Source of the DNA: Clostridia bacterium
GTDB lineage: Bacteria > Bacillota > Clostridia > Oscillospirales > Acutalibacteraceae
Reading direction: 5' to 3'
Length of the DNA: 56,528 nt
Assembly (NCBI GenBank): GCA_017625835.1
Contig: JAGAKF010000047.1
Location: forward strand, 1-56,528
In this document: positions 1-56,528 of the stretch, piece after piece
Numbering within the stretch: position 1 is the first letter of the stretch
Layout: each line of letters begins with the position of its first letter
Position numbers and translations under genes: made by a program
Notes under the pieces: generated by a model
What the model was told of the DNA's origin: nothing
The model's database searches: none
The model's input: only the letters and a program-made list of their open reading frames with translations

Positions 1-6
1 AAATTC

Positions 7-280
7 TGTCGGCGGCAGCAAGCCACCGCCCTACGCTGTTTATTCAACTCATCACGTAGGGGACGGGTTTCCCGTCCCGTCAGATACGGTGCAATTTTGC
101 GGGAGGCGAAACGCCTCCCCTACAGGCACTATCAAAGTCGGGTGTTATATTTTAGCGTCGCAGACCCTTAATGTTTGCAATGCAAACACATCATTCGCGT
201 AGCGAACATCATTCATCATTTCCGCACAGCGGATGCATCATTGCAAAGGCATCGCCTTTGCTCTACAAACCCGAATTTAT
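7..280. repeat. Modular palindromic intergenic repeat, copy 1
   Basis: No gene fits in 1-398. Positions 7-81 match 36352-36426 nearly base for base, and the end of the element (about 262-279, CTACAAACCCGAATTTA) matches about 36583-36599. Inside are hairpins GGGACGGG-TTT-CCCGTCCC (60-78) and GGGAGGCG-AAA-CGCCTCCC (101-119), both bordered by GTAGG/CCTAC sequence. Shorter palindromes separated by CATCAT follow: 173-187, 194-206, 221-233 and 243-261. No ORF or transposase is present, so this looks like a non-autonomous dispersed element. Its mechanism of spread is unknown. Confidence 0.75.
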
Positions 281-292
281 CGGACAAAACGC

Positions 293-321
293 TTGACATT
301 TTCTTTATAGTTGCATATAAT
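293..321 (+). promoter_or_regulatory. Sigma-A promoter of the metal-resistance operon
   Basis: A consensus -35 TTGACA (293-298) and consensus -10 TATAAT (316-321) are separated by exactly 17 nt. The promoter lies about 80 nt upstream of the ArsR-family gene, and the operator palindrome begins 6 nt after the -10. Confidence 0.85.
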
Positions 322-327
322 AAAACT

Positions 328-353
328 AACATATGAATATATGTTCATATGTT
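328..353 (+). promoter_or_regulatory. ArsR/SmtB-family operator
   Basis: A perfect inverted repeat, AACATATGAA-N6-TTCATATGTT (arms 328-337 and 344-353), covers the expected transcription start just downstream of the -10. The ATATGAA...TTCATAT core resembles known SmtB/CzrA-type operators. The position implies that repressor binding blocks initiation and that the operon regulates itself. Confidence 0.8.
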
Positions 354-398
354 GTGAAAAGATTGCTATAAACAACTGTTATCGGAGGAATATATAGA

Positions 399-770
399 AT
401 GGAAAATGTGAAAAACGAGTGTAAGAACTGCTGTACTTGTGTCCATGAAAACTGTCCGCACGCAAACGTTGACGAAAACACGCTTTATGACCTTGCGGAG
501 CTTTTCAAGGTTTTCGGCGACAGCACAAGAATCCGTATAATTTCTGCGCTGATGGACGGCGAAATGTGTGTTTATCACCTTTCGGAGCGCCTGGGTGCAG
601 GACAGAGTGCCGTTTCGCATCAGCTCCGTATTCTGCGCGCAGCAGGTCTTGTCCGTCCGAGACGCGAGGGCAAGGAAATGTACTATTCTCTGGATGATGA
701 CCACGTCAAGGAGATCTACGGTGCAGGCCTTGCGCATATCATACACAAAGGGGGATATGTGAATGAGTGA
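399..770 (+). CDS. ArsR/SmtB-family metal-sensing repressor
   Basis: A 123-residue winged-helix repressor. The DNA-reading helix region is around residues 64-80 (SAVSHQLRILRAAGLV). The C-terminal helix carries D100, H102, H113 and H116, with the same spacing as the alpha5 zinc/cobalt site of CzrA/SmtB. The N-terminus is also cysteine rich (C8, C11, C12, C14, C19) and C57 sits where CadC has its first alpha3 cysteine, but the second CadC cysteine is Tyr59. I infer a Zn-type sensor with possible extra N-terminal ligands. It lies behind a palindromic operator and overlaps the ATPase start by 8 nt, so the pair forms one operon. The GGAGG upstream supports this ATG. Confidence 0.93.
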   Translation: MENVKNECKNCCTCVHENCPHANVDENTLYDLAELFKVFGDSTRIRIISALMDGEMCVYHLSERLGAGQSAVSHQLRILRAAGLVRPRREGKEMYYSLDDDHVKEIYGAGLAHIIHKGGYVNE

Positions 771-2682
771 AAAATGTTGCTGTGGCGGACATTGCCACGA
801 GCATGAACACAAACATACGCACGAACACGACAGTTGCGCCTGCGGCGGTTGCCACCACGAAAAAGAAAGCAAGACGGACAAATGGCTTCTTGCTGCCGCG
901 GTACTGTTCATCGGCTTCAGCTTTATTCCGACAAGTAAGGCTGTCAGCGTAATTATACTGATTGTTGCTCTGGTTCTGGCGGTTTATCCGATCGTTTTCG
1001 GTTTTATCAAAAATATAAAGCATTTCAGCCTCGGCGAAACTGAGCTTATGCTGATTGCGATTGTTGCCGCGTCTATCCTCGGCGAATTCCGTGAGGCGGC
1101 GCTCGTTGCAATTCTTTACAGACTCGGTGAAATTCTTGAAGAAAAGGCTGTTGCAAACAGCAGGAAATCAATCAACGCAATTTCAAAAATTCAGCAGGAT
1201 CACGCGAACCTGATAAAAGAAGACGGCAAAACGGAAAAAGTGAAGGCGGATAGTGTTGCAATCGGCTCGCTTATAAAAATTCTGCCGTATGAACGTTTTC
1301 CGATTGACGGAGTTGTAACCGACGGCTCGTCAACAGCAGACGCTTCGGCAATTACGGGAGAAAGTCTGCCTGTTGAACTTGAAAAGGGCGACAAAGTAAA
1401 AAGCGGAATGATAAACGGCAGCAGTGCGCTTACGGTCAGAACGACGTGCGCATTCGGCGAATCAACAGCATCAAGAATCGTACGTATGGTTGAAGAGGCC
1501 GCAGAGAAAAAGTGCAAGACGCAGAAAATGATCACACGCCTTGCAAAGGTTTACACTCCCGTAGTCGTTATCGGTGCAGTGCTGATTGCGCTCATAGGTT
1601 CAATCGCGACGAAAAATCCGTCCGAATGGGTTTATAGAGCGTTGGTTTTCCTTGTTGCCTCGTGTCCGTGCGCGCTTGTAATTTCCGTACCCCTCGGTTT
1701 TTATACGGGACTCGGTGCGGCAGCGCGGAAAGGAATACTCGTTAAGGGAACAGCATTTGTTGAAGCTGTTGCAAAAGCGAAGGCCGTTGTCTTTGACAAA
1801 ACAGGAACACTTACGACGGAAAACTTTGAGATTGATCAGATAAATCCCCTCGGCACTTTTACGGAAAAAGAACTGCTGACTCTTGCAGGTGTGGCAGAGC
1901 ATTTTTCCTCGCACCCTGTTGCAAAAAGCATCAAGGTTCTTGCACCCGAAATTGACGAAAGATTTCTTTCCGATTTCAAAGAAAAAGCGGGTAACGGTTC
2001 AGCTGTAACCTTTGCGGGCAAGAGGGTTCTTTGCGGAAGTAAACGTTTTCTTGCATCGGAGGGTGTCGATGTTTCAGCCTTGCACGAAAACGAAATTTGT
2101 GTAAGCCTCGACGGTGTTGCTGTCGGTTCGATTCACTTGAGAAGCAAGGTTCGTGACGGTGCGGCAGAAATGGTGGATTCGCTTAAAACCCACGGTATTC
2201 TTCACGCGGTAATGCTTACGGGCGACAACGAGGTTTCGGCAAAGACAGTTGCCGACGAATGCGAGATTGACGAGTATTACTGCAATCTCTTGCCCGAAGA
2301 CAAGCTGAAGCACATTGAACGGATCAAAAAGGAATACGGCAGGGTCATCTTTGTCGGCGACGGTATCAATGATGCTCCCGTCCTGGCGGCAGCCGATGCA
2401 GGTGTTGCGATGGGCGGCGGCACTCAGGCGGCAAGCGAAGCAGGAGATATCATCGTCGCAAACGACGATCTTCATCGTTTCGCCCTGGCGCACAGACTTT
2501 TCAGAAGAACGCATAAAACGGTCTGGTTCAATATTCTTTTTTCAGTCGGAGTTAAGGCACTTGTTCTTTTGCTCGGTGCCTTCGGAATTGCACCGATGTG
2601 GCTTGCCGTTTTTGCGGATGTTGGCATCTGCCTGATCTGTGTCGCTGTTTCATCAATGATCGGTGTTGAAAAGAGAGAGTAA
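763..2682 (+). CDS. P1B-type heavy-metal (Zn/Cd/Pb-like) transporting ATPase
   Basis: A 639-residue membrane pump that should export divalent soft metals. The motifs are CPC in the transport helix (C301-P302-C303), DKTGTLT with phosphorylated D345, MLTGDNE, and GDGINDAP around D533. The usual N-terminal ferredoxin-like HMA domain is absent; residues 5-33 are instead a Cys/His-rich tail (CCCGGHCHEHEHKH and onward), which explains the shorter length. Its start overlaps the repressor gene by 8 nt, indicating translational coupling. Zn/Cd specificity is inferred from the CPC motif, the tail and the CzrA-like partner; a ZntA/CadA label is likely but not proven. Confidence 0.93.
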   Translation: MSEKCCCGGHCHEHEHKHTHEHDSCACGGCHHEKESKTDKWLLAAAVLFIGFSFIPTSKAVSVIILIVALVLAVYPIVFGFIKNIKHFSLGETELMLIAIVAASILGEFREAALVAILYRLGEILEEKAVANSRKSINAISKIQQDHANLIKEDGKTEKVKADSVAIGSLIKILPYERFPIDGVVTDGSSTADASAITGESLPVELEKGDKVKSGMINGSSALTVRTTCAFGESTASRIVRMVEEAAEKKCKTQKMITRLAKVYTPVVVIGAVLIALIGSIATKNPSEWVYRALVFLVASCPCALVISVPLGFYTGLGAAARKGILVKGTAFVEAVAKAKAVVFDKTGTLTTENFEIDQINPLGTFTEKELLTLAGVAEHFSSHPVAKSIKVLAPEIDERFLSDFKEKAGNGSAVTFAGKRVLCGSKRFLASEGVDVSALHENEICVSLDGVAVGSIHLRSKVRDGAAEMVDSLKTHGILHAVMLTGDNEVSAKTVADECEIDEYYCNLLPEDKLKHIERIKKEYGRVIFVGDGINDAPVLAAADAGVAMGGGTQAASEAGDIIVANDDLHRFALAHRLFRRTHKTVWFNILFSVGVKALVLLLGAFGIAPMWLAVFADVGICLICVAVSSMIGVEKRE

Positions 2683-2693
2683 AAAACGGATTT

Positions 2694-2731
2694 AACAGCC
2701 GAGTGTTCGCAAGGATGCACGGCTGTTTTTT
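2694..2731 (+). terminator. Terminator after the metal ATPase gene
   Basis: An inverted repeat, AACAGCCG...CGGCTGTT, is followed directly by a T-run, 11 nt after the ATPase stop codon. Confidence 0.8.
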
Positions 2732-2755
2732 GCTTTCCGTAATTATTGGAAAGTG

Positions 2756-2798
2756 AAAAAAGAGGTAACACGGAAATTATCCGAATTACCTCTTTTTT
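2756..2798 (-). terminator. Terminator after the licD-like gene (bidirectional)
   Basis: Long arms AAAAAAGAGGTAA (2756-2768) and TTACCTCTTTTTT (2786-2798) lie just past the minus-strand licD-like stop. T-runs on both strands would let it also back up the terminator of the ATPase operon. Confidence 0.8.
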
Positions 2799-2802
2799 GT
2801 AT

Positions 2803-3603
2803 TTACTTCAGATAGTGTGTGTAGTCTTTATCAAGATCAAGAATTTCAATAATATGTCCGCTGTTACGGTGTTCGGGCGGTGGTGGCGTCATATAATCAC
2901 CGTATACAGATTTCAATATTTTATCATATTCCTTCGGAATCGGAAGCAAATGTCCTTCAAACGGTACTCGTATAACTTCCTTGAAATCTTCAGTTTTGAA
3001 GCGGGGAGAATCGAAATATCGACCCCAATAATAATCGCAGTAAGTAAAACCTGCAGAAGATTTAAATGCCAGTTTTCGTATTGCCTTACAGATAGCACGT
3101 CTTATACGCAACGGAAGTTTTAACAATAAGCGCAGTTTACCGGGACTGTCCAGAGACGGGTCAAAAAAGGCGTCATAAACGAGCCAGTCAGAAAGACGGA
3201 TAACTGTATTAATTCTGTTGATTGATTTTTGATTTTTTTCTATTCCCATAATCGGGAAAATATCGACCCAGACACCGTGATGGAAATTTATTCCTTTGTA
3301 GGTTTCCTCAATCATTGTAGTGTTGTTATATCTTACTTTAGAATATGACTTGTACCACAAATCGGTATCAGTTGACTGCAAAAAGAAATTTTTTCCTAAG
3401 GCACCGGGAGCAATTTCACAAAAACGCCAGTAATCTTTTATATCCATAATAATATCAATATCATCGTCCCAAGGGATAAAACCGTGATGACGAATTGCCC
3501 CCAGCATTGTTCCGGAACTCAGAAAATAGCGAATATTATGTTCGTTGCAGACTCTGTCGATTTCAAGCAGAATTTCCAACTCTTTTTTTTGAAGATCGTT
3601 CAT
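2803..3603 (-). CDS. LicD-family (phosphocholine/phosphosugar) transferase
   Basis: A 266-residue cytoplasmic protein of the LicD family, whose members attach phosphorylcholine or related phospho-groups to cell-surface glycans and teichoic acids. The signature is GAIRHHGFIPWDDDIDI near the N-terminus, with the DDDID metal-binding cluster of the nucleotidyltransferase fold. An upstream in-frame TTG exists, but the ATG at 3603 has GGAG at ideal distance and is preferred. It stands alone, between its own terminator and the lysine operon terminator. Its AT content is higher than that of its neighbours, suggesting acquisition. The actual substrate is unknown. Confidence 0.88.
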   Translation of the reverse strand: MNDLQKKELEILLEIDRVCNEHNIRYFLSSGTMLGAIRHHGFIPWDDDIDIIMDIKDYWRFCEIAPGALGKNFFLQSTDTDLWYKSYSKVRYNNTTMIEETYKGINFHHGVWVDIFPIMGIEKNQKSINRINTVIRLSDWLVYDAFFDPSLDSPGKLRLLLKLPLRIRRAICKAIRKLAFKSSAGFTYCDYYWGRYFDSPRFKTEDFKEVIRVPFEGHLLPIPKEYDKILKSVYGDYMTPPPPEHRNSGHIIEILDLDKDYTHYLK

Positions 3604-3694
3604 AATAAACTCCAGACTCAAACTTTTTTATATTATATCAATATTAATTTGCAACGTCAACCTATAACTTTAATGCCCGGATATGGAAAAACAT

Positions 3695-3732
3695 AAAAAC
3701 AAAGGAGCTTCAACCGAAGCTCCTTTGTTTTT
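3695..3732 (-). terminator. Terminator of the lysine operon
   Basis: A perfect 17-bp stem (3695-3711 pairs with 3716-3732) has an AACC/GGTT loop and A/T runs at both ends. On the minus strand the stem begins inside the lysA stop codon, so it closes the dapA-dapB-ddh-lysA transcript. Confidence 0.9.
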
Positions 3733-5026
3733 ATACCTGCCTTGCGATAAGGTCGTCAAAGCTTTCTCTTTTAACTGCAACGTAATCTTTTTCACCGTCA
3801 AGCATAATAACGGGAGGCTTGCAGATTGCGTTATAGTTTGAACTCATTGCAAAGTTATAAGCGCCTGTTGTAAGCACTGCGATTGTATCTCCGCGTTCAG
3901 GCTTGGGAATCTTAACACCCTCCTGAATAAGGTCGCCGCTTTCGCAGCAGCGTCCTGCAATCGTACACTCATAGTCTGCTTCTTCATTCGCCTTGTTTGC
4001 AACCATTACAGTGTATGCTGACTGGTAGAGAGCGTATCTCGGGTTGTCGGGCATACCGCCGTCGATTGAAACATAGTTCTTGAAGCCCTTGATTTCCTTG
4101 CGTGTACCTGCTGTGTAGAGCGTAAGTCCTGCGTCAGCAACGATGCTTCTGCCGGGTTCCATAAGGATTGTCGGCATTGTCACACCGAGCTTTTCGCACT
4201 TGGACTTAACAAGGTTTGCAATTCCTTCGATATTTTTTGCATAGTCAATTTCGGGATCGGACTCAACATACTTGACGCCCATACCGCCGCCGAGATTAAG
4301 GACGCTTGCTTCAAAGCCGAGTTCAGCTTTCATATCAGCAAGGAATTTAATCATAATAACGGCTGCATCGCAGAACGGATCGTATTCGAAAATCTGCGAG
4401 CCGATGTGGCAGTGGTAACCCATAAGAGCGATGTTTTCTTTTGAAAGTGCAAGCTCGACGAGTTCCTTTGCCTGTCCCGTTTCGATCGCTGCGCCGAACT
4501 TGGAATCAACGTTACCCGTGCTGATTTTTGCGTGAGTGTGAGGATCAATGCCGGGTGTAAGACGAAGAATGATCTTCTGCTTTATTCCCTTGTTGCCTGC
4601 CTCACGGTTGATCGCGTTAAGCTCCTCAACGTTGTCGCAGACGAAATAGCCGATACCGTTTTCGATTGCAAAAGCGATGTCAAAGTCAGTCTTGTTGTTG
4701 CCGTGGAAGTATGCTCGTTCCATCGGGAAACCTGCCTTGACAGCCGTGTAAAGCTCACCGGGGGAAACGACATCGATTCCCATTTTTTCCTCTTTCATAA
4801 TCTCGTAAATTCTCTTGAAGCAAAGAGATTTACTTGCAAAAAGAGGCATTGAATCTCCGCCAAAAAATTCGCCCATAGCTTTTTTGTAAATACGGCACTT
4901 TTCTCTTATTTTGTTTTCGTCCATTATATATGCAGGTGTCTGATACTTTTCGGCAAGTTCGACCGTATCGTAGCCTGCAAAGGTAAGATGACCTTTTTCA
5001 TTAACACCAAGGTTATTGCAGATCAT
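3731..5026 (-). CDS. lysA: Diaminopimelate decarboxylase
   Basis: This enzyme makes L-lysine from meso-diaminopimelate using PLP, the last step of lysine synthesis. The 431 residues show the fold type III landmarks: PLP lysine K66 in FASKSL (a variant of the usual YAxKA), HCHIGSQI, the GGGMGV phosphate loop, EPGRSIVADAG, and the CCESGD motif that supplies the active-site cysteine from the neighbouring subunit. It is the last gene of the riboswitch-controlled operon, 24 nt after ddh. A moderate AAGGATG ribosome binding site precedes the ATG. Confidence 0.95.
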   Translation of the reverse strand: MICNNLGVNEKGHLTFAGYDTVELAEKYQTPAYIMDENKIREKCRIYKKAMGEFFGGDSMPLFASKSLCFKRIYEIMKEEKMGIDVVSPGELYTAVKAGFPMERAYFHGNNKTDFDIAFAIENGIGYFVCDNVEELNAINREAGNKGIKQKIILRLTPGIDPHTHAKISTGNVDSKFGAAIETGQAKELVELALSKENIALMGYHCHIGSQIFEYDPFCDAAVIMIKFLADMKAELGFEASVLNLGGGMGVKYVESDPEIDYAKNIEGIANLVKSKCEKLGVTMPTILMEPGRSIVADAGLTLYTAGTRKEIKGFKNYVSIDGGMPDNPRYALYQSAYTVMVANKANEEADYECTIAGRCCESGDLIQEGVKIPKPERGDTIAVLTTGAYNFAMSSNYNAICKPPVIMLDGEKDYVAVKRESFDDLIARQV

Positions 5027-5050
5027 TTTAAAACATCCTTTCGGGGTTGA

Positions 5051-6034
5051 TTAAAGCATATGCGCTCTGATTTCGTCACCCGTTTTATCAATAAGCAATG
5101 CGGGAGCGATGTCAAAAACAGTCTTGCATCCCGATTCACCGTTCCGGTTAAGTCTGTATGCCGCACGCGCATAAGTTGCAAGAACACTGCCTGTAAATTC
5201 GGGGTTTGATTCGAGATTGAGGCTGTATTCGATAGTGTGCTTTGTGTTAAGGTCAAAGCCTGTGAAACCGCTGCGGATAACTCTGCCGCCGTGGGGGATT
5301 CCCATATGGTCACGCTGAAGCTCTTCGAGTGAAATGAAGTTCACTGTTGTGTCGTAGTCAGCAAAATAGTTCGGCATCGTAACGATTTCGTTTTCGATTC
5401 TCGCTTTGTCAGCACCGTCTTCAACAACGACATAGCACTCTCTTGTATGCTTCTGTCTTGTTGTAAGCTCAGGGTTTTCACCGTTGCGTACGCTTTCAAC
5501 TGCGCTTTCAACTGGTACTGTGTACTGGCGTGCATCAACAACACCGTCAATTCTGCGGATTGCATCCGAATGGCCCTGGCTTACGCCCTTGCCCCAGAAT
5601 GTGTAGTCGTTACCGTGGGGGAGAATTGCGTTCATATAAAGGCGGTTGAGGGAGAACATTCCCGGGTCCCAACCGACGGAGATGATTGCGATTTTATTGC
5701 CTGCTTTTGCTTTCATGTCCGTGTTCGCAAAATGCTCGGGGATTTTTGCGTGAGTGTCAAAACTGTCGATAACATTGAAGTTTTCTGCAAGTGCGGGAGT
5801 TGATTCGGGAAGATCCCTTGCGCTGCCGCCGCAGTTGATAATAACGTCGATGTCGTCCTTATAGTCTGTGATTTTATCAAAAGGATATACCTTGACACCC
5901 TCGGTTTTAATTTTAACGGAGTCAGGGTCACGTCTTGAAAAGACAGCAACAAGCTCCATATCAGGATTATTTTTTACAGCGGCCTCAACGCCCTTGCCGA
6001 GGTTACCGTAACCTACTATACCAATTCTTATCAT
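5051..6034 (-). CDS. ddh: meso-Diaminopimelate D-dehydrogenase
   Basis: An NADP-dependent enzyme that converts tetrahydrodipicolinate and ammonia to meso-diaminopimelate in one step, replacing the four-step acylated branch. It has 327 residues and an N-terminal Rossmann motif, GIVGYGNLGKG. Family-typical segments follow, such as the FDTHAK region and SVGWDPGMFSLNR, which is diagnostic for Ddh rather than for DapB or aspartate-semialdehyde dehydrogenase. It sits 9 nt downstream of dapB in the lysine operon, so the pathway dapA, dapB, ddh, lysA is complete from aspartate semialdehyde to lysine. Confidence 0.95.
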   Translation of the reverse strand: MIRIGIVGYGNLGKGVEAAVKNNPDMELVAVFSRRDPDSVKIKTEGVKVYPFDKITDYKDDIDVIINCGGSARDLPESTPALAENFNVIDSFDTHAKIPEHFANTDMKAKAGNKIAIISVGWDPGMFSLNRLYMNAILPHGNDYTFWGKGVSQGHSDAIRRIDGVVDARQYTVPVESAVESVRNGENPELTTRQKHTRECYVVVEDGADKARIENEIVTMPNYFADYDTTVNFISLEELQRDHMGIPHGGRVIRSGFTGFDLNTKHTIEYSLNLESNPEFTGSVLATYARAAYRLNRNGESGCKTVFDIAPALLIDKTGDEIRAHML

Positions 6035-6043
6035 AAAAACACC

Positions 6044-6781
6044 TTATTCCGTAACAATGCTGTTCATAGTGTAAAGTCCTGCAGGCTTACCCAGAATAAA
6101 CTCTGCCGCAGAAACCGCACCCTCGGCAAACAATGCTCTTGAATGAGCTTCGTGCTTGAGTGTGATTGTCTGGCTGTCCGTTGAGACAAGGACCTCGTGA
6201 ATTCCGACGATGTTTCCGCGTCTTACGGCGTGAACACCGATTTCATTCTTTTCTCTCTTTGCCATTCCTTCACGGCCGAAAACGAACTGTGCCTTTTCGC
6301 GTACAGCCTTGATTGCGTTTGCGATCATAAGCGCTGTTCCGCTGGGAGCATCAAGCTTACGGTTGTGATGTGTTTCGACGATTTCGATGTCTGCGTCGGG
6401 CATTGTTGCGGCAGCCTTGACTGCAAGCTCGCAAAGAAGTGCGACGCCGAGCGACATATTTGCAGAATGGAAAACTGCAATTTTCTTTCCTGCTTCTTCG
6501 ATAAGAGCAAGCTCCTCCTCTGTGTGGCCCGTCGTGGCAACAACAGTCGGGATGTTATTTTTAACGGCATAGTCGAGCAGATCTTTCGTACCGAGATGGT
6601 TTGAAAAGTCGATGATGATATCTGCTTCGCCGCTGAAATCGTTAATGTCTGTGTAGCAACCGCTTTCGGCTGCCATTTTGTCAACCTTTGCGGCAACGGT
6701 CATTGTTTCGGAAGCTTCAACGATTTTCTCAACTTCCTTACCCATTCTGCCGCAGGCACTGTTAATGAGAACCTTTATCAT
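6044..6781 (-). CDS. dapB: 4-Hydroxy-tetrahydrodipicolinate reductase
   Basis: Reduces hydroxy-tetrahydrodipicolinate to tetrahydrodipicolinate with NAD(P)H. Its 245 residues are typical for the family. The N-terminal nucleotide-binding segment is INSACGRMGKEV, where the usual G-x-x-G-x-x-G appears as SACGRMG. ATTGHTEEE is the conserved cofactor-side motif, and ETHHNRKLDAPSGTA holds the catalytic His pair, Lys, and the substrate-binding PSGT. Start and dapA stop overlap in ATGA, a sign of translational coupling. Confidence 0.96.
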   Translation of the reverse strand: MIKVLINSACGRMGKEVEKIVEASETMTVAAKVDKMAAESGCYTDINDFSGEADIIIDFSNHLGTKDLLDYAVKNNIPTVVATTGHTEEELALIEEAGKKIAVFHSANMSLGVALLCELAVKAAATMPDADIEIVETHHNRKLDAPSGTALMIANAIKAVREKAQFVFGREGMAKREKNEIGVHAVRRGNIVGIHEVLVSTDSQTITLKHEAHSRALFAEGAVSAAEFILGKPAGLYTMNSIVTE

Positions 6782-7668
6782 ACGTTCAACCCCTGCTGAC
6801 GCATAAGAGCGAGAAGATTCTGCTTGTGTGCATCTTCCATCGGAGTAAGCGGAAGACGGAGATAGTTCTCACCGTAACCCATAGCAGCCATGGCAGCCTT
6901 AACGGGGATCGGGTTAACCTCGCAGAAGAGTGCGTTGATAAGCGGGAGATAGTCAAGCTGCATCTTAAGAGCTTCATCTGTCTTGCCCTCGAAGAACTTG
7001 TGGCACATCTGTGATGTTTCCTTCGGAAGAACGTTTGAAAGAACGGAGATAACGCCTGAACCGCCGAGTGAAAGAAGGGGAACAATCTGGTCGTCGTTAC
7101 CTGAGTAGAGGTCGAGTCTGTCGCCTACGATAGCCATTGTTTCAACGATTTTTGAGATGTTGCCGCTTGCTTCCTTGATACCTGTGATCATCGGGTGGTC
7201 AGCAAGAACGCCGTATGTTGCAGGTTCGATGTTACAGCCTGTTCTTGAAGGAACGTTGTAAAGAAGGCAGGGCTTTGTGCTTTCGTCAGCGATAGCTGTG
7301 AAAGTTTTGATAAGGCCGTTCTGTGTAGCCTTGTTGTAGTACGGTGTAACGAGAAGCATACCTTCGTAGCCGATTTCGCAAGCGAATTTTGTAAGGTCGA
7401 TAGCGTAAGCTGTGTCGTTTGAACCTGTACCTGCGATCATCGGAACTCTGCCTGCTGCGCGCTTGTAAGCGAACTCAAGAGCGTCTCTGTGCTCTTCGTC
7501 TGTAAGAGTTGAGCCTTCGCCTGTTGTACCGCAGATTACGAGAGAATCGATGCCCTCTTCGATCTGCCAGTCGATAAGCTTGCCAAAGTTTTCGTAGTCA
7601 ATGCCTTCTGCATTAAGCGGTGTGATGAGGGCTGTAGCCGCACCTCTGAAAATGCTGTTTTCTGTCAT
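6778..7668 (-). CDS. dapA: 4-Hydroxy-tetrahydrodipicolinate synthase
   Basis: Condenses pyruvate with aspartate semialdehyde, the committed step to diaminopimelate and lysine. It has 296 residues with a TIM-barrel aldolase fold. Visible are GTTGEG at 47-52, the proton-relay Y137 in YNVPSRTG, and Schiff-base K165 in GIKEASG. It is the first gene of the operon and lies 46 nt downstream of the terminator that follows the lysine riboswitch, so all four lysine genes should fall when lysine is plentiful. Confidence 0.97.
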   Translation of the reverse strand: MTENSIFRGAATALITPLNAEGIDYENFGKLIDWQIEEGIDSLVICGTTGEGSTLTDEEHRDALEFAYKRAAGRVPMIAGTGSNDTAYAIDLTKFACEIGYEGMLLVTPYYNKATQNGLIKTFTAIADESTKPCLLYNVPSRTGCNIEPATYGVLADHPMITGIKEASGNISKIVETMAIVGDRLDLYSGNDDQIVPLLSLGGSGVISVLSNVLPKETSQMCHKFFEGKTDEALKMQLDYLPLINALFCEVNPIPVKAAMAAMGYGENYLRLPLTPMEDAHKQNLLALMRQQGLNV

Positions 7669-7713
7669 TTCAAAAACTCCTTTACCTGTTCAATATGAAG
7701 AATTACAAGTCAT

Positions 7714-7740
7714 AAAAAAATAGCCGATTTGCATCGACTA
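7714..7740 (-). terminator. Riboswitch-controlled terminator before dapA
   Basis: On the minus strand, TAGTCGAT-GCAA-ATCGGCTA (7740 to 7721) is followed by seven T (7720 to 7714). It lies between the lysine riboswitch aptamer and dapA, the expected place for the expression platform that ends transcription when lysine is bound. Confidence 0.85.
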
Positions 7741-7780
7741 CCCCCATTTATCCCGACTATACAGCCGTGAAAAAATATAA

Positions 7781-7944
7781 GATAGCTCTCCGCAATAAGC
7801 GACAATAGGCGGGATCTTATTCCCGACTACCAGCACAGCCTTGGGCTTCGGCTGCCTTCGGCAACGATTCCTTTCACAACTGCCGTAAGCCTTGCCACGG
7901 CCTTGAATAACAGTTGCTACTGATAATGCGATGCGCCTCTATCG
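7781..7944 (-). ncRNA. Lysine riboswitch (L box)
   Basis: Read on the minus strand, this leader carries the L-box signatures in order: GATAGAGGCGC, AGTA, GTGAAAGG, GCCGAAG, GCTGG, and closing GGAGAGCTATC that pairs with the opening GATAG to form P1. The layout matches the Bacillus lysC riboswitch. It is followed by an intrinsic terminator and dapA. Lysine binding is expected to favour termination and shut off dapA-dapB-ddh-lysA. Confidence 0.97.
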
Positions 7945-7968
7945 TTAATTTTTTATTAACTTTCGGAT

Positions 7969-7997
7969 ATAGTAACATACTATATTATAAATTGCAA
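7969..7997 (-). promoter_or_regulatory. Promoter of the lysine operon
   Basis: The minus-strand -35 TTGCAA (7997-7992) and -10 TACTAT (7974-7969) are spaced 17 nt apart. The -10 ends about 25 nt before the first conserved riboswitch base. The remaining 8000-8094 stretch is AT-rich with no gene seen. Confidence 0.75.
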
Positions 7998-8094
7998 GCA
8001 TTTTTTCTGATATTTGTTAAATTTTTACCGTAGTATATTTTTACCAAAAATCAAACATACAATTCCTACAAAGTGACTAAAGCATAAATTGAAT

Positions 8095-8118
8095 CGGCAG
8101 GACCGTCTGATCCTGCCG
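8095..8118 (-). terminator. Possible terminator after the VTT-domain gene
   Basis: The inverted repeat CGGCAGGA...TCCTGCCG lies just past the stop codon of the minus-strand gene. The following T-run on that strand is weak, so the assignment is tentative. Confidence 0.5.
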
Positions 8119-8125
8119 TTTGAGT

Positions 8126-8797
8126 TTATTTATTCTCTTTTTTCGCTTTTGCTTTTCTGTAAATAATCACAGCTGCGATCGGCACTGCAACGGCAATGAG
8201 GATTGCGATATATTTCGGAGGAATGATTTTAAGAATATCGTAAAGCCCGTCGCCGAGGATAGTGAAACCGATAACTCTCGGCGCAAGACCGAGAACGGAG
8301 AAGAGAAAATACGGCAGGAACTTAAAATCAAATGCACCCATAAAGAGGGAAGAAAAATCAATCGGGAAAACGGGAGCAAGACGGATGATGAACGTTGCGA
8401 TATTTTTGTTTTTGTCCTTCATCGCAAGGAGCTTGTCGCCGCCTTTTGTTCCTTTCAGCTTCTTTTCGACGGCATCTTTTCCGAGAAATTTGCCCAGGAA
8501 GTACGTTGTTATGACTTCGATGACGATGCCGAACATATTGATCAGAAGCGCAAGCTTCCAGTCGAGCGCAAGGCCGACGGAAATGTAAATCAGCGATGCG
8601 GGAAGCACGAGAAGGATTGCCTTCACGAAGTATACGCCGAGGATTATGCCGGCGGCGATGTATATGCTCGTTGCTGAAGAAATCAGCGTTCGGATATCCA
8701 GCGTCGAAAGCGTTTTGTAGTTCACGGCGGCAACTGTTATCAGCGTTACCGCAAGAAGAATTTTGATTATATTAAGGATTTTATCTTTATTTTTCAT
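8126..8797 (-). CDS. TVP38/TMEM64 (VTT-domain) membrane protein
   Basis: A multi-pass inner-membrane protein of about 223 residues. Hydrophobic segments lie near residues 10-26, 43-62, 65-100, 155-180 and 195-215. The VTT/DedA-like core is recognisable in the proline/glycine-rich segment around LPASLIYISVGLALDW and the YFLGKFLGKD turn. Members are thought to act in lipid or envelope handling; the substrate here is unknown. An in-frame TTG lies 12 nt earlier, but GGGGTGG directly before the ATG at 8797 favours the shorter form. The tail is Lys-rich, as expected for a cytoplasmic end. Confidence 0.85.
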   Translation of the reverse strand: MKNKDKILNIIKILLAVTLITVAAVNYKTLSTLDIRTLISSATSIYIAAGIILGVYFVKAILLVLPASLIYISVGLALDWKLALLINMFGIVIEVITTYFLGKFLGKDAVEKKLKGTKGGDKLLAMKDKNKNIATFIIRLAPVFPIDFSSLFMGAFDFKFLPYFLFSVLGLAPRVIGFTILGDGLYDILKIIPPKYIAILIAVAVPIAAVIIYRKAKAKKENK

Positions 8798-9035
8798 AAT
8801 CCACCCCAAGATTTTCTACGTCCACAGCATAACACAAAACAAAAGGAAAGTACAGACAAAAAGAATATCTTTCCAAAAATTTGAACGGTTTGTAAATTGT
8901 CGCAAAGCAAGGGCAAAACATTCGGCTTCTCTCTTGATTTTATTCCTGAGATAAGGTATATTTATTGTATGTATGATGAATAATGGGGGACTGCGGACAA
9001 TCTGTTGTGTGCGTTACCCTTTGAGGAAGTTTACG

Positions 9036-9683
9036 ATGAAAAAAACTTTTAATAAAATCCCGTCTTTGCCGAAGCTGCATCAGATTACCTGGTGGATTTG
9101 CAGAGGGCTTATACTTATTTGGGGCATAGTGATGCTTTTTTCGGGCTATACGACAGAATTCCTTGAAGCTGTTTTCGGAATAATTTTCACCCATCTGTGG
9201 GACCTTTTCCAGTGGCTCGGCGGAAAAACATTTATAACCCGTGTGCCGTACCGTCTGCAAACGATGCTTAACGTTCTTCTTTGTTTTGCAATCGTTGTCG
9301 GCACGACGATCAACAAATTCACAACGCTCGATTTTATCGACCTTCCCGAGCATTTTATGTCAGGATACATCGCAACGGCAGGAAGCTACGAAATTGCGCT
9401 TATCCTTCAGGGCAAGCGACCTAAGGACAAAACGCTCAGCCCTGCGCTTGCGGCAATGTTTGCCTTCGGTTTCGGTGTTGCGCTGCTTGTCGGCTGGGAA
9501 TTTTACGAATTCACAATGGACAGGCTTTACGGCCTCAACCTTCAGCGAACAGCTTTCGATACGGAAGCTGGCCTTGTGGATACAATGGTTGACCTTATTG
9601 TCGGCACGGCAGGCTGCCTTCTGAGTATGTTCGTAACGGCATTCAGCAAAAACAAGAAAGGTAAGAATGAAAATGAACGCTAA
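9036..9683 (+). CDS. Predicted membrane protein, DUF2238/YjdF-like
   Basis: About 215 residues with roughly five to six hydrophobic segments. The motifs PEHFMSGY, VGWEFYEFTMDRLYG and GLVDTMVDLIVG resemble the H-F..., W-E-x-x-E and D-T-x-x-D-x patterns of DUF2238/YjdF-like integral membrane proteins of unknown function. The conserved acidic and His residues are near membrane ends. The ATG at 9036 follows GAGGAAG at good distance; a longer form starting at 8973 lacks such a site. The last codons overlap a very small ORF beginning at 9667. Family assignment is by motif similarity only. Confidence 0.7.
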   Translation: MKKTFNKIPSLPKLHQITWWICRGLILIWGIVMLFSGYTTEFLEAVFGIIFTHLWDLFQWLGGKTFITRVPYRLQTMLNVLLCFAIVVGTTINKFTTLDFIDLPEHFMSGYIATAGSYEIALILQGKRPKDKTLSPALAAMFAFGFGVALLVGWEFYEFTMDRLYGLNLQRTAFDTEAGLVDTMVDLIVGTAGCLLSMFVTAFSKNKKGKNENER

Positions 9684-9768
9684 GGTAATAAGAACGGTTG
9701 CCCTCGTTCTTGCGGGACTTCTCTTTTTCGGTTCGGTTTTCGGGGCAATTACATCTATTTTCTTCTGA
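9667..9768 (+). CDS. Candidate 33-residue single-pass membrane peptide
   Basis: A short ORF in a different frame overlaps the end of the preceding membrane-protein gene by 17 nt and ends 42 nt before the CHAP-protein start. It begins MKMNAKVIRT and continues as one hydrophobic stretch (residues 11-33) ending in a Phe pair. AAAGG lies about 6 nt before the ATG. The form, a few basic residues then one membrane span, fits a small membrane protein, but I do not recognise a family and chance is possible. Confidence 0.45.
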   Translation: MKMNAKVIRTVALVLAGLLFFGSVFGAITSIFF

Positions 9769-9810
9769 TTTAAGCGAGTATAAATTTTTTACGGAAAGCA
9801 GGTGAGTTAT

Positions 9811-11721
9811 ATGGCAGGTAAAATTATTAAAAGAAGTCTTTCTTTTGTGCTGGCGGTGGTTATTCTCGTCGGTATGACTCTTTCTGCCTCTGCATATATG
9901 GACACAAATCCGAACACTCACCGTAACACAGGCAGAAACATTGCTGACCTCATCGCCGTAGCAAGAACTCAGATCGGATACGCGGAGCTCCACCCGTCAA
10001 CGGGACAAATCCTCGCTCCCGAATCGCAGGTTGCAGGTTACACAAAATACGGCGAATCCTTCGGATATTCAACGGGCGAATGGTGCGCATATTTTGTTTC
10101 GTGGTGCGCACGAAGAGCAGGTATTCCTACCTCGGTTCTTCCGCGTCTTGGCAACTGCGCGGCTTCCGTTCAATGGTATAAAAAACATTCTGTGTACCGC
10201 CCTGCAAGCTCAGGCTATGTACCAAAAACAGGTGACATCGTATTTTTTAACTGGGCAGGCGGTTCAACGGCAAAGCATGTCGGAATTGTTACGGGTGTCA
10301 GCGGTAATAACGTTTACACAATCGAGGGAAACACAGGTCCCGGCAGAGGCAATCGCTGTATGGCGAAAACGAGAAGCCGTTCGGCAGGATACATCGTCGG
10401 CTACGGCGTGCCTGCGTACAACGATTCGCAGACATATGTCGGCTCGTATTCGTTTGTAGGCGGATCTTATTCGGACTCGATAAGCTATTCAACATCAAGG
10501 CTTGCGGTCGTAACAACTTCGGCAACGGAGATTACGGCAACAAACGCTATGCTCAACGGTTCAATTTCTAATTCAGGCAGACTTCTTGTTTCTTCGGCAG
10601 GCTTTATGTTCGGCGAAAATAAGGACAAGCTTACAAAATATCCCGTCATCAAAGGCAATAACCAGAGCGAAATCAGGCTTGCCATGGACGTCACGTCAAA
10701 GGCCGGCGCGCTTAAGCCGAACTCGACTTATTATTACAAAACTTATGCGAGCATCGACGGAACGGACTACATCGGCCCGACTTATGCTGTCGTTACGGTA
10801 AACGATGTTCCGCAGCAGATGATTCTTCAGGAAAGCACGGTCCACGTCGGAGTCGGACAAACGGCGGAAATCATCTGGTCGCAGCTTCCTGCGGGTTCAA
10901 CGGACAAGGGAGCAACGTGGACTTCGGAGGACGAAAAGATTGCAACGGTTACGAATGCAGGTCTTGTTACGGGCATAAGCTACGGCAAGGTTAAGCTTTC
11001 GGCAAAAACAAACTACGGCGCTGCAAAGGCTGATTGTATTGTTGAGGTTCTTATCCCGACGCCGGGAAACATCCGCCTCGTTAACGTGGATGAGGAGAAT
11101 ATTACCGTCAAATGGGATGCCGTCAAGGGTGCGGAAGGGTACGTTATTTACAGAAATACGGATCTTGACACCGAACCGCAGGTGCTCAAGGAGCTCGATG
11201 CGGACGAAACCGAGTTCAGAGACACTTCGGTTGAACCGGGACAGAAATATTATTACCGCATGATGACTGTTGCAAAGGACGAAACTTACAACAGCGATAT
11301 ATCGGGAGTTGTTTATTCTTCAGCAAGGCTAAGCACACCGAAGAAGGTAACTTCTTCACAAAACGGTGTATGGATAGACGTTGAATGGAAAGCTGTTAAC
11401 GATGCAAAAAGCTACCTTGTTTACAGGGCAACTTCGGAAAACGGACTTTACACAAACATCGGCAGAGCCTATGCGGAAAAATATATCGACCACGACGTTC
11501 TTTCTGGACAGACTTATTATTATAAAGTCGTTGCGGACAACGGAAACGAACGCACAAGAAGTGATTTTTCAAATGCAACGTCGACAATGGCAAAGGTTGT
11601 TTCGAAAAAAATGGTACAAGAGAACGATACGTTTACCTGTACAATGACGCCTGTTCCCGTAAAGCAGAACGAGGCCGAAATTGTCCGTTCGCGTATAAAG
11701 GAATTTATTCCTTCATTCTGA
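9811..11721 (+). CDS. Secreted CHAP-domain (amidase/peptidase) multidomain protein
   Basis: About 636 residues with a clear signal peptide ending near SASA. Residues about 45-200 form a CHAP cysteine hydrolase domain with catalytic C92 in GEWCAYFVSWC and H156 in KHVGIVTG; such domains cut peptidoglycan peptides or amides. The next parts are a fibronectin-like beta region, a BIG2-type domain (around ATWTSEDEKIATV and GLVTGISYG), and two fibronectin type III repeats with KWDAVKGAEGYVIYR and EWKAVNDAKSYLVYR. I infer a cell-wall remodelling or adhesive exoprotein. AGGTGAG before the ATG at 9811 is preferred over an in-frame GTG at 9802. Confidence 0.88.
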   Translation: MAGKIIKRSLSFVLAVVILVGMTLSASAYMDTNPNTHRNTGRNIADLIAVARTQIGYAELHPSTGQILAPESQVAGYTKYGESFGYSTGEWCAYFVSWCARRAGIPTSVLPRLGNCAASVQWYKKHSVYRPASSGYVPKTGDIVFFNWAGGSTAKHVGIVTGVSGNNVYTIEGNTGPGRGNRCMAKTRSRSAGYIVGYGVPAYNDSQTYVGSYSFVGGSYSDSISYSTSRLAVVTTSATEITATNAMLNGSISNSGRLLVSSAGFMFGENKDKLTKYPVIKGNNQSEIRLAMDVTSKAGALKPNSTYYYKTYASIDGTDYIGPTYAVVTVNDVPQQMILQESTVHVGVGQTAEIIWSQLPAGSTDKGATWTSEDEKIATVTNAGLVTGISYGKVKLSAKTNYGAAKADCIVEVLIPTPGNIRLVNVDEENITVKWDAVKGAEGYVIYRNTDLDTEPQVLKELDADETEFRDTSVEPGQKYYYRMMTVAKDETYNSDISGVVYSSARLSTPKKVTSSQNGVWIDVEWKAVNDAKSYLVYRATSENGLYTNIGRAYAEKYIDHDVLSGQTYYYKVVADNGNERTRSDFSNATSTMAKVVSKKMVQENDTFTCTMTPVPVKQNEAEIVRSRIKEFIPSF

Positions 11722-11726
11722 TTTTA

Positions 11727-11754
11727 AAGAGGGCACCGCGGTGTCCTCTTTTTT
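11727..11754 (+). terminator. Terminator after the CHAP-protein gene
   Basis: AAGAGGGCACC GCGG-type hairpin (AGAGGGCAC/GTGTCCTCT, one G-T pair) with a T6 run, a few nt past the stop. It ends about 10 nt before the bioY start codon. Confidence 0.85.
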
Positions 11755-11764
11755 AGGTGATCCT

Positions 11765-12289
11765 ATGAAAAGACTGAAAACAAAAGATCTCGCCGTCGTC
11801 TCACTCTGTGCGGCGCTGATGTGCGTTTGCGCGTGGATACAGTTTCCTTCGGCGGTTCCGTTTACCTTGCAGACGTTTGCCGAGTTTTTTATCGCCCTGA
11901 CTTTCGGTGTGAAAAAATCGTTGGCAGTGACGGCTGTTTATATCCTGCTCGGTGCTGTCGGCCTGCCTGTTTTTTCGGGCTTTCAGGGCGGTGTCGGTGC
12001 ACTTCTCGGCGCGACGGGAGGCTTTATCCTCGGCTTCATTCCGTCAACGGTTATCGTAAGCTTTCTGAAAAGCAAGGCGAAGAAAGGGTTTGTTTATTCT
12101 TTCGTTTGTTGCCTGCCGGGGCTTGCTGTTTGCTATGCAACCGGTGTTCTGTGGTATATGTTCGTTTACGGTGGTGGAGATGTCAGGAGCGCGGTGTCAG
12201 TCTGTATTCTGCCGTTCGTTGTCCCCGATATTATTAAAATCATTCTTGCGGTAACAGTTGCGCGACGTGTTACAGCTATCATTAAATAA
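11765..12289 (+). CDS. bioY: Biotin transporter substrate-binding subunit BioY
   Basis: The S component of an ECF-type biotin importer, an integral membrane protein. The 174 residues span about six helices. The family features are FPSAVPFTLQTFAEFFIAL near the N-terminus and GAVGLPVFSGFQGGVGALLG, the biotin-binding glycine-rich loop, followed by TGGFILGF. The ATG at 11765 has AGGTGAT four bases upstream; an extended reading from 11741 would run through the terminator hairpin and is rejected. No biotin synthesis genes or BirA operator were seen nearby, so the cell probably scavenges biotin. The energising ECF subunits are not in the window. Confidence 0.94.
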   Translation: MKRLKTKDLAVVSLCAALMCVCAWIQFPSAVPFTLQTFAEFFIALTFGVKKSLAVTAVYILLGAVGLPVFSGFQGGVGALLGATGGFILGFIPSTVIVSFLKSKAKKGFVYSFVCCLPGLAVCYATGVLWYMFVYGGGDVRSAVSVCILPFVVPDIIKIILAVTVARRVTAIIK

Positions 12290-12290
12290 A

Positions 12291-12330
12291 AAGCGGAAGA
12301 AACATTGAGTTTCCTCCGCTTGATTTTTTT
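12291..12330 (+). terminator. Terminator between bioY and the EEP gene (bidirectional)
   Basis: AAGCGGA-GAAAC...GTTTC-TCCGCTT stem with a T7 run on the plus strand, placed at the facing 3' ends of bioY and the minus-strand endonuclease/exonuclease/phosphatase gene. Confidence 0.8.
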
Positions 12331-13039
12331 ATATTTTAAAATCCGCTACGATGGGAAGGTGGTCGGCAATTACGTCGTGAAGGGTCTCCGCGCCCGTACA
12401 TTCAAGTCCGCGGTAGAAGATGTAGTCAATCTTCTTTCTCGGCTTGTCCGAGGGATAGGTGCATTCCTTTGCGCTGTCCGAAATATCCGCCGTGTCGAGA
12501 AGTCTTTCGCGGATCGGAACAAGCACATCACCGTCGGGCTCAATGTTGAAGTCGCCCATAAGGATAACGGGCAGATCTGTTTCGTCAATCAGGCGGCAGA
12601 TGACCTCGACCGCATTCACTCTTTCAAGCTTCGCAAGTCCCATATGGCAGACGAGCCAGCAGACGTCCTTTCCGTCAACCTCGACGATCGCACGGATAAC
12701 ACAGCGCGACTCGTAGTAAGTCGACTCGCTTTTATCTTCGGGGTCAGGGATTGCGACCGTTTCAACAGATTTAATCGGATATTTGGTAAGGATTGCGTTG
12801 CCGAAAGGGTTGTTTCCGTCAATCAGTGCACCGAGGCCGAAATATCCGTTCCAACCGAGCTTTTCGCTGAAGAACTTTACCTGGTCGGTGTATTCCTCGT
12901 CGTCGCCCTCGTTCATAACTTCGTTAAGTCCGAGAAAGTCGGGGTTAAGACGCTTTAATTCTTCCGCAAAATATTCAAGGTCGATTACCTGGCGGATGTA
13001 GTCCGTCGCGTGCTGGATATTAAAGGACATAAATTTCAT
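12329..13039 (-). CDS. Endonuclease/exonuclease/phosphatase (EEP) family protein
   Basis: A 236-residue metal-dependent phosphodiesterase or phosphatase fold. The motifs in order are SFNIQ (metal Asn), GLNEV (metal Glu), GNAILTKYP, the VCHMGL histidine, MGDFNIEP (Asp/Asn pair), KIDYIFYRG, and catalytic ADHLPIVADF at the C-terminus. There is no signal peptide, so it acts in the cytoplasm. The substrate could be nucleic acid, a phosphoinositide-like molecule or another phosphodiester; the sequence does not decide. It is a single-gene unit with its own facing terminator. Confidence 0.88.
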   Translation of the reverse strand: MKFMSFNIQHATDYIRQVIDLEYFAEELKRLNPDFLGLNEVMNEGDDEEYTDQVKFFSEKLGWNGYFGLGALIDGNNPFGNAILTKYPIKSVETVAIPDPEDKSESTYYESRCVIRAIVEVDGKDVCWLVCHMGLAKLERVNAVEVICRLIDETDLPVILMGDFNIEPDGDVLVPIRERLLDTADISDSAKECTYPSDKPRKKIDYIFYRGLECTGAETLHDVIADHLPIVADFKI

Positions 13040-13107
13040 AAAATCACCTCAGAAAAGATTCTGTTTTTAATTTATCATCCAAAGGGAAAGATGTCAATAA
13101 AAAGAAT

Positions 13108-13138
13108 AACCGGGAGCCGCTTTCAGGCGGTCCCGGTT
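13108..13138 (-). terminator. Terminator after the TPR/membrane-protein operon
   Basis: The GC-rich stem AACCGGGAGCCGC/GCGGTCCCGGTT (one bulge) lies 15 nt past the minus-strand stop at 13153. A T-containing stretch (TATTCTTTTTA) follows on the minus strand. Confidence 0.75.
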
Positions 13139-13152
13139 GTTTGAGTTTTAAA

Positions 13153-13689
13153 TCAGATAACAAAGATTCCGATAAGCACTGCAACGATGTAAAGCAAAAG
13201 GCTTATTGCATATTTTTCCATCAGCGCTGAAACAATAAAGTAAACAGACGGGATGAAAGCAAGAATCTTTACAACTATGTTTGTTTTCTGCTCCTTACCG
13301 TAAAGCAAGTCCCAGTTCAGAAGAGCGTCCTCGTAAAGGGGAGCATTGTTGCACATAAGGGAAATGCCGACGTAAAGCATTGCAAGATAAACCCAGAAAA
13401 TAGTGTCCTCGGAGCTTACTTCGAGGTGGAAAAGACCGAGGTAACCGCCGATTAACATTCCGTAACCGAAGAAACGGTTCATTGCACCGGGAAGGTAGCA
13501 AAGAAGGAAGCTTTTTACCTTGCTTTCAGTAAACTCGTGTTCGATGTGGCCGCAGAGCTCGGTTGAGCTGAGGTAGCTTGCATCCTGCACGGGAATCTGA
13601 AGAATACGGCAGAAAAGCTGTTCCCAGAAAGCCTTGAGGGAAGCACCGATGATTGTGAGATACTTTGAAATTACATATATAATTGTCAT
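13153..13689 (-). CDS. Unknown four-helix membrane protein
   Basis: 178 residues. The N-terminal ~55 residues contain one moderately hydrophobic stretch and a CGHIEHEF segment. Strongly hydrophobic spans follow near residues 62-85, 95-112, 134-152 and 158-177. I do not recognise the family. The CGHIEH segment has metal-ligand-type residues but is no established motif. The start codon shares one base with the stop of the zinc-ribbon/TPR gene (TGATG), so the two are translationally coupled and probably work together at the membrane. Confidence 0.7.
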   Translation of the reverse strand: MTIIYVISKYLTIIGASLKAFWEQLFCRILQIPVQDASYLSSTELCGHIEHEFTESKVKSFLLCYLPGAMNRFFGYGMLIGGYLGLFHLEVSSEDTIFWVYLAMLYVGISLMCNNAPLYEDALLNWDLLYGKEQKTNIVVKILAFIPSVYFIVSALMEKYAISLLLYIVAVLIGIFVI

Positions 13690-15326
13690 CAGATATCACC
13701 GTATCCTTCCATAAAGATTTCTTCGAAAGTAATTTCGCCTTCGATACACTTCTGAACATCCTCATCAAGCTCTGTCGGCTCCTGGTTGTTTGTAAAGAGA
13801 GCCTCGATTTCTTCAAAAGTTTCTTTGTCTTCGCAAAGCTGAGCGATCAAAGCGATTGTGTTAAGGATTTCGTAAGAAGCCTGGCTCTGAGTGTTCATTC
13901 TCATAACTTCGTATGCACTCTTTGCGGCTTCAAGCGCACCTTCTTTGTCGTCAAGAAGCATGCAGGAAATTGCCTGCTGGTTGTAAATTGAAGGATCGGT
14001 TCCGACTGCGATACCCTGCTTACAGATATCGATTGATTCCTGGAATTTACCCATACGGCGGAGAACTTCAGCCTTCATTGAGTAATAGTCAAGAGCTTCG
14101 GGGTTATCCTTGAACATCTTTTCGCAACGTTCATCAGCCTTCTTGAAGTCGCCCTGAAGGATGTTTGCCTTGATTGAGTAATAGTAAGCGTCGGTTGCGT
14201 TAAGGTTCTGCTCGTAAAGACGCTCTGCAAGAACTTCAACTCTTTCGTAATCCTCGTAGTTCCATGCAACCTGAAGGTAGATGTAATCGAAGAGGTATGA
14301 ATACTCACCGAGGTCCTTCATAAGGTTGTCGAAAATTTCGAAAACGAGAGTCTTGTCCTTTTCTGCAAAGTATGCAGCGATGTATCTGTAATAACCGTTA
14401 AGGCTCTTCTGTGCCGGAGTGTCGTTCGGGCAGGTCTCAAGGAAAGCGATTGCTTCGTCGTACTTGATTTTCTGCTCGGATGTCTTTTCGTCGGTGTACA
14501 TAAATTCGTACCACTTCGGGCCGATATCCTCACTGTAAGCGTTGACCTCTACACAGTAGTCGTAAATCTTCTTGATTTTTTCGTATTTGCGTGTCTCAAG
14601 CTTGTCTTTGTCAACTTCAACACTGACAACGTTCACGAACTGCGCAATCTGATTCTGGTCGAAGGGAAGAGAATCCGCATATGCATTAAGAAGCAGGCGC
14701 ATTAAACGCTCACCGTCAACGAAGAAATCAACGGCTTTCTGGTTCTTGTTGAATGTTGCGAGAGTTGCGTTGAAGCCCTGATCGAGAGTTGCAACATCAT
14801 CTCTGAGGTTTTCAGCTGTACCGATTGCATCAGTATAACGCTTTTCGGAAATAAGATTTTCAATCTTTGAAAGCTGTGCAGAAAAATCTACGGTAGAAAC
14901 GCAGACAAAGTAGCTGAATGCTGCGAAGAATACCATTACGAAAGCAAGGATAACCTGAGGGATACCGAAGTGAGTGCGAAGATATTTTCTTGCGCAATCC
15001 TCGCAGTAAAGGTCGCTCGGGCTGTTTCTGGTTGAGTTTCCGCAGATAACGCACTGTCCGTCTGCCTTTTTCTCAGCCTTTTCCTCTTTTTCTTCTTTCT
15101 TTTTTTCTTTTTTATCCTCTTCTACGGGTTTTTCTTCTGCCTTCTCCTCTTCTTGGGGTTCGGCAGGCTCTGCCTCGGCTTCCTTTACGGGGGCAAGGTC
15201 GTCAAATGTGATGTCGTCCGTCTTGGTCTCGGGTACGGCTGCGTCCCATTTCCAATCGCCGTCAACTTTTTCCTTTTCATTGTCAGGAGTTTCCGGAATT
15301 ATCTTTTCTTTGTTCTCGTCAGACAA
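13689..15326 (-). CDS. Zinc-ribbon, membrane-anchored TPR protein
   Basis: 545 residues. The first ~90 are acidic then Glu/Lys-rich and likely disordered. A CxxC...CxxC zinc ribbon follows (CVICGN and YCEDC, about residues 94-115), then one membrane span (about 125-146). The rest is alpha-helical with several TPR-like units, clearest around residues 340-480. By topology the TPR part would be outside the membrane. The start is TTG at 15326, backed by AGGAGG seven bases upstream; no nearby ATG fits as well. It overlaps the next gene by one base. Function is unknown; TPRs suggest a scaffold for envelope proteins. Confidence 0.8.
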   Translation of the reverse strand: MSDENKEKIIPETPDNEKEKVDGDWKWDAAVPETKTDDITFDDLAPVKEAEAEPAEPQEEEKAEEKPVEEDKKEKKKEEKEEKAEKKADGQCVICGNSTRNSPSDLYCEDCARKYLRTHFGIPQVILAFVMVFFAAFSYFVCVSTVDFSAQLSKIENLISEKRYTDAIGTAENLRDDVATLDQGFNATLATFNKNQKAVDFFVDGERLMRLLLNAYADSLPFDQNQIAQFVNVVSVEVDKDKLETRKYEKIKKIYDYCVEVNAYSEDIGPKWYEFMYTDEKTSEQKIKYDEAIAFLETCPNDTPAQKSLNGYYRYIAAYFAEKDKTLVFEIFDNLMKDLGEYSYLFDYIYLQVAWNYEDYERVEVLAERLYEQNLNATDAYYYSIKANILQGDFKKADERCEKMFKDNPEALDYYSMKAEVLRRMGKFQESIDICKQGIAVGTDPSIYNQQAISCMLLDDKEGALEAAKSAYEVMRMNTQSQASYEILNTIALIAQLCEDKETFEEIEALFTNNQEPTELDEDVQKCIEGEITFEEIFMEGYGDI

Positions 15327-15426
15327 AGCTATTCCTCCTTTTAATTTACTGTAAACTAGATAATATCACAAACAAATCAAAAATTCAATTCAAATATAAA
15401 AATTAACAAAATATCTATAACTTCAC

Positions 15427-15455
15427 TTGACGAGTGGTTTTAATGGGGTTAAAAT
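15427..15455 (+). promoter_or_regulatory. Promoter of the metallophosphoesterase gene
   Basis: -35 TTGACG (15427-15432), 17-nt spacer, -10 TAAAAT (15450-15455), about 29 nt upstream of the start codon, in the divergent gap next to the TPR-protein gene. Confidence 0.65.
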
Positions 15456-15483
15456 TTAAGAAAAACTTCAGGAGATGCTTATT

Positions 15484-16569
15484 ATGGCAGCAGGTTACCC
15501 GACTTCTTTAAAATATTTCAGACTCCGTCAGTCTCCGCTCCGCTTCAGGGAAGACGGAACTTTCAGGATTTTGCATCTTTCAGATATTCACGAAGTTTCG
15601 CCCGAAATGGACGACGATGAAAACCGCGATATTCCCGTTCACAAGTCGCTTGAAACCGTCAATGTAATCAAAGAATGTATCGAAAAAGCACAGCCCGATC
15701 TCGTTGTTTTCGGCGGCGATAACATCAGCGGTTACTGGGAAGAATATACCTACGATTACCTCCGCGAAACGATCGAAAAAATCGTTGCTCCGATCAAGGA
15801 AAAAAATATTCCGCTTGCCGTTGTTTTCGGAAATCACGATTCAGAAGGCGAGGAGGAAAGACCGTTCATCCGACGTGAGAATCATATCAATATCTACGCC
15901 GAGTACGAAAATTTCCGCGGTTGCTACAATGATGAAGATGTCACGGGTTGCGGAAATTACAGCCTGCCTATTATGAGCAGCGACGGCAAAAAGATTGCGT
16001 GGAACATCTGGTGCATGGACTCGAACGATTACATCCGCGACGAAAACCACCGTATGGTTCACGGCGCAGGCTACGGCATTGTCCACCCCGATCAGCTTGA
16101 ATGGTACGAGAAGAAGTCGGCAAAGCTTCGCGAAGAAAACGGCGGAAAACCCGTTCCGTCAATCCTTTTCCAGCATATTCCCGTGCATCAGGAATTCGAC
16201 CTTTTTGATTTCGTTGATGAAAAAATCGAAGGCGCTCCCGAAAAGTACGGCAAGTCGCTTGTTTTAAAGGAAGGTGCGATTTCGGAAGGTCTTGTGCGCG
16301 AAGCTCCCTGTCCGCCCGAAACGGAACGCTCGCAGTTTGAAAGCTGGAAGAAGATGGGGGACATCGTTGCGGCATTCTTCGGCCACGACCATGTGAACAC
16401 TTTTGTTGCCGAGGTTGAGGGAATAAAGCTTATTCAGACTCTCGGCGCAGGCTACCATACATACGGCAAGGAGCGAGGAGGCAGGCTCATCGTCCTTCAC
16501 GAAAATTCAACGGAATTTGACACGCAGACACTTGTTGTTGAAAGAATAACAGAAACAGATTTCAGCTAA
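15484..16569 (+). CDS. Calcineurin-like metallophosphoesterase
   Basis: A 361-residue cytoplasmic enzyme with all five metallophosphoesterase motifs: HLSDIHE, VFGGDNIS, FGNHDSEG, FQHIPVHQ and FFGHDHVN. It resembles the Dcr2/purple-acid-phosphatase-like branch that acts on phosphomonoesters or diesters; no substrate can be read from the sequence. There is no signal peptide. The ATG at 15484 lies 9 nt after AGGAG, whereas the ATG at 15475 directly abuts that site. It is a monocistronic gene with its own promoter and terminator. Confidence 0.88.
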   Translation: MAAGYPTSLKYFRLRQSPLRFREDGTFRILHLSDIHEVSPEMDDDENRDIPVHKSLETVNVIKECIEKAQPDLVVFGGDNISGYWEEYTYDYLRETIEKIVAPIKEKNIPLAVVFGNHDSEGEEERPFIRRENHINIYAEYENFRGCYNDEDVTGCGNYSLPIMSSDGKKIAWNIWCMDSNDYIRDENHRMVHGAGYGIVHPDQLEWYEKKSAKLREENGGKPVPSILFQHIPVHQEFDLFDFVDEKIEGAPEKYGKSLVLKEGAISEGLVREAPCPPETERSQFESWKKMGDIVAAFFGHDHVNTFVAEVEGIKLIQTLGAGYHTYGKERGGRLIVLHENSTEFDTQTLVVERITETDFS

Positions 16570-16573
16570 TAAA

Positions 16574-16604
16574 AAATCCGCAGAGGAATTTCCTCCGCGG
16601 ATTT
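16574..16604 (+). terminator. Terminator after the metallophosphoesterase gene (bidirectional)
   Basis: AAATCCGC(A)GAGGA / TCCTCCGCGGATTT stem with one bulged base and a nearby T-run (16610-16615). It lies between two facing stop codons and may serve the minus-strand oxidoreductase gene too. Confidence 0.75.
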
Positions 16605-16615
16605 ATCCTTTTTTA

Positions 16616-17644
16616 TCAGAAATTGTAGTTCGGCTTTACGATCTTGCCTGTTTCTGCAGATTCAACGATAGCGAGGCAGACCTCAACAGTCTTTGCACCT
16701 TCGATTGCGCTTGTTGCAACGGGCTTGTTGTTGAGAATTTCGTCAGCAAATACTTCGAATTCCTTAACAGCGTTGTGGTTGTTGACCTCAAGCTCGATGA
16801 TCTGCGGATCCTGAGTGTCACCGTTTTCGTCAGTTGTGAAGAGAATCATAGTCGGGGAAGTATTGTCGCAGATGATTGTTCCCTTTGTGCCGTAGATAAC
16901 TGTACGCATTGTATAGTCTCTCTTGCAGCCTGTTGAAACGAATACCTTACCTGCAAGGTTGTCATCAAATTTCATAATAGCGATTGTTGCGTCATCGTAG
17001 CTTACTGTCGGAAGAAGCTTGTGTGTACCGTAAGCGAAGACTTCAACGGGATCGCCTGCAAGCCAGCGGAGAAGGTCAACTGCGTGGCAGCCGCCGCCGA
17101 CAACACCGTGACGCTTCGGGTCAGCTCTCCAGTGAGCAGAGCCGTCTTTGTTTTCAACGATGTGCATATAGTCGTGAGCGTATTCTGACTCAACGAAATA
17201 AAGCTCGCCGATTGTGCCTGATTCAATAATTTCTTTTGCTTTTTCGAAAGCAGGAGTGAAACGGCAGATCTGGCCGACCATAAACTTGCAGCCTGATTCA
17301 TCGGCAGCCTTTACGATTTCTTCAATGTCCTCTCTCGTAAGTGCAAGAGGCTTCTCGCAAAGAACGTGCTTTCCTGCGCGGAGAAGATCACAGCAGACCT
17401 GCTTATGCTGCTGGTCGGGAATAGCAACAGTAACTACGTCGATATCAGGGTTGTTTACAATATCCATATAGTCTGTTACCCATTTTTCTTCAGGAATATT
17501 GTATCTTTCACCTGCGAAGCGGAGGTTATCCTCGTTACTGTCGCAGATTATAGCGATTTCTGCATCCTTGCAATTCATTGCTCCTTCAACGTGGCTCATA
17601 CCGAACATCATACCGATATTGGCAACCTGTAATTTCTTTTCCAT
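16616..17644 (-). CDS. Gfo/Idh/MocA-family NAD(P)-dependent oxidoreductase
   Basis: 342 residues. The N-terminal Rossmann domain starts NIGMMFGMSHVEG, which departs from the common GxGxxG. The catalytic-lysine motif LCEKPLAL comes around residues 95-102, and the C-terminal sugar-binding domain carries GGCHAVDLLRWLAGDP with the conserved His/Asp. Family members oxidise or reduce sugars, inositols or amino-sugar derivatives. No sugar operon surrounds it, so the substrate is unknown. The altered cofactor loop may change nucleotide choice. A GGAGATTC-type ribosome binding site precedes the ATG. Confidence 0.88.
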   Translation of the reverse strand: MEKKLQVANIGMMFGMSHVEGAMNCKDAEIAIICDSNEDNLRFAGERYNIPEEKWVTDYMDIVNNPDIDVVTVAIPDQQHKQVCCDLLRAGKHVLCEKPLALTREDIEEIVKAADESGCKFMVGQICRFTPAFEKAKEIIESGTIGELYFVESEYAHDYMHIVENKDGSAHWRADPKRHGVVGGGCHAVDLLRWLAGDPVEVFAYGTHKLLPTVSYDDATIAIMKFDDNLAGKVFVSTGCKRDYTMRTVIYGTKGTIICDNTSPTMILFTTDENGDTQDPQIIELEVNNHNAVKEFEVFADEILNNKPVATSAIEGAKTVEVCLAIVESAETGKIVKPNYNF

Positions 17645-17759
17645 AGCGAATCTCCTTTTAAAAAATTGAACAAAAGTATTCTACAATAATCCTCGGGAAT
17701 ATTCAATATCAAAAGCAAGAAAACATTGTCAAAAAAATGACAAAATTTATAATATTATC

Positions 17760-17788
17760 TTGAAATACGTTTTCCTTTATTATATAAT
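17760..17788 (+). promoter_or_regulatory. Promoter of the aconitase X operon
   Basis: -35 TTGAAA (17760-17765), 17-nt spacer, consensus -10 TATAAT (17783-17788), predicting a leader of about 58 nt. A second, less regular candidate (TTGTCA 17726-17731, TATAAT 17748-17753, 16-nt spacer) lies just upstream. Confidence 0.7.
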
Positions 17789-17852
17789 AAAAAAGATATA
17801 GGCAAGGTTAAACTTGCACTTGGTAATCAAATCAAGAGGAGGAAAACTCATT

Positions 17853-19166
17853 ATGAATGAAAACTTCACTTACAAAATGAAGCTTACAGACGACGAGGTT
17901 GCCATTCTTCACGGTTCAAAGGGTGAAACATTGGCAAAAGTTATGAAAACTCTCGTTCTCTACGGTGACGCTTTCGGCGCAGAAAAGTTTGTTTCTGTTG
18001 CAGGCAACAAAGGCCACCTTGTTACAAGCTTCGGCATTTCTGTTCTTAAGCCTGTTTTTGACATCACACAGGAGCTTATCGACGCAGGCCTCAAGGTTGA
18101 CGAGACTTTCTCTGTTGACCCCAGACCGATCGACTACACAAACGTAAAGTGCAACCCGCTCCAGAAGCTTATTTTCAATAAGATTCTCTACGGTATGCAG
18201 GATTCTTACGAAGCTCAGCTTAAAAAGCTCGGCATCAAGGACAGCAAGGCATTTACCTGTGCTTGTTACCTTGACGAAGTAGGCAACACTCCGAAGAAGG
18301 GCGACATCCTTTCATGGGCAGAAAGCTCAGCTGTTGTTTACGCTAACTCAGTTATCGGTGCAAGATGTAACCGTAACTCAGGTATCATTGAACTCTTCGG
18401 TTCAATCCTCGGTAAAGTTCCCGCTTTCGACCTCGTTACAGACGAAGGAAGAAAAGCAAAGTGGATCATCGAAGTTAAGACAACAAAGATCCCCGAAGCT
18501 CAGGTTCTCGGTTCAGCAATCGGTATGAAGGTTATGGAAGACGTTCCTTACGTCAAGGGTCTTGACAAGTGGATCGGCACAGAGCTCAACGATGCAACTA
18601 AGGCATACCTCAAGGACTTCGGCGCTGCAACAGCTTCAAACGGTGCTGTCGGTCTTTATCATATTGAAAATCTTACTCCCGAAGCAGTTGAAATGGGCGA
18701 AGATCTTATCGTTGAAAACGCAAAGACATACGTTATCGACGACGCAGAACTCGAAAGAGTATACAAGAACTATCCCGTTGTATGGAAGGATAAGAACGCA
18801 ACTCCGAAGCTTTGCTTCATCGGCTGTCCGCACCTTTCATACGAACAGCTCGGCGAATGGGCAGAAAGAATTGACGAAGAATGTAAGAAGCAGGGCAAGA
18901 AGACAGTTCAGATCCGTACTGTTGTTACATCTGCTCCCGACGTTCTCGAAAGATTCAAGAAGGAAAACAAGGCAGCTTACAACAAGTTCCTTCTCCGCGG
19001 CGTAAATCTTTCTTATATCTGTCCGCTTATGTATATGAACAATCCGCTTTGCGGCGGCGACAGCAGCAACGTTATCACTTGCTCCAACAAGCTCCGTACA
19101 TATACAACAGCTCGTTACTTCACAACTGAAGATATCACTAAGATCATTGTAAAGGGAGGTATCTGA
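17853..19166 (+). CDS. Aconitase X catalytic (large) subunit
   Basis: A 437-residue DUF521/AcnX catalytic subunit, a dehydratase of the aconitase superfamily. Conserved segments include SFGISVL, a cysteine in GARCNRNSG, IGCPHLSYEQL, and CPLMYM near the C-terminus, consistent with cysteine ligation of an iron or iron-sulfur centre. Known AcnX enzymes dehydrate cis-3-hydroxyproline (bacteria) or mevalonate 5-phosphate (archaea); neither pathway is visible nearby. GAGGAGG lies 10 nt before the ATG at 17853, favoured over a longer start at 17814. Codon use is strongly biased (mostly AAG for Lys), as in the tig and clpP genes here, suggesting high expression. Confidence 0.9.
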   Translation: MNENFTYKMKLTDDEVAILHGSKGETLAKVMKTLVLYGDAFGAEKFVSVAGNKGHLVTSFGISVLKPVFDITQELIDAGLKVDETFSVDPRPIDYTNVKCNPLQKLIFNKILYGMQDSYEAQLKKLGIKDSKAFTCACYLDEVGNTPKKGDILSWAESSAVVYANSVIGARCNRNSGIIELFGSILGKVPAFDLVTDEGRKAKWIIEVKTTKIPEAQVLGSAIGMKVMEDVPYVKGLDKWIGTELNDATKAYLKDFGAATASNGAVGLYHIENLTPEAVEMGEDLIVENAKTYVIDDAELERVYKNYPVVWKDKNATPKLCFIGCPHLSYEQLGEWAERIDEECKKQGKKTVQIRTVVTSAPDVLERFKKENKAAYNKFLLRGVNLSYICPLMYMNNPLCGGDSSNVITCSNKLRTYTTARYFTTEDITKIIVKGGI

Positions 19167-19168
19167 TT

Positions 19169-19633
19169 ATGAGTAAAACATTCAAAGGACGTCCTGTCGT
19201 AGCAGGTAAGATTGACAAGGGCGAAGCAGTAGTTTCCCACAACGGTGTCAACACTCTTGCAACTTTCCAGAAGACAGCTCTTCTTCACGATATTCCGCTT
19301 ATCGGTAAGGATTACGTTATCGGTTCTGACCAGAACAACCCCGATGTTTACGGCAAGAATCTTACAGGCAAGGTTCTTTGCCTCCCGCAGACAATCGGTT
19401 CAACAACAGGCGGTATGGTTATCTATACTGTTGCAGCTCTTAAGCTTGCACCGAGCGCAATGCTTTTCTCACAGCCGATCGACTCTCTCGCTGCTGCAGG
19501 TGTTATCCTTGCAGACGTATGGACAGACAACTCAATCGTTGCTGTTGACAGCCTCGGCGAAGATTTCCTTAAAGCAGTTAAGGATGGCGACAAGATTACC
19601 GTTAAGGAAGACGGTACAGTTATCGTTGATTAA
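19169..19633 (+). CDS. Aconitase X swivel-domain (small) subunit
   Basis: 154 residues, the DUF126 beta-alpha-beta swivel domain that completes the AcnX active site. In some bacteria it is fused to the large subunit. Conserved features are the start KGRPVVAGKIDKGEAVVS, the GKVLCLPQTIGSTTGG active-site loop with the Ser/Thr cluster, and QPIDSLAAAGVILADVW. It begins 2 nt after the large-subunit stop, so both are made together. A terminator follows, making a two-gene unit and giving no pathway partner. Confidence 0.92.
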   Translation: MSKTFKGRPVVAGKIDKGEAVVSHNGVNTLATFQKTALLHDIPLIGKDYVIGSDQNNPDVYGKNLTGKVLCLPQTIGSTTGGMVIYTVAALKLAPSAMLFSQPIDSLAAAGVILADVWTDNSIVAVDSLGEDFLKAVKDGDKITVKEDGTVIVD

Positions 19634-19644
19634 TTTTTAATAAA

Positions 19645-19679
19645 AGGGGCTGTTTCAAAAAAACAGCCTCTTGCTTTTT
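19645..19679 (+). terminator. Terminator after the aconitase X operon
   Basis: AGGGGCTGTTT / AAACAGCCTCT stem (one G-T pair) followed by TTGCTTTTT. It separates acnX from rnhB. Confidence 0.8.
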
Positions 19680-19690
19680 CAGGTGACAGA

Positions 19691-20323
19691 ATGAAAAAAG
19701 AAGTTGTAAAAGAACCCGTTGATTGGTTCAGATATGAAAACGAAGCTAAAGCAGAAGGCTTTAACATAGTCTGCGGAATTGATGAAGCAGGCAGGGGACC
19801 GCTTGCAGGTCCCGTGTGCGCAGCCGCAGTAATTCTTCCCGAAGGCTGCATTATCGAGGGAGTAAACGACTCCAAAAAATTAACAGAGAAAAAACGCGAG
19901 GATCTTTTCGATGTTATCAAAGAAAAGGCCCTTGCTTACAGTATAGCAGTTGCTGACGAAAAGGAGATTGACGAAATCAACATCCTGCAGGCAACGTATC
20001 TTGCAATGCGCCGTGCGTTTGACGGGCTGGATATAAAGCCGGATATGGCTCTCGTTGACGGAAACCGTGATCCCGGTCTCGGCGTTGCAACCCGTACCAT
20101 TGTCAAAGGTGACGCGAATTCGATGTCGATTGCCGCCGCATCAATTCTTGCAAAGGTCACAAGGGACAGATTTATGCTTGAAATGGACGAAAAATATCCC
20201 GAATATCAGTTCGCAAAGCATAAGGGCTACGGCACGAAGCTCCATTACGAAATGCTGACAGAATACGGAGCTTCCGAAATCCACAGAAAAACCTTCCTCA
20301 AGAGCTTTTATGAAGGTAAATAA
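19691..20323 (+). CDS. rnhB: Ribonuclease HII
   Basis: Cuts the RNA strand of RNA-DNA hybrids and removes misincorporated ribonucleotides. The 210 residues carry the family signature GIDEAGRGPLAGPV (catalytic D31 and E32), NDSKKLTEKKRE, ALVDGNRD (third acidic residue) and SIAAASILAKVTRD (fourth), plus the C-terminal HKGYGTKLHYE motif. AGGTGA precedes the ATG. It overlaps yraN by 14 nt, a common rnhB-yraN pairing. Confidence 0.96.
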   Translation: MKKEVVKEPVDWFRYENEAKAEGFNIVCGIDEAGRGPLAGPVCAAAVILPEGCIIEGVNDSKKLTEKKREDLFDVIKEKALAYSIAVADEKEIDEINILQATYLAMRRAFDGLDIKPDMALVDGNRDPGLGVATRTIVKGDANSMSIAAASILAKVTRDRFMLEMDEKYPEYQFAKHKGYGTKLHYEMLTEYGASEIHRKTFLKSFYEGK

Positions 20324-20669
20324 AGAGGGCGTACTCGGTGAACTTTTTGCGGCAAGACATATGAGGGACAACGGGTATATGCTTGTTATGTCGAATTACC
20401 GTTGCCGTTTCGGTGAGATTGATATCGTCGGCAAGAAGGACGGATATATCTGCTTCGTCGAAGTCAAAACAAGAAGCGAAAATGCAATCTACGAACCGAA
20501 GGAAGCCGTTCACGCGGAGAAGCAGGCGAATATTATCGCCGCCGCCAAGGCATTCAGAACGGTTTACCCCTATACGGAGCAGGTCAGGTTTGACATATGC
20601 GAAGTTTTTATCAACGATAAAACTGAACCCGTAAAAATCAATTATATCGAAAACGCTTTCAACGGTTGA
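20310..20669 (+). CDS. yraN: YraN/UPF0102-family endonuclease-like protein
   Basis: 119 residues with the Holliday-junction-resolvase-like nuclease fold. The core motif is GEIDIVGKKDGYICFVEVKTR (E...D...ExK), preceded by GELFAARHMRDNGY. The biological role is not settled in this family; placement behind rnhB suggests nucleic-acid maintenance. It overlaps rnhB by 14 nt. The thrC promoter -35 region begins at its last sense codon and runs through its stop codon. Confidence 0.93.
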   Translation: MKVNKEGVLGELFAARHMRDNGYMLVMSNYRCRFGEIDIVGKKDGYICFVEVKTRSENAIYEPKEAVHAEKQANIIAAAKAFRTVYPYTEQVRFDICEVFINDKTEPVKINYIENAFNG

Positions 20670-20694
20670 GTATCTTGACAAGTTGTGATATAAT
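20666..20694 (+). promoter_or_regulatory. Promoter of thrC
   Basis: -35 TTGAGT (20666-20671), 17-nt spacer, extended -10 TGATATAAT (20686-20694). It overlaps the yraN stop codon. A TTGACA at 20675 is too close to any -10 to be used. Confidence 0.6.
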
Positions 20695-20734
20695 GTTTCG
20701 GATAAAAACAAATAACATTCAGAGGAGAATGAAT

Positions 20735-22225
20735 ATGTTATATACAAGCACTCGTGACAAGAGTATAAAAGTCAGCTCATCAGAGGCGATTGCTCACGGT
20801 ATTTCTGCCGAGGGCGGTCTTTTCGTGCCGGAATCAATTCCGCAGATCACAATGGACGATATCGTTCGCCTTTCAAAGCTTGACTACATAGGCAGAGCAA
20901 AGGAAATCCTTTCCCTCTACCTCACAGATTTTACGGCAGAGGAAATCGACGCTTGCGTAAGAGGTGCTTACGAAGAAGGCTTCTCAAGCGAAAAGGTTGC
21001 CCCGCTTCATACACTTACAAAGGGTACGGAAATTCTTGAACTCTGGAAAGGCCCGACTTGCGCATTCAAGGACATGGCTCTCCAACTTCTTCCGCATCTT
21101 CTTACAGTTGCTTCTTCAAAGTCAACTCCCGATAAGGAAATCGTAATCCTTGTTGCAACATCAGGCGACACAGGTAAGGCTGCGCTTGAAGGCTTCAAGG
21201 ACGTTAAGAATACAAGAATCCTTGTTTTCTATCCCAACGACGGTGTAAGCCCGATGCAGAAATTGCAGATGACAACTCAGGAAGGTTCAAACGTCGGCGT
21301 TTGCGCAATCGAGGGTAACTTCGACGATGCACAGTCAGGCGTTAAGAAGATCTTCACAGACAAGGCTGTTGCAGCAAAGCTTGAGGAAAAGGGAATGATG
21401 TTCTCTTCAGCAAACTCAATCAACTGGGGTCGTCTTGTTCCGCAGATTGTTTATTATGTATCTGCTTACTGCGATATGCTCGAAAAGGGCGCAATCAACG
21501 CAGGCGACGAAATCAACGTTGTTGTTCCGACGGGTAACTTCGGCAACATCCTTGCTGCTTACTATGCAAAGGAAATGGGCGTTCCCGTTAAGAAGCTTAT
21601 CTGCGCTTCAAACGCAAACAACGTTCTTACAGATTTCCTCAAGACAGGTAATTACAATCGCGTGAGAGATTTCTACACAACAATTTCTCCGTCAATGGAT
21701 ATCCTCATTTCATCAAACCTTGAAAGACTTCTTTTCCTTCTTTCAGATATGGATGACGCTCTTGTACGCGAGTGGATGGGTTCACTTTCAAAGGACGGAT
21801 CTTACAGAGTAAACGACGAAGTTTTTGCAAAGCTTACAACTCTCTTTGACGCAGGCTGCTGCGACGACGAAGGCACAAAGGCTTGCATCGCAAAAACATT
21901 CAGCGAAAACGCATATCTCTGCGATACGCATACAGCTGTTGCTGTTTCGGTTTATGATGATTATAAGGCAGTTACAGGCGACGAAACACCGACAGTTATC
22001 GCTTCAACTGCAAACCCGTTCAAGTTCGGCAAGGCTGTTCTCGATGCAGTTCGCCCGGGTATGAGCGACGGTATGGACGAGTTCGATATGGTTCTCGGCC
22101 TCAAGGTTGAGACGGGCGAGGATTGCCCGCCGCAGCTTGCAAACCTTAAGGGTAAAACACCGAGATTCACAGGTTGTTGCAAGAAGGAAGACATGGAACA
22201 GGTTGTTTTCGATATGCTTAAATAA
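20735..22225 (+). CDS. thrC: Threonine synthase
   Basis: PLP enzyme that turns O-phosphohomoserine into L-threonine. It has 496 residues with the typical start MLYTSTRDKS, PLP lysine K112 in TCAFKDMALQ, the phosphate-binding VATSGDTGKAAL segment, NSINWGRLVPQIVYY, and PTGNFGNILAAYYAKEMG. AGAGGAG lies 7 nt before the ATG at 20735; the upstream extension from 20666 and the ATG at 20729 have poor spacing. No homoserine kinase or homoserine dehydrogenase lies beside it. Confidence 0.96.
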   Translation: MLYTSTRDKSIKVSSSEAIAHGISAEGGLFVPESIPQITMDDIVRLSKLDYIGRAKEILSLYLTDFTAEEIDACVRGAYEEGFSSEKVAPLHTLTKGTEILELWKGPTCAFKDMALQLLPHLLTVASSKSTPDKEIVILVATSGDTGKAALEGFKDVKNTRILVFYPNDGVSPMQKLQMTTQEGSNVGVCAIEGNFDDAQSGVKKIFTDKAVAAKLEEKGMMFSSANSINWGRLVPQIVYYVSAYCDMLEKGAINAGDEINVVVPTGNFGNILAAYYAKEMGVPVKKLICASNANNVLTDFLKTGNYNRVRDFYTTISPSMDILISSNLERLLFLLSDMDDALVREWMGSLSKDGSYRVNDEVFAKLTTLFDAGCCDDEGTKACIAKTFSENAYLCDTHTAVAVSVYDDYKAVTGDETPTVIASTANPFKFGKAVLDAVRPGMSDGMDEFDMVLGLKVETGEDCPPQLANLKGKTPRFTGCCKKEDMEQVVFDMLK

Positions 22226-22249
22226 AGCTTTGTCGGAGGAATGGAAATT

Positions 22250-23476
22250 TTGGAAAAAATAAAATTTTTTATTTTAAAAATTTATAATTTTCTTATTCTA
22301 TCCAAGAGAAAACTTTCCGTTTTTTTACAGGAGAGTTTATTATATCTGTTGCCTGTCAAGAAAAACAGAATAGTTTTTTCCAGCTTTTGCGGAGAAAATT
22401 ATTCTTGTAATCCACGTGCAATTTTTGAATATTTATATTCCAACTATGGGGAAAAATTTGAATATGTCTGGCTGTTTGATTACAAAAAGAACCCGATAAT
22501 ACCTGATGATTTGAAACAGAAAGCCAAGTGTGTGCAGTTTAATTCTTTTAAAAGCTCATACTACAAGGCTACATCAGGAGTCTGGTGTTTTAATCACAGA
22601 AATACCAAATATTTCAAGAAAAAAAAGAATCAGCTGTATATTCAGACATGGCATGGAGATATCGGTTTTAAAGCTATTGACAAGAAGCTTTATAATATCG
22701 GCCGTCTCAGCGAAGAATATGCCCGGAAGTGCCGTGTTGATTCGGGTATGACCGACATTCTTTTATCCGGCAGTGATTGGGGATATAAGAACTTAAGGGA
22801 AGCTTTTTTCTACGAGAATGGTGAAATTGCAAAATACGGATGTCCGCGGAACGATGTTCTTATCAATCGCTCAAAAGACTATTTGTATGAAGAAATACGA
22901 AATAAATATAATCTGTCACCAACCTGTAAAATATGTCTGTTTGCACCGACTTTCAGAAAAACATTTGATGTTGCAGATTCTTTTGTAACCAACGAAGAAA
23001 AGAGAGGAGCAGTTATCAAGGCGCTGGAATCGCGGTTTGGCGGCAAGTGGGTATTGATGGTTAAATATCATCCTGCCAGCATTGCAAAAAACAGCGGGTA
23101 TGTTCTTGCTGATGGAGAAAATCTGATTGATGTCAGCAGACACGGGGATGTAGCAGAGTTGCTGGTGGCGTCAGATGCTATGATTTCAGACTATTCTTCA
23201 ATTTCTTTTGATTATGCGTTAACCAAAAAGCCATGTTGGCTTTATTTCGAAGATTTTGAACAGTATGCAAAGAATGACCGTGAGATAGCCATTGATGTTG
23301 ACCAGATTCTCTTTGAAAAATGCTTCAGTACCGAAAGCCTGATTAAAGCTGTTACGGAGCATAGCGATGAAAAGTATCAGGAAAACATTGATAAGATGCT
23401 TTTGTCTTTTGGTTCATATGAAAAAGGTTTTTCTTGTGAAAAGACAGCAGAAAGAATAATTTCTTTTATCCAATAA
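22250..23476 (+). CDS. CDP-glycerol glycerophosphotransferase family protein
   Basis: A 408-residue membrane-associated transferase of the TagB/TagF type, which adds glycerol- or ribitol-phosphate to teichoic acids or related glycopolymers. The landmarks are QTWHGDIGFK (family motif TWHGT), APTFR, VKYHPA, and SDAMISDYSSISFDYAL near the C-terminus. The first ~35 residues are basic and hydrophobic, fitting membrane attachment. TTG at 22250 lies about 10 nt after GGAGG, while the ATG at 22241 abuts it, so TTG is preferred. The gene is markedly AT-richer than thrC and its other neighbours, suggesting horizontal origin. Confidence 0.88.
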   Translation: MEKIKFFILKIYNFLILSKRKLSVFLQESLLYLLPVKKNRIVFSSFCGENYSCNPRAIFEYLYSNYGEKFEYVWLFDYKKNPIIPDDLKQKAKCVQFNSFKSSYYKATSGVWCFNHRNTKYFKKKKNQLYIQTWHGDIGFKAIDKKLYNIGRLSEEYARKCRVDSGMTDILLSGSDWGYKNLREAFFYENGEIAKYGCPRNDVLINRSKDYLYEEIRNKYNLSPTCKICLFAPTFRKTFDVADSFVTNEEKRGAVIKALESRFGGKWVLMVKYHPASIAKNSGYVLADGENLIDVSRHGDVAELLVASDAMISDYSSISFDYALTKKPCWLYFEDFEQYAKNDREIAIDVDQILFEKCFSTESLIKAVTEHSDEKYQENIDKMLLSFGSYEKGFSCEKTAERIISFIQ

Positions 23477-23512
23477 AAACAAGGGCGTACTTTTAACAGT
23501 ACGCCCTGTTTT
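23477..23512. terminator. Bidirectional terminator between the CDP-glycerol transferase and DUF1540 genes
   Basis: 10-bp stem AGGGCGTACT (23482-23491) / AGTACGCCCT (23498-23507), with A-rich left and T-rich right flanks, placed between facing stop codons. Confidence 0.85.
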
Positions 23513-23529
23513 GAAATTCTGAAAGAATG

Positions 23530-23697
23530 TTATTTGCTCACGTTGTTGCCCGGTTCAAATGTTGCGCAGATTGTTTCTGCACAGGTGCATGCGCTTGACG
23601 GGCCGACTTCGATATGACCTGCAACGCACTTGCAGCCGTCTTCGTTGTAAACGCAGTTGTGAGCATTACACTTGATTTCTTTGATTTCCTTTTTCAT
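23530..23697 (-). CDS. DUF1540 cysteine-rich small protein
   Basis: A 55-residue protein. It starts MKKEIKEIKCNAHNCVYN and has seven cysteines, in patterns CNAHNC, GCKC, ACTC and ETIC, matching the DUF1540 family of small Clostridia proteins of unknown function. The cysteine pattern suggests metal binding or disulfides (inference). GGGAGTG lies upstream of the ATG at 23697. It ends at the bidirectional terminator, so it is a single-gene unit. Confidence 0.85.
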   Translation of the reverse strand: MKKEIKEIKCNAHNCVYNEDGCKCVAGHIEVGPSSACTCAETICATFEPGNNVSK

Positions 23698-23793
23698 TGT
23701 CAGTTCACTCCCTGAAATTTTTTGAGTGACAAACTGTCACGTTTTTATTATTCTTTTTATTTTTTTGAATATACTGAAAAGAGGTGAAGAACT

Positions 23794-24486
23794 TTGTCTT
23801 TGTTTGCAATCGCGGACACGCATCTTTCTTTTTCCTGCGACAAACCGATGGATATTTTCCGCGGATGGCAGAATTTTGAAAAAAGACTTGAAAAAAATTG
23901 GAACGCAGTTGTGGGTGAGGATGATTTTGTCATTATTCCGGGCGACGTTTCCTGGGGGATGAATATGGAAGAAACTCTCGAGGACTTCCGCTTTCTGGAT
24001 TCGCTCAACGGCACAAAAATCATAATGAAAGGCAACCACGATTATTGGTGGTCAACGAAAAGCAAGACGGAAAAGTTTTTCGCCGAAAATGATATAAAAT
24101 CAATCAAGGTGCTTTTCAATAACGCTTACAGAATGGGCGATTACACCGTATGCGGAACCCGAGGTTGGTTTTTTGACTGCGAGAAAAAAGAGGACGAAAA
24201 GGTTCTTTTAAGAGAAGCCGGCAGGCTGAAAATGTCCCTCGACGAGGCTGCAAAGCTCGGCGGCGAGCCGATAATTTTTCTTCACTATCCGCCCGTAAGT
24301 ATGACTCAGACCTGCGACGAGATTTACGATATCGTCGTTTCGTCGCCCGCAAAGCGCTGTTATTACGGCCATCTTCACGGTCCGTCGGTCAACTGGGCTT
24401 TCCGCTCAGAGCGTGACGGAGTCAGTTTTGATCTCGTTTCTGCAGATTTTCTCGAATTTTGCCCGAAATTAATTGCAAAATTTTGA
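23794..24486 (+). CDS. Metallophosphoesterase (COG1768-like)
   Basis: 230 residues with the five calcineurin-like motifs: IADTHLSF, IIPGDVSWGM, KGNHDYWW, FLHYPPV and YGHLHGPS. The GDVSWGM and GNHDYWW forms mark the COG1768 group, whose substrate is not established. The start is TTG at 23794, preceded by GAGGTGA with 8-nt spacing. There is no signal peptide. It lies between a terminator region and the promoter of tig and is probably transcribed alone. Confidence 0.88.
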   Translation: MSLFAIADTHLSFSCDKPMDIFRGWQNFEKRLEKNWNAVVGEDDFVIIPGDVSWGMNMEETLEDFRFLDSLNGTKIIMKGNHDYWWSTKSKTEKFFAENDIKSIKVLFNNAYRMGDYTVCGTRGWFFDCEKKEDEKVLLREAGRLKMSLDEAAKLGGEPIIFLHYPPVSMTQTCDEIYDIVVSSPAKRCYYGHLHGPSVNWAFRSERDGVSFDLVSADFLEFCPKLIAKF

Positions 24487-24515
24487 TAAAATGCAAAAAA
24501 TATATAAAAAAGGTA

Positions 24516-24544
24516 TGGAAATCCAAATAAGTATCTGCTATAAT
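24516..24544 (+). promoter_or_regulatory. Promoter of the tig-clpP-clpX operon
   Basis: Extended -10 TGCTATAAT (24536-24544) with a weak -35 TGGAAA (24516-24521) at 17 nt. A leader hairpin GGTATT...AATACC (about 24558-24592) follows before the AGGAGG of tig. Confidence 0.65.
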
Positions 24545-24611
24545 AGCAGGGTTAATAGGTATTTGTGGGAGTATCGCTCACAGAGCAATACCAAACAGGA
24601 GGAAGTTTTCA

Positions 24612-25955
24612 ATGTTAAAATCAGCTAACAAAACAGAAACAAACATTTACACACTTGAAGTTGCGGTAAGCGCAGAGGATTTCAAGGCGGCTATTCTTAA
24701 GGCTTATAACAAGCAGAAGAATAAGATTCAGCTTCCCGGCTTCCGTAAGGGCAAGGCACCTCTTGCAATGATCGAGAAGTTCTACGGCAAAGAGGTATTT
24801 TACGAGGATGCACTTGATATTGTTTATCCCGAAACAGTAGGCGCAGCTATCGAAGAAGCAGGCATCGAGCCTGTTGCACCTCCGCACGACGTTGAGGTTA
24901 CAAAGATGGACGAAACAGGCGTTGAGATGACACTTAAAATCACAGTTATGCCTGAAATCACAATCGACGGCTATAAGGGCATCGAAGCAGACAAGGGCGA
25001 CGCTTCTGTTACAGCAGACGACGTTAAGAAAGAGCTTGCTTCAATGCAGGAAAGAAATTCACGTACAATCACAGTTGAGGATGCAAGAAAGGCGAAGAAG
25101 AACGACATCGCAGTTATCGATTTCGAAGGCTTTGTTGACGGCGTAGCATTTGACGGCGGTAAGGGCGAAAACTTTGACCTTACTCTCGGCTCAGGCCAGT
25201 TTATCCCCGGCTTTGAGGATCAGGTTATCGGCAAGAAGGCTGGCGAGGAATTTGACGTTAACGTTACATTCCCGACAGAGTATGCTCCCGAGCTTGCAGG
25301 CAAGGATGCTACATTCAAGGTTAAACTCCACGAGCTCAAGGTTAAGGAGCTTCCCGCACTTGATGACGAGTTTGCAAAGGACGTAAGCGAATACGATACA
25401 CTCGCTGAACTTAAGAAGAGCATCAAGGCTGACCTTGTAAAGACAAAGTCAGAGCAGGTTGACAGAGAATTCGAAAGCGCAGTTCTTGAGAAGGTTGTTG
25501 AACTGGTTGAGGGTGAGATTCCTGAAGTTATGTACGACAACAAGCTCGAAGACGACGTTAAGGAATACGAGCAGAGACTCGCACAGCAGGGCATTGGCCT
25601 TGACATGTACCTTCAGTACATGGGTATGGACAAGGATGCATTCAAAGAGAGCATGAGAGCAAATGCTGTTAAGCAGGTTAAGCTTCAGCTTGCTATCGAT
25701 AAGATTGCTGAGATCGAAAAGATCGAAGCTTCTGACGAGGATGCAGACGCAAAGATTCAGGAAATGGCTGATATGTATCAGATGGAAGCCGAGCAGATCA
25801 AGAAGTTTATCAGAATCGAAGACGTTAAGAAGGATGTTGTCGGCCAGAAGACAGTTGATTTCCTTGTAGCAAACGCAAAGGCAATCGTTGCTGAGAAGCC
25901 GAAGAAGACAACAAAGAAGGCAGCTGCAAAAAAGACAGAGGAAGCTGCTGAATAA
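24612..25955 (+). CDS. tig: Trigger factor
   Basis: Ribosome-bound chaperone with peptidyl-prolyl isomerase activity that meets nascent chains at the exit tunnel. The 447 residues contain the ribosome-docking motif GFRKGKAP near residue 45, an FKBP-type domain about 155-240 (VIDFEGFVDG, FIPGFEDQVIG), and a helical C-terminal chaperone region. The last ~20 residues are a Lys/Ala/Thr-rich tail, longer than in many homologues. CAGGAGG precedes the ATG. It leads the classic tig-clpP-clpX protein quality-control cluster. Confidence 0.97.
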   Translation: MLKSANKTETNIYTLEVAVSAEDFKAAILKAYNKQKNKIQLPGFRKGKAPLAMIEKFYGKEVFYEDALDIVYPETVGAAIEEAGIEPVAPPHDVEVTKMDETGVEMTLKITVMPEITIDGYKGIEADKGDASVTADDVKKELASMQERNSRTITVEDARKAKKNDIAVIDFEGFVDGVAFDGGKGENFDLTLGSGQFIPGFEDQVIGKKAGEEFDVNVTFPTEYAPELAGKDATFKVKLHELKVKELPALDDEFAKDVSEYDTLAELKKSIKADLVKTKSEQVDREFESAVLEKVVELVEGEIPEVMYDNKLEDDVKEYEQRLAQQGIGLDMYLQYMGMDKDAFKESMRANAVKQVKLQLAIDKIAEIEKIEASDEDADAKIQEMADMYQMEAEQIKKFIRIEDVKKDVVGQKTVDFLVANAKAIVAEKPKKTTKKAAAKKTEEAAE

Positions 25956-26049
25956 TTAACGGTTTAATTGCCAATATTAATGCAAATGGATGGCTTTTGC
26001 CATTCATTTGCCATTCTTGAAACTATTTTTTGAAACGGAGGAAATAAAT

Positions 26050-26631
26050 ATGGCTTTAGTACCTTATGTCATTGAACAGACTAACAGAGGCGAAAGACAG
26101 TACGATATTTTTTCAAGACTTCTCAACGACAGAATCATCGTGCTTTCTGATGAGGTTAACGATGCAACTGCAAGCCTTGTTGTTGCACAGATGCTTTTCC
26201 TTGAAGGTCAGGACCCTGATAAGGACATCAGCCTTTACATCAACAGCCCCGGTGGCTCCGTAACTGCAGGTATGGCAATTTATGACACAATGCAGTACAT
26301 CAAATGTGATGTTTCAACAATCTGTATGGGTATGGCAGCATCAATGGGTGCTTTCCTTCTCTCATCAGGTGCGAAGGGCAAGAGATTTGCTCTTCCCAAC
26401 AGCGAAATTATGATTCACCAGCCGCTCGGCGGAGCAAGAGGTCAGGCAACTGAAATCAAAATCGTTGCGGACCATATCCTTAAGACAAGAGAAAAGCTCA
26501 ACAGAATCCTTGCTGAAAATACAGGCAAATCTATCGAGCAGATCGCTCTTGACACAGAAAGAGATAACTACCTTTCAGCTCAGGAGGCTATGGATTACGG
26601 CCTTGTTGATAAGGTTCTCTACAAAAGATAA
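26050..26631 (+). CDS. clpP: ATP-dependent Clp protease proteolytic subunit
   Basis: Forms the tetradecameric peptidase chamber. It has 193 residues with a complete catalytic triad: S98 in [11 protein letters not shown]123 in MIHQPLGG, D172 in ERDNYLSA. The N-terminal axial loop begins [27 protein letters not shown] lies 9 nt before the ATG at 26050; the longer reading from 25990 has no such site. It is followed 15 nt later by clpX, its unfoldase. Confidence 0.98.
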
Positions 26632-26646
26632 ATCAGAGGTGTAACA

Positions 26647-27906
26647 ATGCCGAGAGATGACGAAAGACGAGAAAAAAACATCCGCTGTTCCTTCTGCCAT
26701 AAAACTCAGAGCCAGGTTGACAGACTGATTGCCGGTGAAGGCGTTTATATCTGTAACGAGTGCGTTGAGCTTTGCCAGGCGATTATCGAAGAGGAATCAG
26801 CAGGATACAATTCCCGCAAAAAGAAGAAAAAGGACATTGTTCTTCCTTCACCGATGGAGATCAAAAAAGGTCTCGATGAATATGTCATCGGTCAGGATGA
26901 AGCTAAGGTCGCTTTGAGCGTTGCCGTTTATAACCATTATAAGCGCGTGTTCAAGGCTTCTGAAACTGACGTCGAAATCCAGAAGAGTAACATACTCCTG
27001 CTCGGACCGACGGGTGTCGGCAAGACTATGCTTGCCCAGACTCTTGCAAAAATCCTTAATGTTCCCTTTGCGATTGCTGACGCAACAACTCTTACTGAGG
27101 CAGGTTACGTCGGCGAGGACGTTGAAAACATTCTTCTCCGTCTTATCCAGGCAGCCGACTTTGACATCGAAAAGGCTGAGCAGGGAATTATCTACGTCGA
27201 TGAAATCGACAAAATTGCCCGCAAATCCGAAAATCCGTCAATCACCCGCGACGTAAGCGGTGAGGGCGTACAGCAGGCACTCCTTAAAATTATTGAAGGA
27301 ACCGTTGCCAATGTTCCTCCGCAGGGCGGAAGAAAGCATCCTCAGCAGGAATGCATTCAGGTTGACACTTCAAACATTCTTTTCATCTGTGGCGGTGCTT
27401 TTGACGGAATTGAAAAGACCGTTGAAAAGCGTGTCGGCGGTTCGGCGCTCGGCTTTGGCGCAGACGTGAAGAGCAAGAGCGCGTTTTCAATCGAGAATGC
27501 GGTTTCTCAGGTTATTGCGCAGGACATCACAAAGTACGGTCTTATTCCCGAGCTTGTGGGTCGACTTCCGATCATCACAACTCTCAAAGAGCTTGACGAG
27601 GAAGCACTTGTCAAAATTCTTACAGAGCCGAAGAACGCAATCGTTAAGCAGTATAAGTCGCTTCTCGAGATGGATGGCGTAAAGCTTGATTTCACTCCCG
27701 ATGCGCTTAAGGCTATTGCGCAGAAGACTCTTGAAAGAAAGACGGGTGCGCGCGGACTTCGTTCGGTTATGGAATCTCTCCTTATGCCGATTATGTATGC
27801 TGTACCGAGCGACAAATCAATCGTCAAGGTGCAGATTACCGAAGCTTGCGTTAACGAAGACGAAGCTCCTCTGGTTGAGCACAAAGGCAGAAAGAAAGAA
27901 GCATAA
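26647..27906 (+). CDS. clpX: ATP-dependent Clp protease ATP-binding subunit ClpX
   Basis: AAA+ unfoldase that feeds substrates to ClpP. The 419 residues have an N-terminal zinc finger with C14, C17, C36 and C39, Walker A GPTGVGKT (120-127), Walker B IIYVDEID, the GYVGEDVE pore-loop segment, and sensor/LGF-type regions towards the C-terminus. AGAGGTG precedes the ATG. It closes the operon, with a terminator right after; lon, often next in other Firmicutes, is not present here. Confidence 0.98.
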
Positions 27907-27910
27907 ACAT

Positions 27911-27946
27911 AAGCTGTATCCTTTCGGGGATACAGCTTTAATTTTT
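27911..27946 (+). terminator. Terminator of the tig-clpP-clpX operon
   Basis: AAGCTGTATCC-TTTCG-GGGATACAGCTT stem with a following T5 run, starting 4 nt after the clpX stop. Confidence 0.9.
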
Positions 27947-27955
27947 GTATGATGT

Positions 27956-28246
27956 TCAGAACCAAAGTGACGGCAAGCTTTTATCGTAATCATTTGTTTC
28001 TGATTCGAGAAATTCAGCTTTTTCTGTACTTTCTTTAAATATGAATTCATTCAGCCAATACACAAATGCATCACCTCTGTAACAAGCAACTTTGCTGCCG
28101 CTTGAATAGTCCCAGAACGGATGATTACTGTCTGTGCTATGAATCCATTTGTCAAATTTATTCTGAAGTTTTTTCAGGTCGGCGGTATTTTCAACGGGAA
28201 TTGAAACAATGTCCGCATCATAAGTAAATTCGAGAACAACTTTCAT
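27956..28246 (-). CDS. Hypothetical protein, 96 residues
   Basis: A small soluble protein with no signal peptide or membrane span. It is rich in aromatic and acidic residues (HPFWDYSSG, YWLNEFIFKES). I do not recognise a family. It begins 8 nt after the stop of the lipoprotein gene, and its ribosome binding site (AAGATGA) is weak, so it may depend on coupling. Being co-oriented with the carboxypeptidase-lipoprotein pair and ending at the clpX terminator region supports it as a real third gene. Confidence 0.6.
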   Translation of the reverse strand: MKVVLEFTYDADIVSIPVENTADLKKLQNKFDKWIHSTDSNHPFWDYSSGSKVACYRGDAFVYWLNEFIFKESTEKAEFLESETNDYDKSLPSLWF

Positions 28247-28254
28247 AATTCATC

Positions 28255-29139
28255 TTAATATGTAATTGTGTAGTCCTTGATAAATGTAAAGCCTGCTTTT
28301 GCATCGTGTGTGCCGAAGAGATTTACGGTCATGTCAAGAACAACGGGTGTGCTGTAATATGTGTGAACCATTCTGCCTGTTTCCTTGTCGATTGTGGCCT
28401 TGATTTCACAGTTATAGTAAGAAGCTTCAAACTTTTCGATGAACGGAATGTTCTTTTCCGTAACCTCGTGGGGCTCGATTACGTCGCAGACAGCGGCAAC
28501 TCCGCTTCCGGCACGGGGGTTTCTTTCTTCCTTGAGTTTGAGGTAGATCTCGTATGTTGAGCCCGTATCAACGCAGGTCGCCTTCAGAACTGTTGACGGC
28601 TGAAGCTTGCTTACATAATCCTGATCGGGCACGATGTACTCGTTGCGGATGTCTTCTTTTGTTGAATAGACGATCGGTTCGGTGTCGTCAGCCATAAATT
28701 TCTTGATCATATCTCTTCCTGTATCTTCAAGAGCATCGGGAAGATCGACCTTGTCTTCGTTTACAACACGCTTCTCGTAGTTTTTGACTACCTTCGTCGC
28801 ATCGGTTTTGATTTTGTTTGCGCTCTGGTTGAAGAGGGCAACGATTTCTGCTGTCGTCGTCGGAACCTTGGAAACAGCCTGAGTTGCTGCAGTAGCGGAG
28901 CCGTCCTGCGAAGAAGTTGTGCTTTCGTCGGGAAGGGTAGATGCGCCCGTGGTTCCGTCAGCATCAGCGTCGGGAACATTAACGTCAGCATCAACGTCAA
29001 CGTCCGGAGTCAGGCCCTGCTCGTCTGACAAGGTTGTTGTGTTGTCTTCGGGAGTTTCATCTTTTTTTCCGCATCCTGTGGAGAGGAGTAAAGCCAGAAC
29101 AAGAAGCACGGACAAAATTGCAGTGATTTTTGTTTTCAT
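28255..29139 (-). CDS. Predicted lipoprotein of unknown function
   Basis: 294 residues. A hydrophobic signal peptide ends in LLLSTGC, giving lipidation at the cysteine near residue 23. A Thr/Ser/Asp-rich linker (about 27-90) includes a run of Asp-Val and Asp-Ala units, and a globular domain covers residues about 95-294. The domain is not recognised. It lies 20 nt downstream of the D,D-carboxypeptidase gene, in the same direction, so a role at the cell wall outside the membrane is plausible. Confidence 0.75.
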   Translation of the reverse strand: MKTKITAILSVLLVLALLLSTGCGKKDETPEDNTTTLSDEQGLTPDVDVDADVNVPDADADGTTGASTLPDESTTSSQDGSATAATQAVSKVPTTTAEIVALFNQSANKIKTDATKVVKNYEKRVVNEDKVDLPDALEDTGRDMIKKFMADDTEPIVYSTKEDIRNEYIVPDQDYVSKLQPSTVLKATCVDTGSTYEIYLKLKEERNPRAGSGVAAVCDVIEPHEVTEKNIPFIEKFEASYYNCEIKATIDKETGRMVHTYYSTPVVLDMTVNLFGTHDAKAGFTFIKDYTITY

Positions 29140-29159
29140 GGTAAAGTCTCCTGTCTTTT

Positions 29160-30533
29160 TTATTTATTTTTCTTCTGGGTGTTGCGCTTTAATTCGTTGT
29201 ATTTGACCATTTTTATTTCACGCTGTTTCTTACGCTTGTTGTTTGTATAGAAGAAGAATGCGACATAAGCAACAACGAAAATAACGATTACAGCTACGAC
29301 GATGCTGATAAATGTTTTTGACGACAAAATGACACTTTTAATGTAAAGGAAAAGGTCGTAGTTTGCATCTTCGGCAACGACGAGGTCAACCGTTCCGATA
29401 ACCTGTCCTGCAAAAAGGATTTCGGCTTTGCCTGCGGCATCGCCTTTTTTCAGCGGAGCAGCAAGCTTTTCGGGAACATCAACGGGGTTAAAGCTGACGC
29501 TTTCGGAATCGTTACCCTGCGGAACGAGGGCAAGCACTTCCGTTGCGGCAACGAGCTTTGCCGATTCATAATCCGAGCAGTAGTCAAGCGGAACGGAGCA
29601 GACAAACTGTCCCTGCTGAGTGATGATCTCATATTTAAGGTTCTTGAATGCCCAGTTATACATATGGTTGGAATCCATAAAAGCCTGGTTTTCGGTAATT
29701 CCGTCGCCGTCGGTGTCAATCTGGTCGCCGCCCATAGCGACAGCCATATAATTGTAACCGTCCTTCGAAGCGTAGGAAATAAGGCATTTACCTGCATCTT
29801 CCGTTGAACCTGTTTTGATTCCCTTTACATTTTTATTGTAATAAGAAACTCTGTACGGGCTGATGAGGAAGTTCGTGTTAACGATTGTGCGCTCCTTGTT
29901 CATATTCGTTTCGGGAAGCTTGTATGTGTTGGAAGCAACAATTGTCTGGAACTCGGAATATTCAAGCGCCTCTTTCGCAATTAAAACAAGGTCGTTTGCC
30001 GTTGTCTTATGGTTCGGAGAATCGAGACCGTGCGGATTTTCAAAATTAGTGTTTTTACAGCCGAGAGCGAGGGCTGTTGCGTTCATCTTTTCAACGAAGC
30101 CTGCAACAGAACCGCCGTATTCGACCGCAAGCGCAACGGCCGCGTCGTTACCGCTCGGGATAAGAAGACAGCACAGCATATTGTAAATGCTGATTTCTTC
30201 GCCGACCTTAAGGCCTGAAGTTGAACTGCCCGTGCCGTAAAGGCTTTCGATTGCTTCCGCGCTGATGACCATTTTTCTTGAAAGGTCTTTTTCGTTTTTA
30301 AGAACGACGAGCGCTGTCATAACTTTCGTCAGCGAAGCAGGGGCAACGGGAGTATCGGCGTTCTTTTCAACGATAACCGAACCGTCATCAAGGCTTACTA
30401 GAAGGTCAACCTTACAGTTGAGCTTAATCTTATCCGTCTGCACGCTGTCAATGTAGTTCTGCGCGGAAACGGGAGTTACGAGTGAAGTTATAATTATTGT
30501 AAGAGAGCATATAAAAAATATCAATTTTTTCAT
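29160..30533 (-). CDS. D-alanyl-D-alanine carboxypeptidase (peptidase S11)
   Basis: A DacF/DacA-type penicillin-binding protein that trims the terminal D-Ala of peptidoglycan stem peptides. It has 457 residues with a signal peptide (cut after VSA). The catalytic motifs are S67-L-T-K70 in APASLTKVM, PSGNDAA (SxN), and KTGSTEDAG (KTG). A C-terminal beta domain, one membrane span, and a basic Lys/Arg-rich cytoplasmic tail follow, so it is membrane anchored. GAGGG lies 8 nt before the ATG at 30533; an in-frame TTG two codons earlier is less likely. Confidence 0.94.
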   Translation of the reverse strand: MKKLIFFICSLTIIITSLVTPVSAQNYIDSVQTDKIKLNCKVDLLVSLDDGSVIVEKNADTPVAPASLTKVMTALVVLKNEKDLSRKMVISAEAIESLYGTGSSTSGLKVGEEISIYNMLCCLLIPSGNDAAVALAVEYGGSVAGFVEKMNATALALGCKNTNFENPHGLDSPNHKTTANDLVLIAKEALEYSEFQTIVASNTYKLPETNMNKERTIVNTNFLISPYRVSYYNKNVKGIKTGSTEDAGKCLISYASKDGYNYMAVAMGGDQIDTDGDGITENQAFMDSNHMYNWAFKNLKYEIITQQGQFVCSVPLDYCSDYESAKLVAATEVLALVPQGNDSESVSFNPVDVPEKLAAPLKKGDAAGKAEILFAGQVIGTVDLVVAEDANYDLFLYIKSVILSSKTFISIVVAVIVIFVVAYVAFFFYTNNKRKKQREIKMVKYNELKRNTQKKNK

Positions 30534-30647
30534 AGACAAGACCCTCGTTTTTGTAGTATTATATATGTTAGAATATTATAGCAGATTTCCGTTTAAAAAT
30601 AAACAGTGAAAACGAAAAAAATGTCATTTTTGAGGAGTGGATTGAAA

Positions 30648-31340
30648 ATGATTTATGTTACGGGCGATACGCACGGCGATTATAAAATCTTTTCGCAGAA
30701 AAAATTCAAGAATATAAAAGAGGGAGACACTCTTATTATCTGCGGCGATTTCGGCTTTATCTGGAACGGCGACGCAAAAGAGAAAAAAATCCTCGATAAG
30801 CTTGCGAAGAAAAAATATAACATCTGCTTCGTTGACGGAACTCACGAAAATTTTGACCTCCTCGACAAGTATCCCGTCGTAAGCTTTGCGGGCGGACTTT
30901 CGCATAAGATAAGGGAAAATATTTTCCACCTTATGCGCGGTCAGATTTTTGAAATCGAGGGCGAAAAAATCTTTGCAATGGGCGGCGGCGAAAGCCCGGA
31001 TATCGACATCCGTATGGGTAACGCGAACTGGTCGAATGCGGAGATACCGAACCGTGAGGAAATGCGAGAGGGCGCAAACAACCTTGAAAAGCATAAGTTT
31101 ACAGTTGATTATATTATTACCCACGAGCCTGCACAGAAAATCAAGAATTTCCTCAAGCTTAAGGATAACGAACCCCTCCTCGTAAGCGGACTTAACGCCT
31201 ATTTCCAGGAGCTGAGCTCAAGCTGTGACTATACGCGCTGGTTCTTCGGAAGCCTGCACGAGGACAAGTTTGTTTCCGCTTCTCAGGTTGCGGTTTTCAG
31301 AAATCTTGTTAATCTGAGAACAGGCGAAGTTCTGAAATAA
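30648..31340 (+). CDS. Metallophosphoesterase, first gene of a salvage operon
   Basis: About 230 residues. The motifs are [24 protein letters not shown] (replacing the usual GNHD, with Thr/His/Glu/Asn), ITHEPA and FGSLHED. The substitution in motif three is shared by a subgroup whose activity I do not know. GAGGAG lies 10 nt before the ATG at 30648, preferred over 30606. It lies 10 nt before deoC and is probably co-transcribed with deoC-cdd-acetyltransferase-galM. Confidence 0.83.
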
Positions 31341-31350
31341 GGAGTTAATT

Positions 31351-32016
31351 ATGGATATTAAAGAGATCTTATCAAAAGTTGACCACACTCTGCTTTCGCA
31401 GTCAGCAACGTGGGACGAAATAAAGGCAATCTGCGACGACGGTATAAAGTACGGCTGTGCTTCCGTTTGTATCCCTGCTTCTTATGTTAAGCAGGCTGTT
31501 GAGTACGTGCAGGGCAAGCTGCCGATCTGTACGGTAATCGGCTTCCCGAACGGATATTCAACGACAGCCGCAAAATGCTTTGAAGCTAACGACGCAGTAA
31601 AAAACGGCGCAGAGGAAATTGATATGGTTATCAATATCGGTGCGCTCAAGGATAAAAAGTACGACTTCCTTCTTGAAGAAATCAAGGCTGTCAAAGAAGC
31701 CTGCGAAGGAAAGCTTCTGAAAGTTATAATCGAAACCTGCCTTCTTACGGACGAGGAAAAAGTAAAAATGTGCGAAATCGTTTCCGCATCGGGCGCTGAT
31801 TACATAAAGACTTCAACAGGCTTTTCAACGGGCGGAGCAACGCGCGAAGACGTGAAGATTTTTGCGGAGAATGTTGCACCGCATCTTAAGATAAAGGCCG
31901 CGGGCGGTATCGCTTCGCTTGAAGACGCGGAGGATTTTATAAAGCTCGGCGCTTCAAGACTCGGCACAAGCCGAATCGTAAAAATCATCAAAAACGAAGA
32001 AGCACAGGGTTATTGA
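31351..32016 (+). CDS. deoC: Deoxyribose-phosphate aldolase
   Basis: Splits 2-deoxyribose 5-phosphate into glyceraldehyde 3-phosphate and acetaldehyde, feeding nucleoside sugars into glycolysis. The 221 residues carry Schiff-base K153 in [15 protein letters not shown]182 in IKAAGGI, and D91 in EIDMVINIG, with a TIM barrel ending RLGTSRI. The cytidine deaminase gene follows after one base, which supports a nucleoside-salvage operon. Confidence 0.97.
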
Positions 32017-32017
32017 T

Positions 32018-32407
32018 ATGAACAAAAACGAGCTTGTAGCTCTTGCGCTTGAAGCAAGAGAGAATTCTTACTCACCCTATTCGGGCTTTAAGGTCGGTGC
32101 GGCTTTGCTGACGAAAAACGGTAGAGTGTATAAGGGTTGCAACATCGAAAACGGTGCGTTTTCACCCACAAACTGTGCCGAAAGAACAGCTGTCTTTTCG
32201 GCGGTAAGCGACGGTGAGAAAGATTTTTCGGCAATCGCTGTCGTCGGGGGAGCAGAAGAAATAAATGCTTTCTGTCCGCCGTGCGGTGTGTGCCGTCAGG
32301 TGCTGAGCGAATTCTGTAACGCTGATTTTGAAATTCATCTTTTCAACGGTGAAGAAATAAAAACATTTACGCTGGGAGAATTGCTTCCCGAAGTGTTTAA
32401 TTTATAA
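32018..32407 (+). CDS. cdd: Cytidine deaminase
   Basis: Converts cytidine and deoxycytidine to uridine forms. Its 129 residues are the length of the small tetrameric class. Zinc ligands are C53 in NCAERTA, and C89 and C92 in CPPCGVCRQ, with E55 as proton shuttle. The substrate loop is YSPYSGFKVGAAL. The start is one base after the deoC stop. Confidence 0.97.
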   Translation: MNKNELVALALEARENSYSPYSGFKVGAALLTKNGRVYKGCNIENGAFSPTNCAERTAVFSAVSDGEKDFSAIAVVGGAEEINAFCPPCGVCRQVLSEFCNADFEIHLFNGEEIKTFTLGELLPEVFNL

Positions 32408-32418
32408 GGAGAAACATT

Positions 32419-33591
32419 ATGGACGAGAAACTTTACTACGGAAGAGGCAAGGATTGCGACAACAAAAAGCTTATCGCTTTTCTTGATGAAGTATTTTTCA
32501 CGGAAGACGACGAGGCAACAAAGCGCGACTTTGTTTCCATTCTTCCGAAAATATATCACGATGAATACAGACCTGCTTACAACAACTTTGTTGTTCAGGA
32601 CGAAAACGGTGAGTTCAGAGCAGCCGTCGGCAATTTTTATGTAAACCTTGACGTGTGCGGAGAAGAAATCAAAGCCTGCTGTATCGGTAACGTTGCGGTC
32701 GGTCTTAAATACCGATCAAAGGGTTATATGGTTGACCTTATGGAAATGAGCGTTGAGGATATGATGGAGAACGGAACTGACCTTGCATACCTCGGCGGTC
32801 AGCGCCAGCGTTACGGCTATTTCGGCTTCGAAACTTCGGGCGTTTCATATAATTTTGAGTTCAACAAGAAAACTGCAAAGCACATCTTCGGCGGCAGAAA
32901 GTCAACTCTCCGCGCAGTAAAGCTTCAGGAAAACGATACCGAAGTTTTTGCAAAGATTGATGAGCTTTATCAGAAAAATGTTATCAAGGCAAGCAGACCG
33001 ATGAAGGATTATTACAGGATCATCACTTCCTGGAGACATACTCCCTATGCGGTTTATGACGGTGACGAGTTCGCAGGTTACTTCCTTATGGGTTACGAGT
33101 ACAACTGGATTTCCGAGTGTGCCGTAACAAAGCCTGAGTATTACGGCGAGCTTGCACTTGCGGCTTATGAAGTCAGCGGCAAAGAGAGCGTAAGATTCAA
33201 TGCGCCTCCGTTCGACAAAGAAAAGCACAGCTTCTTTACAGTTAATTCTGAAAATATTTCAGTCGGCGGTTGCGAGTCGCTTCTCGTGCTTAACTATGAA
33301 AAAGTTCTTCGCGCTTACCTTAAAACAAAGGCAAGCTACACAAGCCTTGCTGACGGTGAGCTTACGGTTCTTATCCACGGCAAGAAGGCGGACGAGAAGC
33401 TTCGCATTGCAGTGAAGAATAACGAAGTAACTGTTGAAAAGTTTGACGGTGAGGCTGAAATCGAATTTACTCACTTCGAGGCTACAAGAGCCTTCCTTTC
33501 AAATTTCACTTTTGAACGCGAAAAGCTCAGCGGTGCGGCACAGCAGTGGTTCCCGTTGCCTGCATTCATTTTCAGCACAGACCAGATGTAA
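32419..33591 (+). CDS. Eis-like GNAT N-acetyltransferase
   Basis: 390 residues. The N-terminal GNAT domain has a core IGNVAVGLKYRSKGYMVDLM (acetyl-CoA loop R/Q-x-x-G-x-A here as YRSKGYM), followed by DLAYLGGQRQRYGYFGFE, which is characteristic of the Eis-like group with a second GNAT lobe and an SCP2-like C-terminal domain. The acceptor is not known. AAGGAGAA precedes the ATG. Placement between cdd and galM does not reveal a shared substrate. Confidence 0.83.
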   Translation: MDEKLYYGRGKDCDNKKLIAFLDEVFFTEDDEATKRDFVSILPKIYHDEYRPAYNNFVVQDENGEFRAAVGNFYVNLDVCGEEIKACCIGNVAVGLKYRSKGYMVDLMEMSVEDMMENGTDLAYLGGQRQRYGYFGFETSGVSYNFEFNKKTAKHIFGGRKSTLRAVKLQENDTEVFAKIDELYQKNVIKASRPMKDYYRIITSWRHTPYAVYDGDEFAGYFLMGYEYNWISECAVTKPEYYGELALAAYEVSGKESVRFNAPPFDKEKHSFFTVNSENISVGGCESLLVLNYEKVLRAYLKTKASYTSLADGELTVLIHGKKADEKLRIAVKNNEVTVEKFDGEAEIEFTHFEATRAFLSNFTFEREKLSGAAQQWFPLPAFIFSTDQM

Positions 33592-33604
33592 GGAGAAGAG
33601 CAAT

Positions 33605-34648
33605 ATGGCAATCAATGTATCACATTACGGCTTTATGCCCGACGGCAAAGAAGTAAAGCTTTATTCAATTTCAAATAACGAAGATGTAACTCTTCAGCTT
33701 ATAAATCTTGGAGCAACCCTGCAGTCGCTCTACACTCCCGATAAGTACGGCAGAGTCAACGACATCACAGTCGGTTTTGACAGCCTTTACGGCCACCTTA
33801 ATTTTACGGATTATCAGGGCAAGGTTGTCGGTCGTTACGCAAACAGAATTGCAAACGGAAGATTTTCGCTGAACGGCAAGGATTATCAGCTTACTCAGAA
33901 CGAAAAGGACAAGACCTGCCTTCACAGCGCAGGCGAATTTTCCGATGCTGTCTGGGATGCAATTATCACTGACGACAATGCAGTTGAATTTTCATTCACA
34001 AGCCCCGACGGCACAAGCGGCTTCGAGGGCAACCTTACCGCAAAGGTGAAGTACATACTCACAGAGGACAGCAAGGTTGTTATCGACTACTCTGCTGTCT
34101 GCGATAAGGATACCGTGATGAACTTCACAAATCACGTTTATTTCAACCTCAGCGGTTCAGCAATGAGCGACGTGCTTGACCACGAGATGCAGATGAATGC
34201 TTCTCACTACACTCCGATTGATGCCGATTCAATCCCGACGGGCGAGCTCCGTGCGGTTGAGGGCACAGCATTCGATTTCAACACACCCTGCACAATCGGC
34301 AAGAGAATTTACGATAACGACGAACAGCTTACGCTTGCAAGAGGCTATGACCATAACTTCTGCCTTTGCCACAAGGACGGCGAAGCTGATGTAACCGTAA
34401 AAGAAGCTGTAAGCGGCAGAGTGCTTAAGATGTATACGGATCTTCCGGGCGTTCAGCTTTACACGGGCAACTTCCTCGACGGATCTGTTATTGGCAAGGG
34501 CGGTATGCCGATCGTGAAGCACGCAGGCTTCTGCCTTGAAACACAGTACTATCCTGATTCACCGAACCAGCCCGATTTCCCGTCATGCGTATTCAAAGCA
34601 GGCGAGGAGTTTAAGTCGACAACAGTTTTCGCAGTTTCGGTTGAATAA
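33605..34648 (+). CDS. galM: Aldose 1-epimerase (mutarotase)
   Basis: Interconverts the alpha and beta anomers of galactose and related sugars. The 347 residues include GRYANRIANGRF, a His in LHSAGE, the catalytic His in FTNHVYFNLSG, GYDHNF, and the catalytic Glu in FCLETQYYPDSPNQ. AAGGAGAAG precedes the ATG at 33605; the longer reading from 33434 lies inside the acetyltransferase gene. It is the last gene of the operon, followed by a strong terminator. No other galactose genes are near. Confidence 0.94.
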   Translation: MAINVSHYGFMPDGKEVKLYSISNNEDVTLQLINLGATLQSLYTPDKYGRVNDITVGFDSLYGHLNFTDYQGKVVGRYANRIANGRFSLNGKDYQLTQNEKDKTCLHSAGEFSDAVWDAIITDDNAVEFSFTSPDGTSGFEGNLTAKVKYILTEDSKVVIDYSAVCDKDTVMNFTNHVYFNLSGSAMSDVLDHEMQMNASHYTPIDADSIPTGELRAVEGTAFDFNTPCTIGKRIYDNDEQLTLARGYDHNFCLCHKDGEADVTVKEAVSGRVLKMYTDLPGVQLYTGNFLDGSVIGKGGMPIVKHAGFCLETQYYPDSPNQPDFPSCVFKAGEEFKSTTVFAVSVE

Positions 34649-34664
34649 TAATTGAATAAATAAT

Positions 34665-34703
34665 AAATGCGACAGAAGCCTTACGGTTTTCTGTCGCATT
34701 TTG
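34665..34703. terminator. Bidirectional terminator between galM and the dockerin gene
   Basis: AAATGCGACAGAA / TTCTGTCGCATTT stem with a T-rich end on the plus strand (TTTTGTTT) and an A/T-rich end on the minus strand, between facing stop codons. Confidence 0.85.
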
Positions 34704-34714
34704 TTTAAGAAATA

Positions 34715-36253
34715 TTAAAACTGATCAATCTTTCCGACGCTGAACTGGAGTATTTTAAGAGCGTCCAATGAATTGATGCTGTTGTCTTTGTTAACATCGG
34801 CATTAGTGAATTTCTCGCCCGTAAGAGTAATTATCTTGACGGAGTGCTGAAGAACAAGAAGAGCGTCAGCTGAGTTTATTTTGCGGTCAAAGTTTATATC
34901 GCCGAGATCATATGCAGGGGCAGTTGCGTTAAGATCCAATGTGCAGATACGTCTCTCTGTTGCAGAAGCTTCATAGTACCAAATGATTTTTCCGTCGGAA
35001 TAAATAGGCTGGCAATCGCTGAGGTTGCACGGAGCGCTCAGTGCCTGAACCTGTTCAAGTTTGTTTCCGCTCTCGTCGACTGTGACATATTTAACTCCGT
35101 TTTCTTCGTATGAAAAATACTTGCTACCGCTATAGCCTGTGCTTTCAACGAGCTTGTATTCTTTCCACATTGCAACAAACTTTGTGTTGCTGATTTTTAC
35201 GAGGTACGGAGCAGTTGCATGAAGATTTTTGTTAACGTAATCTGTGAGATAAACTTTTTTAACGTTAGCTTCAGCTGTGTTTCCTTTTGCGCTGATAAGG
35301 AGAACTGCATTTCGCTCGTCTTTATCAAGCCCGTACATATTAAAGCTGTCAAAAGAAGTTACTTTGCTGTGGTCAATCGAGTTGACAGCAACAATATAAT
35401 TGTTTTCCGAAATTTCGAAACCGCCGAGGTTAACGCCTGTGCAGTTTGCGCCGGTTGCTCCGGGGATATCCAACAAGTCAAGCTCCGTATAGTATCCGTT
35501 TGCCTGCCTTTGAGAGAGAACAATACTTCTCGGATATGCATCGCCGTGGTCAACAAGGACGGGAGTATTGCCGTTATACTGTACGAGCTGGTTGAAAGAG
35601 TGGCTTACGTGGTTGTTCTGGAACAGCTGAAGATCATTTTTTGGAGTCATGGTAGCTGTATCAAGGATAACCGTAAACTGTGACTGATGGTTAAGTCCGT
35701 CTTCGGAGGTGAAACGTTCACGGGAAGTGTGGACGGTAAGCTCGCTTCCGTCGGTATTCTCTGCCATAGCAACTGAGCCTGCGTCAAACGGAACAGTGGT
35801 GTTGCACTGAGCACCTGTGATTGAAGCACTGTCCAGACGCTTAAAGGTTTTATCGTATTTGACAATACGGTAAGTTTCCTTGGATGTGTTTTCTTCTGTG
35901 TTTGTCTGGCCGAAAACCATGTAGTTGTAAGTCTTGCCGCTGAAGAATCCACCCCACAGCGGAAGTTCAAAAGCGATTGAGGTTTCAGCAAGCTTGTTGA
36001 ATTCGGGGCTGTACGTTGTAACGGTTACTTTATCGGTAACATTCACTATGAAGAAACGACCGTTGTTTTCGTACATAAAAGATGTTTTGGGTGAGGACCA
36101 TCTGGCTGTGTTTGTGTTGAGAATCTTTTTTGAGCTGTTCACAGTGAGGGTATAGTCCTTAAAGTAGGCTGCAGATGCAAACGGAGCCGATAACTGAATC
36201 ACCGTAAGCAAGCAAAGAAAAAGTGCGATAATTTTTGTTGTTGTTTTTTTCAT
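34715..36253 (-). CDS. Secreted protein with C-terminal type I dockerin
   Basis: 512 residues. It has a signal peptide (cut near ASA, residue 28) and a large central region of beta-rich repeats with aromatic strands, propeller-like but not assigned. The dockerin (about residues 448-512) has two calcium-binding repeats, GDINFDRKINSADALLVL and ADVNKDNSINSLDALKIL, each with the D-x-N-x-D-x-x-I-N-S-x-D-A pattern. Dockerins bind cohesins in cellulosome-like assemblies. No cohesin, CBM or glycosidase lies nearby, so the partner is elsewhere in the genome or the protein has a non-cellulosomal role. GAGGAAATAATT precedes the ATG. Confidence 0.87.
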   Translation of the reverse strand: MKKTTTKIIALFLCLLTVIQLSAPFASAAYFKDYTLTVNSSKKILNTNTARWSSPKTSFMYENNGRFFIVNVTDKVTVTTYSPEFNKLAETSIAFELPLWGGFFSGKTYNYMVFGQTNTEENTSKETYRIVKYDKTFKRLDSASITGAQCNTTVPFDAGSVAMAENTDGSELTVHTSRERFTSEDGLNHQSQFTVILDTATMTPKNDLQLFQNNHVSHSFNQLVQYNGNTPVLVDHGDAYPRSIVLSQRQANGYYTELDLLDIPGATGANCTGVNLGGFEISENNYIVAVNSIDHSKVTSFDSFNMYGLDKDERNAVLLISAKGNTAEANVKKVYLTDYVNKNLHATAPYLVKISNTKFVAMWKEYKLVESTGYSGSKYFSYEENGVKYVTVDESGNKLEQVQALSAPCNLSDCQPIYSDGKIIWYYEASATERRICTLDLNATAPAYDLGDINFDRKINSADALLVLQHSVKIITLTGEKFTNADVNKDNSINSLDALKILQFSVGKIDQF

Positions 36254-36351
36254 AATTATTTCCTCCTTTATTTTATACTAACACAGTATAAAAATTTTTT
36301 CAAGCAGGGATATTTTTTCTTCATTCTCTGAACGTCGTGCTTGTACTGTTT

Positions 36352-36599
36352 TGTCGGCGGCAACAAGCCACCGCCCTACGCTGTTTATTCAGTTTGGTAC
36401 GTAGGGGACGAGTTTCCCGTCCCGTCGGCTAATTCACTGTTTTCGGTTCGGGAGACCCGAACCCTACGAACCTTTGAGTTGAAACCGTGTCCGTAGGGGA
36501 ACATAATATGTTCCCGTAAAAATAACACATAATTGACGGGCAGATGATATCTGCCCCTACGACGTTGATTTAAAAGCTGTTCTACAGACCCGAATTTGA
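36352..36599. repeat. Modular palindromic intergenic repeat, copy 2
   Basis: This occupies most of the 36254-36762 gene-free gap. Its first 75 nt match 7-81 and its last ~18 nt match 262-279. The internal hairpins are GGTTCGGG-AGA-CCCGAACC (36445-36463), GGGAACAT-AAT-ATGTTCCC (36497-36515) and GGGCAGAT-GAT-ATCTGCCC (36538-36556), each beside CGTAG or CTACG. All three have 8-bp arms and 3-nt loops. The middle part has no counterpart in copy 1, so the elements are mosaics with shared ends. The remainder of the gap (36600-36762) shows only AT-rich sequence and the next gene's GGGGGG ribosome binding site. Confidence 0.75.
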
Positions 36600-36762
36600 T
36601 TAACAGCGTTCAATCGACTTCTGAAATCTGATTAACGGTATGCGTTTCAGTGCGCTTTCTGCGGTTTGGCTTAAAATATTGCGTTTTTGATGCCTGAATG
36701 CTATAATCGTTTCGGAGAGAATCTTTCTTAAGCTCAGATTACTTGATAAAAGGGGGGACGGT

Positions 36763-37599
36763 ATGAACCGCACCGTAAATGTCAAACGTCTTGTTTTGCT
36801 TGGAATTATATCTGTAATGGGCACGCTCGGCAGTTTGTTGGTGAGTATCGTTACGGACGTGTCCGATATGCTGCAGCATTATGAGCCTCATCTCACCGTG
36901 CTGCTTTTTGATGTGCTGATCGCATTTCTTATTTGTTCTCCCTCCATTATTTTTTCAGTATATCTCATTTTTTTCGCAAGGAAAAAGCTCAATCATCCGT
37001 TGCTTTACGCAAGTTGTATATTCTTCGCTTTGCGAAGTCTGTGGCAGTTGGTTGTTGTCGCAAGTGTTACCCTGGTTAACGGTTTCGATGAGTATACTCT
37101 TAATCTGCTGTTGCCGTTGCAGACGATAGAAGATTTGATTACGACAGGAAACTTTTTTGCGTTTACGATGGAAATAGGTCTGACATTTTATTTTTACGGA
37201 CCTTTAATTTCTGTGATTTTCTGTATTTTAGCGATCGTTACCGCAAGAAAAGGCTTTAAAAAGACGACAGGATTGAAAGTTCTTGCAACGGTGATAATGG
37301 TACTTAATCTTTTGTTTACCGTTATCAATGTGCCGTTCGGCATAGAGGAATTCTGGCACGGTTTTCAGGACTATCTGCCGCGAATAATAAGTGAGTCTAT
37401 GATGATAGTTTCGTTCTGTCTTTTCTGGATTATATGCATCAGAAAAAGTGAAGAAGGAGCGAAACAGACCGACGTTAAAAAGGAACTTGCAAAAGCGGAC
37501 TATCTGCTTGAAATCGGTATGATTACGCAAGAGGAATTTGAAAAGAAAAAATCCGAAATAACCGAACCATCTGCAAATGAAAACAGCTCACAAACGTGA
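36763..37599 (+). CDS. Unknown membrane protein with SHOCT-like C-terminus
   Basis: 278 residues with about six hydrophobic segments (near 8-28, 44-70, 80-103, 130-160, 168-188 and 208-225). A basic/acidic cytoplasmic tail follows. Its end, ADYLLEIGMITQEEFEKKKSEI, matches the short SHOCT oligomerisation helix pair often found at protein ends. The membrane part is not recognised. It stands alone, next to the modular repeat and a terminator that overlaps its last codons. Confidence 0.75.
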   Translation: MNRTVNVKRLVLLGIISVMGTLGSLLVSIVTDVSDMLQHYEPHLTVLLFDVLIAFLICSPSIIFSVYLIFFARKKLNHPLLYASCIFFALRSLWQLVVVASVTLVNGFDEYTLNLLLPLQTIEDLITTGNFFAFTMEIGLTFYFYGPLISVIFCILAIVTARKGFKKTTGLKVLATVIMVLNLLFTVINVPFGIEEFWHGFQDYLPRIISESMMIVSFCLFWIICIRKSEEGAKQTDVKKELAKADYLLEIGMITQEEFEKKKSEITEPSANENSSQT

Positions 37600-37609
37600 G
37601 CTGTTTTTT
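37580..37609. terminator. Bidirectional terminator overlapping the membrane-protein gene end
   Basis: AAAACAGCTCAC-AAAC-GTGAGCTGTTTT stem with T6; the stop codon of the plus-strand gene lies in its right arm. The minus-strand TIM-barrel gene ends at the same hairpin. Confidence 0.9.
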
Positions 37610-38354
37610 AATATGCTTTAAGTTTTCTTATATCCTCGGAAAATGCGTTTTCGTCTGAATTTTCCGTAAATTCAAGAATTACAACACCGTCAAAATTTTT
37701 CTCTCTGAATCTTTTCAGAAGAGTGTCGAGATAATTTTCGTCCTTTATCTTGTTTTCTTCCTGCTCACGCTTCATATCGGAATAGGAAACGTGCACGTTT
37801 TCGATATAATCATAGGTTTTTTCGATTCTGTCAAGGTCGTATGTCATTCGGAAATAACGCGACTGGAAGTAGGTTTTGAAATTCGATTTGCCGACATCCG
37901 CCTGAATTTTCAAAAAAGCCTGCGTGTCGTTGTTGAACGTGTAGTCGTGGCATTCGGGGCAGACGAGCAGGCCGTATTTTTCAGCGATTGCGCAGATGTT
38001 TTCAAGGTCGTCAAGCAGGATTTTATACTCCTTGCCGTCCGTGTCCTCGCTGTTTTTCTTGCCGAGCCAGATGCGGATTGATTCCGCGCCCATAATTCTT
38101 GCGTTTTCGCAAAGTGTAAGCCATTCTTCCTGCTTGCTGTAGCCGACTCTGTAATAGCTGCCGTAGGAAGAAATTTTGATTCCCGCTTCGTCGCAGAGTG
38201 CTTTTGCTTTTTTTGCATCTTCTGCCGTAACGACGTGAACGTCGGCACCCCATTCGATGAAGCCGACGCCTGCCGAACGGCACAGGGCAACGATTTCTTC
38301 TATGCTTTTGTTCCTGAAAGTAACGCTTGCAAGACCAATTTTAAAACTGCTCAT
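37608..38354 (-). CDS. Xylose-isomerase-like TIM-barrel protein (sugar phosphate isomerase/epimerase)
   Basis: 248 residues of the AP-endonuclease-2/IolE-IolI superfamily. Indicators are GLASVTFRNKSIEEIV, GVGFIEWGAD, PECHDYTFN, NVHVSYSDM and VILEFTEN, giving Glu/His/Asp ligands for a divalent metal. Members isomerise or dehydrate sugars and inositols; specificity is not visible. It is divergent from the phosphoesterase-GH43 gene, with a 185-nt gap between them, so a shared glycan-use role is possible but unproven. Confidence 0.82.
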   Translation of the reverse strand: MSSFKIGLASVTFRNKSIEEIVALCRSAGVGFIEWGADVHVVTAEDAKKAKALCDEAGIKISSYGSYYRVGYSKQEEWLTLCENARIMGAESIRIWLGKKNSEDTDGKEYKILLDDLENICAIAEKYGLLVCPECHDYTFNNDTQAFLKIQADVGKSNFKTYFQSRYFRMTYDLDRIEKTYDYIENVHVSYSDMKREQEENKIKDENYLDTLLKRFREKNFDGVVILEFTENSDENAFSEDIRKLKAY

Positions 38355-38478
38355 ATTTTCTCTCCGATTAATTTATTGCTTTGATTATAGCAGATGAAGA
38401 TAAACAGTGCAACTGCAACAGTGTTGGTTAAAATATAAAAAAGTTTTTCTCTTTTTGAAAATTTCTCGTCAGTTTCTT

Positions 38479-38507
38479 TTGACTTTTCTGGTGCAGAGTG
38501 GTAATAT
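38479..38507 (+). promoter_or_regulatory. Promoter of the phosphoesterase-GH43 gene
   Basis: -35 TTGACT (38479-38484), 17-nt spacer, -10 TAATAT (38502-38507), followed by GGAGG and the start codon at 38540. Confidence 0.7.
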
Positions 38508-38539
38508 AATTCATTGTAAAAAACTAAATGGAGGAAATC

Positions 38540-40954
38540 ATGAAAAAAGTTTTAGCTGTTTTTATGAGTGTTTTGATGTTTATGCAACTTGGCGCGATAA
38601 CTAAGGCAAATGAAAGCTCAGGAAAGCTCGATAAGAGTGAATGGGAAAGCTACTATAATTCTCTTATTGACGACAATACCCTCCCGATGCTTAACGTCGG
38701 CGCAGACGAAACTCAGGTCAGCCTCTGCTGGCACGCAAGCAAATTTACTGCGAAGGCGCAGGTAAAGGTTTCGAAGAATGCGGATATGTCCGATGCGAAA
38801 ATTTTCGAAGGCGAAACAACTCCTGCGGAAAACGATTTTCAGCTTGTCTGCCGTGTAACGATTACGGGACTTGAAGAAAATACGGCATATTACTACCAGT
38901 GGAACAAAGGCGGAAGCTGGAGCGACATTAAAAAGTACGAAACAAAATCTTTCGGCAATCATAAGGCTATGGTAGTCGGTGACATCCAGATCACGGAGAT
39001 GTTCTATGACGGCGGAATCGAGCAGAAGGACGACGGACAGCGTTGGAACAATCTGCTTGCCGAAGCAATGGAGAAGAACCCCGACATAAGCTACCTCGTT
39101 TCCCCAGGTGACAACACATCAACGGGCGAATCAGCCTCAGAATGGCAGACTCTTCTTATGCCCGAAACTCTTCGTTCGCTTCCGATGGCTCTTGCAATCG
39201 GTAACCACGATAAAAAGGGTATGACATATGAGTATTACACGAATATGCCCAACGAATATTACGGCAGAAACTTCAAGGGTCTCGACCGCGATTTCTGGTA
39301 CCGTTACGGTGACGTGCTTTATCTTTTCTACGACTCAACTTCGGGTAACGCTCCCGACCACGAGGCGATGACAAAAGAAGCGATAAGACTCAATCCCGAT
39401 GCGAAGTGGAGAATCGGCGTTGTTCACCACGGTATATACGGCGCAGGCGACTGCATCGGCGATATGGAGACGGAAATTCTGCTCAAAACAATCTTTGCTC
39501 CGATTTTTGAGACCTACGACCTTGACCTTGTAATTACGGGTCACACACATTCACAGGGCCGTTCACACTTTATGAATAACAATAAGGTTGTTGAAGAAGC
39601 TCCGAGCGGCGGCACTTTTACAAATCCGAAGGGCGTAGTTTACCTCAATTCAAACTCAAACTGCGGCAGACCGTCGGACGAAAGCTACGAGGCGGAGCAC
39701 CTTGCATACAGCTTCCTTAAAAACGATGTTCCGACATATACAATCCTTGAGTTCGAAGGAACTACGATGAAGTTGAAAACCTTCCGCGGCGACAACAGCG
39801 AGCTTCTCGATTCAATCACAATCGAGCACACGGAGGAATATAAAGAAAAATCATTTGGCAACGTGATCAAGAGACTTCTTTACAAGATTGTTGAAGCTCT
39901 CGGCTGGGTTTATACAAAGATTGACAACCTTGTAAGAAGTGTTCAGGCTCTGGAAGAAAACGGCGGTTTGCTCGGCAAGAAAAAGAATGAGATTTTTATT
40001 GCGAACAGAGCAGATCCGTATGTAACAAAAGGTTCTGACGGTTGGTACTATTTCACGGCATCTTATCCGATGTGCGGCGGCACAGACCCAGAAGGCTACG
40101 ACAGAATTGTCCTTCGCCGTTCATGGACGGTTGACGGACTTGCAAACGCCGAAGAAATTGTAATCTGGGACGAAAAGGACAGCCCGACGGCTCACCGTTA
40201 TATCTGGGCTCCCGAAATCCACGAGATTGACGGCAAATGGTATGTTTTCTTTGCCGCGAGCGATAGTGCGGACAATGTCTGGGACATCCGCTGCCACGTT
40301 ATTATGTGCGAGGGCGACGATCCGTACACAGATAACTGGGTCGATAAAGGACGTTTCCAGGCCTGCGAGGGCGACGAATTTTCCTTCCGCTGGTTCTCTC
40401 TTGATATGACTTATTTTGAGTCGGGCGGAAAGTCTTACGTTGCTTGGGCGCAGACGGACGGCAATTCGAACGTGTATATCGCAACGGTTGACCCGAAAGA
40501 GCCCTGGAAGACAACATCTCCCGCGGTGCTTCTTACAAAGCCCGAATATGACTGGGAGAAGGTAAGAATCCCGGTAAACGAAGGACCTGCGGTTATGATT
40601 GAAAACGGCAAGGTTTATCTTGCATTCTCCGCTTCCGCAACGGGCCCCGAATACTGTATCGGAATGATGTATGCCGATGAGGGCGCGGATTTGCTTGATA
40701 CAAGCAACTGGACAAAGCTTGATAAGCCTTTGCTTACCTCGGATGACCTTTGCGAAGAATACGGACCCGGTCACAACTGCTTTGTAAAGGATGAACACGG
40801 AAACTGGGTTTTTGTTTACCACTCACGCGATCAGAAATGTTTTGACAAAAAGTGCGGTTACTCCCACGAGGATTCCCTCTATGATCCTTGCAGAAGCGCA
40901 AGAAAACGAATTGTGCGCTGGGACGAGAACGGTCTCCCGATTCTTAATTCATAA
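38540..40954 (+). CDS. Secreted purple-acid-phosphatase-like / GH43-like fusion protein
   Basis: 804 residues. A signal peptide (cut near residue 24) and a fibronectin-like purple-acid-phosphatase N domain (about 45-135) come first. The metallophosphoesterase domain (about 145-400) has VGDIQIT, SPGDNTS, IGNHDKK, VHHGIYG and ITGHTHSQG. An amphipathic linker (about 435-485) leads to a five-bladed GH43-type domain. In it, NRADPYVTK supplies likely base D492, FSLDMTYFE likely pKa modulator D622, and NEGPAV likely acid E681. Both halves look intact. I infer removal of phosphate and an arabinose- or xylose-like sugar from the same polymer. The ATG at 38540 follows GGAGG. Confidence 0.85.
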   Translation: MKKVLAVFMSVLMFMQLGAITKANESSGKLDKSEWESYYNSLIDDNTLPMLNVGADETQVSLCWHASKFTAKAQVKVSKNADMSDAKIFEGETTPAENDFQLVCRVTITGLEENTAYYYQWNKGGSWSDIKKYETKSFGNHKAMVVGDIQITEMFYDGGIEQKDDGQRWNNLLAEAMEKNPDISYLVSPGDNTSTGESASEWQTLLMPETLRSLPMALAIGNHDKKGMTYEYYTNMPNEYYGRNFKGLDRDFWYRYGDVLYLFYDSTSGNAPDHEAMTKEAIRLNPDAKWRIGVVHHGIYGAGDCIGDMETEILLKTIFAPIFETYDLDLVITGHTHSQGRSHFMNNNKVVEEAPSGGTFTNPKGVVYLNSNSNCGRPSDESYEAEHLAYSFLKNDVPTYTILEFEGTTMKLKTFRGDNSELLDSITIEHTEEYKEKSFGNVIKRLLYKIVEALGWVYTKIDNLVRSVQALEENGGLLGKKKNEIFIANRADPYVTKGSDGWYYFTASYPMCGGTDPEGYDRIVLRRSWTVDGLANAEEIVIWDEKDSPTAHRYIWAPEIHEIDGKWYVFFAASDSADNVWDIRCHVIMCEGDDPYTDNWVDKGRFQACEGDEFSFRWFSLDMTYFESGGKSYVAWAQTDGNSNVYIATVDPKEPWKTTSPAVLLTKPEYDWEKVRIPVNEGPAVMIENGKVYLAFSASATGPEYCIGMMYADEGADLLDTSNWTKLDKPLLTSDDLCEEYGPGHNCFVKDEHGNWVFVYHSRDQKCFDKKCGYSHEDSLYDPCRSARKRIVRWDENGLPILNS

Positions 40955-40959
40955 AAATA

Positions 40960-40988
40960 AAAGGCTGTGAAAAATCACAGCCTTTTTT
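40960..40988. terminator. Terminator between the GH43 fusion and PfkB genes (bidirectional)
   Basis: AAGGCTGTGA-AAAA-TCACAGCCTT stem with a T6 run on the plus strand. It overlaps the last codons of the minus-strand kinase gene. Confidence 0.88.
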
Positions 40989-41922
40989 CTATGTCTTTTA
41001 TCGTGGGCAAAGAGGGGATTGCTCCGTTCCTTTCAACGCAGAAGCTCGCGGCAGCATTTGCAAAATGTGCAAAATCCTTTAATTCATCGAGTGATATTTC
41101 TTCGGGTTTCTTACCGCTTTGTGCAACCTTCAAAAGGAAAGCTCCCCAGAACGAATCGCCTGCGCCCGTGCAGTCAACGGCAGTTACGTTAAAGCCGTCA
41201 ACCTGTGCACCGCCGTCTTTTGTACAGACGTAAGCACCGTCCTTGCCGAGAGTTACGACGGCAATTTTTGCTCCGCTTTCGATAATCCTTTCTGCGGCTT
41301 TTGCAAAATCCTTTTCACCCGTAAGAAGAATCGTTTCTTCGTCGGAAATCTTGACAAGATCTGCAAGCTTCAGCGCATTCTGCATCTGCTTTATCGCGGC
41401 TTCTTCGCTTTCCCAGAGAGATGCTCTGTAATTCGGATCATATGCAACGGTAACTCCGTTGTTTTTTGCGTACTCTGCCGCAAATAACGTTGCACTGCGC
41501 GACGGTCCATCCGTCAGCGATACGGAGCCAAAATGAAAAATTTTGCTGCCCTTGATTTTTTCAACGGGAACGTCGTCGGGCGAAAGCATTTTGTCTGCGC
41601 CGTGTTTTCTTGCAAAAGAAAACTCTCTTTCGCCGTCAGCTCTGACGTCAACAAAAGCAAGCGTTGTGAAAAAATCTTTGTCAAGAATCAGAGAGTTGCA
41701 GTTGACATTGTTTTCTTTCAGCGTTTCCGCAAGGAATCTTCCGTGCATATCGTCGCCGACCTTGCCGATAAATGCCGCTTTGCCGCCGAGCCTTGCGACA
41801 GCAACGGCTACGTTAGCGGGAGCACCACCGGGATTCTGCACGAAAAGGCGCTGTCCGTTTTCGTTTTTTCCGCAAGCGGTGAAGTCGATAAGAAGCTCAC
41901 CGAGTGTAATTATATCTGTCAT
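40975..41922 (-). CDS. PfkB-family sugar kinase (fructokinase-like)
   Basis: 315 residues of the ribokinase fold. Seen are the N-terminal GELLIDF, the NPGGAPANVAVAVARLGG sugar-binding motif, the DPNYRASLW segment typical of fructokinases, and the C-terminal DCTGAGDSFWGAF with the catalytic Asp of the anion hole. It likely makes fructose 6-phosphate or a close analogue; substrate choice is not certain. GAGGGAAAAT precedes the ATG at 41922. It lies 54 nt after the HtrA gene with a weak hairpin (41943-41970) in between. Confidence 0.9.
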   Translation of the reverse strand: MTDIITLGELLIDFTACGKNENGQRLFVQNPGGAPANVAVAVARLGGKAAFIGKVGDDMHGRFLAETLKENNVNCNSLILDKDFFTTLAFVDVRADGEREFSFARKHGADKMLSPDDVPVEKIKGSKIFHFGSVSLTDGPSRSATLFAAEYAKNNGVTVAYDPNYRASLWESEEAAIKQMQNALKLADLVKISDEETILLTGEKDFAKAAERIIESGAKIAVVTLGKDGAYVCTKDGGAQVDGFNVTAVDCTGAGDSFWGAFLLKVAQSGKKPEEISLDELKDFAHFANAAASFCVERNGAIPSLPTIKDIEKRL

Positions 41923-41976
41923 ATTTTCCCTCATATCAAACGGCACCCACTTATTGAAAGTGAGTGCCTGATTTTT

Positions 41977-43506
41977 TTAGTTGCCGAAGAACTGTTCCCA
42001 ATAATTATTGTACTGTTCGCTCTGGGTCGGTTCGGTTGTTGTACCCTTGTCTTCAACAAGTTCAACTGTTACATCAAACTGTGAGATTGAATAATCGTTT
42101 GCAACACGGCAGATAGTCAGAGTAAACTTATCGCCGACTTTTCCGTTTTCAATCTTGTCAAGAAGAATGTCGGGTGTATCGAGATCCTTGCCGTCAACAG
42201 CAATGATAAGGTCGTAAAGCTCAACCTTTGTGGAAGCAAGTGAACTGTCGGGGCTGATATCGCGGATGATAAGTGAGCCTGCGGGCAGATCCTTGAGCTG
42301 AACGATAACTGCATACTGCTGATACTGCATTGCAGGGGTGTAGGAAATGCCGAGCTTCGGTCTGTTTGTAACGACACCGTTTGCGATAAGGTCGTCAATA
42401 ATCGGTTTTGCATCGCTGATCGGAATAGTGAATGCCATTCCCTCGTAGCCTGTGCTTACGATTTTTGAAGAGTTGATGCCGATAACCTGACCGAATTCGT
42501 TAAGGAGCGCACCGCCTGAGTTACCTGAGTTGATCGGTGTTGTGTGCTGGATACACTTCATTTCGTATCCGCTTTCGCTGCTTATCGGGCGGTCGATTGA
42601 TGAAATCATACCGTCGGTAAATGAACCGAAAAATTCCATACCGCCGGGGTTGCCGATAGCGTAAACCTTCTGGCCTTTTTTGAGCGTTGAAGAGTCGCCG
42701 AACTCTGCCGCAGTAAGGCCTGTTGCCTGGATTTTGATAACGCCGATGTCAGTTTTTGCATCGCAACCGACCATAATTCCGTCGTAGGTGTTTCCTTCGG
42801 AATCCTGAACCGTCATAGTGTAGCCGGGATTTTTAGCGTTGCTGATAACGTGAGCGCAGGTAAGAATATAAGTGTAGGTTTTTGTTTTGTCAACACCCAT
42901 AATGATTCCCGAACCCTCGCCGACAAGTCCGTCGGTTGTACCGTTGAGGAAGGACTGCGTCTTACCGTAAATCATAATGCCGACGTTGATTTTTTCAGCG
43001 TTTTCAGCAATTTGGATTGTATTGAGGCTTTCCGAATTCTTTGACGGTGTCGGAGATTCGGTTATTGTAATCTGCGTACTGTCGTTCAGGGCAGAATCGT
43101 TTGCACCGTTTCCGCCTGAAGGCTGCTTAAGTGCGAGAGCAATGCAAAGTCCGACTGCAAGAACGGAAAGAACGATAGCAACAACAATGAAAACAACAAA
43201 GCCTTTGCTTTTTTTCTTCTTTTTGCCGTTATCTGCCGACGGTTCTGAAGGAACGGACTGCGAATATATCGAGCCCGGATTGTTCTTTGAATAGGAGTAG
43301 GTTACGTACGGATTGCTTTCGTACGGCGGTGTTGTGTTATAATAAGGCGCCTGCTGTGTCGGAGCTTCGAATTCGGGCTTTGCCTGTTCAGCTTCTGGCT
43401 GCTGTGCCGGTGTTTCCGGTGCAGGCTGCTCAGGGAAAACCTTTTCAGCGTCGTTTGTCTGCGGATTTTCGTTTTCGGGGAAAATGTTGTTACCGTTTTC
43501 GTTCAT
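41977..43506 (-). CDS. HtrA/DegP-like membrane-anchored serine protease
   Basis: 509 residues. A ~95-residue Pro/Gln/Glu-rich cytoplasmic region is followed by a Lys-rich segment, one membrane span (about 102-125), and a trypsin-like domain outside. The triad is H219 in LTCAHVIS, D253 in KTDIGVIKI, and S330 in NSGNSGGALL. A C-terminal PDZ domain (about 395-480) includes GSLIRDI-like and LYDLIIAVDGKDL features. It probably degrades misfolded exported proteins. It begins 30 nt after the histidine kinase gene, so a stress-responsive unit with that two-component system is likely. Confidence 0.93.
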   Translation of the reverse strand: MNENGNNIFPENENPQTNDAEKVFPEQPAPETPAQQPEAEQAKPEFEAPTQQAPYYNTTPPYESNPYVTYSYSKNNPGSIYSQSVPSEPSADNGKKKKKSKGFVVFIVVAIVLSVLAVGLCIALALKQPSGGNGANDSALNDSTQITITESPTPSKNSESLNTIQIAENAEKINVGIMIYGKTQSFLNGTTDGLVGEGSGIIMGVDKTKTYTYILTCAHVISNAKNPGYTMTVQDSEGNTYDGIMVGCDAKTDIGVIKIQATGLTAAEFGDSSTLKKGQKVYAIGNPGGMEFFGSFTDGMISSIDRPISSESGYEMKCIQHTTPINSGNSGGALLNEFGQVIGINSSKIVSTGYEGMAFTIPISDAKPIIDDLIANGVVTNRPKLGISYTPAMQYQQYAVIVQLKDLPAGSLIIRDISPDSSLASTKVELYDLIIAVDGKDLDTPDILLDKIENGKVGDKFTLTICRVANDYSISQFDVTVELVEDKGTTTEPTQSEQYNNYWEQFFGN

Positions 43507-43536
43507 GGTAATTCAATCTGCCTCTCTTTTGGGAGT

Positions 43537-45036
43537 TTATTTTTGGTTAGGTATCCAGAAAGCAAATTCGGTGTATTCGCCGACCTTGCTGTCTACTCTG
43601 ATTTCGCCGCCGTGAAGCTCAATGATGCTCTTGACAAGGAAAAGTCCGAGTCCCGCACCTTTTACGTCGTAGCTTCGTGAACGGTCGACCTTGTAAAAAC
43701 GTTCAAAAACCTTGTTAAGCTCGTCGCGTTCAATTCCGTCACCGCTGTTTCGGATGCTGACGAAAGTTTTTTCGCTGTCTTTATAGGATTTTATAAAGAT
43801 GTATCCGTTCTCGGGAGTGAATTTGACCGCATTGTCAATGAGGTTGTAAACAACCTGCTGTATCATATCCGAGTCGGCATTTACCGTAATGCTCTGCATC
43901 GTGTCCAGGCCGACGATTTCTATGTTTTTATCGTTGATTTTCTTTTCAAAATTAAGAAGTGTTTTGAAAATAGTTTCACCGATATCAAAATTCTTGAGGT
44001 TGATCTGCATTTCGCCTGCTTCAATTTTGGACATATTAAGCATGCCCGTAACAAGCCTTGAAAGGCGTTTCACTTCATCGGACACGAGGCGGAGATAATA
44101 GTCCTGCCTGTCTTTGCTGATCGTTCCGTCGAGGATTCCGTCTATGAATCCGCCGATTGATGTCATCGGTGTTTTCAGCTCGTGCGAAACGTTTGCAACA
44201 AAGCTTCGTCTTGAGCTTTCCTGTGAAGAAAGCGACATCGCCATCGAGTTAAACGCTTCCGCAAGCTCGGCAATGTCATCGTTGCCCTTGACCTTTACCT
44301 TGTAGCTGAAATCGCCCTCGGCATAATGTCGGATAGCTTCGGAAATCTGGCGAAGCGGACGCGTAAGCCTGTACGAAAGGTAATAAACCGTGAGAAAAGA
44401 AACAATAAGCGCAAGCACTGCGGACGAAAGGAAAACTTCAATAACTCTTTCAGCGTAGTTATACCAGCTGGTCTTGATCGGCTCGGTCGCAAAAACGATT
44501 GCGACGGTCTCACCGTTGACGGAAATCGGAGAAGCTGTTGTCAGCTGGTCGGAAGCGAACGTACCGCCAAGGGTTGAAGAGTCGGAATAATTTCCTTTTT
44601 GTGCTGCAAGAATGATTTCTTTGTCGATATGATAACGTCCGTGAACGGGACATCGCTGCTTGTGCGAAAAGCCGAGGTTGTCATCAATCATATGCTGGCA
44701 GACAACAACGTTACCGTCAACGTCCGTTATGAAGATATCGGCCTCAATCGCCCGTGACATTATTGTCATCGTGTTGCAGATCATCACGAGAGGCGAGGTG
44801 TCCGTTTTCCCATCCATATCCGTTCGGTTGAAGCGAACAAGGATCTGCTGGGAGTTCTGCGCAATAATATCGGAATTATGCTGAAGGGTGTTCATCTGCT
44901 CGGAATTCCAATGCCGCGAGGCAAGGAAGAGATACGAGGAGCAGAGAAGAATAACACTCATAAGAATAACCGAGGTTATTATAAAAAGATATTTACGGAA
45001 CAGCCGAGTACCTTTTAGCTTTTTTATTCTGCCCAT
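43537..45036 (-). CDS. Membrane sensor histidine kinase
   Basis: 499 residues. Membrane spans lie near 17-38 and 198-220, with a ~160-residue outside sensor domain between them. A HAMP region (about 221-275), the HisKA helix with phospho-acceptor H285 in NVSHELKTPM, and the HATPase domain (NLIDNAVKF, GDGIERDE, GAGLGLFLVKSI) follow. The sensor holds an unusual Cys/His cluster, C113, H115, H125, C129, H132 and H136. The gene begins 6 nt after the response regulator, so the pair is cognate. Confidence 0.94.
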   Translation of the reverse strand: MGRIKKLKGTRLFRKYLFIITSVILMSVILLCSSYLFLASRHWNSEQMNTLQHNSDIIAQNSQQILVRFNRTDMDGKTDTSPLVMICNTMTIMSRAIEADIFITDVDGNVVVCQHMIDDNLGFSHKQRCPVHGRYHIDKEIILAAQKGNYSDSSTLGGTFASDQLTTASPISVNGETVAIVFATEPIKTSWYNYAERVIEVFLSSAVLALIVSFLTVYYLSYRLTRPLRQISEAIRHYAEGDFSYKVKVKGNDDIAELAEAFNSMAMSLSSQESSRRSFVANVSHELKTPMTSIGGFIDGILDGTISKDRQDYYLRLVSDEVKRLSRLVTGMLNMSKIEAGEMQINLKNFDIGETIFKTLLNFEKKINDKNIEIVGLDTMQSITVNADSDMIQQVVYNLIDNAVKFTPENGYIFIKSYKDSEKTFVSIRNSGDGIERDELNKVFERFYKVDRSRSYDVKGAGLGLFLVKSIIELHGGEIRVDSKVGEYTEFAFWIPNQK

Positions 45037-45042
45037 AGACTA

Positions 45043-45744
45043 TCAGTCCTTGGTTTCAAATTTGTAGCCGACGCTCCATACTGTTTTGAGCTCCCATTTG
45101 TCGGAAACGTCTTCAAGCTTTTCACGGATTCTCTTAACGTGAACGTCAACTGTACGGCTGTCACCGTAGTAATCAAATCCCCAGACCTCGTCGAGAAGCT
45201 GGTCGCGTGTGAAAACGCGGTTGGGGTTGCTTGCAAGGTGGTAAAGAAGCTCCATTTCTTTCGGCGGAGCCTCAACGCGGTTACCCTTGACCTTGAGCTC
45301 GTAGTTTGTAAGGTTGATTACAAGGTTGTCGTAAGAAACCTGCTTGATCTCTTCCGCAGGAGCAACGTTTGCAGCGGCACCTGAACGGCGGAGAACAGCC
45401 TTGATTCTCGCAAGAACCTCTTTTGCCTCGAAAGGCTTTGTGATATAGTCGTCTGCTCCGAGCTCAAGACCGAGAACCTTGTCAAAAGTTTCGCCCTTAG
45501 CCGTAAGCATAATGATCGGTTTGTTTGAATACTTTCTTACCTCTCGGCATACCTGCCAGCCGTCAAGCTCGGGAAGCATAATGTCAAGAAGCATAAGGTC
45601 GGGCTGCTGCTCGGCAAACGAACGTACAGCCTGCATACCTGTCTTTGCAAGAGTTACGGAATAGCCCTCTTTTTCAAGGTAAAGGCGAAGTAATTCACAA
45701 ATGTTATTGTCATCATCGACTACAAGAATTTTTTCTGTTGCCAT
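45043..45744 (-). CDS. OmpR/PhoB-family response regulator
   Basis: 233 residues. The receiver domain has an acidic pocket DDD at 10-12, phospho-acceptor D54 in LMLLDIMLPE, and K103-containing TKPF. The winged-helix DNA-binding domain has the TRDQLLDEVWGFDYYGDSRTVDVHV-type recognition region. GGAGGG lies 8-9 nt before the ATG at 45744; the ORF extends upstream through this site and is trimmed. It should be phosphorylated by the adjacent kinase and may drive the htrA-like gene behind it. Confidence 0.95.
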   Translation of the reverse strand: MATEKILVVDDDNNICELLRLYLEKEGYSVTLAKTGMQAVRSFAEQQPDLMLLDIMLPELDGWQVCREVRKYSNKPIIMLTAKGETFDKVLGLELGADDYITKPFEAKEVLARIKAVLRRSGAAANVAPAEEIKQVSYDNLVINLTNYELKVKGNRVEAPPKEMELLYHLASNPNRVFTRDQLLDEVWGFDYYGDSRTVDVHVKRIREKLEDVSDKWELKTVWSVGYKFETKD

Positions 45745-45834
45745 AGTAGATCCCTCCAATTCCATATTTCAATTATTATTATAAGTTTTTATTTGTCCAA
45801 TTTATGAACGAATCAAAAATAAATTTAAAAATTG

Positions 45835-46704
45835 TTATTTTTTCGGGAATTCCATTGAAATCCTGCCGAGCTTTCCGCCCCTGTACTCGTCAAGAAGCAT
45901 TACGGAAGCTCTCTCGGTGTTGATTTCACCGCCTGCAATGAGCATACCTCTTTTTCTGCCGATAAGCTCAAGGATTTCCCAGGATTCAAGGTCCTCAAAG
46001 TCGGAAATTTTGTATCTTTCCGCAAGTCTGTCGGGGTAACCGTCGCGAAGTGCGTCGATAAGGCGGACTGCCATTGTCTCGATGTCGAGAACGGCATCCT
46101 TGACGGAACCGATGAAAGCCAGCTTGTCGCCGACAACGGGATCGTCGAATTTTGGCCAGAGGACACCGGGGGTGTCGAGAAGCTCAATTCCGTTGCCGAT
46201 ATTGAACCACTGGTTGCTTGTTGTAACGCCCGGCTTGTCTGCAACCTTTGCGCGGACACGGCCTGCCATTTTGTTTATGAAAGAAGATTTTCCCGTGTTC
46301 GGAATTCCGATAACCATAACACGAAGAGACTTGCCGACCATACCTTTTTCGTTGTTTGCCTTGATTTTTTCGGCAAGCACCTTGCGGACAAGCGGCTGAT
46401 ACGCGTTCAGTCCTTTTCCCGAACGGCAGTCAACGGCAAGTGCCTCGGCACCCTGCGCTTTGAAATACTGTATCCAGTCCGCGGTGGTTTTTTCGTCAGC
46501 CATATCGCATTTGTTGAGAAGAATAATCCGCGGCTTTGATGCGGTAATTTCTTCGATTTCGGGGTTGCGGCTTGCAAGGGGAATTCTTGCGTCAAGAATC
46601 TCCGTCACGCAGTCAACCATGGACAGACTTTCTTTGATAAGTCTGCGCGTCTTTGCCATATGACCGGGAAACCATTGTACGGTCTGTTTCTGAAAATCGC
46701 TCAT
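45835..46704 (-). CDS. rbgA: Ribosome biogenesis GTPase A (YlqF)
   Basis: A circularly permuted GTPase needed late in 50S subunit assembly. The 289 residues begin with the YlqF signature VQWFPGHMAKTRR and DARIPLASRNPE. The G motifs come in permuted order: G4 LNKCDMAD, then G1 GIPNTGKSSFIN, the G2 threonines in PGVTTSNQW, and G3 DTPGV. The C-terminal domain includes RKRGML. GGAG lies just before the ATG, next to the lepB terminator. In many Firmicutes rplS-lepB-rbgA are neighbours, as here. Confidence 0.96.
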   Translation of the reverse strand: MSDFQKQTVQWFPGHMAKTRRLIKESLSMVDCVTEILDARIPLASRNPEIEEITASKPRIILLNKCDMADEKTTADWIQYFKAQGAEALAVDCRSGKGLNAYQPLVRKVLAEKIKANNEKGMVGKSLRVMVIGIPNTGKSSFINKMAGRVRAKVADKPGVTTSNQWFNIGNGIELLDTPGVLWPKFDDPVVGDKLAFIGSVKDAVLDIETMAVRLIDALRDGYPDRLAERYKISDFEDLESWEILELIGRKRGMLIAGGEINTERASVMLLDEYRGGKLGRISMEFPKK

Positions 46705-46714
46705 ATTTTTCTCC

Positions 46715-46741
46715 TAAAAAAGGGACTGCAAAAGCAGTCCC
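46715..46741 (-). terminator. Terminator after the second signal peptidase gene
   Basis: The minus-strand stem GGGACTGC-TTTT-GCAGTCCC with T6 starts right after the stop at 46743. The rbgA ribosome binding site follows immediately. Confidence 0.85.
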
Positions 46742-46742
46742 G

Positions 46743-47306
46743 TCAGTTAAACTTTGTGAATACGGGCGTCAAACGGTATTGAACAACGCCAAGAATGTAC
46801 CGCTCGTCAACGCAACCAACCATTGGTGAACGGCTGTCTGTTGAATCGTTACGGTTATCTCCCATAAGGAAGAGCGTTCCCTCTGGAACGGTGAGGGGGA
46901 ATGAAACGCCCTCGGAAGTGTGGGTAGGCTCGCTGATATACGGCTCGTCGAGCTTCTGACCGTCAACGTAAACGCTGCCCGAAACGAAGTCGATGTCAAC
47001 AGTCTGACCGCCCTTTGCGATAACTCTTTTTACGATAGGCTCGTTGAAAGAGTTCGGCTGAGTGCTTATTACAATGTCGCCGACTTCAATGTTTCTGTTG
47101 ATCGCGGAAACAATAAGCCAGTCGCTGTGCGAAAGTGTCGGTTCCATGGAGCTTCCGTCAACTCCGACAAAGCGGATAAAGAAAGCGAAAAGGATCGCGA
47201 TAATCACGAGCGCAGTTGTAAAAATTGAAACAACATCATATGCAAGCGCAACCGGTCCGTATTTTTTCTTTTCGTTTGTATTTTCAACTGTGGGAGTGTT
47301 TTCCAT
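46743..47306 (-). CDS. lepB: Signal peptidase I (second of a tandem pair)
   Basis: Membrane serine protease that removes signal peptides from exported proteins. It has 187 residues and one N-terminal membrane span (about 27-47). The active-site S53 lies in GSSMEPTLSHSDW and the Lys base K93 in IVKRVIAKGG. The conserved box GDNRNDSTDSR marks the Firmicutes type. The ribosome binding site GGAGAA lies within the end of the upstream lepB copy, and the start is 2 nt past that gene's stop, so both are co-translated. Confidence 0.95.
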   Translation of the reverse strand: MENTPTVENTNEKKKYGPVALAYDVVSIFTTALVIIAILFAFFIRFVGVDGSSMEPTLSHSDWLIVSAINRNIEVGDIVISTQPNSFNEPIVKRVIAKGGQTVDIDFVSGSVYVDGQKLDEPYISEPTHTSEGVSFPLTVPEGTLFLMGDNRNDSTDSRSPMVGCVDERYILGVVQYRLTPVFTKFN

Positions 47307-47308
47307 AA

Positions 47309-47959
47309 TTATTCTCCGGGGTTAAAATTTTCATACACGTCAAATTTTCCCAAAGGAAGAAGTCTGAACACAGCCTTGCCGAGAACAGTTTCTTTGTCAA
47401 CAAAGCCGACGCCGCTTGTTCTGCTGTCGCGTGAGTTGTTACGGTTGTCACCCATAACAAAAAGCTTGCCTTCGGGAACGGTTACGGGGAAGCTTACGTC
47501 GGAAGCCTCTTTTGTGATCTCAAGAATATACGGTTCGTCAATAGTTTTTCCGTTAACCATAACCTGACCTGAAACAAAGTTGATGTCAACCGTCTGGCCT
47601 TCCGTTGCGATAACTCTCTTGATGTAAGGCTCGCCGTTCTGCGGTTCACCCTCGTGGTTTGTCATATGCTCGTCGGGAGTGAAAACAACGATGTCGCCGT
47701 ATTCGTACTCGCTCTGGGGCATTGTGATCAGCCAGTCGCCGTTCTGCAGAGTCGGAAGCATAGATTCGCCGACAACGCTTGCAGGACGGAAAACAAAGGT
47801 GAAGAGGATAAATATTATAATAATGGCTGTTACGATTGAACCGCTGAGGTCAAAAATCCTGAGCCATTTTTTTCTGTATTTTTTTGCCTGTTCAGGAGTA
47901 AGTCCGTCGGTAAGATACTCGATACGCTCGCTCTGAACCTTACGCTTGCTTAAAAACAT
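47309..47959 (-). CDS. lepB: Signal peptidase I (first of a tandem pair)
   Basis: 216 residues. A ~35-residue charged cytoplasmic head is absent from the second copy. One membrane span (about 38-58) leads to catalytic S66 in GESMLPTLQNGDW, K114 in YIKRVIATEGQ, and GDNRNNSRDSR. The fold and spacing match a functional enzyme. CGGAGG lies 8 nt before the ATG at 47959; a longer reading from 48022 enters the rplS terminator and is rejected. The two copies are clearly similar in the catalytic boxes but differ in their heads, so they may have different substrates or anchoring. Confidence 0.95.
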   Translation of the reverse strand: MFLSKRKVQSERIEYLTDGLTPEQAKKYRKKWLRIFDLSGSIVTAIIIIFILFTFVFRPASVVGESMLPTLQNGDWLITMPQSEYEYGDIVVFTPDEHMTNHEGEPQNGEPYIKRVIATEGQTVDINFVSGQVMVNGKTIDEPYILEITKEASDVSFPVTVPEGKLFVMGDNRNNSRDSRTSGVGFVDKETVLGKAVFRLLPLGKFDVYENFNPGE

Positions 47960-48000
47960 AGCGTTACCTCCGAAATGTGAGAACGTGGTGTTATAAATTG

Positions 48001-48037
48001 AAAAAAGGGCATGGTGAAGCATAAGCCTCCCATACCC
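48001..48037 (-). terminator. Terminator after rplS
   Basis: The minus-strand stem GGGTATGG...CCATGCCC is followed by T6. A second hairpin, GGTACGCAAGGCCGTACC (48043-48060), lies between it and the rplS stop. Confidence 0.8.
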
Positions 48038-48073
48038 TCAATGGTACGGCCTTGCGTACCTTCAGCTCTTCGC

Positions 48074-48421
48074 TTAGCCGATCTGCTGCTTAACCTTAGC
48101 TGCCTTACCGACTCTGTCACGCAGATAGTAGAGCTTGCTTCTGCGTACCTTACCTGTTCTGATAAGCTCGATCTTGTCAACGTTGGGGGAATGAATCGGG
48201 AAAACTCTTTCAACGCCAACGCCGTAAGATACACGACGAACAGTGAATGTTTCGGAAACACCGCTACCCTTACGAGCGATTACTGTACCCTCGAAAGCCT
48301 GGAGTCTTTCTCTTTCGCCTTCACGGATCTTAACCCAGATTTTGATTGTGTTACCGACTTTGATTGCTTCGGAAACCTCAGGCTTGAGGCTGTCCTGTGC
48401 GATTAACTTAAGTGCGTCCAT
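48074..48421 (-). CDS. rplS: 50S ribosomal protein L19
   Basis: A 115-residue ribosomal protein located at the 30S-50S interface. Typical segments are [23 protein letters not shown] (shortened here: VWVKIxEGxRERxQxFEG), [28 protein letters not shown], and [21 protein letters not shown] lies 7 nt before the ATG at 48421; the upstream extension is the leader RNA. It has its own promoter and terminator. Confidence 0.97.
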
Positions 48422-48545
48422 TACAGACACCTCCCATAGAATTTCAGGCGTTCGTACGAGATTACTCTCCAGAGGACCGTCCGCTTTAATGTTGGGCATT
48501 AAACCCCGCTGAGGGCATACTTATCCCTGCAGTGGTCAGAAATGC
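48422..48545 (-). promoter_or_regulatory. 5' leader of rplS, candidate autoregulatory RNA
   Basis: About 124 nt lie between the predicted start site and the rplS ATG. On the minus strand it contains a GGG...CCC hairpin (around 48515-48540), TTTAATG-CCCAA-CATTAAA (48503-48485), and the segment AAAGCGGACGGTCCTCTG just after it. Firmicutes L19 leaders that may bind L19 are known; I cannot confirm the match without a covariance search. Confidence 0.5.
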
Positions 48546-48551
48546 TTGAAT

Positions 48552-48580
48552 ATATTATCACAAACTGTTCCGTTTTGCAA
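48552..48580 (-). promoter_or_regulatory. Promoter of rplS
   Basis: The minus-strand -35 TTGCAA (48580-48575), 17-nt spacer and -10 TAATAT (48557-48552) predict the leader start near 48545. Confidence 0.75.
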
Positions 48581-48596
48581 GGCTTTTTTTGAAAAA

Positions 48597-49271
48597 TCAG
48601 CAGAAATTTTCATTATTTTTTGTGATAATCTTTTTGCGTACTATATGTAGTTGAGAGTGTTTGAGAGAAACACAATTTTCAATTGTTTCAACGAGAAGAG
48701 TGGGGTTCAGATTGTGGGTATTTCCTGCCGCAAGGACACATTGAAGGTTAACAAAGCTGTCTGTGCAGGTGATTTTTGCGTCAAAAATCATATCGATAAG
48801 GTTAACCTGTTTCATAATTTTGCGGTGACCTTTTTTGCCCGGCTTTTCTGCCATAAGCTCTTCGCCTTGCAGCAGTTCTTCCGCCTTGTCGCGGAAAAGA
48901 GATGCTTCTTCCGGGTTTGCGAAGACGATTTTTACGAAGTACTGTGCCTTTTCGATGTTCTTTGCATCGTGAACGGGTGCGCCGACGGAAAGAATTTTCA
49001 ATCCCTCGGGCAGAGTTTCGTTGAGCCTTTGCATAATTTCTTCGTTTGTCATATCGCCCTCAATGCGGATGTCCATATATTCGCAGTCGCTTGACTGACC
49101 GAGAGAAAGGGGCAGAGCAAACGCGATATACGGATGAGGGTTGAAGCCCTCGGTGTACCACATCGGAAGCTGAGCGCGACGGACGGCACGGGTCATCATT
49201 CTGTTAACGTCGAGGTGAGAGATGTAAATCGCTCTGCCTGTTTTTGAAAAATTAAGCCTTACTGAGCGCAT
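48597..49271 (-). CDS. TIGR03936/DUF2344 radical-SAM-associated protein
   Basis: 224 residues. The N-terminal motif RLNFSKTGRAIYISHLDVNRMM and RRAQLPMWYTEGFNPHPYIAFALPL-type region (shown here in part) are diagnostic of the DUF2344 partner of TIGR03960 radical SAM enzymes. The family's function is not established; RNA or translation-related roles have been suggested from its genomic company. GGAGGT lies 8 nt before the ATG at 49271, inside the end of the radical SAM gene, so the two overlap by 20 nt. Confidence 0.92.
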   Translation of the reverse strand: MRSVRLNFSKTGRAIYISHLDVNRMMTRAVRRAQLPMWYTEGFNPHPYIAFALPLSLGQSSDCEYMDIRIEGDMTNEEIMQRLNETLPEGLKILSVGAPVHDAKNIEKAQYFVKIVFANPEEASLFRDKAEELLQGEELMAEKPGKKGHRKIMKQVNLIDMIFDAKITCTDSFVNLQCVLAAGNTHNLNPTLLVETIENCVSLKHSQLHIVRKKIITKNNENFC

Positions 49272-51102
49272 CGCATTTACCTCCGTTAAGTTTATTTGAG
49301 CCGCAGCCTGCACACTGAATTCTGCAGTGCGGTGTTGTTATGCTTTCGTGAGCTTTTTTATTTTCGTTTATAAGGAACTTCTTGCTTATGCCGTAGTCGA
49401 GGTGATCCCAAGGAAGAATCTCGTCAAAATCACGGCGGCGGTTAGCATAGAATTTAGGATCAAGTCCTGCTTCCTCAAAAGCTTCCATCCACTTGTCATA
49501 TCTGAACTGGTCGTCCCAGCTGTCAAACTTGCAACCTTTTTTCCAGGCGAGCTCAATAACTTTTGCGAGACGTCTGTCACCGCGGGCAAGAACGCCCTCC
49601 ATAAAGCTTGTCTGAGTTGTATGGGTTGAAATTTTGATTTTCTTTGTTGTAACGCTTGCCATAAGATGCTCCTGCTTTTCGGCAAGCATTTCCTGAGTAT
49701 CCTGAGGTTCCCACTGGAACGGCGTGAACGGCTTCGGAACGAATGAAGAAGCACTGATGCTGACCTGAACGCCTTTTCCCTTCGGTCTGTCGGGGAGGCG
49801 GTAGAATTCGTCAACGACCTTCTGACCGAGCTGTGCAATTCCTGCAACGTCGTCAAGCGTTTCCGTCGGAAGACCGATCATAAAGTAAAGCTTGACTGCT
49901 GTCCAACCGCCTGCGAATGCCTTGTCTACGGTGGACATAACATCAGCTTCGGTAACGTTTTTGTTTATGGCATCGCGAAGTCGCTGTGTACCTGCTTCGG
50001 GTGCGAATGTCAGCGAACTTCTGCGCACAACGGCAAGCTTTTCCATAAGCTCGTCTGAGAAGTTGTCAACACGCAGAGAGGGGAGAGCAATGTTGATTTT
50101 TTCTTTTGTTGTCCAATCGAGCATGGAGTTGAGAAGAGGCTGAAGCCCCGTGTAATCGCTCGTGCTGAGTGAGCAGAGGGAAATTTCGTCATAGCCCGAT
50201 GTTTCGCAGAGCTTTTTGCACTGTTCTTCAACAACCTCGGGGGATTTTTCGCGGATAGGACGGTAGAGAAAGCCTGCCTGACAGAAACGGCAACCTCTTA
50301 TGCAACCGCGGAAGATTTCTGCCGTAACTCTGTCGTGAACGACCTCGATTGAGGGAACGATAAATTTTTCGGGGTAAACAGCCTTATCCATATCCGAAAC
50401 GATAGCTTTTTCAGCCTTTTCGGGTGCGGTTTCTTTTGCGGTTACACTGCTGATTGTACCGTCTTCGTTATATTCAACGTCGTAAAAAGCAGGAACGTAA
50501 AATCCCTTGCGCGTTGCGACGTCGCGAAGGAAATCGAGCTTTGAAGAGCCCAATTCCTTATGCTTTTTAACAAGAGAGATGAGGAGCTCCGTTGTTTCCT
50601 CGCCGTCACCGAGCATAAACACGTCGATGAAATCCGCCATCGGCTCGGCATTACAAGCGCACGGACCGCCTGCAACGACAATCGGCGCAAGGTCAGGTCT
50701 GTCCTTGGAATAAAGAGGCACGCCTGCAAGGTCGAGCATATTAAGAACGTTTGAAAAGCTCAGTTCATACTGCAGGGTAAAGCCGATGAGGTCAAAGTCC
50801 TTGATGCTGTCGCCGCTTTCAAGAGCCCAGAGGGGAATGTTGTTCTCCCTCATTTTTTCTTCCATATCGTTATCGGGAGCGAAAACTCGTTCGCACCACG
50901 CATCGTCACGGTTATTGACTACAGAATAAAGGATCTTCATTCCGAGGTGAGACATACCGATTTCGTATGTATCGGGGAAGCAGAAAGCGTAGCGTACTGC
51001 GACGTCATCCTTGTTTTTGATAACGCTGTTGAGTTCGCCGCCGACGTAACGTCCCGGCTTCTGCACTTCAAGTAAAATTTTCTGTATTTTTTCAGAAAGC
51101 AT
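49252..51102 (-). CDS. TIGR03960-family B12-binding-type radical SAM protein
   Basis: 616 residues. An N-terminal Rossmann-like region (about 1-180) of the cobalamin-binding type has WCERVFAPDNDMEE and PIVVAGGPCACNAEP. The radical SAM domain has the iron-sulfur motif C267-x3-C271-x2-C274 in FRGCIRGCRFCQAG. A C-terminal domain includes HLDYGI and a CRIQCAGCG cysteine cluster that may hold a second metal site. The substrate is unknown. In other Firmicutes this pair precedes rng and rplU; here rplS lies beyond it. Confidence 0.92.
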   Translation of the reverse strand: MLSEKIQKILLEVQKPGRYVGGELNSVIKNKDDVAVRYAFCFPDTYEIGMSHLGMKILYSVVNNRDDAWCERVFAPDNDMEEKMRENNIPLWALESGDSIKDFDLIGFTLQYELSFSNVLNMLDLAGVPLYSKDRPDLAPIVVAGGPCACNAEPMADFIDVFMLGDGEETTELLISLVKKHKELGSSKLDFLRDVATRKGFYVPAFYDVEYNEDGTISSVTAKETAPEKAEKAIVSDMDKAVYPEKFIVPSIEVVHDRVTAEIFRGCIRGCRFCQAGFLYRPIREKSPEVVEEQCKKLCETSGYDEISLCSLSTSDYTGLQPLLNSMLDWTTKEKINIALPSLRVDNFSDELMEKLAVVRRSSLTFAPEAGTQRLRDAINKNVTEADVMSTVDKAFAGGWTAVKLYFMIGLPTETLDDVAGIAQLGQKVVDEFYRLPDRPKGKGVQVSISASSFVPKPFTPFQWEPQDTQEMLAEKQEHLMASVTTKKIKISTHTTQTSFMEGVLARGDRRLAKVIELAWKKGCKFDSWDDQFRYDKWMEAFEEAGLDPKFYANRRRDFDEILPWDHLDYGISKKFLINENKKAHESITTPHCRIQCAGCGSNKLNGGKCDALSKA

Positions 51103-51244
51103 AGTAATTCCTCGCAGAGTAAAAATATCAAAGATATTTTACTATGTTTTGACTATTTTTTCAAGAGTGCGGATGTATATTAAAAGTTACTTAATAAATC
51201 CGAAACAATTTTATATTATAATTTGGAATAAAGGAAGTGGTTAA

Positions 51245-51922
51245 ATGGCGAAGGTTCACCCGAGACCGATTGACGGCACGCTGAGAAAGTTTTCTTTGCG
51301 GGTGCCCGAGGTTATCCGCGAATGTAGCGGAATAACCGTTTTCGGCAAACGAATAAAATCTTTGGTTTTTTCAACCGATGTTGCTATAATTAAAAACGTC
51401 AATGCGGATGCGGTGATTGCCGTTTATCCCTTCACGCCTCAGCCTGTAATTACCCAGGCGATTCTGCAGGTTTCGGATATTCCCGTTTTTGTCGGAGTCG
51501 GTGGAGGGCTTACGAAAGGTCCGCGGGTGCTCATCCTTTCAACCTATGCCGAAATGCAGGGCGCTATGGGTGTCGTGCTGAACGCCCCTGCATCAAATGA
51601 AGTTGTTGCTTCCGTTGCTCAATCGATAGATATTCCGACAGTTATAACGGTTGTCAGGGAAGATGAGGATATCGACGCAAGGATCGAAGCAGGTGCGAGC
51701 ATAATCAACGTCTCGGGAGCAGCAAAAACTACGGATATAATAATGAAAATCAGAAAGAACCACCACGATATTCCGATAATCGCAACGGGAGGACCGACAG
51801 ACGAAAGCATAAGGGCGACGATTGAAGCAGGGGCAAATGCTATCACCTGGACACCACCGTCAAACGGAGAAATCTTCAAAAACGTTATGGCGGCATACCG
51901 TAACGGGGACCCTCATCCGTAA
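51245..51922 (+). CDS. Conserved TIM-barrel-like protein of unknown function
   Basis: 225 residues, no signal peptide. Repeated beta-alpha units include VGVGGGLTKGP, TVITVVREDEDIDARI, GASIINVSGAAKT and PIIATGGPTDESI. The last resembles the phosphate-binding end of a TIM barrel. Close relatives are often labelled hydrolase without evidence. TATAAT at 51217-51222 is a likely -10 with no clear -35. The 214-nt gap that follows holds the next promoter only. Confidence 0.7.
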   Translation: MAKVHPRPIDGTLRKFSLRVPEVIRECSGITVFGKRIKSLVFSTDVAIIKNVNADAVIAVYPFTPQPVITQAILQVSDIPVFVGVGGGLTKGPRVLILSTYAEMQGAMGVVLNAPASNEVVASVAQSIDIPTVITVVREDEDIDARIEAGASIINVSGAAKTTDIIMKIRKNHHDIPIIATGGPTDESIRATIEAGANAITWTPPSNGEIFKNVMAAYRNGDPHP

Positions 51923-52005
51923 AAAACAATATATCAAAACAATCCGTCTGTTATAAAACTATACAATTTTACGACGTTGATTAAAAACGGAAACAGTTTA
52001 CAAAG

Positions 52006-52034
52006 TTGACAAACCTTGTGAAAAGTTATACTAT
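52006..52034 (+). promoter_or_regulatory. Promoter of the secreted esterase gene
   Basis: Consensus -35 TTGACA (52006-52011), 17-nt spacer, -10 TACTAT (52029-52034), giving a leader of about 95 nt before the start codon. Confidence 0.75.
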
Positions 52035-52135
52035 ATTAATATACAGAAACACAACACTTATCGTTGAGGTTGTTGTTTGCAGGGGAACAGAGATTATGGT
52101 AAAATAGAACTATAAATTAGTATGAGGTGGTTTAC

Positions 52136-53197
52136 GTGTCGGTTATGAAAAAAGTTTTCGCAGTGCTTATGGCTTTGTGTGTTTTCCTTGTACCGCTTAT
52201 TTTGAATGCAGACGCAGCTGATAAAACAAAAAAGGCATTACCTCTTTCTGCAGGAATGGATGCTCTCCGCGGTCAGTTTGAAAGCGGTGTTGCGGACGAA
52301 AGCAACGGTCACGCGCTTGATTATTGTTACTATTCTCCTGCAGGCGAAGGAGACAAAGAGAAATATCCCATTGTTATCTATCTTCACGGAATCGGCCACG
52401 GTACAGCTCCCGGTTCTCAGCTTGCGGACAGCTCAATGGCAACATGGGCATCTGCGGAGCTTCAGTCAAGATGGAAGGACACAGGCGGAGCATATATCCT
52501 TCTTCCGCGTTGTCCTGAAGATAAATTGCAGTACTGGAGCAAGTCTTTTGTTGATCCGCTTCGCACGCTTATCGATTGCTTTATCGAAGAACATTCTGAA
52601 AATGTCGACACAACACGCATCTTCGTCGGCGGTTCTTCGGCAGGCGGCGAAATGACATGGGATCTTGCGATTGCATATCCCGAATATTTTGCAGGAATTT
52701 ATCCGCTTGCAGCAACAGGCTCAAGAAGCGTTGAGGACATAAAGAAGGCTGAAGATGTTTCCGTATGGGTTCTGGCAAGTAAGCTTGATCCTATCGTAAA
52801 CTACGCAGCAAGCACTTTGCCGCAGTGGGAAAAGATCTGCGAATACAACGCAAATCCTGCAAACTGCCGTCTTTCAAGCTTTACGGAAGTAGTGAATCCG
52901 GACGGAAGCAAGGGCGATTCCAACCATCGTCTTTATACAACAATAATGTACGATTTCTTTATGGCTGACGGTTCACCTTATAAGAACGTAACGACGGTCA
53001 ACGGAAACGGAGAAACCGTAAAAATGGAAGGAACAAACGGTATGATTTCCTGGATGTGCGATACACATTCATCCTTCGACGGAGCAGTTTCTGGCGGCGA
53101 TTCTCAGATGAGCATAGTCGAAATTATACTTGTTCCCATAAGAAATATAATCTTTAAAATTGCAAACTTGTTCCAGAGACTTTTCGGATTTGTATAA
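52136..53197 (+). CDS. Secreted alpha/beta-hydrolase (esterase-like)
   Basis: About 353 residues with a signal peptide ending near ADA. An alpha/beta-hydrolase domain follows: oxyanion-side HGIGHG in YLHGIGHGT, nucleophile Ser in GGSSAGGE, acid Asp in ASKLDPIV, and a likely His in DSNHRLYT. It resembles the feruloyl-esterase/PHB-depolymerase-like group acting on polysaccharide esters. The last ~25 residues are an amphipathic, basic-hydrophobic helix ending LFQRLFGFV. GAGGTGG lies 5 nt before GTG at 52136, preferred over ATG at 52145, whose spacing is 14 nt. Confidence 0.85.
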   Translation: MSVMKKVFAVLMALCVFLVPLILNADAADKTKKALPLSAGMDALRGQFESGVADESNGHALDYCYYSPAGEGDKEKYPIVIYLHGIGHGTAPGSQLADSSMATWASAELQSRWKDTGGAYILLPRCPEDKLQYWSKSFVDPLRTLIDCFIEEHSENVDTTRIFVGGSSAGGEMTWDLAIAYPEYFAGIYPLAATGSRSVEDIKKAEDVSVWVLASKLDPIVNYAASTLPQWEKICEYNANPANCRLSSFTEVVNPDGSKGDSNHRLYTTIMYDFFMADGSPYKNVTTVNGNGETVKMEGTNGMISWMCDTHSSFDGAVSGGDSQMSIVEIILVPIRNIIFKIANLFQRLFGFV

Positions 53198-53216
53198 TCT
53201 GAATACGAAAAAACTG

Positions 53217-53244
53217 AACGGACTGCCGAAGCAGTCCGTTTTTT
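53217..53244. terminator. Bidirectional terminator between the esterase and flavoprotein genes
   Basis: AACGGACTGC-CGAA-GCAGTCCGTT stem with T6 on the plus strand and A-rich sequence on the other side, between facing stop codons. Confidence 0.9.
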
Positions 53245-53249
53245 ACTGT

Positions 53250-54851
53250 TTAAAATTCGTCACTCAATACTGCGTGCGCACAGCGGATACCGTCAACCGC
53301 GGCGGAAACAATACCGCCGGCATAGCCTGCACCTTCACCGCAGGGGTAGAGACCTCTCACCTTAAGCGCCTGATAAAATTCGTCGCGCATAATTCTTACG
53401 GGAGAGGATGAACGGGTTTCGGGTGCCGTCAGAACAGCGTCGGGCAGATCGAAGCCTTTGAGCTGCTGTCCCATTTTTACGATAGCGTCTGCCATTGTGT
53501 CCGTAACTTTTTTCGGAAGAACTTCGCGGATGTTGCCCATTTTAACGCCTGTGTGGCAGGAAGGATTGACGCTTCCGAGCTGAGTTGATTTAACATTCTG
53601 CAGGAAATCGCCGACCAACTGTGCAGGTGCCGTGAAATCACCGCCGCCGCAACGGAAGGCTTTTTCTTCGATTTCTCTCTGCAGTTTAAATCCTGCAAGA
53701 GGATGGTCGCTGCCGAAATCTTCGGGCTCAATGCCGACAAGGAGCGCTGAATTCGAGTTTTCCTCGTCACGCGCAAAGTTGCTCATTCCGTTAACAACTA
53801 CGCCGCCGTTTTCGCTTGCTGCCGCAACAACAGTACCGCCGGGACACATACAGAATGTATATGCACCTCTGCCGTGGGGCGGATGACAGGCGAGCTTGTA
53901 GTCAGCAGCGCCGAGAGCAGGGTGCCCCGCGAATTTTCCGTATTGCGAACGGTTTATCATCTCTCTGGGGTGCTCGATTCTTGCACCGACAGAGAACGGC
54001 TTCTGCATAATATCTATACCTTTATTATATAACATTTCAACCGTGTCTTTTGCAGAGTGTCCGATTGCAAGGATAAGGCTGTCTGTTTCGAGGTCGATTG
54101 TCTCTCCCTTTTCGTTTATATATGTCACGCCGTGGATCACTCCGTTTGCCACGATAATGTTCGTAAGACAGCAGGAGAAAAGCACGTCACCGCTGAGGGC
54201 TTTGATTTCCTCTCGCATATTTTTGACGACCTGAACGAGCTTGTCCGTGCCGATGTGCGGTCGCCACGAATAAAGAATTTCTTCGGGAGCGCCGAATTCA
54301 ACAAAGTCGAGGAAAACCTTTCTGCAAAGCTTATCCTTGATTCCAGTTGTAAGCTTGCCGTCGGAAAAAGTTCCTGCACCGCCCTCGCCGAACTGAACGT
54401 TTGAAGTTTCGTCAATAACTTTAGTTGTCCAGAAACGGTTTACGTCGGCTGTGCGTCGGTCAATATCGCGTCCTCTTTCAAGAACGATAGGGCGAAGCCC
54501 TGCGCGCGCAAGTGTAAGCGCCGCCCACATTCCTCCGGGGCCGAATCCCGCAACAACGGGACGGAGATTGCTTTTTCTTTTGTTTTCGGGTAATATATAT
54601 GAAAACGGTTCGGTGATTATCGCTTTCTTGCAACCGCTTCTGTCAAGAACTTCCTGCTCGTCACCGTCAACCGTAACGTCAACGCTGTAAACAAAGAAAA
54701 GGTTATCCTTCTTTCTTGAATCGAGCGACTTTCTTGCGATTTCAAGAGTTCTGATTTTTCTCTTCGGGCAACGCAACGCTTTTGCCGCAGCGGCAAGGAC
54801 GTCCTCGTTTGTCGATTCGAGAGGCAGTTTTATTTCATTAATTCTTATCAT
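53250..54851 (-). CDS. COG2509-type FAD-dependent oxidoreductase
   Basis: 533 residues. An N-terminal ~95-residue domain is followed by the FAD Rossmann motif GFGPGGMWAALTLARAG and VLERGRD. QFGEGGAGTFSDGKLTTG is the COG2509 signature region, followed by ILAIGHSAKDT and a C-terminal glycine-rich GEGAGYAGGIVSAAVDG that closes the FAD site. The reaction is not established for this family; the fold suggests a dehydrogenase or reductase. No signal peptide is present. It is a single gene, with the long rpmG upstream region on its other side. Confidence 0.9.
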   Translation of the reverse strand: MIRINEIKLPLESTNEDVLAAAAKALRCPKRKIRTLEIARKSLDSRKKDNLFFVYSVDVTVDGDEQEVLDRSGCKKAIITEPFSYILPENKRKSNLRPVVAGFGPGGMWAALTLARAGLRPIVLERGRDIDRRTADVNRFWTTKVIDETSNVQFGEGGAGTFSDGKLTTGIKDKLCRKVFLDFVEFGAPEEILYSWRPHIGTDKLVQVVKNMREEIKALSGDVLFSCCLTNIIVANGVIHGVTYINEKGETIDLETDSLILAIGHSAKDTVEMLYNKGIDIMQKPFSVGARIEHPREMINRSQYGKFAGHPALGAADYKLACHPPHGRGAYTFCMCPGGTVVAAASENGGVVVNGMSNFARDEENSNSALLVGIEPEDFGSDHPLAGFKLQREIEEKAFRCGGGDFTAPAQLVGDFLQNVKSTQLGSVNPSCHTGVKMGNIREVLPKKVTDTMADAIVKMGQQLKGFDLPDAVLTAPETRSSSPVRIMRDEFYQALKVRGLYPCGEGAGYAGGIVSAAVDGIRCAHAVLSDEF

Positions 54852-55023
54852 AAATTTATCGCCACACTATAAATTTTATCTTACGACACATTTTAGCAAA
54901 TCGAAACGCTAAAGTCAATTCGCACATTTTGTGCCGACGTAAAGGCTTGTCCACAACCGCTTGCGAAAAAGCGCGAAGCCTTTAAAATCAAAGAATCTTA
55001 CAGAAAAAATGCACAAAAAACTA

Positions 55024-55052
55024 TTGACAAATATTGATATATCTGCTAAAAT
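55024..55052 (+). promoter_or_regulatory. Promoter of the rpmG-secE-nusG-rplK operon
   Basis: Consensus -35 TTGACA (55024-55029), 17-nt spacer, -10 TAAAAT (55047-55052). Positions 54852-55023, between this promoter and the flavoprotein gene, show no gene. Confidence 0.85.
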
Positions 55053-55058
55053 ACTCGT

Positions 55059-55175
55059 ACCTCTTGTAGAGGGTTCTTTTTTTGTGCCCTCTTTTAGGAA
55101 CTTACAAGGTGTAAGTCCGTTACGAGGGAGGCTTATAGGTCCGGATTAACCGGTAAAATGGAGGTGCCGAAAGAA
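55059..55175 (+). promoter_or_regulatory. 5' leader of rpmG with alternative hairpins
   Basis: CCTCT-TGT-AGAGG (55060-55072) followed by TTCTTTTTTT looks like an intrinsic terminator at the very start of the transcript. The same AGAGGG (55068-55073) can instead pair with CCCTCT (55087-55092). Hairpins ACTTAC/GTAAGT (around 55097-55118) and CCGG-ATTAA-CCGG (55141-55153) follow, then GGAGGTG. This is candidate attenuation control of the translation/secretion operon. Confidence 0.5.
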
Positions 55176-55325
55176 ATGAGAGTCAAAGTTACACTTGCAT
55201 GCACAGAATGCAAACAGCGCAATTATGACACAATGAAAAACAAGAAGAACACACCCGACAGGTTGGAGATGAACAAGTATTGCAGATTCTGCAAAAAGCA
55301 CACTCTCCACAAAGAAACGAAGTAA
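55176..55325 (+). CDS. rpmG: 50S ribosomal protein L33
   Basis: A 49-residue ribosomal protein. It starts [19 protein letters not shown] and contains [19 protein letters not shown], so both CxxC pairs of the zinc-binding type L33 are intact. GGAGGTG lies upstream of the ATG. It heads the conserved rpmG-secE-nusG order. Confidence 0.95.
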
Positions 55326-55343
55326 GCTGGGAGGATAACTGCT

Positions 55344-55733
55344 ATGGCTAACAAAGAAAGCTCAGAAGCAGCAAAGAAGATTGCTAAGGCTGAAAAGGAA
55401 AAAACATCCAAGAAGCCGAAGAATAAGAAGAACATCTTTAAGGCAATTGCTCGCTTCTTCAAAGACCTCAAGGGCGAAGTTAAGAAGATTACTTGGCCTG
55501 CAGGCAAAGAAGTTCTTAAAGGAACTTTGGTTACACTTGCGTGTATCGCAGTAATCGGTGTTGCAGTTTTCCTTATAGACCTTGGTCTTACAAGCGGTAT
55601 CGATGCTCTTCGCGAAGCAGCAGAGAACAGGACTACTGTTACAACAACAGCTCAGACAACAACAGCTGCTCCCGTTGCAACAACAGCTGCAACTACGGAA
55701 GCAAACACATCAGCGGCTACAGTTGCTGAATAA
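55344..55733 (+). CDS. secE: Preprotein translocase subunit SecE
   Basis: Essential clamp subunit of the SecYEG channel. Of 129 residues, the first ~35 are Lys-rich and cytoplasmic. The conserved amphipathic motif FFKDLKGEVKKITWPAGKE covers about 39-56, and a single membrane span covers about 61-83. Unlike usual SecE, the chain continues for ~35 more residues, of which about 14 are Thr and 10 Ala, predicted to face outside. GGGAGG precedes the ATG. Confidence 0.93.
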   Translation: MANKESSEAAKKIAKAEKEKTSKKPKNKKNIFKAIARFFKDLKGEVKKITWPAGKEVLKGTLVTLACIAVIGVAVFLIDLGLTSGIDALREAAENRTTVTTTAQTTTAAPVATTAATTEANTSAATVAE

Positions 55734-55757
55734 TTAAGAGTATACGGAGGAAAGGCA

Positions 55758-56318
55758 ATGTCTAATGACTCCAGATGGTATGTTGTGCATACCTACTCAG
55801 GCTATGAGAATAAAGTAGCGACAAACATCTTGAAAGCTGCGGAAAACCGTAAGATGCAGGACGAGATTTTTGAAGTCAAAATTCCGACCGAAACAGTAGT
55901 TGAGGTTCGTGAAGACGGCAAGACCCGTGAGGTTGAGCGCAAAATCTTCCCCGGCTATGTTATGGTAAAGATTGCAACTTTCCTTGACGAAAACGATATG
56001 CCGAGAATCAGCGATGAAGCTTGGCTCGTTATCCGCGGAACTCGCGGTGCAACAGGTTTTGTAGGTCCCGAAGGTAAGCCGGTTCCGCTTACTGAAGAGG
56101 AAGTTTACAGACTCGGCGTTGAAAAGAAAGTCGTTGAAGTCAAATACGAGGTTGGCGATACAGTCAACATCATCGACGAAATCTTTGAAGGTTTCTCAGG
56201 AACTGTTGAAGAAATCGACCTTGACAACAATAAGGTTAAAGTTACAGTTTCTGCTTTGTTCGGCAAGGAAACTCTGGTTGAGCTCGAACTTGATCAGGTT
56301 GAACTCGTTGCTGATTAA
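55758..56318 (+). CDS. nusG: Transcription termination/antitermination protein NusG
   Basis: 186 residues. The NGN domain has WYVVHTYSGYENKVATNI at its start and KIFPGYVMVKI in the centre, contacting RNA polymerase. The C-terminal KOW domain (about 130-180) has VGDTVNIIDEIFEGFSGTV and KVKVTVSALFGKET-type strands. It couples RNA polymerase to ribosomal or termination partners. The start is 24 nt after secE with CGGAGG. Confidence 0.97.
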   Translation: MSNDSRWYVVHTYSGYENKVATNILKAAENRKMQDEIFEVKIPTETVVEVREDGKTREVERKIFPGYVMVKIATFLDENDMPRISDEAWLVIRGTRGATGFVGPEGKPVPLTEEEVYRLGVEKKVVEVKYEVGDTVNIIDEIFEGFSGTVEEIDLDNNKVKVTVSALFGKETLVELELDQVELVAD

Positions 56319-56337
56319 TTATTAACAGTTTTACGTG

Positions 56338-56428
56338 ATAATTAAGCGTTTCCGCTTTAATTATATACCCCTTTGGGTATGGAGCTCCGGCTCCCCGTGG
56401 GAGGAGCAAAAAACTTTTCAATTGCTCC
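56338..56428 (+). promoter_or_regulatory. Tandem hairpins between nusG and rplK
   Basis: Four inverted repeats lie in a row: ATAATTAAGCG/CGCTTTAATTAT (56338-56364), ATACCC/GGGTAT (56365-56380), GGAGC/GCTCC (56381-56394), and GGAGCAA/TTGCTCC (56403-56428). The last two can re-pair with each other. No T-run follows, so this is not a simple terminator. It may be an L11-operon leader or an RNA-processing site; unproven. Confidence 0.5.
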
Positions 56429-56458
56429 GCCGAACCACATATTTTGGAGGTGCAAAAA

Positions 56459-56528
56459 ATGGCTCAGAAGGTAGTAGGCTTTATTAAGCTTCAGATCCCT
56501 GCAGGTAAAGCAACACCGGCTCCCCCGG
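56459..56528 (+). CDS. rplK: 50S ribosomal protein L11 (5' part, cut by window end)
   Basis: The first 23 codons begin [19 protein letters not shown] and run into the conserved PAPP region, matching the L11 N-terminus ([21 protein letters not shown]). TTTGGAGGTG lies upstream of the ATG. The rest lies beyond the window; L11 is expected to be followed by rplA. Confidence 0.95.
   Translation, partial: [23 protein letters not shown]

Follow-up and report, generated by a model that had tools for sequence, protein, structure and literature searches.

The stretch of DNA analysed here, referred to as the window, comprises 56,528 nucleotides of a Clostridia bacterium genome (contig C34 of a 2.09-Mb MAG, 77% complete) and carries short hairpins that share their dimensions while differing in the letters of their stems. 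The locus raises the question of what keeps such palindromes self-complementary when their sequences vary. Our reading, to which we give a probability of roughly 0.78, is that the window hairpins are dispersed copies, some of them decayed, from a number of GTAG-type REP families of different RAYT lineages, read by geometry and foot, and that the composite repeat which contains them was multiplied as a unit.

Five palindromes reported in an earlier note were located at their positions, and their perfectly self-complementary stems were confirmed. The palindrome at 36497-36515 can pair either as 9 bp with a 1-nt loop or as 8 bp with a 3-nt loop (8/3), and DNA folding picks the latter. Three imperfect members had been overlooked, at 11-34 and 36356-36379 (core A, with G.T wobbles) and at 36401-36423. 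The tag common to the five palindromes is GTAG/CTAC. The longer CGTAG/CTACG, which had been ascribed to each of them, adjoins four, and the palindrome at 101-119 adjoins CTACA. The elements are listed below by coordinates and strand.

11-34, minus strand: REP core A, GTAG and a 9-bp stem with two G.T wobbles and a TT loop; unlike the hairpins in the genome's own RAYT gene at pair 6
56-78, plus strand: REP core B, GTAG-GGGACGGG-TTT-CCCGTCCC; core also inside the RAYT genes L120 and L162
101-123, minus strand: REP core F, GTAG-GGGAGGCG-TTT-CGCCTCCC (stem pairing, DNA fold)
172-261, no strand: further hairpins joined by CATCAT, lacking the GTAG tag, within the first composite copy
265-278, no strand: right terminal inverted repeat ACAAACCCGAATTT of the first composite copy, inside which the window starts
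36356-36379, minus strand: REP core A of the second composite copy
36401-36423, plus strand: REP core B, decayed, with one arm mutated (a copy of the 56-78 hairpin)
36445-36467, minus strand: REP core C, GTAG-GGTTCGGG-TCT-CCCGAACC (stem pairing, DNA fold)
36493-36515, plus strand: REP core D, GTAG-GGGAACAT-AAT-ATGTTCCC (stem pairing, DNA fold)
36538-36560, minus strand: REP core E, GTAG-GGGCAGAT-ATC-ATCTGCCC; core also in composites of the relative G005
36584-36597, no strand: right terminal inverted repeat ACAGACCCGAATTT of the second composite copy

GTAG-tagged perfect stems (arm of at least 8, loop of 1-4) number five in the window; 200 dinucleotide shuffles average 0.02 of them and never have more than 1. 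Untagged 8/3 palindromes number 9 against a shuffle mean of 1.38 (maximum 4, 50 shuffles), so that the GTAG tag, and not the 8/3 geometry alone, makes up the bulk of the window signal. The heptamer CGTAGGG showed no enrichment by itself in the genome (105 occurrences, against 100 for the reversed-pattern control). On DNA folding, the five palindromes form 8-bp stems of -7.1 to -9.8 kcal/mol, values equalled by 0 or 1 of 200 shuffles. Folding is weaker (z of -1.5 to -2.6) for both core-A copies and for the B copy with the mutated arm. Two other features of the window were recorded in passing. The region at 172-261 is another kind of hairpin array, made of unrelated short palindromes (TGTTTGCA, TTCGC, TCCGC and GCAAAGGC stems) with CATCAT joints, and relatives have similar arrays. 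A lysine riboswitch lies at 7775-7949 on the minus strand (75 bits, Rfam).

REP elements are short mobile DNA palindromes that are presumed to be recognised by their transposase through shape. The window hairpins are REP elements. Each has the GT[AG]G foot immediately 5' of the palindrome, the elements occur in many copies, and both window clusters lie between ORFs, in line with the mainly intergenic placement of REPs as far as these two clusters go.

The hairpins belong to a larger repeat. The second cluster, used as a query, has 28 matches, which we count as 24 composite places, the RAYT gene and one solitary hairpin. Many contigs end inside a composite, as the window does at its start; a single copy may thus have been counted as two places, one for each end, and the copy number is uncertain either way. 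The composite carries six core types (A-F) and terminal inverted repeats (TIRs), and it comes in two kinds, namely A-B-F followed by the CATCAT-joined hairpins, and A-B-C-D-E. In the A-B and C-D pairs the GTAG feet face each other at a repeated spacing, which is the alternating orientation of REPINs and BIMEs. The composite is also short, TIR-bordered and gene-free, as MITEs are, and its ends are sharp where visible (left AAATTCGGGTTTGT, right ACAAACCCGAATTT in other copies). No target-site duplication was found by eye in the few composite copies showing both ends. The different cores of the window are therefore different positions of one repeat, each of which recurs between copies, decay aside. 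Since the same cores recur across the genome and all five palindromes start with GG, to call the cores unrelated was too strong. Other composites in relatives combine core E with a D variant altered in both arms (GGGAGCATA-C-TATGCTCCC). At about position 889 of L045 (G000:C53), half of hairpin C directly joins the left terminal repeat (GGTTCGGG-TTTGTCGGG). The composite's terminal repeat may be derived from a REP half.

The genome encodes one Y1/HUH protein that we could find, the kind of transposase that the earlier note had proposed to look for. It is a RAYT of 167 aa with one gene copy. It matches NF047646 with an E value of 2e-19 and 69.9 bits, below the curated cut-off of 80, and reaches 21.5 of 23 bits against Y1_Tnp. 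Its motifs DHIH and YIEENP supply the HUH and the single catalytic Y of a Y---NP motif; at the positions of NH and WQ in subclass 2.4 it reads DHIH and FQ. With a single transposase copy here, it lacks the multicopy character of IS200/IS605 elements. The gene holds the A-type hairpin twice: a sense-strand GTAG-hairpin precedes the HUH codons, and its reverse complement follows them. Sixteen of the 18 genomes of the genus match this RAYT, several with more than one diverse RAYT. The A2 profile of RAYT relatives matches the solved E. coli TnpArep 4er8 (1.6e-12), and its alignment has the majority motifs PNHIH, WQRS and YIxxNP. All 53 A2 members match NF047646 at E of 0.001 or below; the comparison with the cut-off covers L134, which scores 64.4 of 80 bits.

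The dispersal of core A is associated with the presence of its RAYT. Of the 18 genomes, the four that encode a complete A-type RAYT have 16, 15, 3 and 20 exact matches (two in each being in-gene, and 16 being the count for this genome), two others have 5 and 1, and the remaining twelve have none. Outside RAYT genes, core A occurs in 4/4 genomes with a complete A-type RAYT versus 2/14 without (p 0.005); G010 and G012, which have fragments of an A-type RAYT, contain 1 and 0 matches. G003, G005 and G009 contain solitary core-A hairpins whose flanks are unrelated, and one orthologous site is filled with a single hairpin in one of G003 and G005 and empty in the other, with a 39-nt gap. The dispersed A copies of this genome have T.G at pair 6, where the hairpins of its own RAYT gene have G-C. 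Core B has 19 exact matches here, 5 in G004 (two in its RAYT) and none in the other 16 genomes (p 0.11). A RAYT for cores B-F was not found in this 77% complete MAG, in which core A alone has its RAYT. The most likely assignment of the window REP families is to different RAYT (TnpAREP) lineages, and RAYTs other than the one found would have served B-F. The core GGGCGGAT has 8 matches in the 18 genomes, 4 in two RAYT genes and 4 single elsewhere, this genome included, and GGGCGATTC has 5, of which 3 are in RAYT genes and 2 lie within about 0.8 kb. Being near single copy, these two cores indicate that a RAYT does not always spread its REP.

The pair of hairpins inside the RAYT gene is usual in the clostridial relatives. 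Our main set of 110 RAYT loci consists of 30 from the genus and the best 80 of 537 named, and leans to this clade; an HUH-bearing ORF is present in 104 and both motifs in 97. In-gene hairpins were called at a score of at least 6 with an exact GTAG, site 1 being sought 85-190 nt before HUH and site 2 55-100 nt after, and related genes were counted separately in all RAYT statistics. Among the 97 ORFs of this set, which includes the best 80 of 537 named, site 1 was called in 77, site 2 in 85, both in 70 and neither in 5. At least one site is therefore present in 92/97, the in-frame REP of subclass 2.4. The two sites lie on opposite strands and bracket the HUH codons. Their placement is also constant within the same set (best 80 of 537 named included): site 1 starts 114-126 nt before HUH in 76/82, the GTAG-to-CTAC distance has a median of 193 nt (quartiles 185 and 197), GTAG keeps the same reading frame in 78/82 site-1 cases and CTAC does so in 77/89 site-2 cases. 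L345 and L346 carry an insertion of a different palindromic repeat at their in-gene site 1 (it reads VSGGHL...APTEAAAET).

A second sample, drawn evenly over the family, was positive in 24/80 genomes; 21 loci were read, of which 7 were dropped for having no complete frame by pattern. The 14 complete frames contain site 1 in 11, site 2 in 13 and both in 11, and the basal six letters are common to both sites in 9/11. The in-gene pair has its limit, as is seen in a phylum sample of 20 of 299 genomes: of the 18 loci with HUH read there, one has a matched pair (L258), L255, L256 and L257 have a single site, L265 and L266 have hairpins elsewhere after HUH, and none are counted in the rest. A RAYT with both in-gene hairpins (core GGGCGATCA) is carried by a contig of the viral collection, L305 (IMGVR_UViG_3300029305_005738), and two plasmid RAYTs, one of Chloroflexota and one of Bacteroidota, have GTAG hairpins outside the gene only. 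Of 83 clostridial loci, 13 have a hairpin of the same core outside the gene, at a distance of up to about 1.5 kb, and only L163 has one on both sides, so that the flanking REPs of a REPtron are not the arrangement here. In this clade a REP pair is typically carried inside the gene, one per strand flanking the HUH codons, with REPs around the gene as the exception.

The letters of the two in-gene sites tend to change together while their pairing is kept. Among the 73 ORFs with both hairpins (best 80 of 537 named included), arm agreement is 96.3% within a gene, with 49 identical, versus 55.5% between genes; in a set with 32 different site-1 cores it is 95.8% versus 54.7%, which 0 of 10,000 permutations reached. 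We compared the two sites with partners assigned by letters in 80/92 genes, the other 12 having no second-site partner within 6 letters, and obtained 664 same pairs, 16 double compensated changes, 5 one-sided changes that still pair and 17 broken pairs, part of them at the loop edge. A count of 12 double, 3 one-sided and 1 broken was rejected as biased, because the required hairpin score of at least 6 leaves out broken stems. Compared with their families, the 37 dispersed copies of this genome (after merging identical flanks, with differences counted on sequence variants and the RAYT locus L101 excluded) show 2 double changes, 6 that are one-sided and 12 that are broken, one of the doubles being the separate GGGCGGAT core. 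The contrast of 16 double versus 22 one-sided or broken in genes with 2 versus 18 in dispersed copies has a p of 0.016, for genes that are related and comparisons that differ in kind. Decay of one arm, which the earlier note had named as evidence against a kept structure, does hold for the dispersed copies and applies partly to the in-gene hairpins through the 17 broken pairs.

Kept pairing is also seen in the scaffold of the best-defined class, GTAG-GG-NNN-G-R-CG-loop-CG-R-C-NNN-CC, in which pairs 3-5 are free. It gave 44 distinct sequences with 13 addresses, and the 132 cells of pairs 3-5 are Watson-Crick in 126, G.T in 2 and unpaired in 4 (128/132 pair). When position 7 was left free, it was purine-purine in 86/87 matches. 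This mismatch sits on the GTAG strand at both in-gene sites (25/25 and 26/26) despite their opposite gene strands. Hairpins of span 20 have G.T in 22/28 and 19/28, and a few neighbouring RAYTs have A-T at the mismatch position. The GTAG and the pairing survive synonymous recoding in 0.11% of draws, and 121/141 hairpins were never matched in 300. A strand-blind reading was set aside, as a scan of the sense strand with no GTAG anchor was weak (21 and 20 of 81 genes at 1/100 shuffles or fewer) because the site-2 wobbles lie on the other strand and are penalised.

A tree of 70 RAYTs, built from 108 columns without those of the hairpins, requires at least 25 changes of the 3-bp address at site 1 and at least 27 at site 2, against 10 changes of site-1 geometry; 11 of its 65 inner branches are starred and 27 open, and such poor resolution can inflate change counts. 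The address is the same at both sites in 62/70. For example, L155 and L177 are 78% identical outside the inserts and differ at both sites together. The fixed geometry reported for the window holds only inside a RAYT lineage and gives way among relatives to at least five geometries. With a RAYT encoded in the genome, the hairpin present twice in its gene and stems that vary in RAYT genes with pairing kept, the suggestion of a structure-recognising Y1/HUH enzyme of the REP/TnpA-REP kind is supported. We infer that the RAYT recognises the GTAG strand as folded single-stranded DNA, and that it would bind and cleave this strand. The enzyme would need the foot and the overall geometry (stem length, and a wobble, mismatch or loop near the tip) above the stem letters, so stems would be free to change if both arms change. 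Copying between gene and genome would then produce dispersed copies that decay, and the cores differ in the window probably because a TIR-bordered composite, later multiplied as a unit, brought together copies of families A-F in alternating orientation.

The multiplication itself admits another account, in which the hairpins are MITE passengers: a transposase acting on the TIRs would amplify the composite, and the observed spread would owe nothing to the RAYT. The composite common to 24 places, its sharp ends and the failure to find a RAYT for B-F in this genome all agree with that account. We nevertheless consider it unlikely, since it leaves unexplained the GTAG foot, the solitary core-A hairpins, the filled and empty single-hairpin site and the in-gene pairs, and the few two-ended copies lack a visible target-site duplication. 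Another transposase may still move the multiplied composite unit within our REP reading. An RNA role, as terminators, stabilisers or autoregulators of the RAYT mRNA, would fit the intergenic position of the window clusters, and published REPs are thought to act in RNA according to the available part of one report (PMC3733652). The in-gene mismatches, however, track the GTAG strand at sites on opposite gene strands, so that one site is the complement in mRNA, and both orientations occur. Rfam at gathering thresholds gave only the lysine riboswitch in the window and nothing at the hairpins. An RNA function, one of the options raised earlier, is thus very improbable.

Two further accounts explain the matched letters by copying instead of recognition. 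If one arm were copied from the other at replication, hairpin-templated repair would maintain complementarity with neither selection nor a reading enzyme, and its one-step compensated doubles fit 16/38 of the in-gene site differences. Such repair should also erase mismatches, yet purine-purine is kept in 86/87 and G.T in 22/28 and 19/28, and it should mend the dispersed copies, where 18/20 changes are one-sided or broken. We regard it as improbable that this process alone is the cause. Copying through a hairpin intermediate, another earlier suggestion, is not needed, and the kept mismatches argue against it as the main force, but it may supply double changes that selection keeps. The in-gene match could also come from mutual conversion of the two copies with no recognition role. 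The sites are about 190 bp apart, palindromic and near-direct repeats, the 17 broken in-gene pairs fit, and genes with a change at a single site exist (L163, L174, L183, L184, L195, L210 and L211). We take conversion to be a real possibility but lean against it as a full explanation, as conversion alone does not account for the pairing of 128/132 cells at pairs 3-5 across 13 addresses or for the kept GTAG and geometry.

Four RAYT relics from the genus and family samples are missing the segment that separates site 1 from site 2. In L117 and L341 a single hairpin remains at the junction, flanked by GTAG at one end and CTAC at the opposite end (a double foot). The breakpoints of L306 are in the loop of site 1 and just beyond site 2, and in L329 the hairpin is absent and the frame open. 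The remaining broken RAYTs in those samples show stops, frame shifts or contig-end positions. Since the two sites, being palindromic, also form near-direct repeats of each other, ordinary slippage is enough for the loss of the segment; RAYT-driven excision is a possibility. We may speculate that the clostridial RAYT gene is itself a REPIN, whose own substrate pair is a self-address (the shared, jointly switching pairs 3-5) and a built-in limiter, with cutting or slippage removing the HUH segment, though we hold this idea to be doubtful.

The arrangement bears on a general question of REP biology, namely by what route a REP family can take on new letters and still keep its transposase. A transposase and its likely substrate in one gene make each sequenced gene a candidate enzyme/substrate pair, and the 82 site-1 hairpins (best 80 of 537 named included), which have 33 distinct cores by their first nine letters, can be compared with protein residues for a reading of the stem, if any. 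The genes also present a DNA-structure constraint within a protein-coding region, whose amino acids follow the hairpin (recoding keeps about 0.1%).

Several of these traits are already known, namely in-gene REPs (subclass 2.4), variable REP letters and orthologous RAYTs with different REPs. The available part of one study describes REPs as a GT[AG]G foot followed by a palindrome whose letters vary; it also reports that different REP classes flank orthologous RAYTs and that Stenotrophomonas REPs always have 8-9 perfectly paired bases beside the foot, with 22 and 13 classes in two groups (PMC3686654). The window elements are a further case of this published pattern of fixed geometry and variable self-complementary cores. 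Three TnpAREPs (E. coli, S. maltophilia and Marinomonas) recognise GTAG and the bulge or loop in vitro, to a varying degree and strand-specifically, and most stem letters are replaceable, as far as the accessible text describes (PMC8266576). The TnpAREPs of that work (Corneloup 2021) are of groups 2 and 3, whereas subclass 2.4 is group 4.

The fixed opposite-strand pair at the HUH codons, the jointly switching shared address and the loss of the intervening segment were not found in the open-access literature (supplements aside; Figure S10 of Quentin 2018 may show part). The closest system is TnpAREP subclass 2.4 (Bertels group 4; Quentin 2018), for which the available portion of the paper gives in-frame REP insertions in the gene, 'generally' between HuH and Y, as well as flanking REPs, double-foot REPs, the motifs NH[IFV]H / WQ / YIxNNP and an extra 8-aa insertion (PMC6006769). 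The word Firmicutes is absent from its text (PMC6006769). The clostridial RAYTs likewise carry in-frame REPs within the gene. They differ from subclass 2.4, as described there, in a second hairpin before HUH on the opposite strand with mostly the same core, and in having a same-core hairpin outside the gene in just 13/83 loci. The related Leptolinea sp. plasmid RAYT (AP024711.1) has GTAG hairpins of 8-9 bp whose cores vary, as here, with six hairpins outside the gene and none inside, unlike the clostridial clade. Compared with the GTAG-type REPs, REPINs and BIMEs in the available accounts (Nunvar 2013, Di Nocera 2013), the window elements are alike in the foot and the palindrome of variable letters, and they differ in their Clostridia host, in the gathering of six cores in one TIR composite and in the REPs carried inside the RAYT gene.
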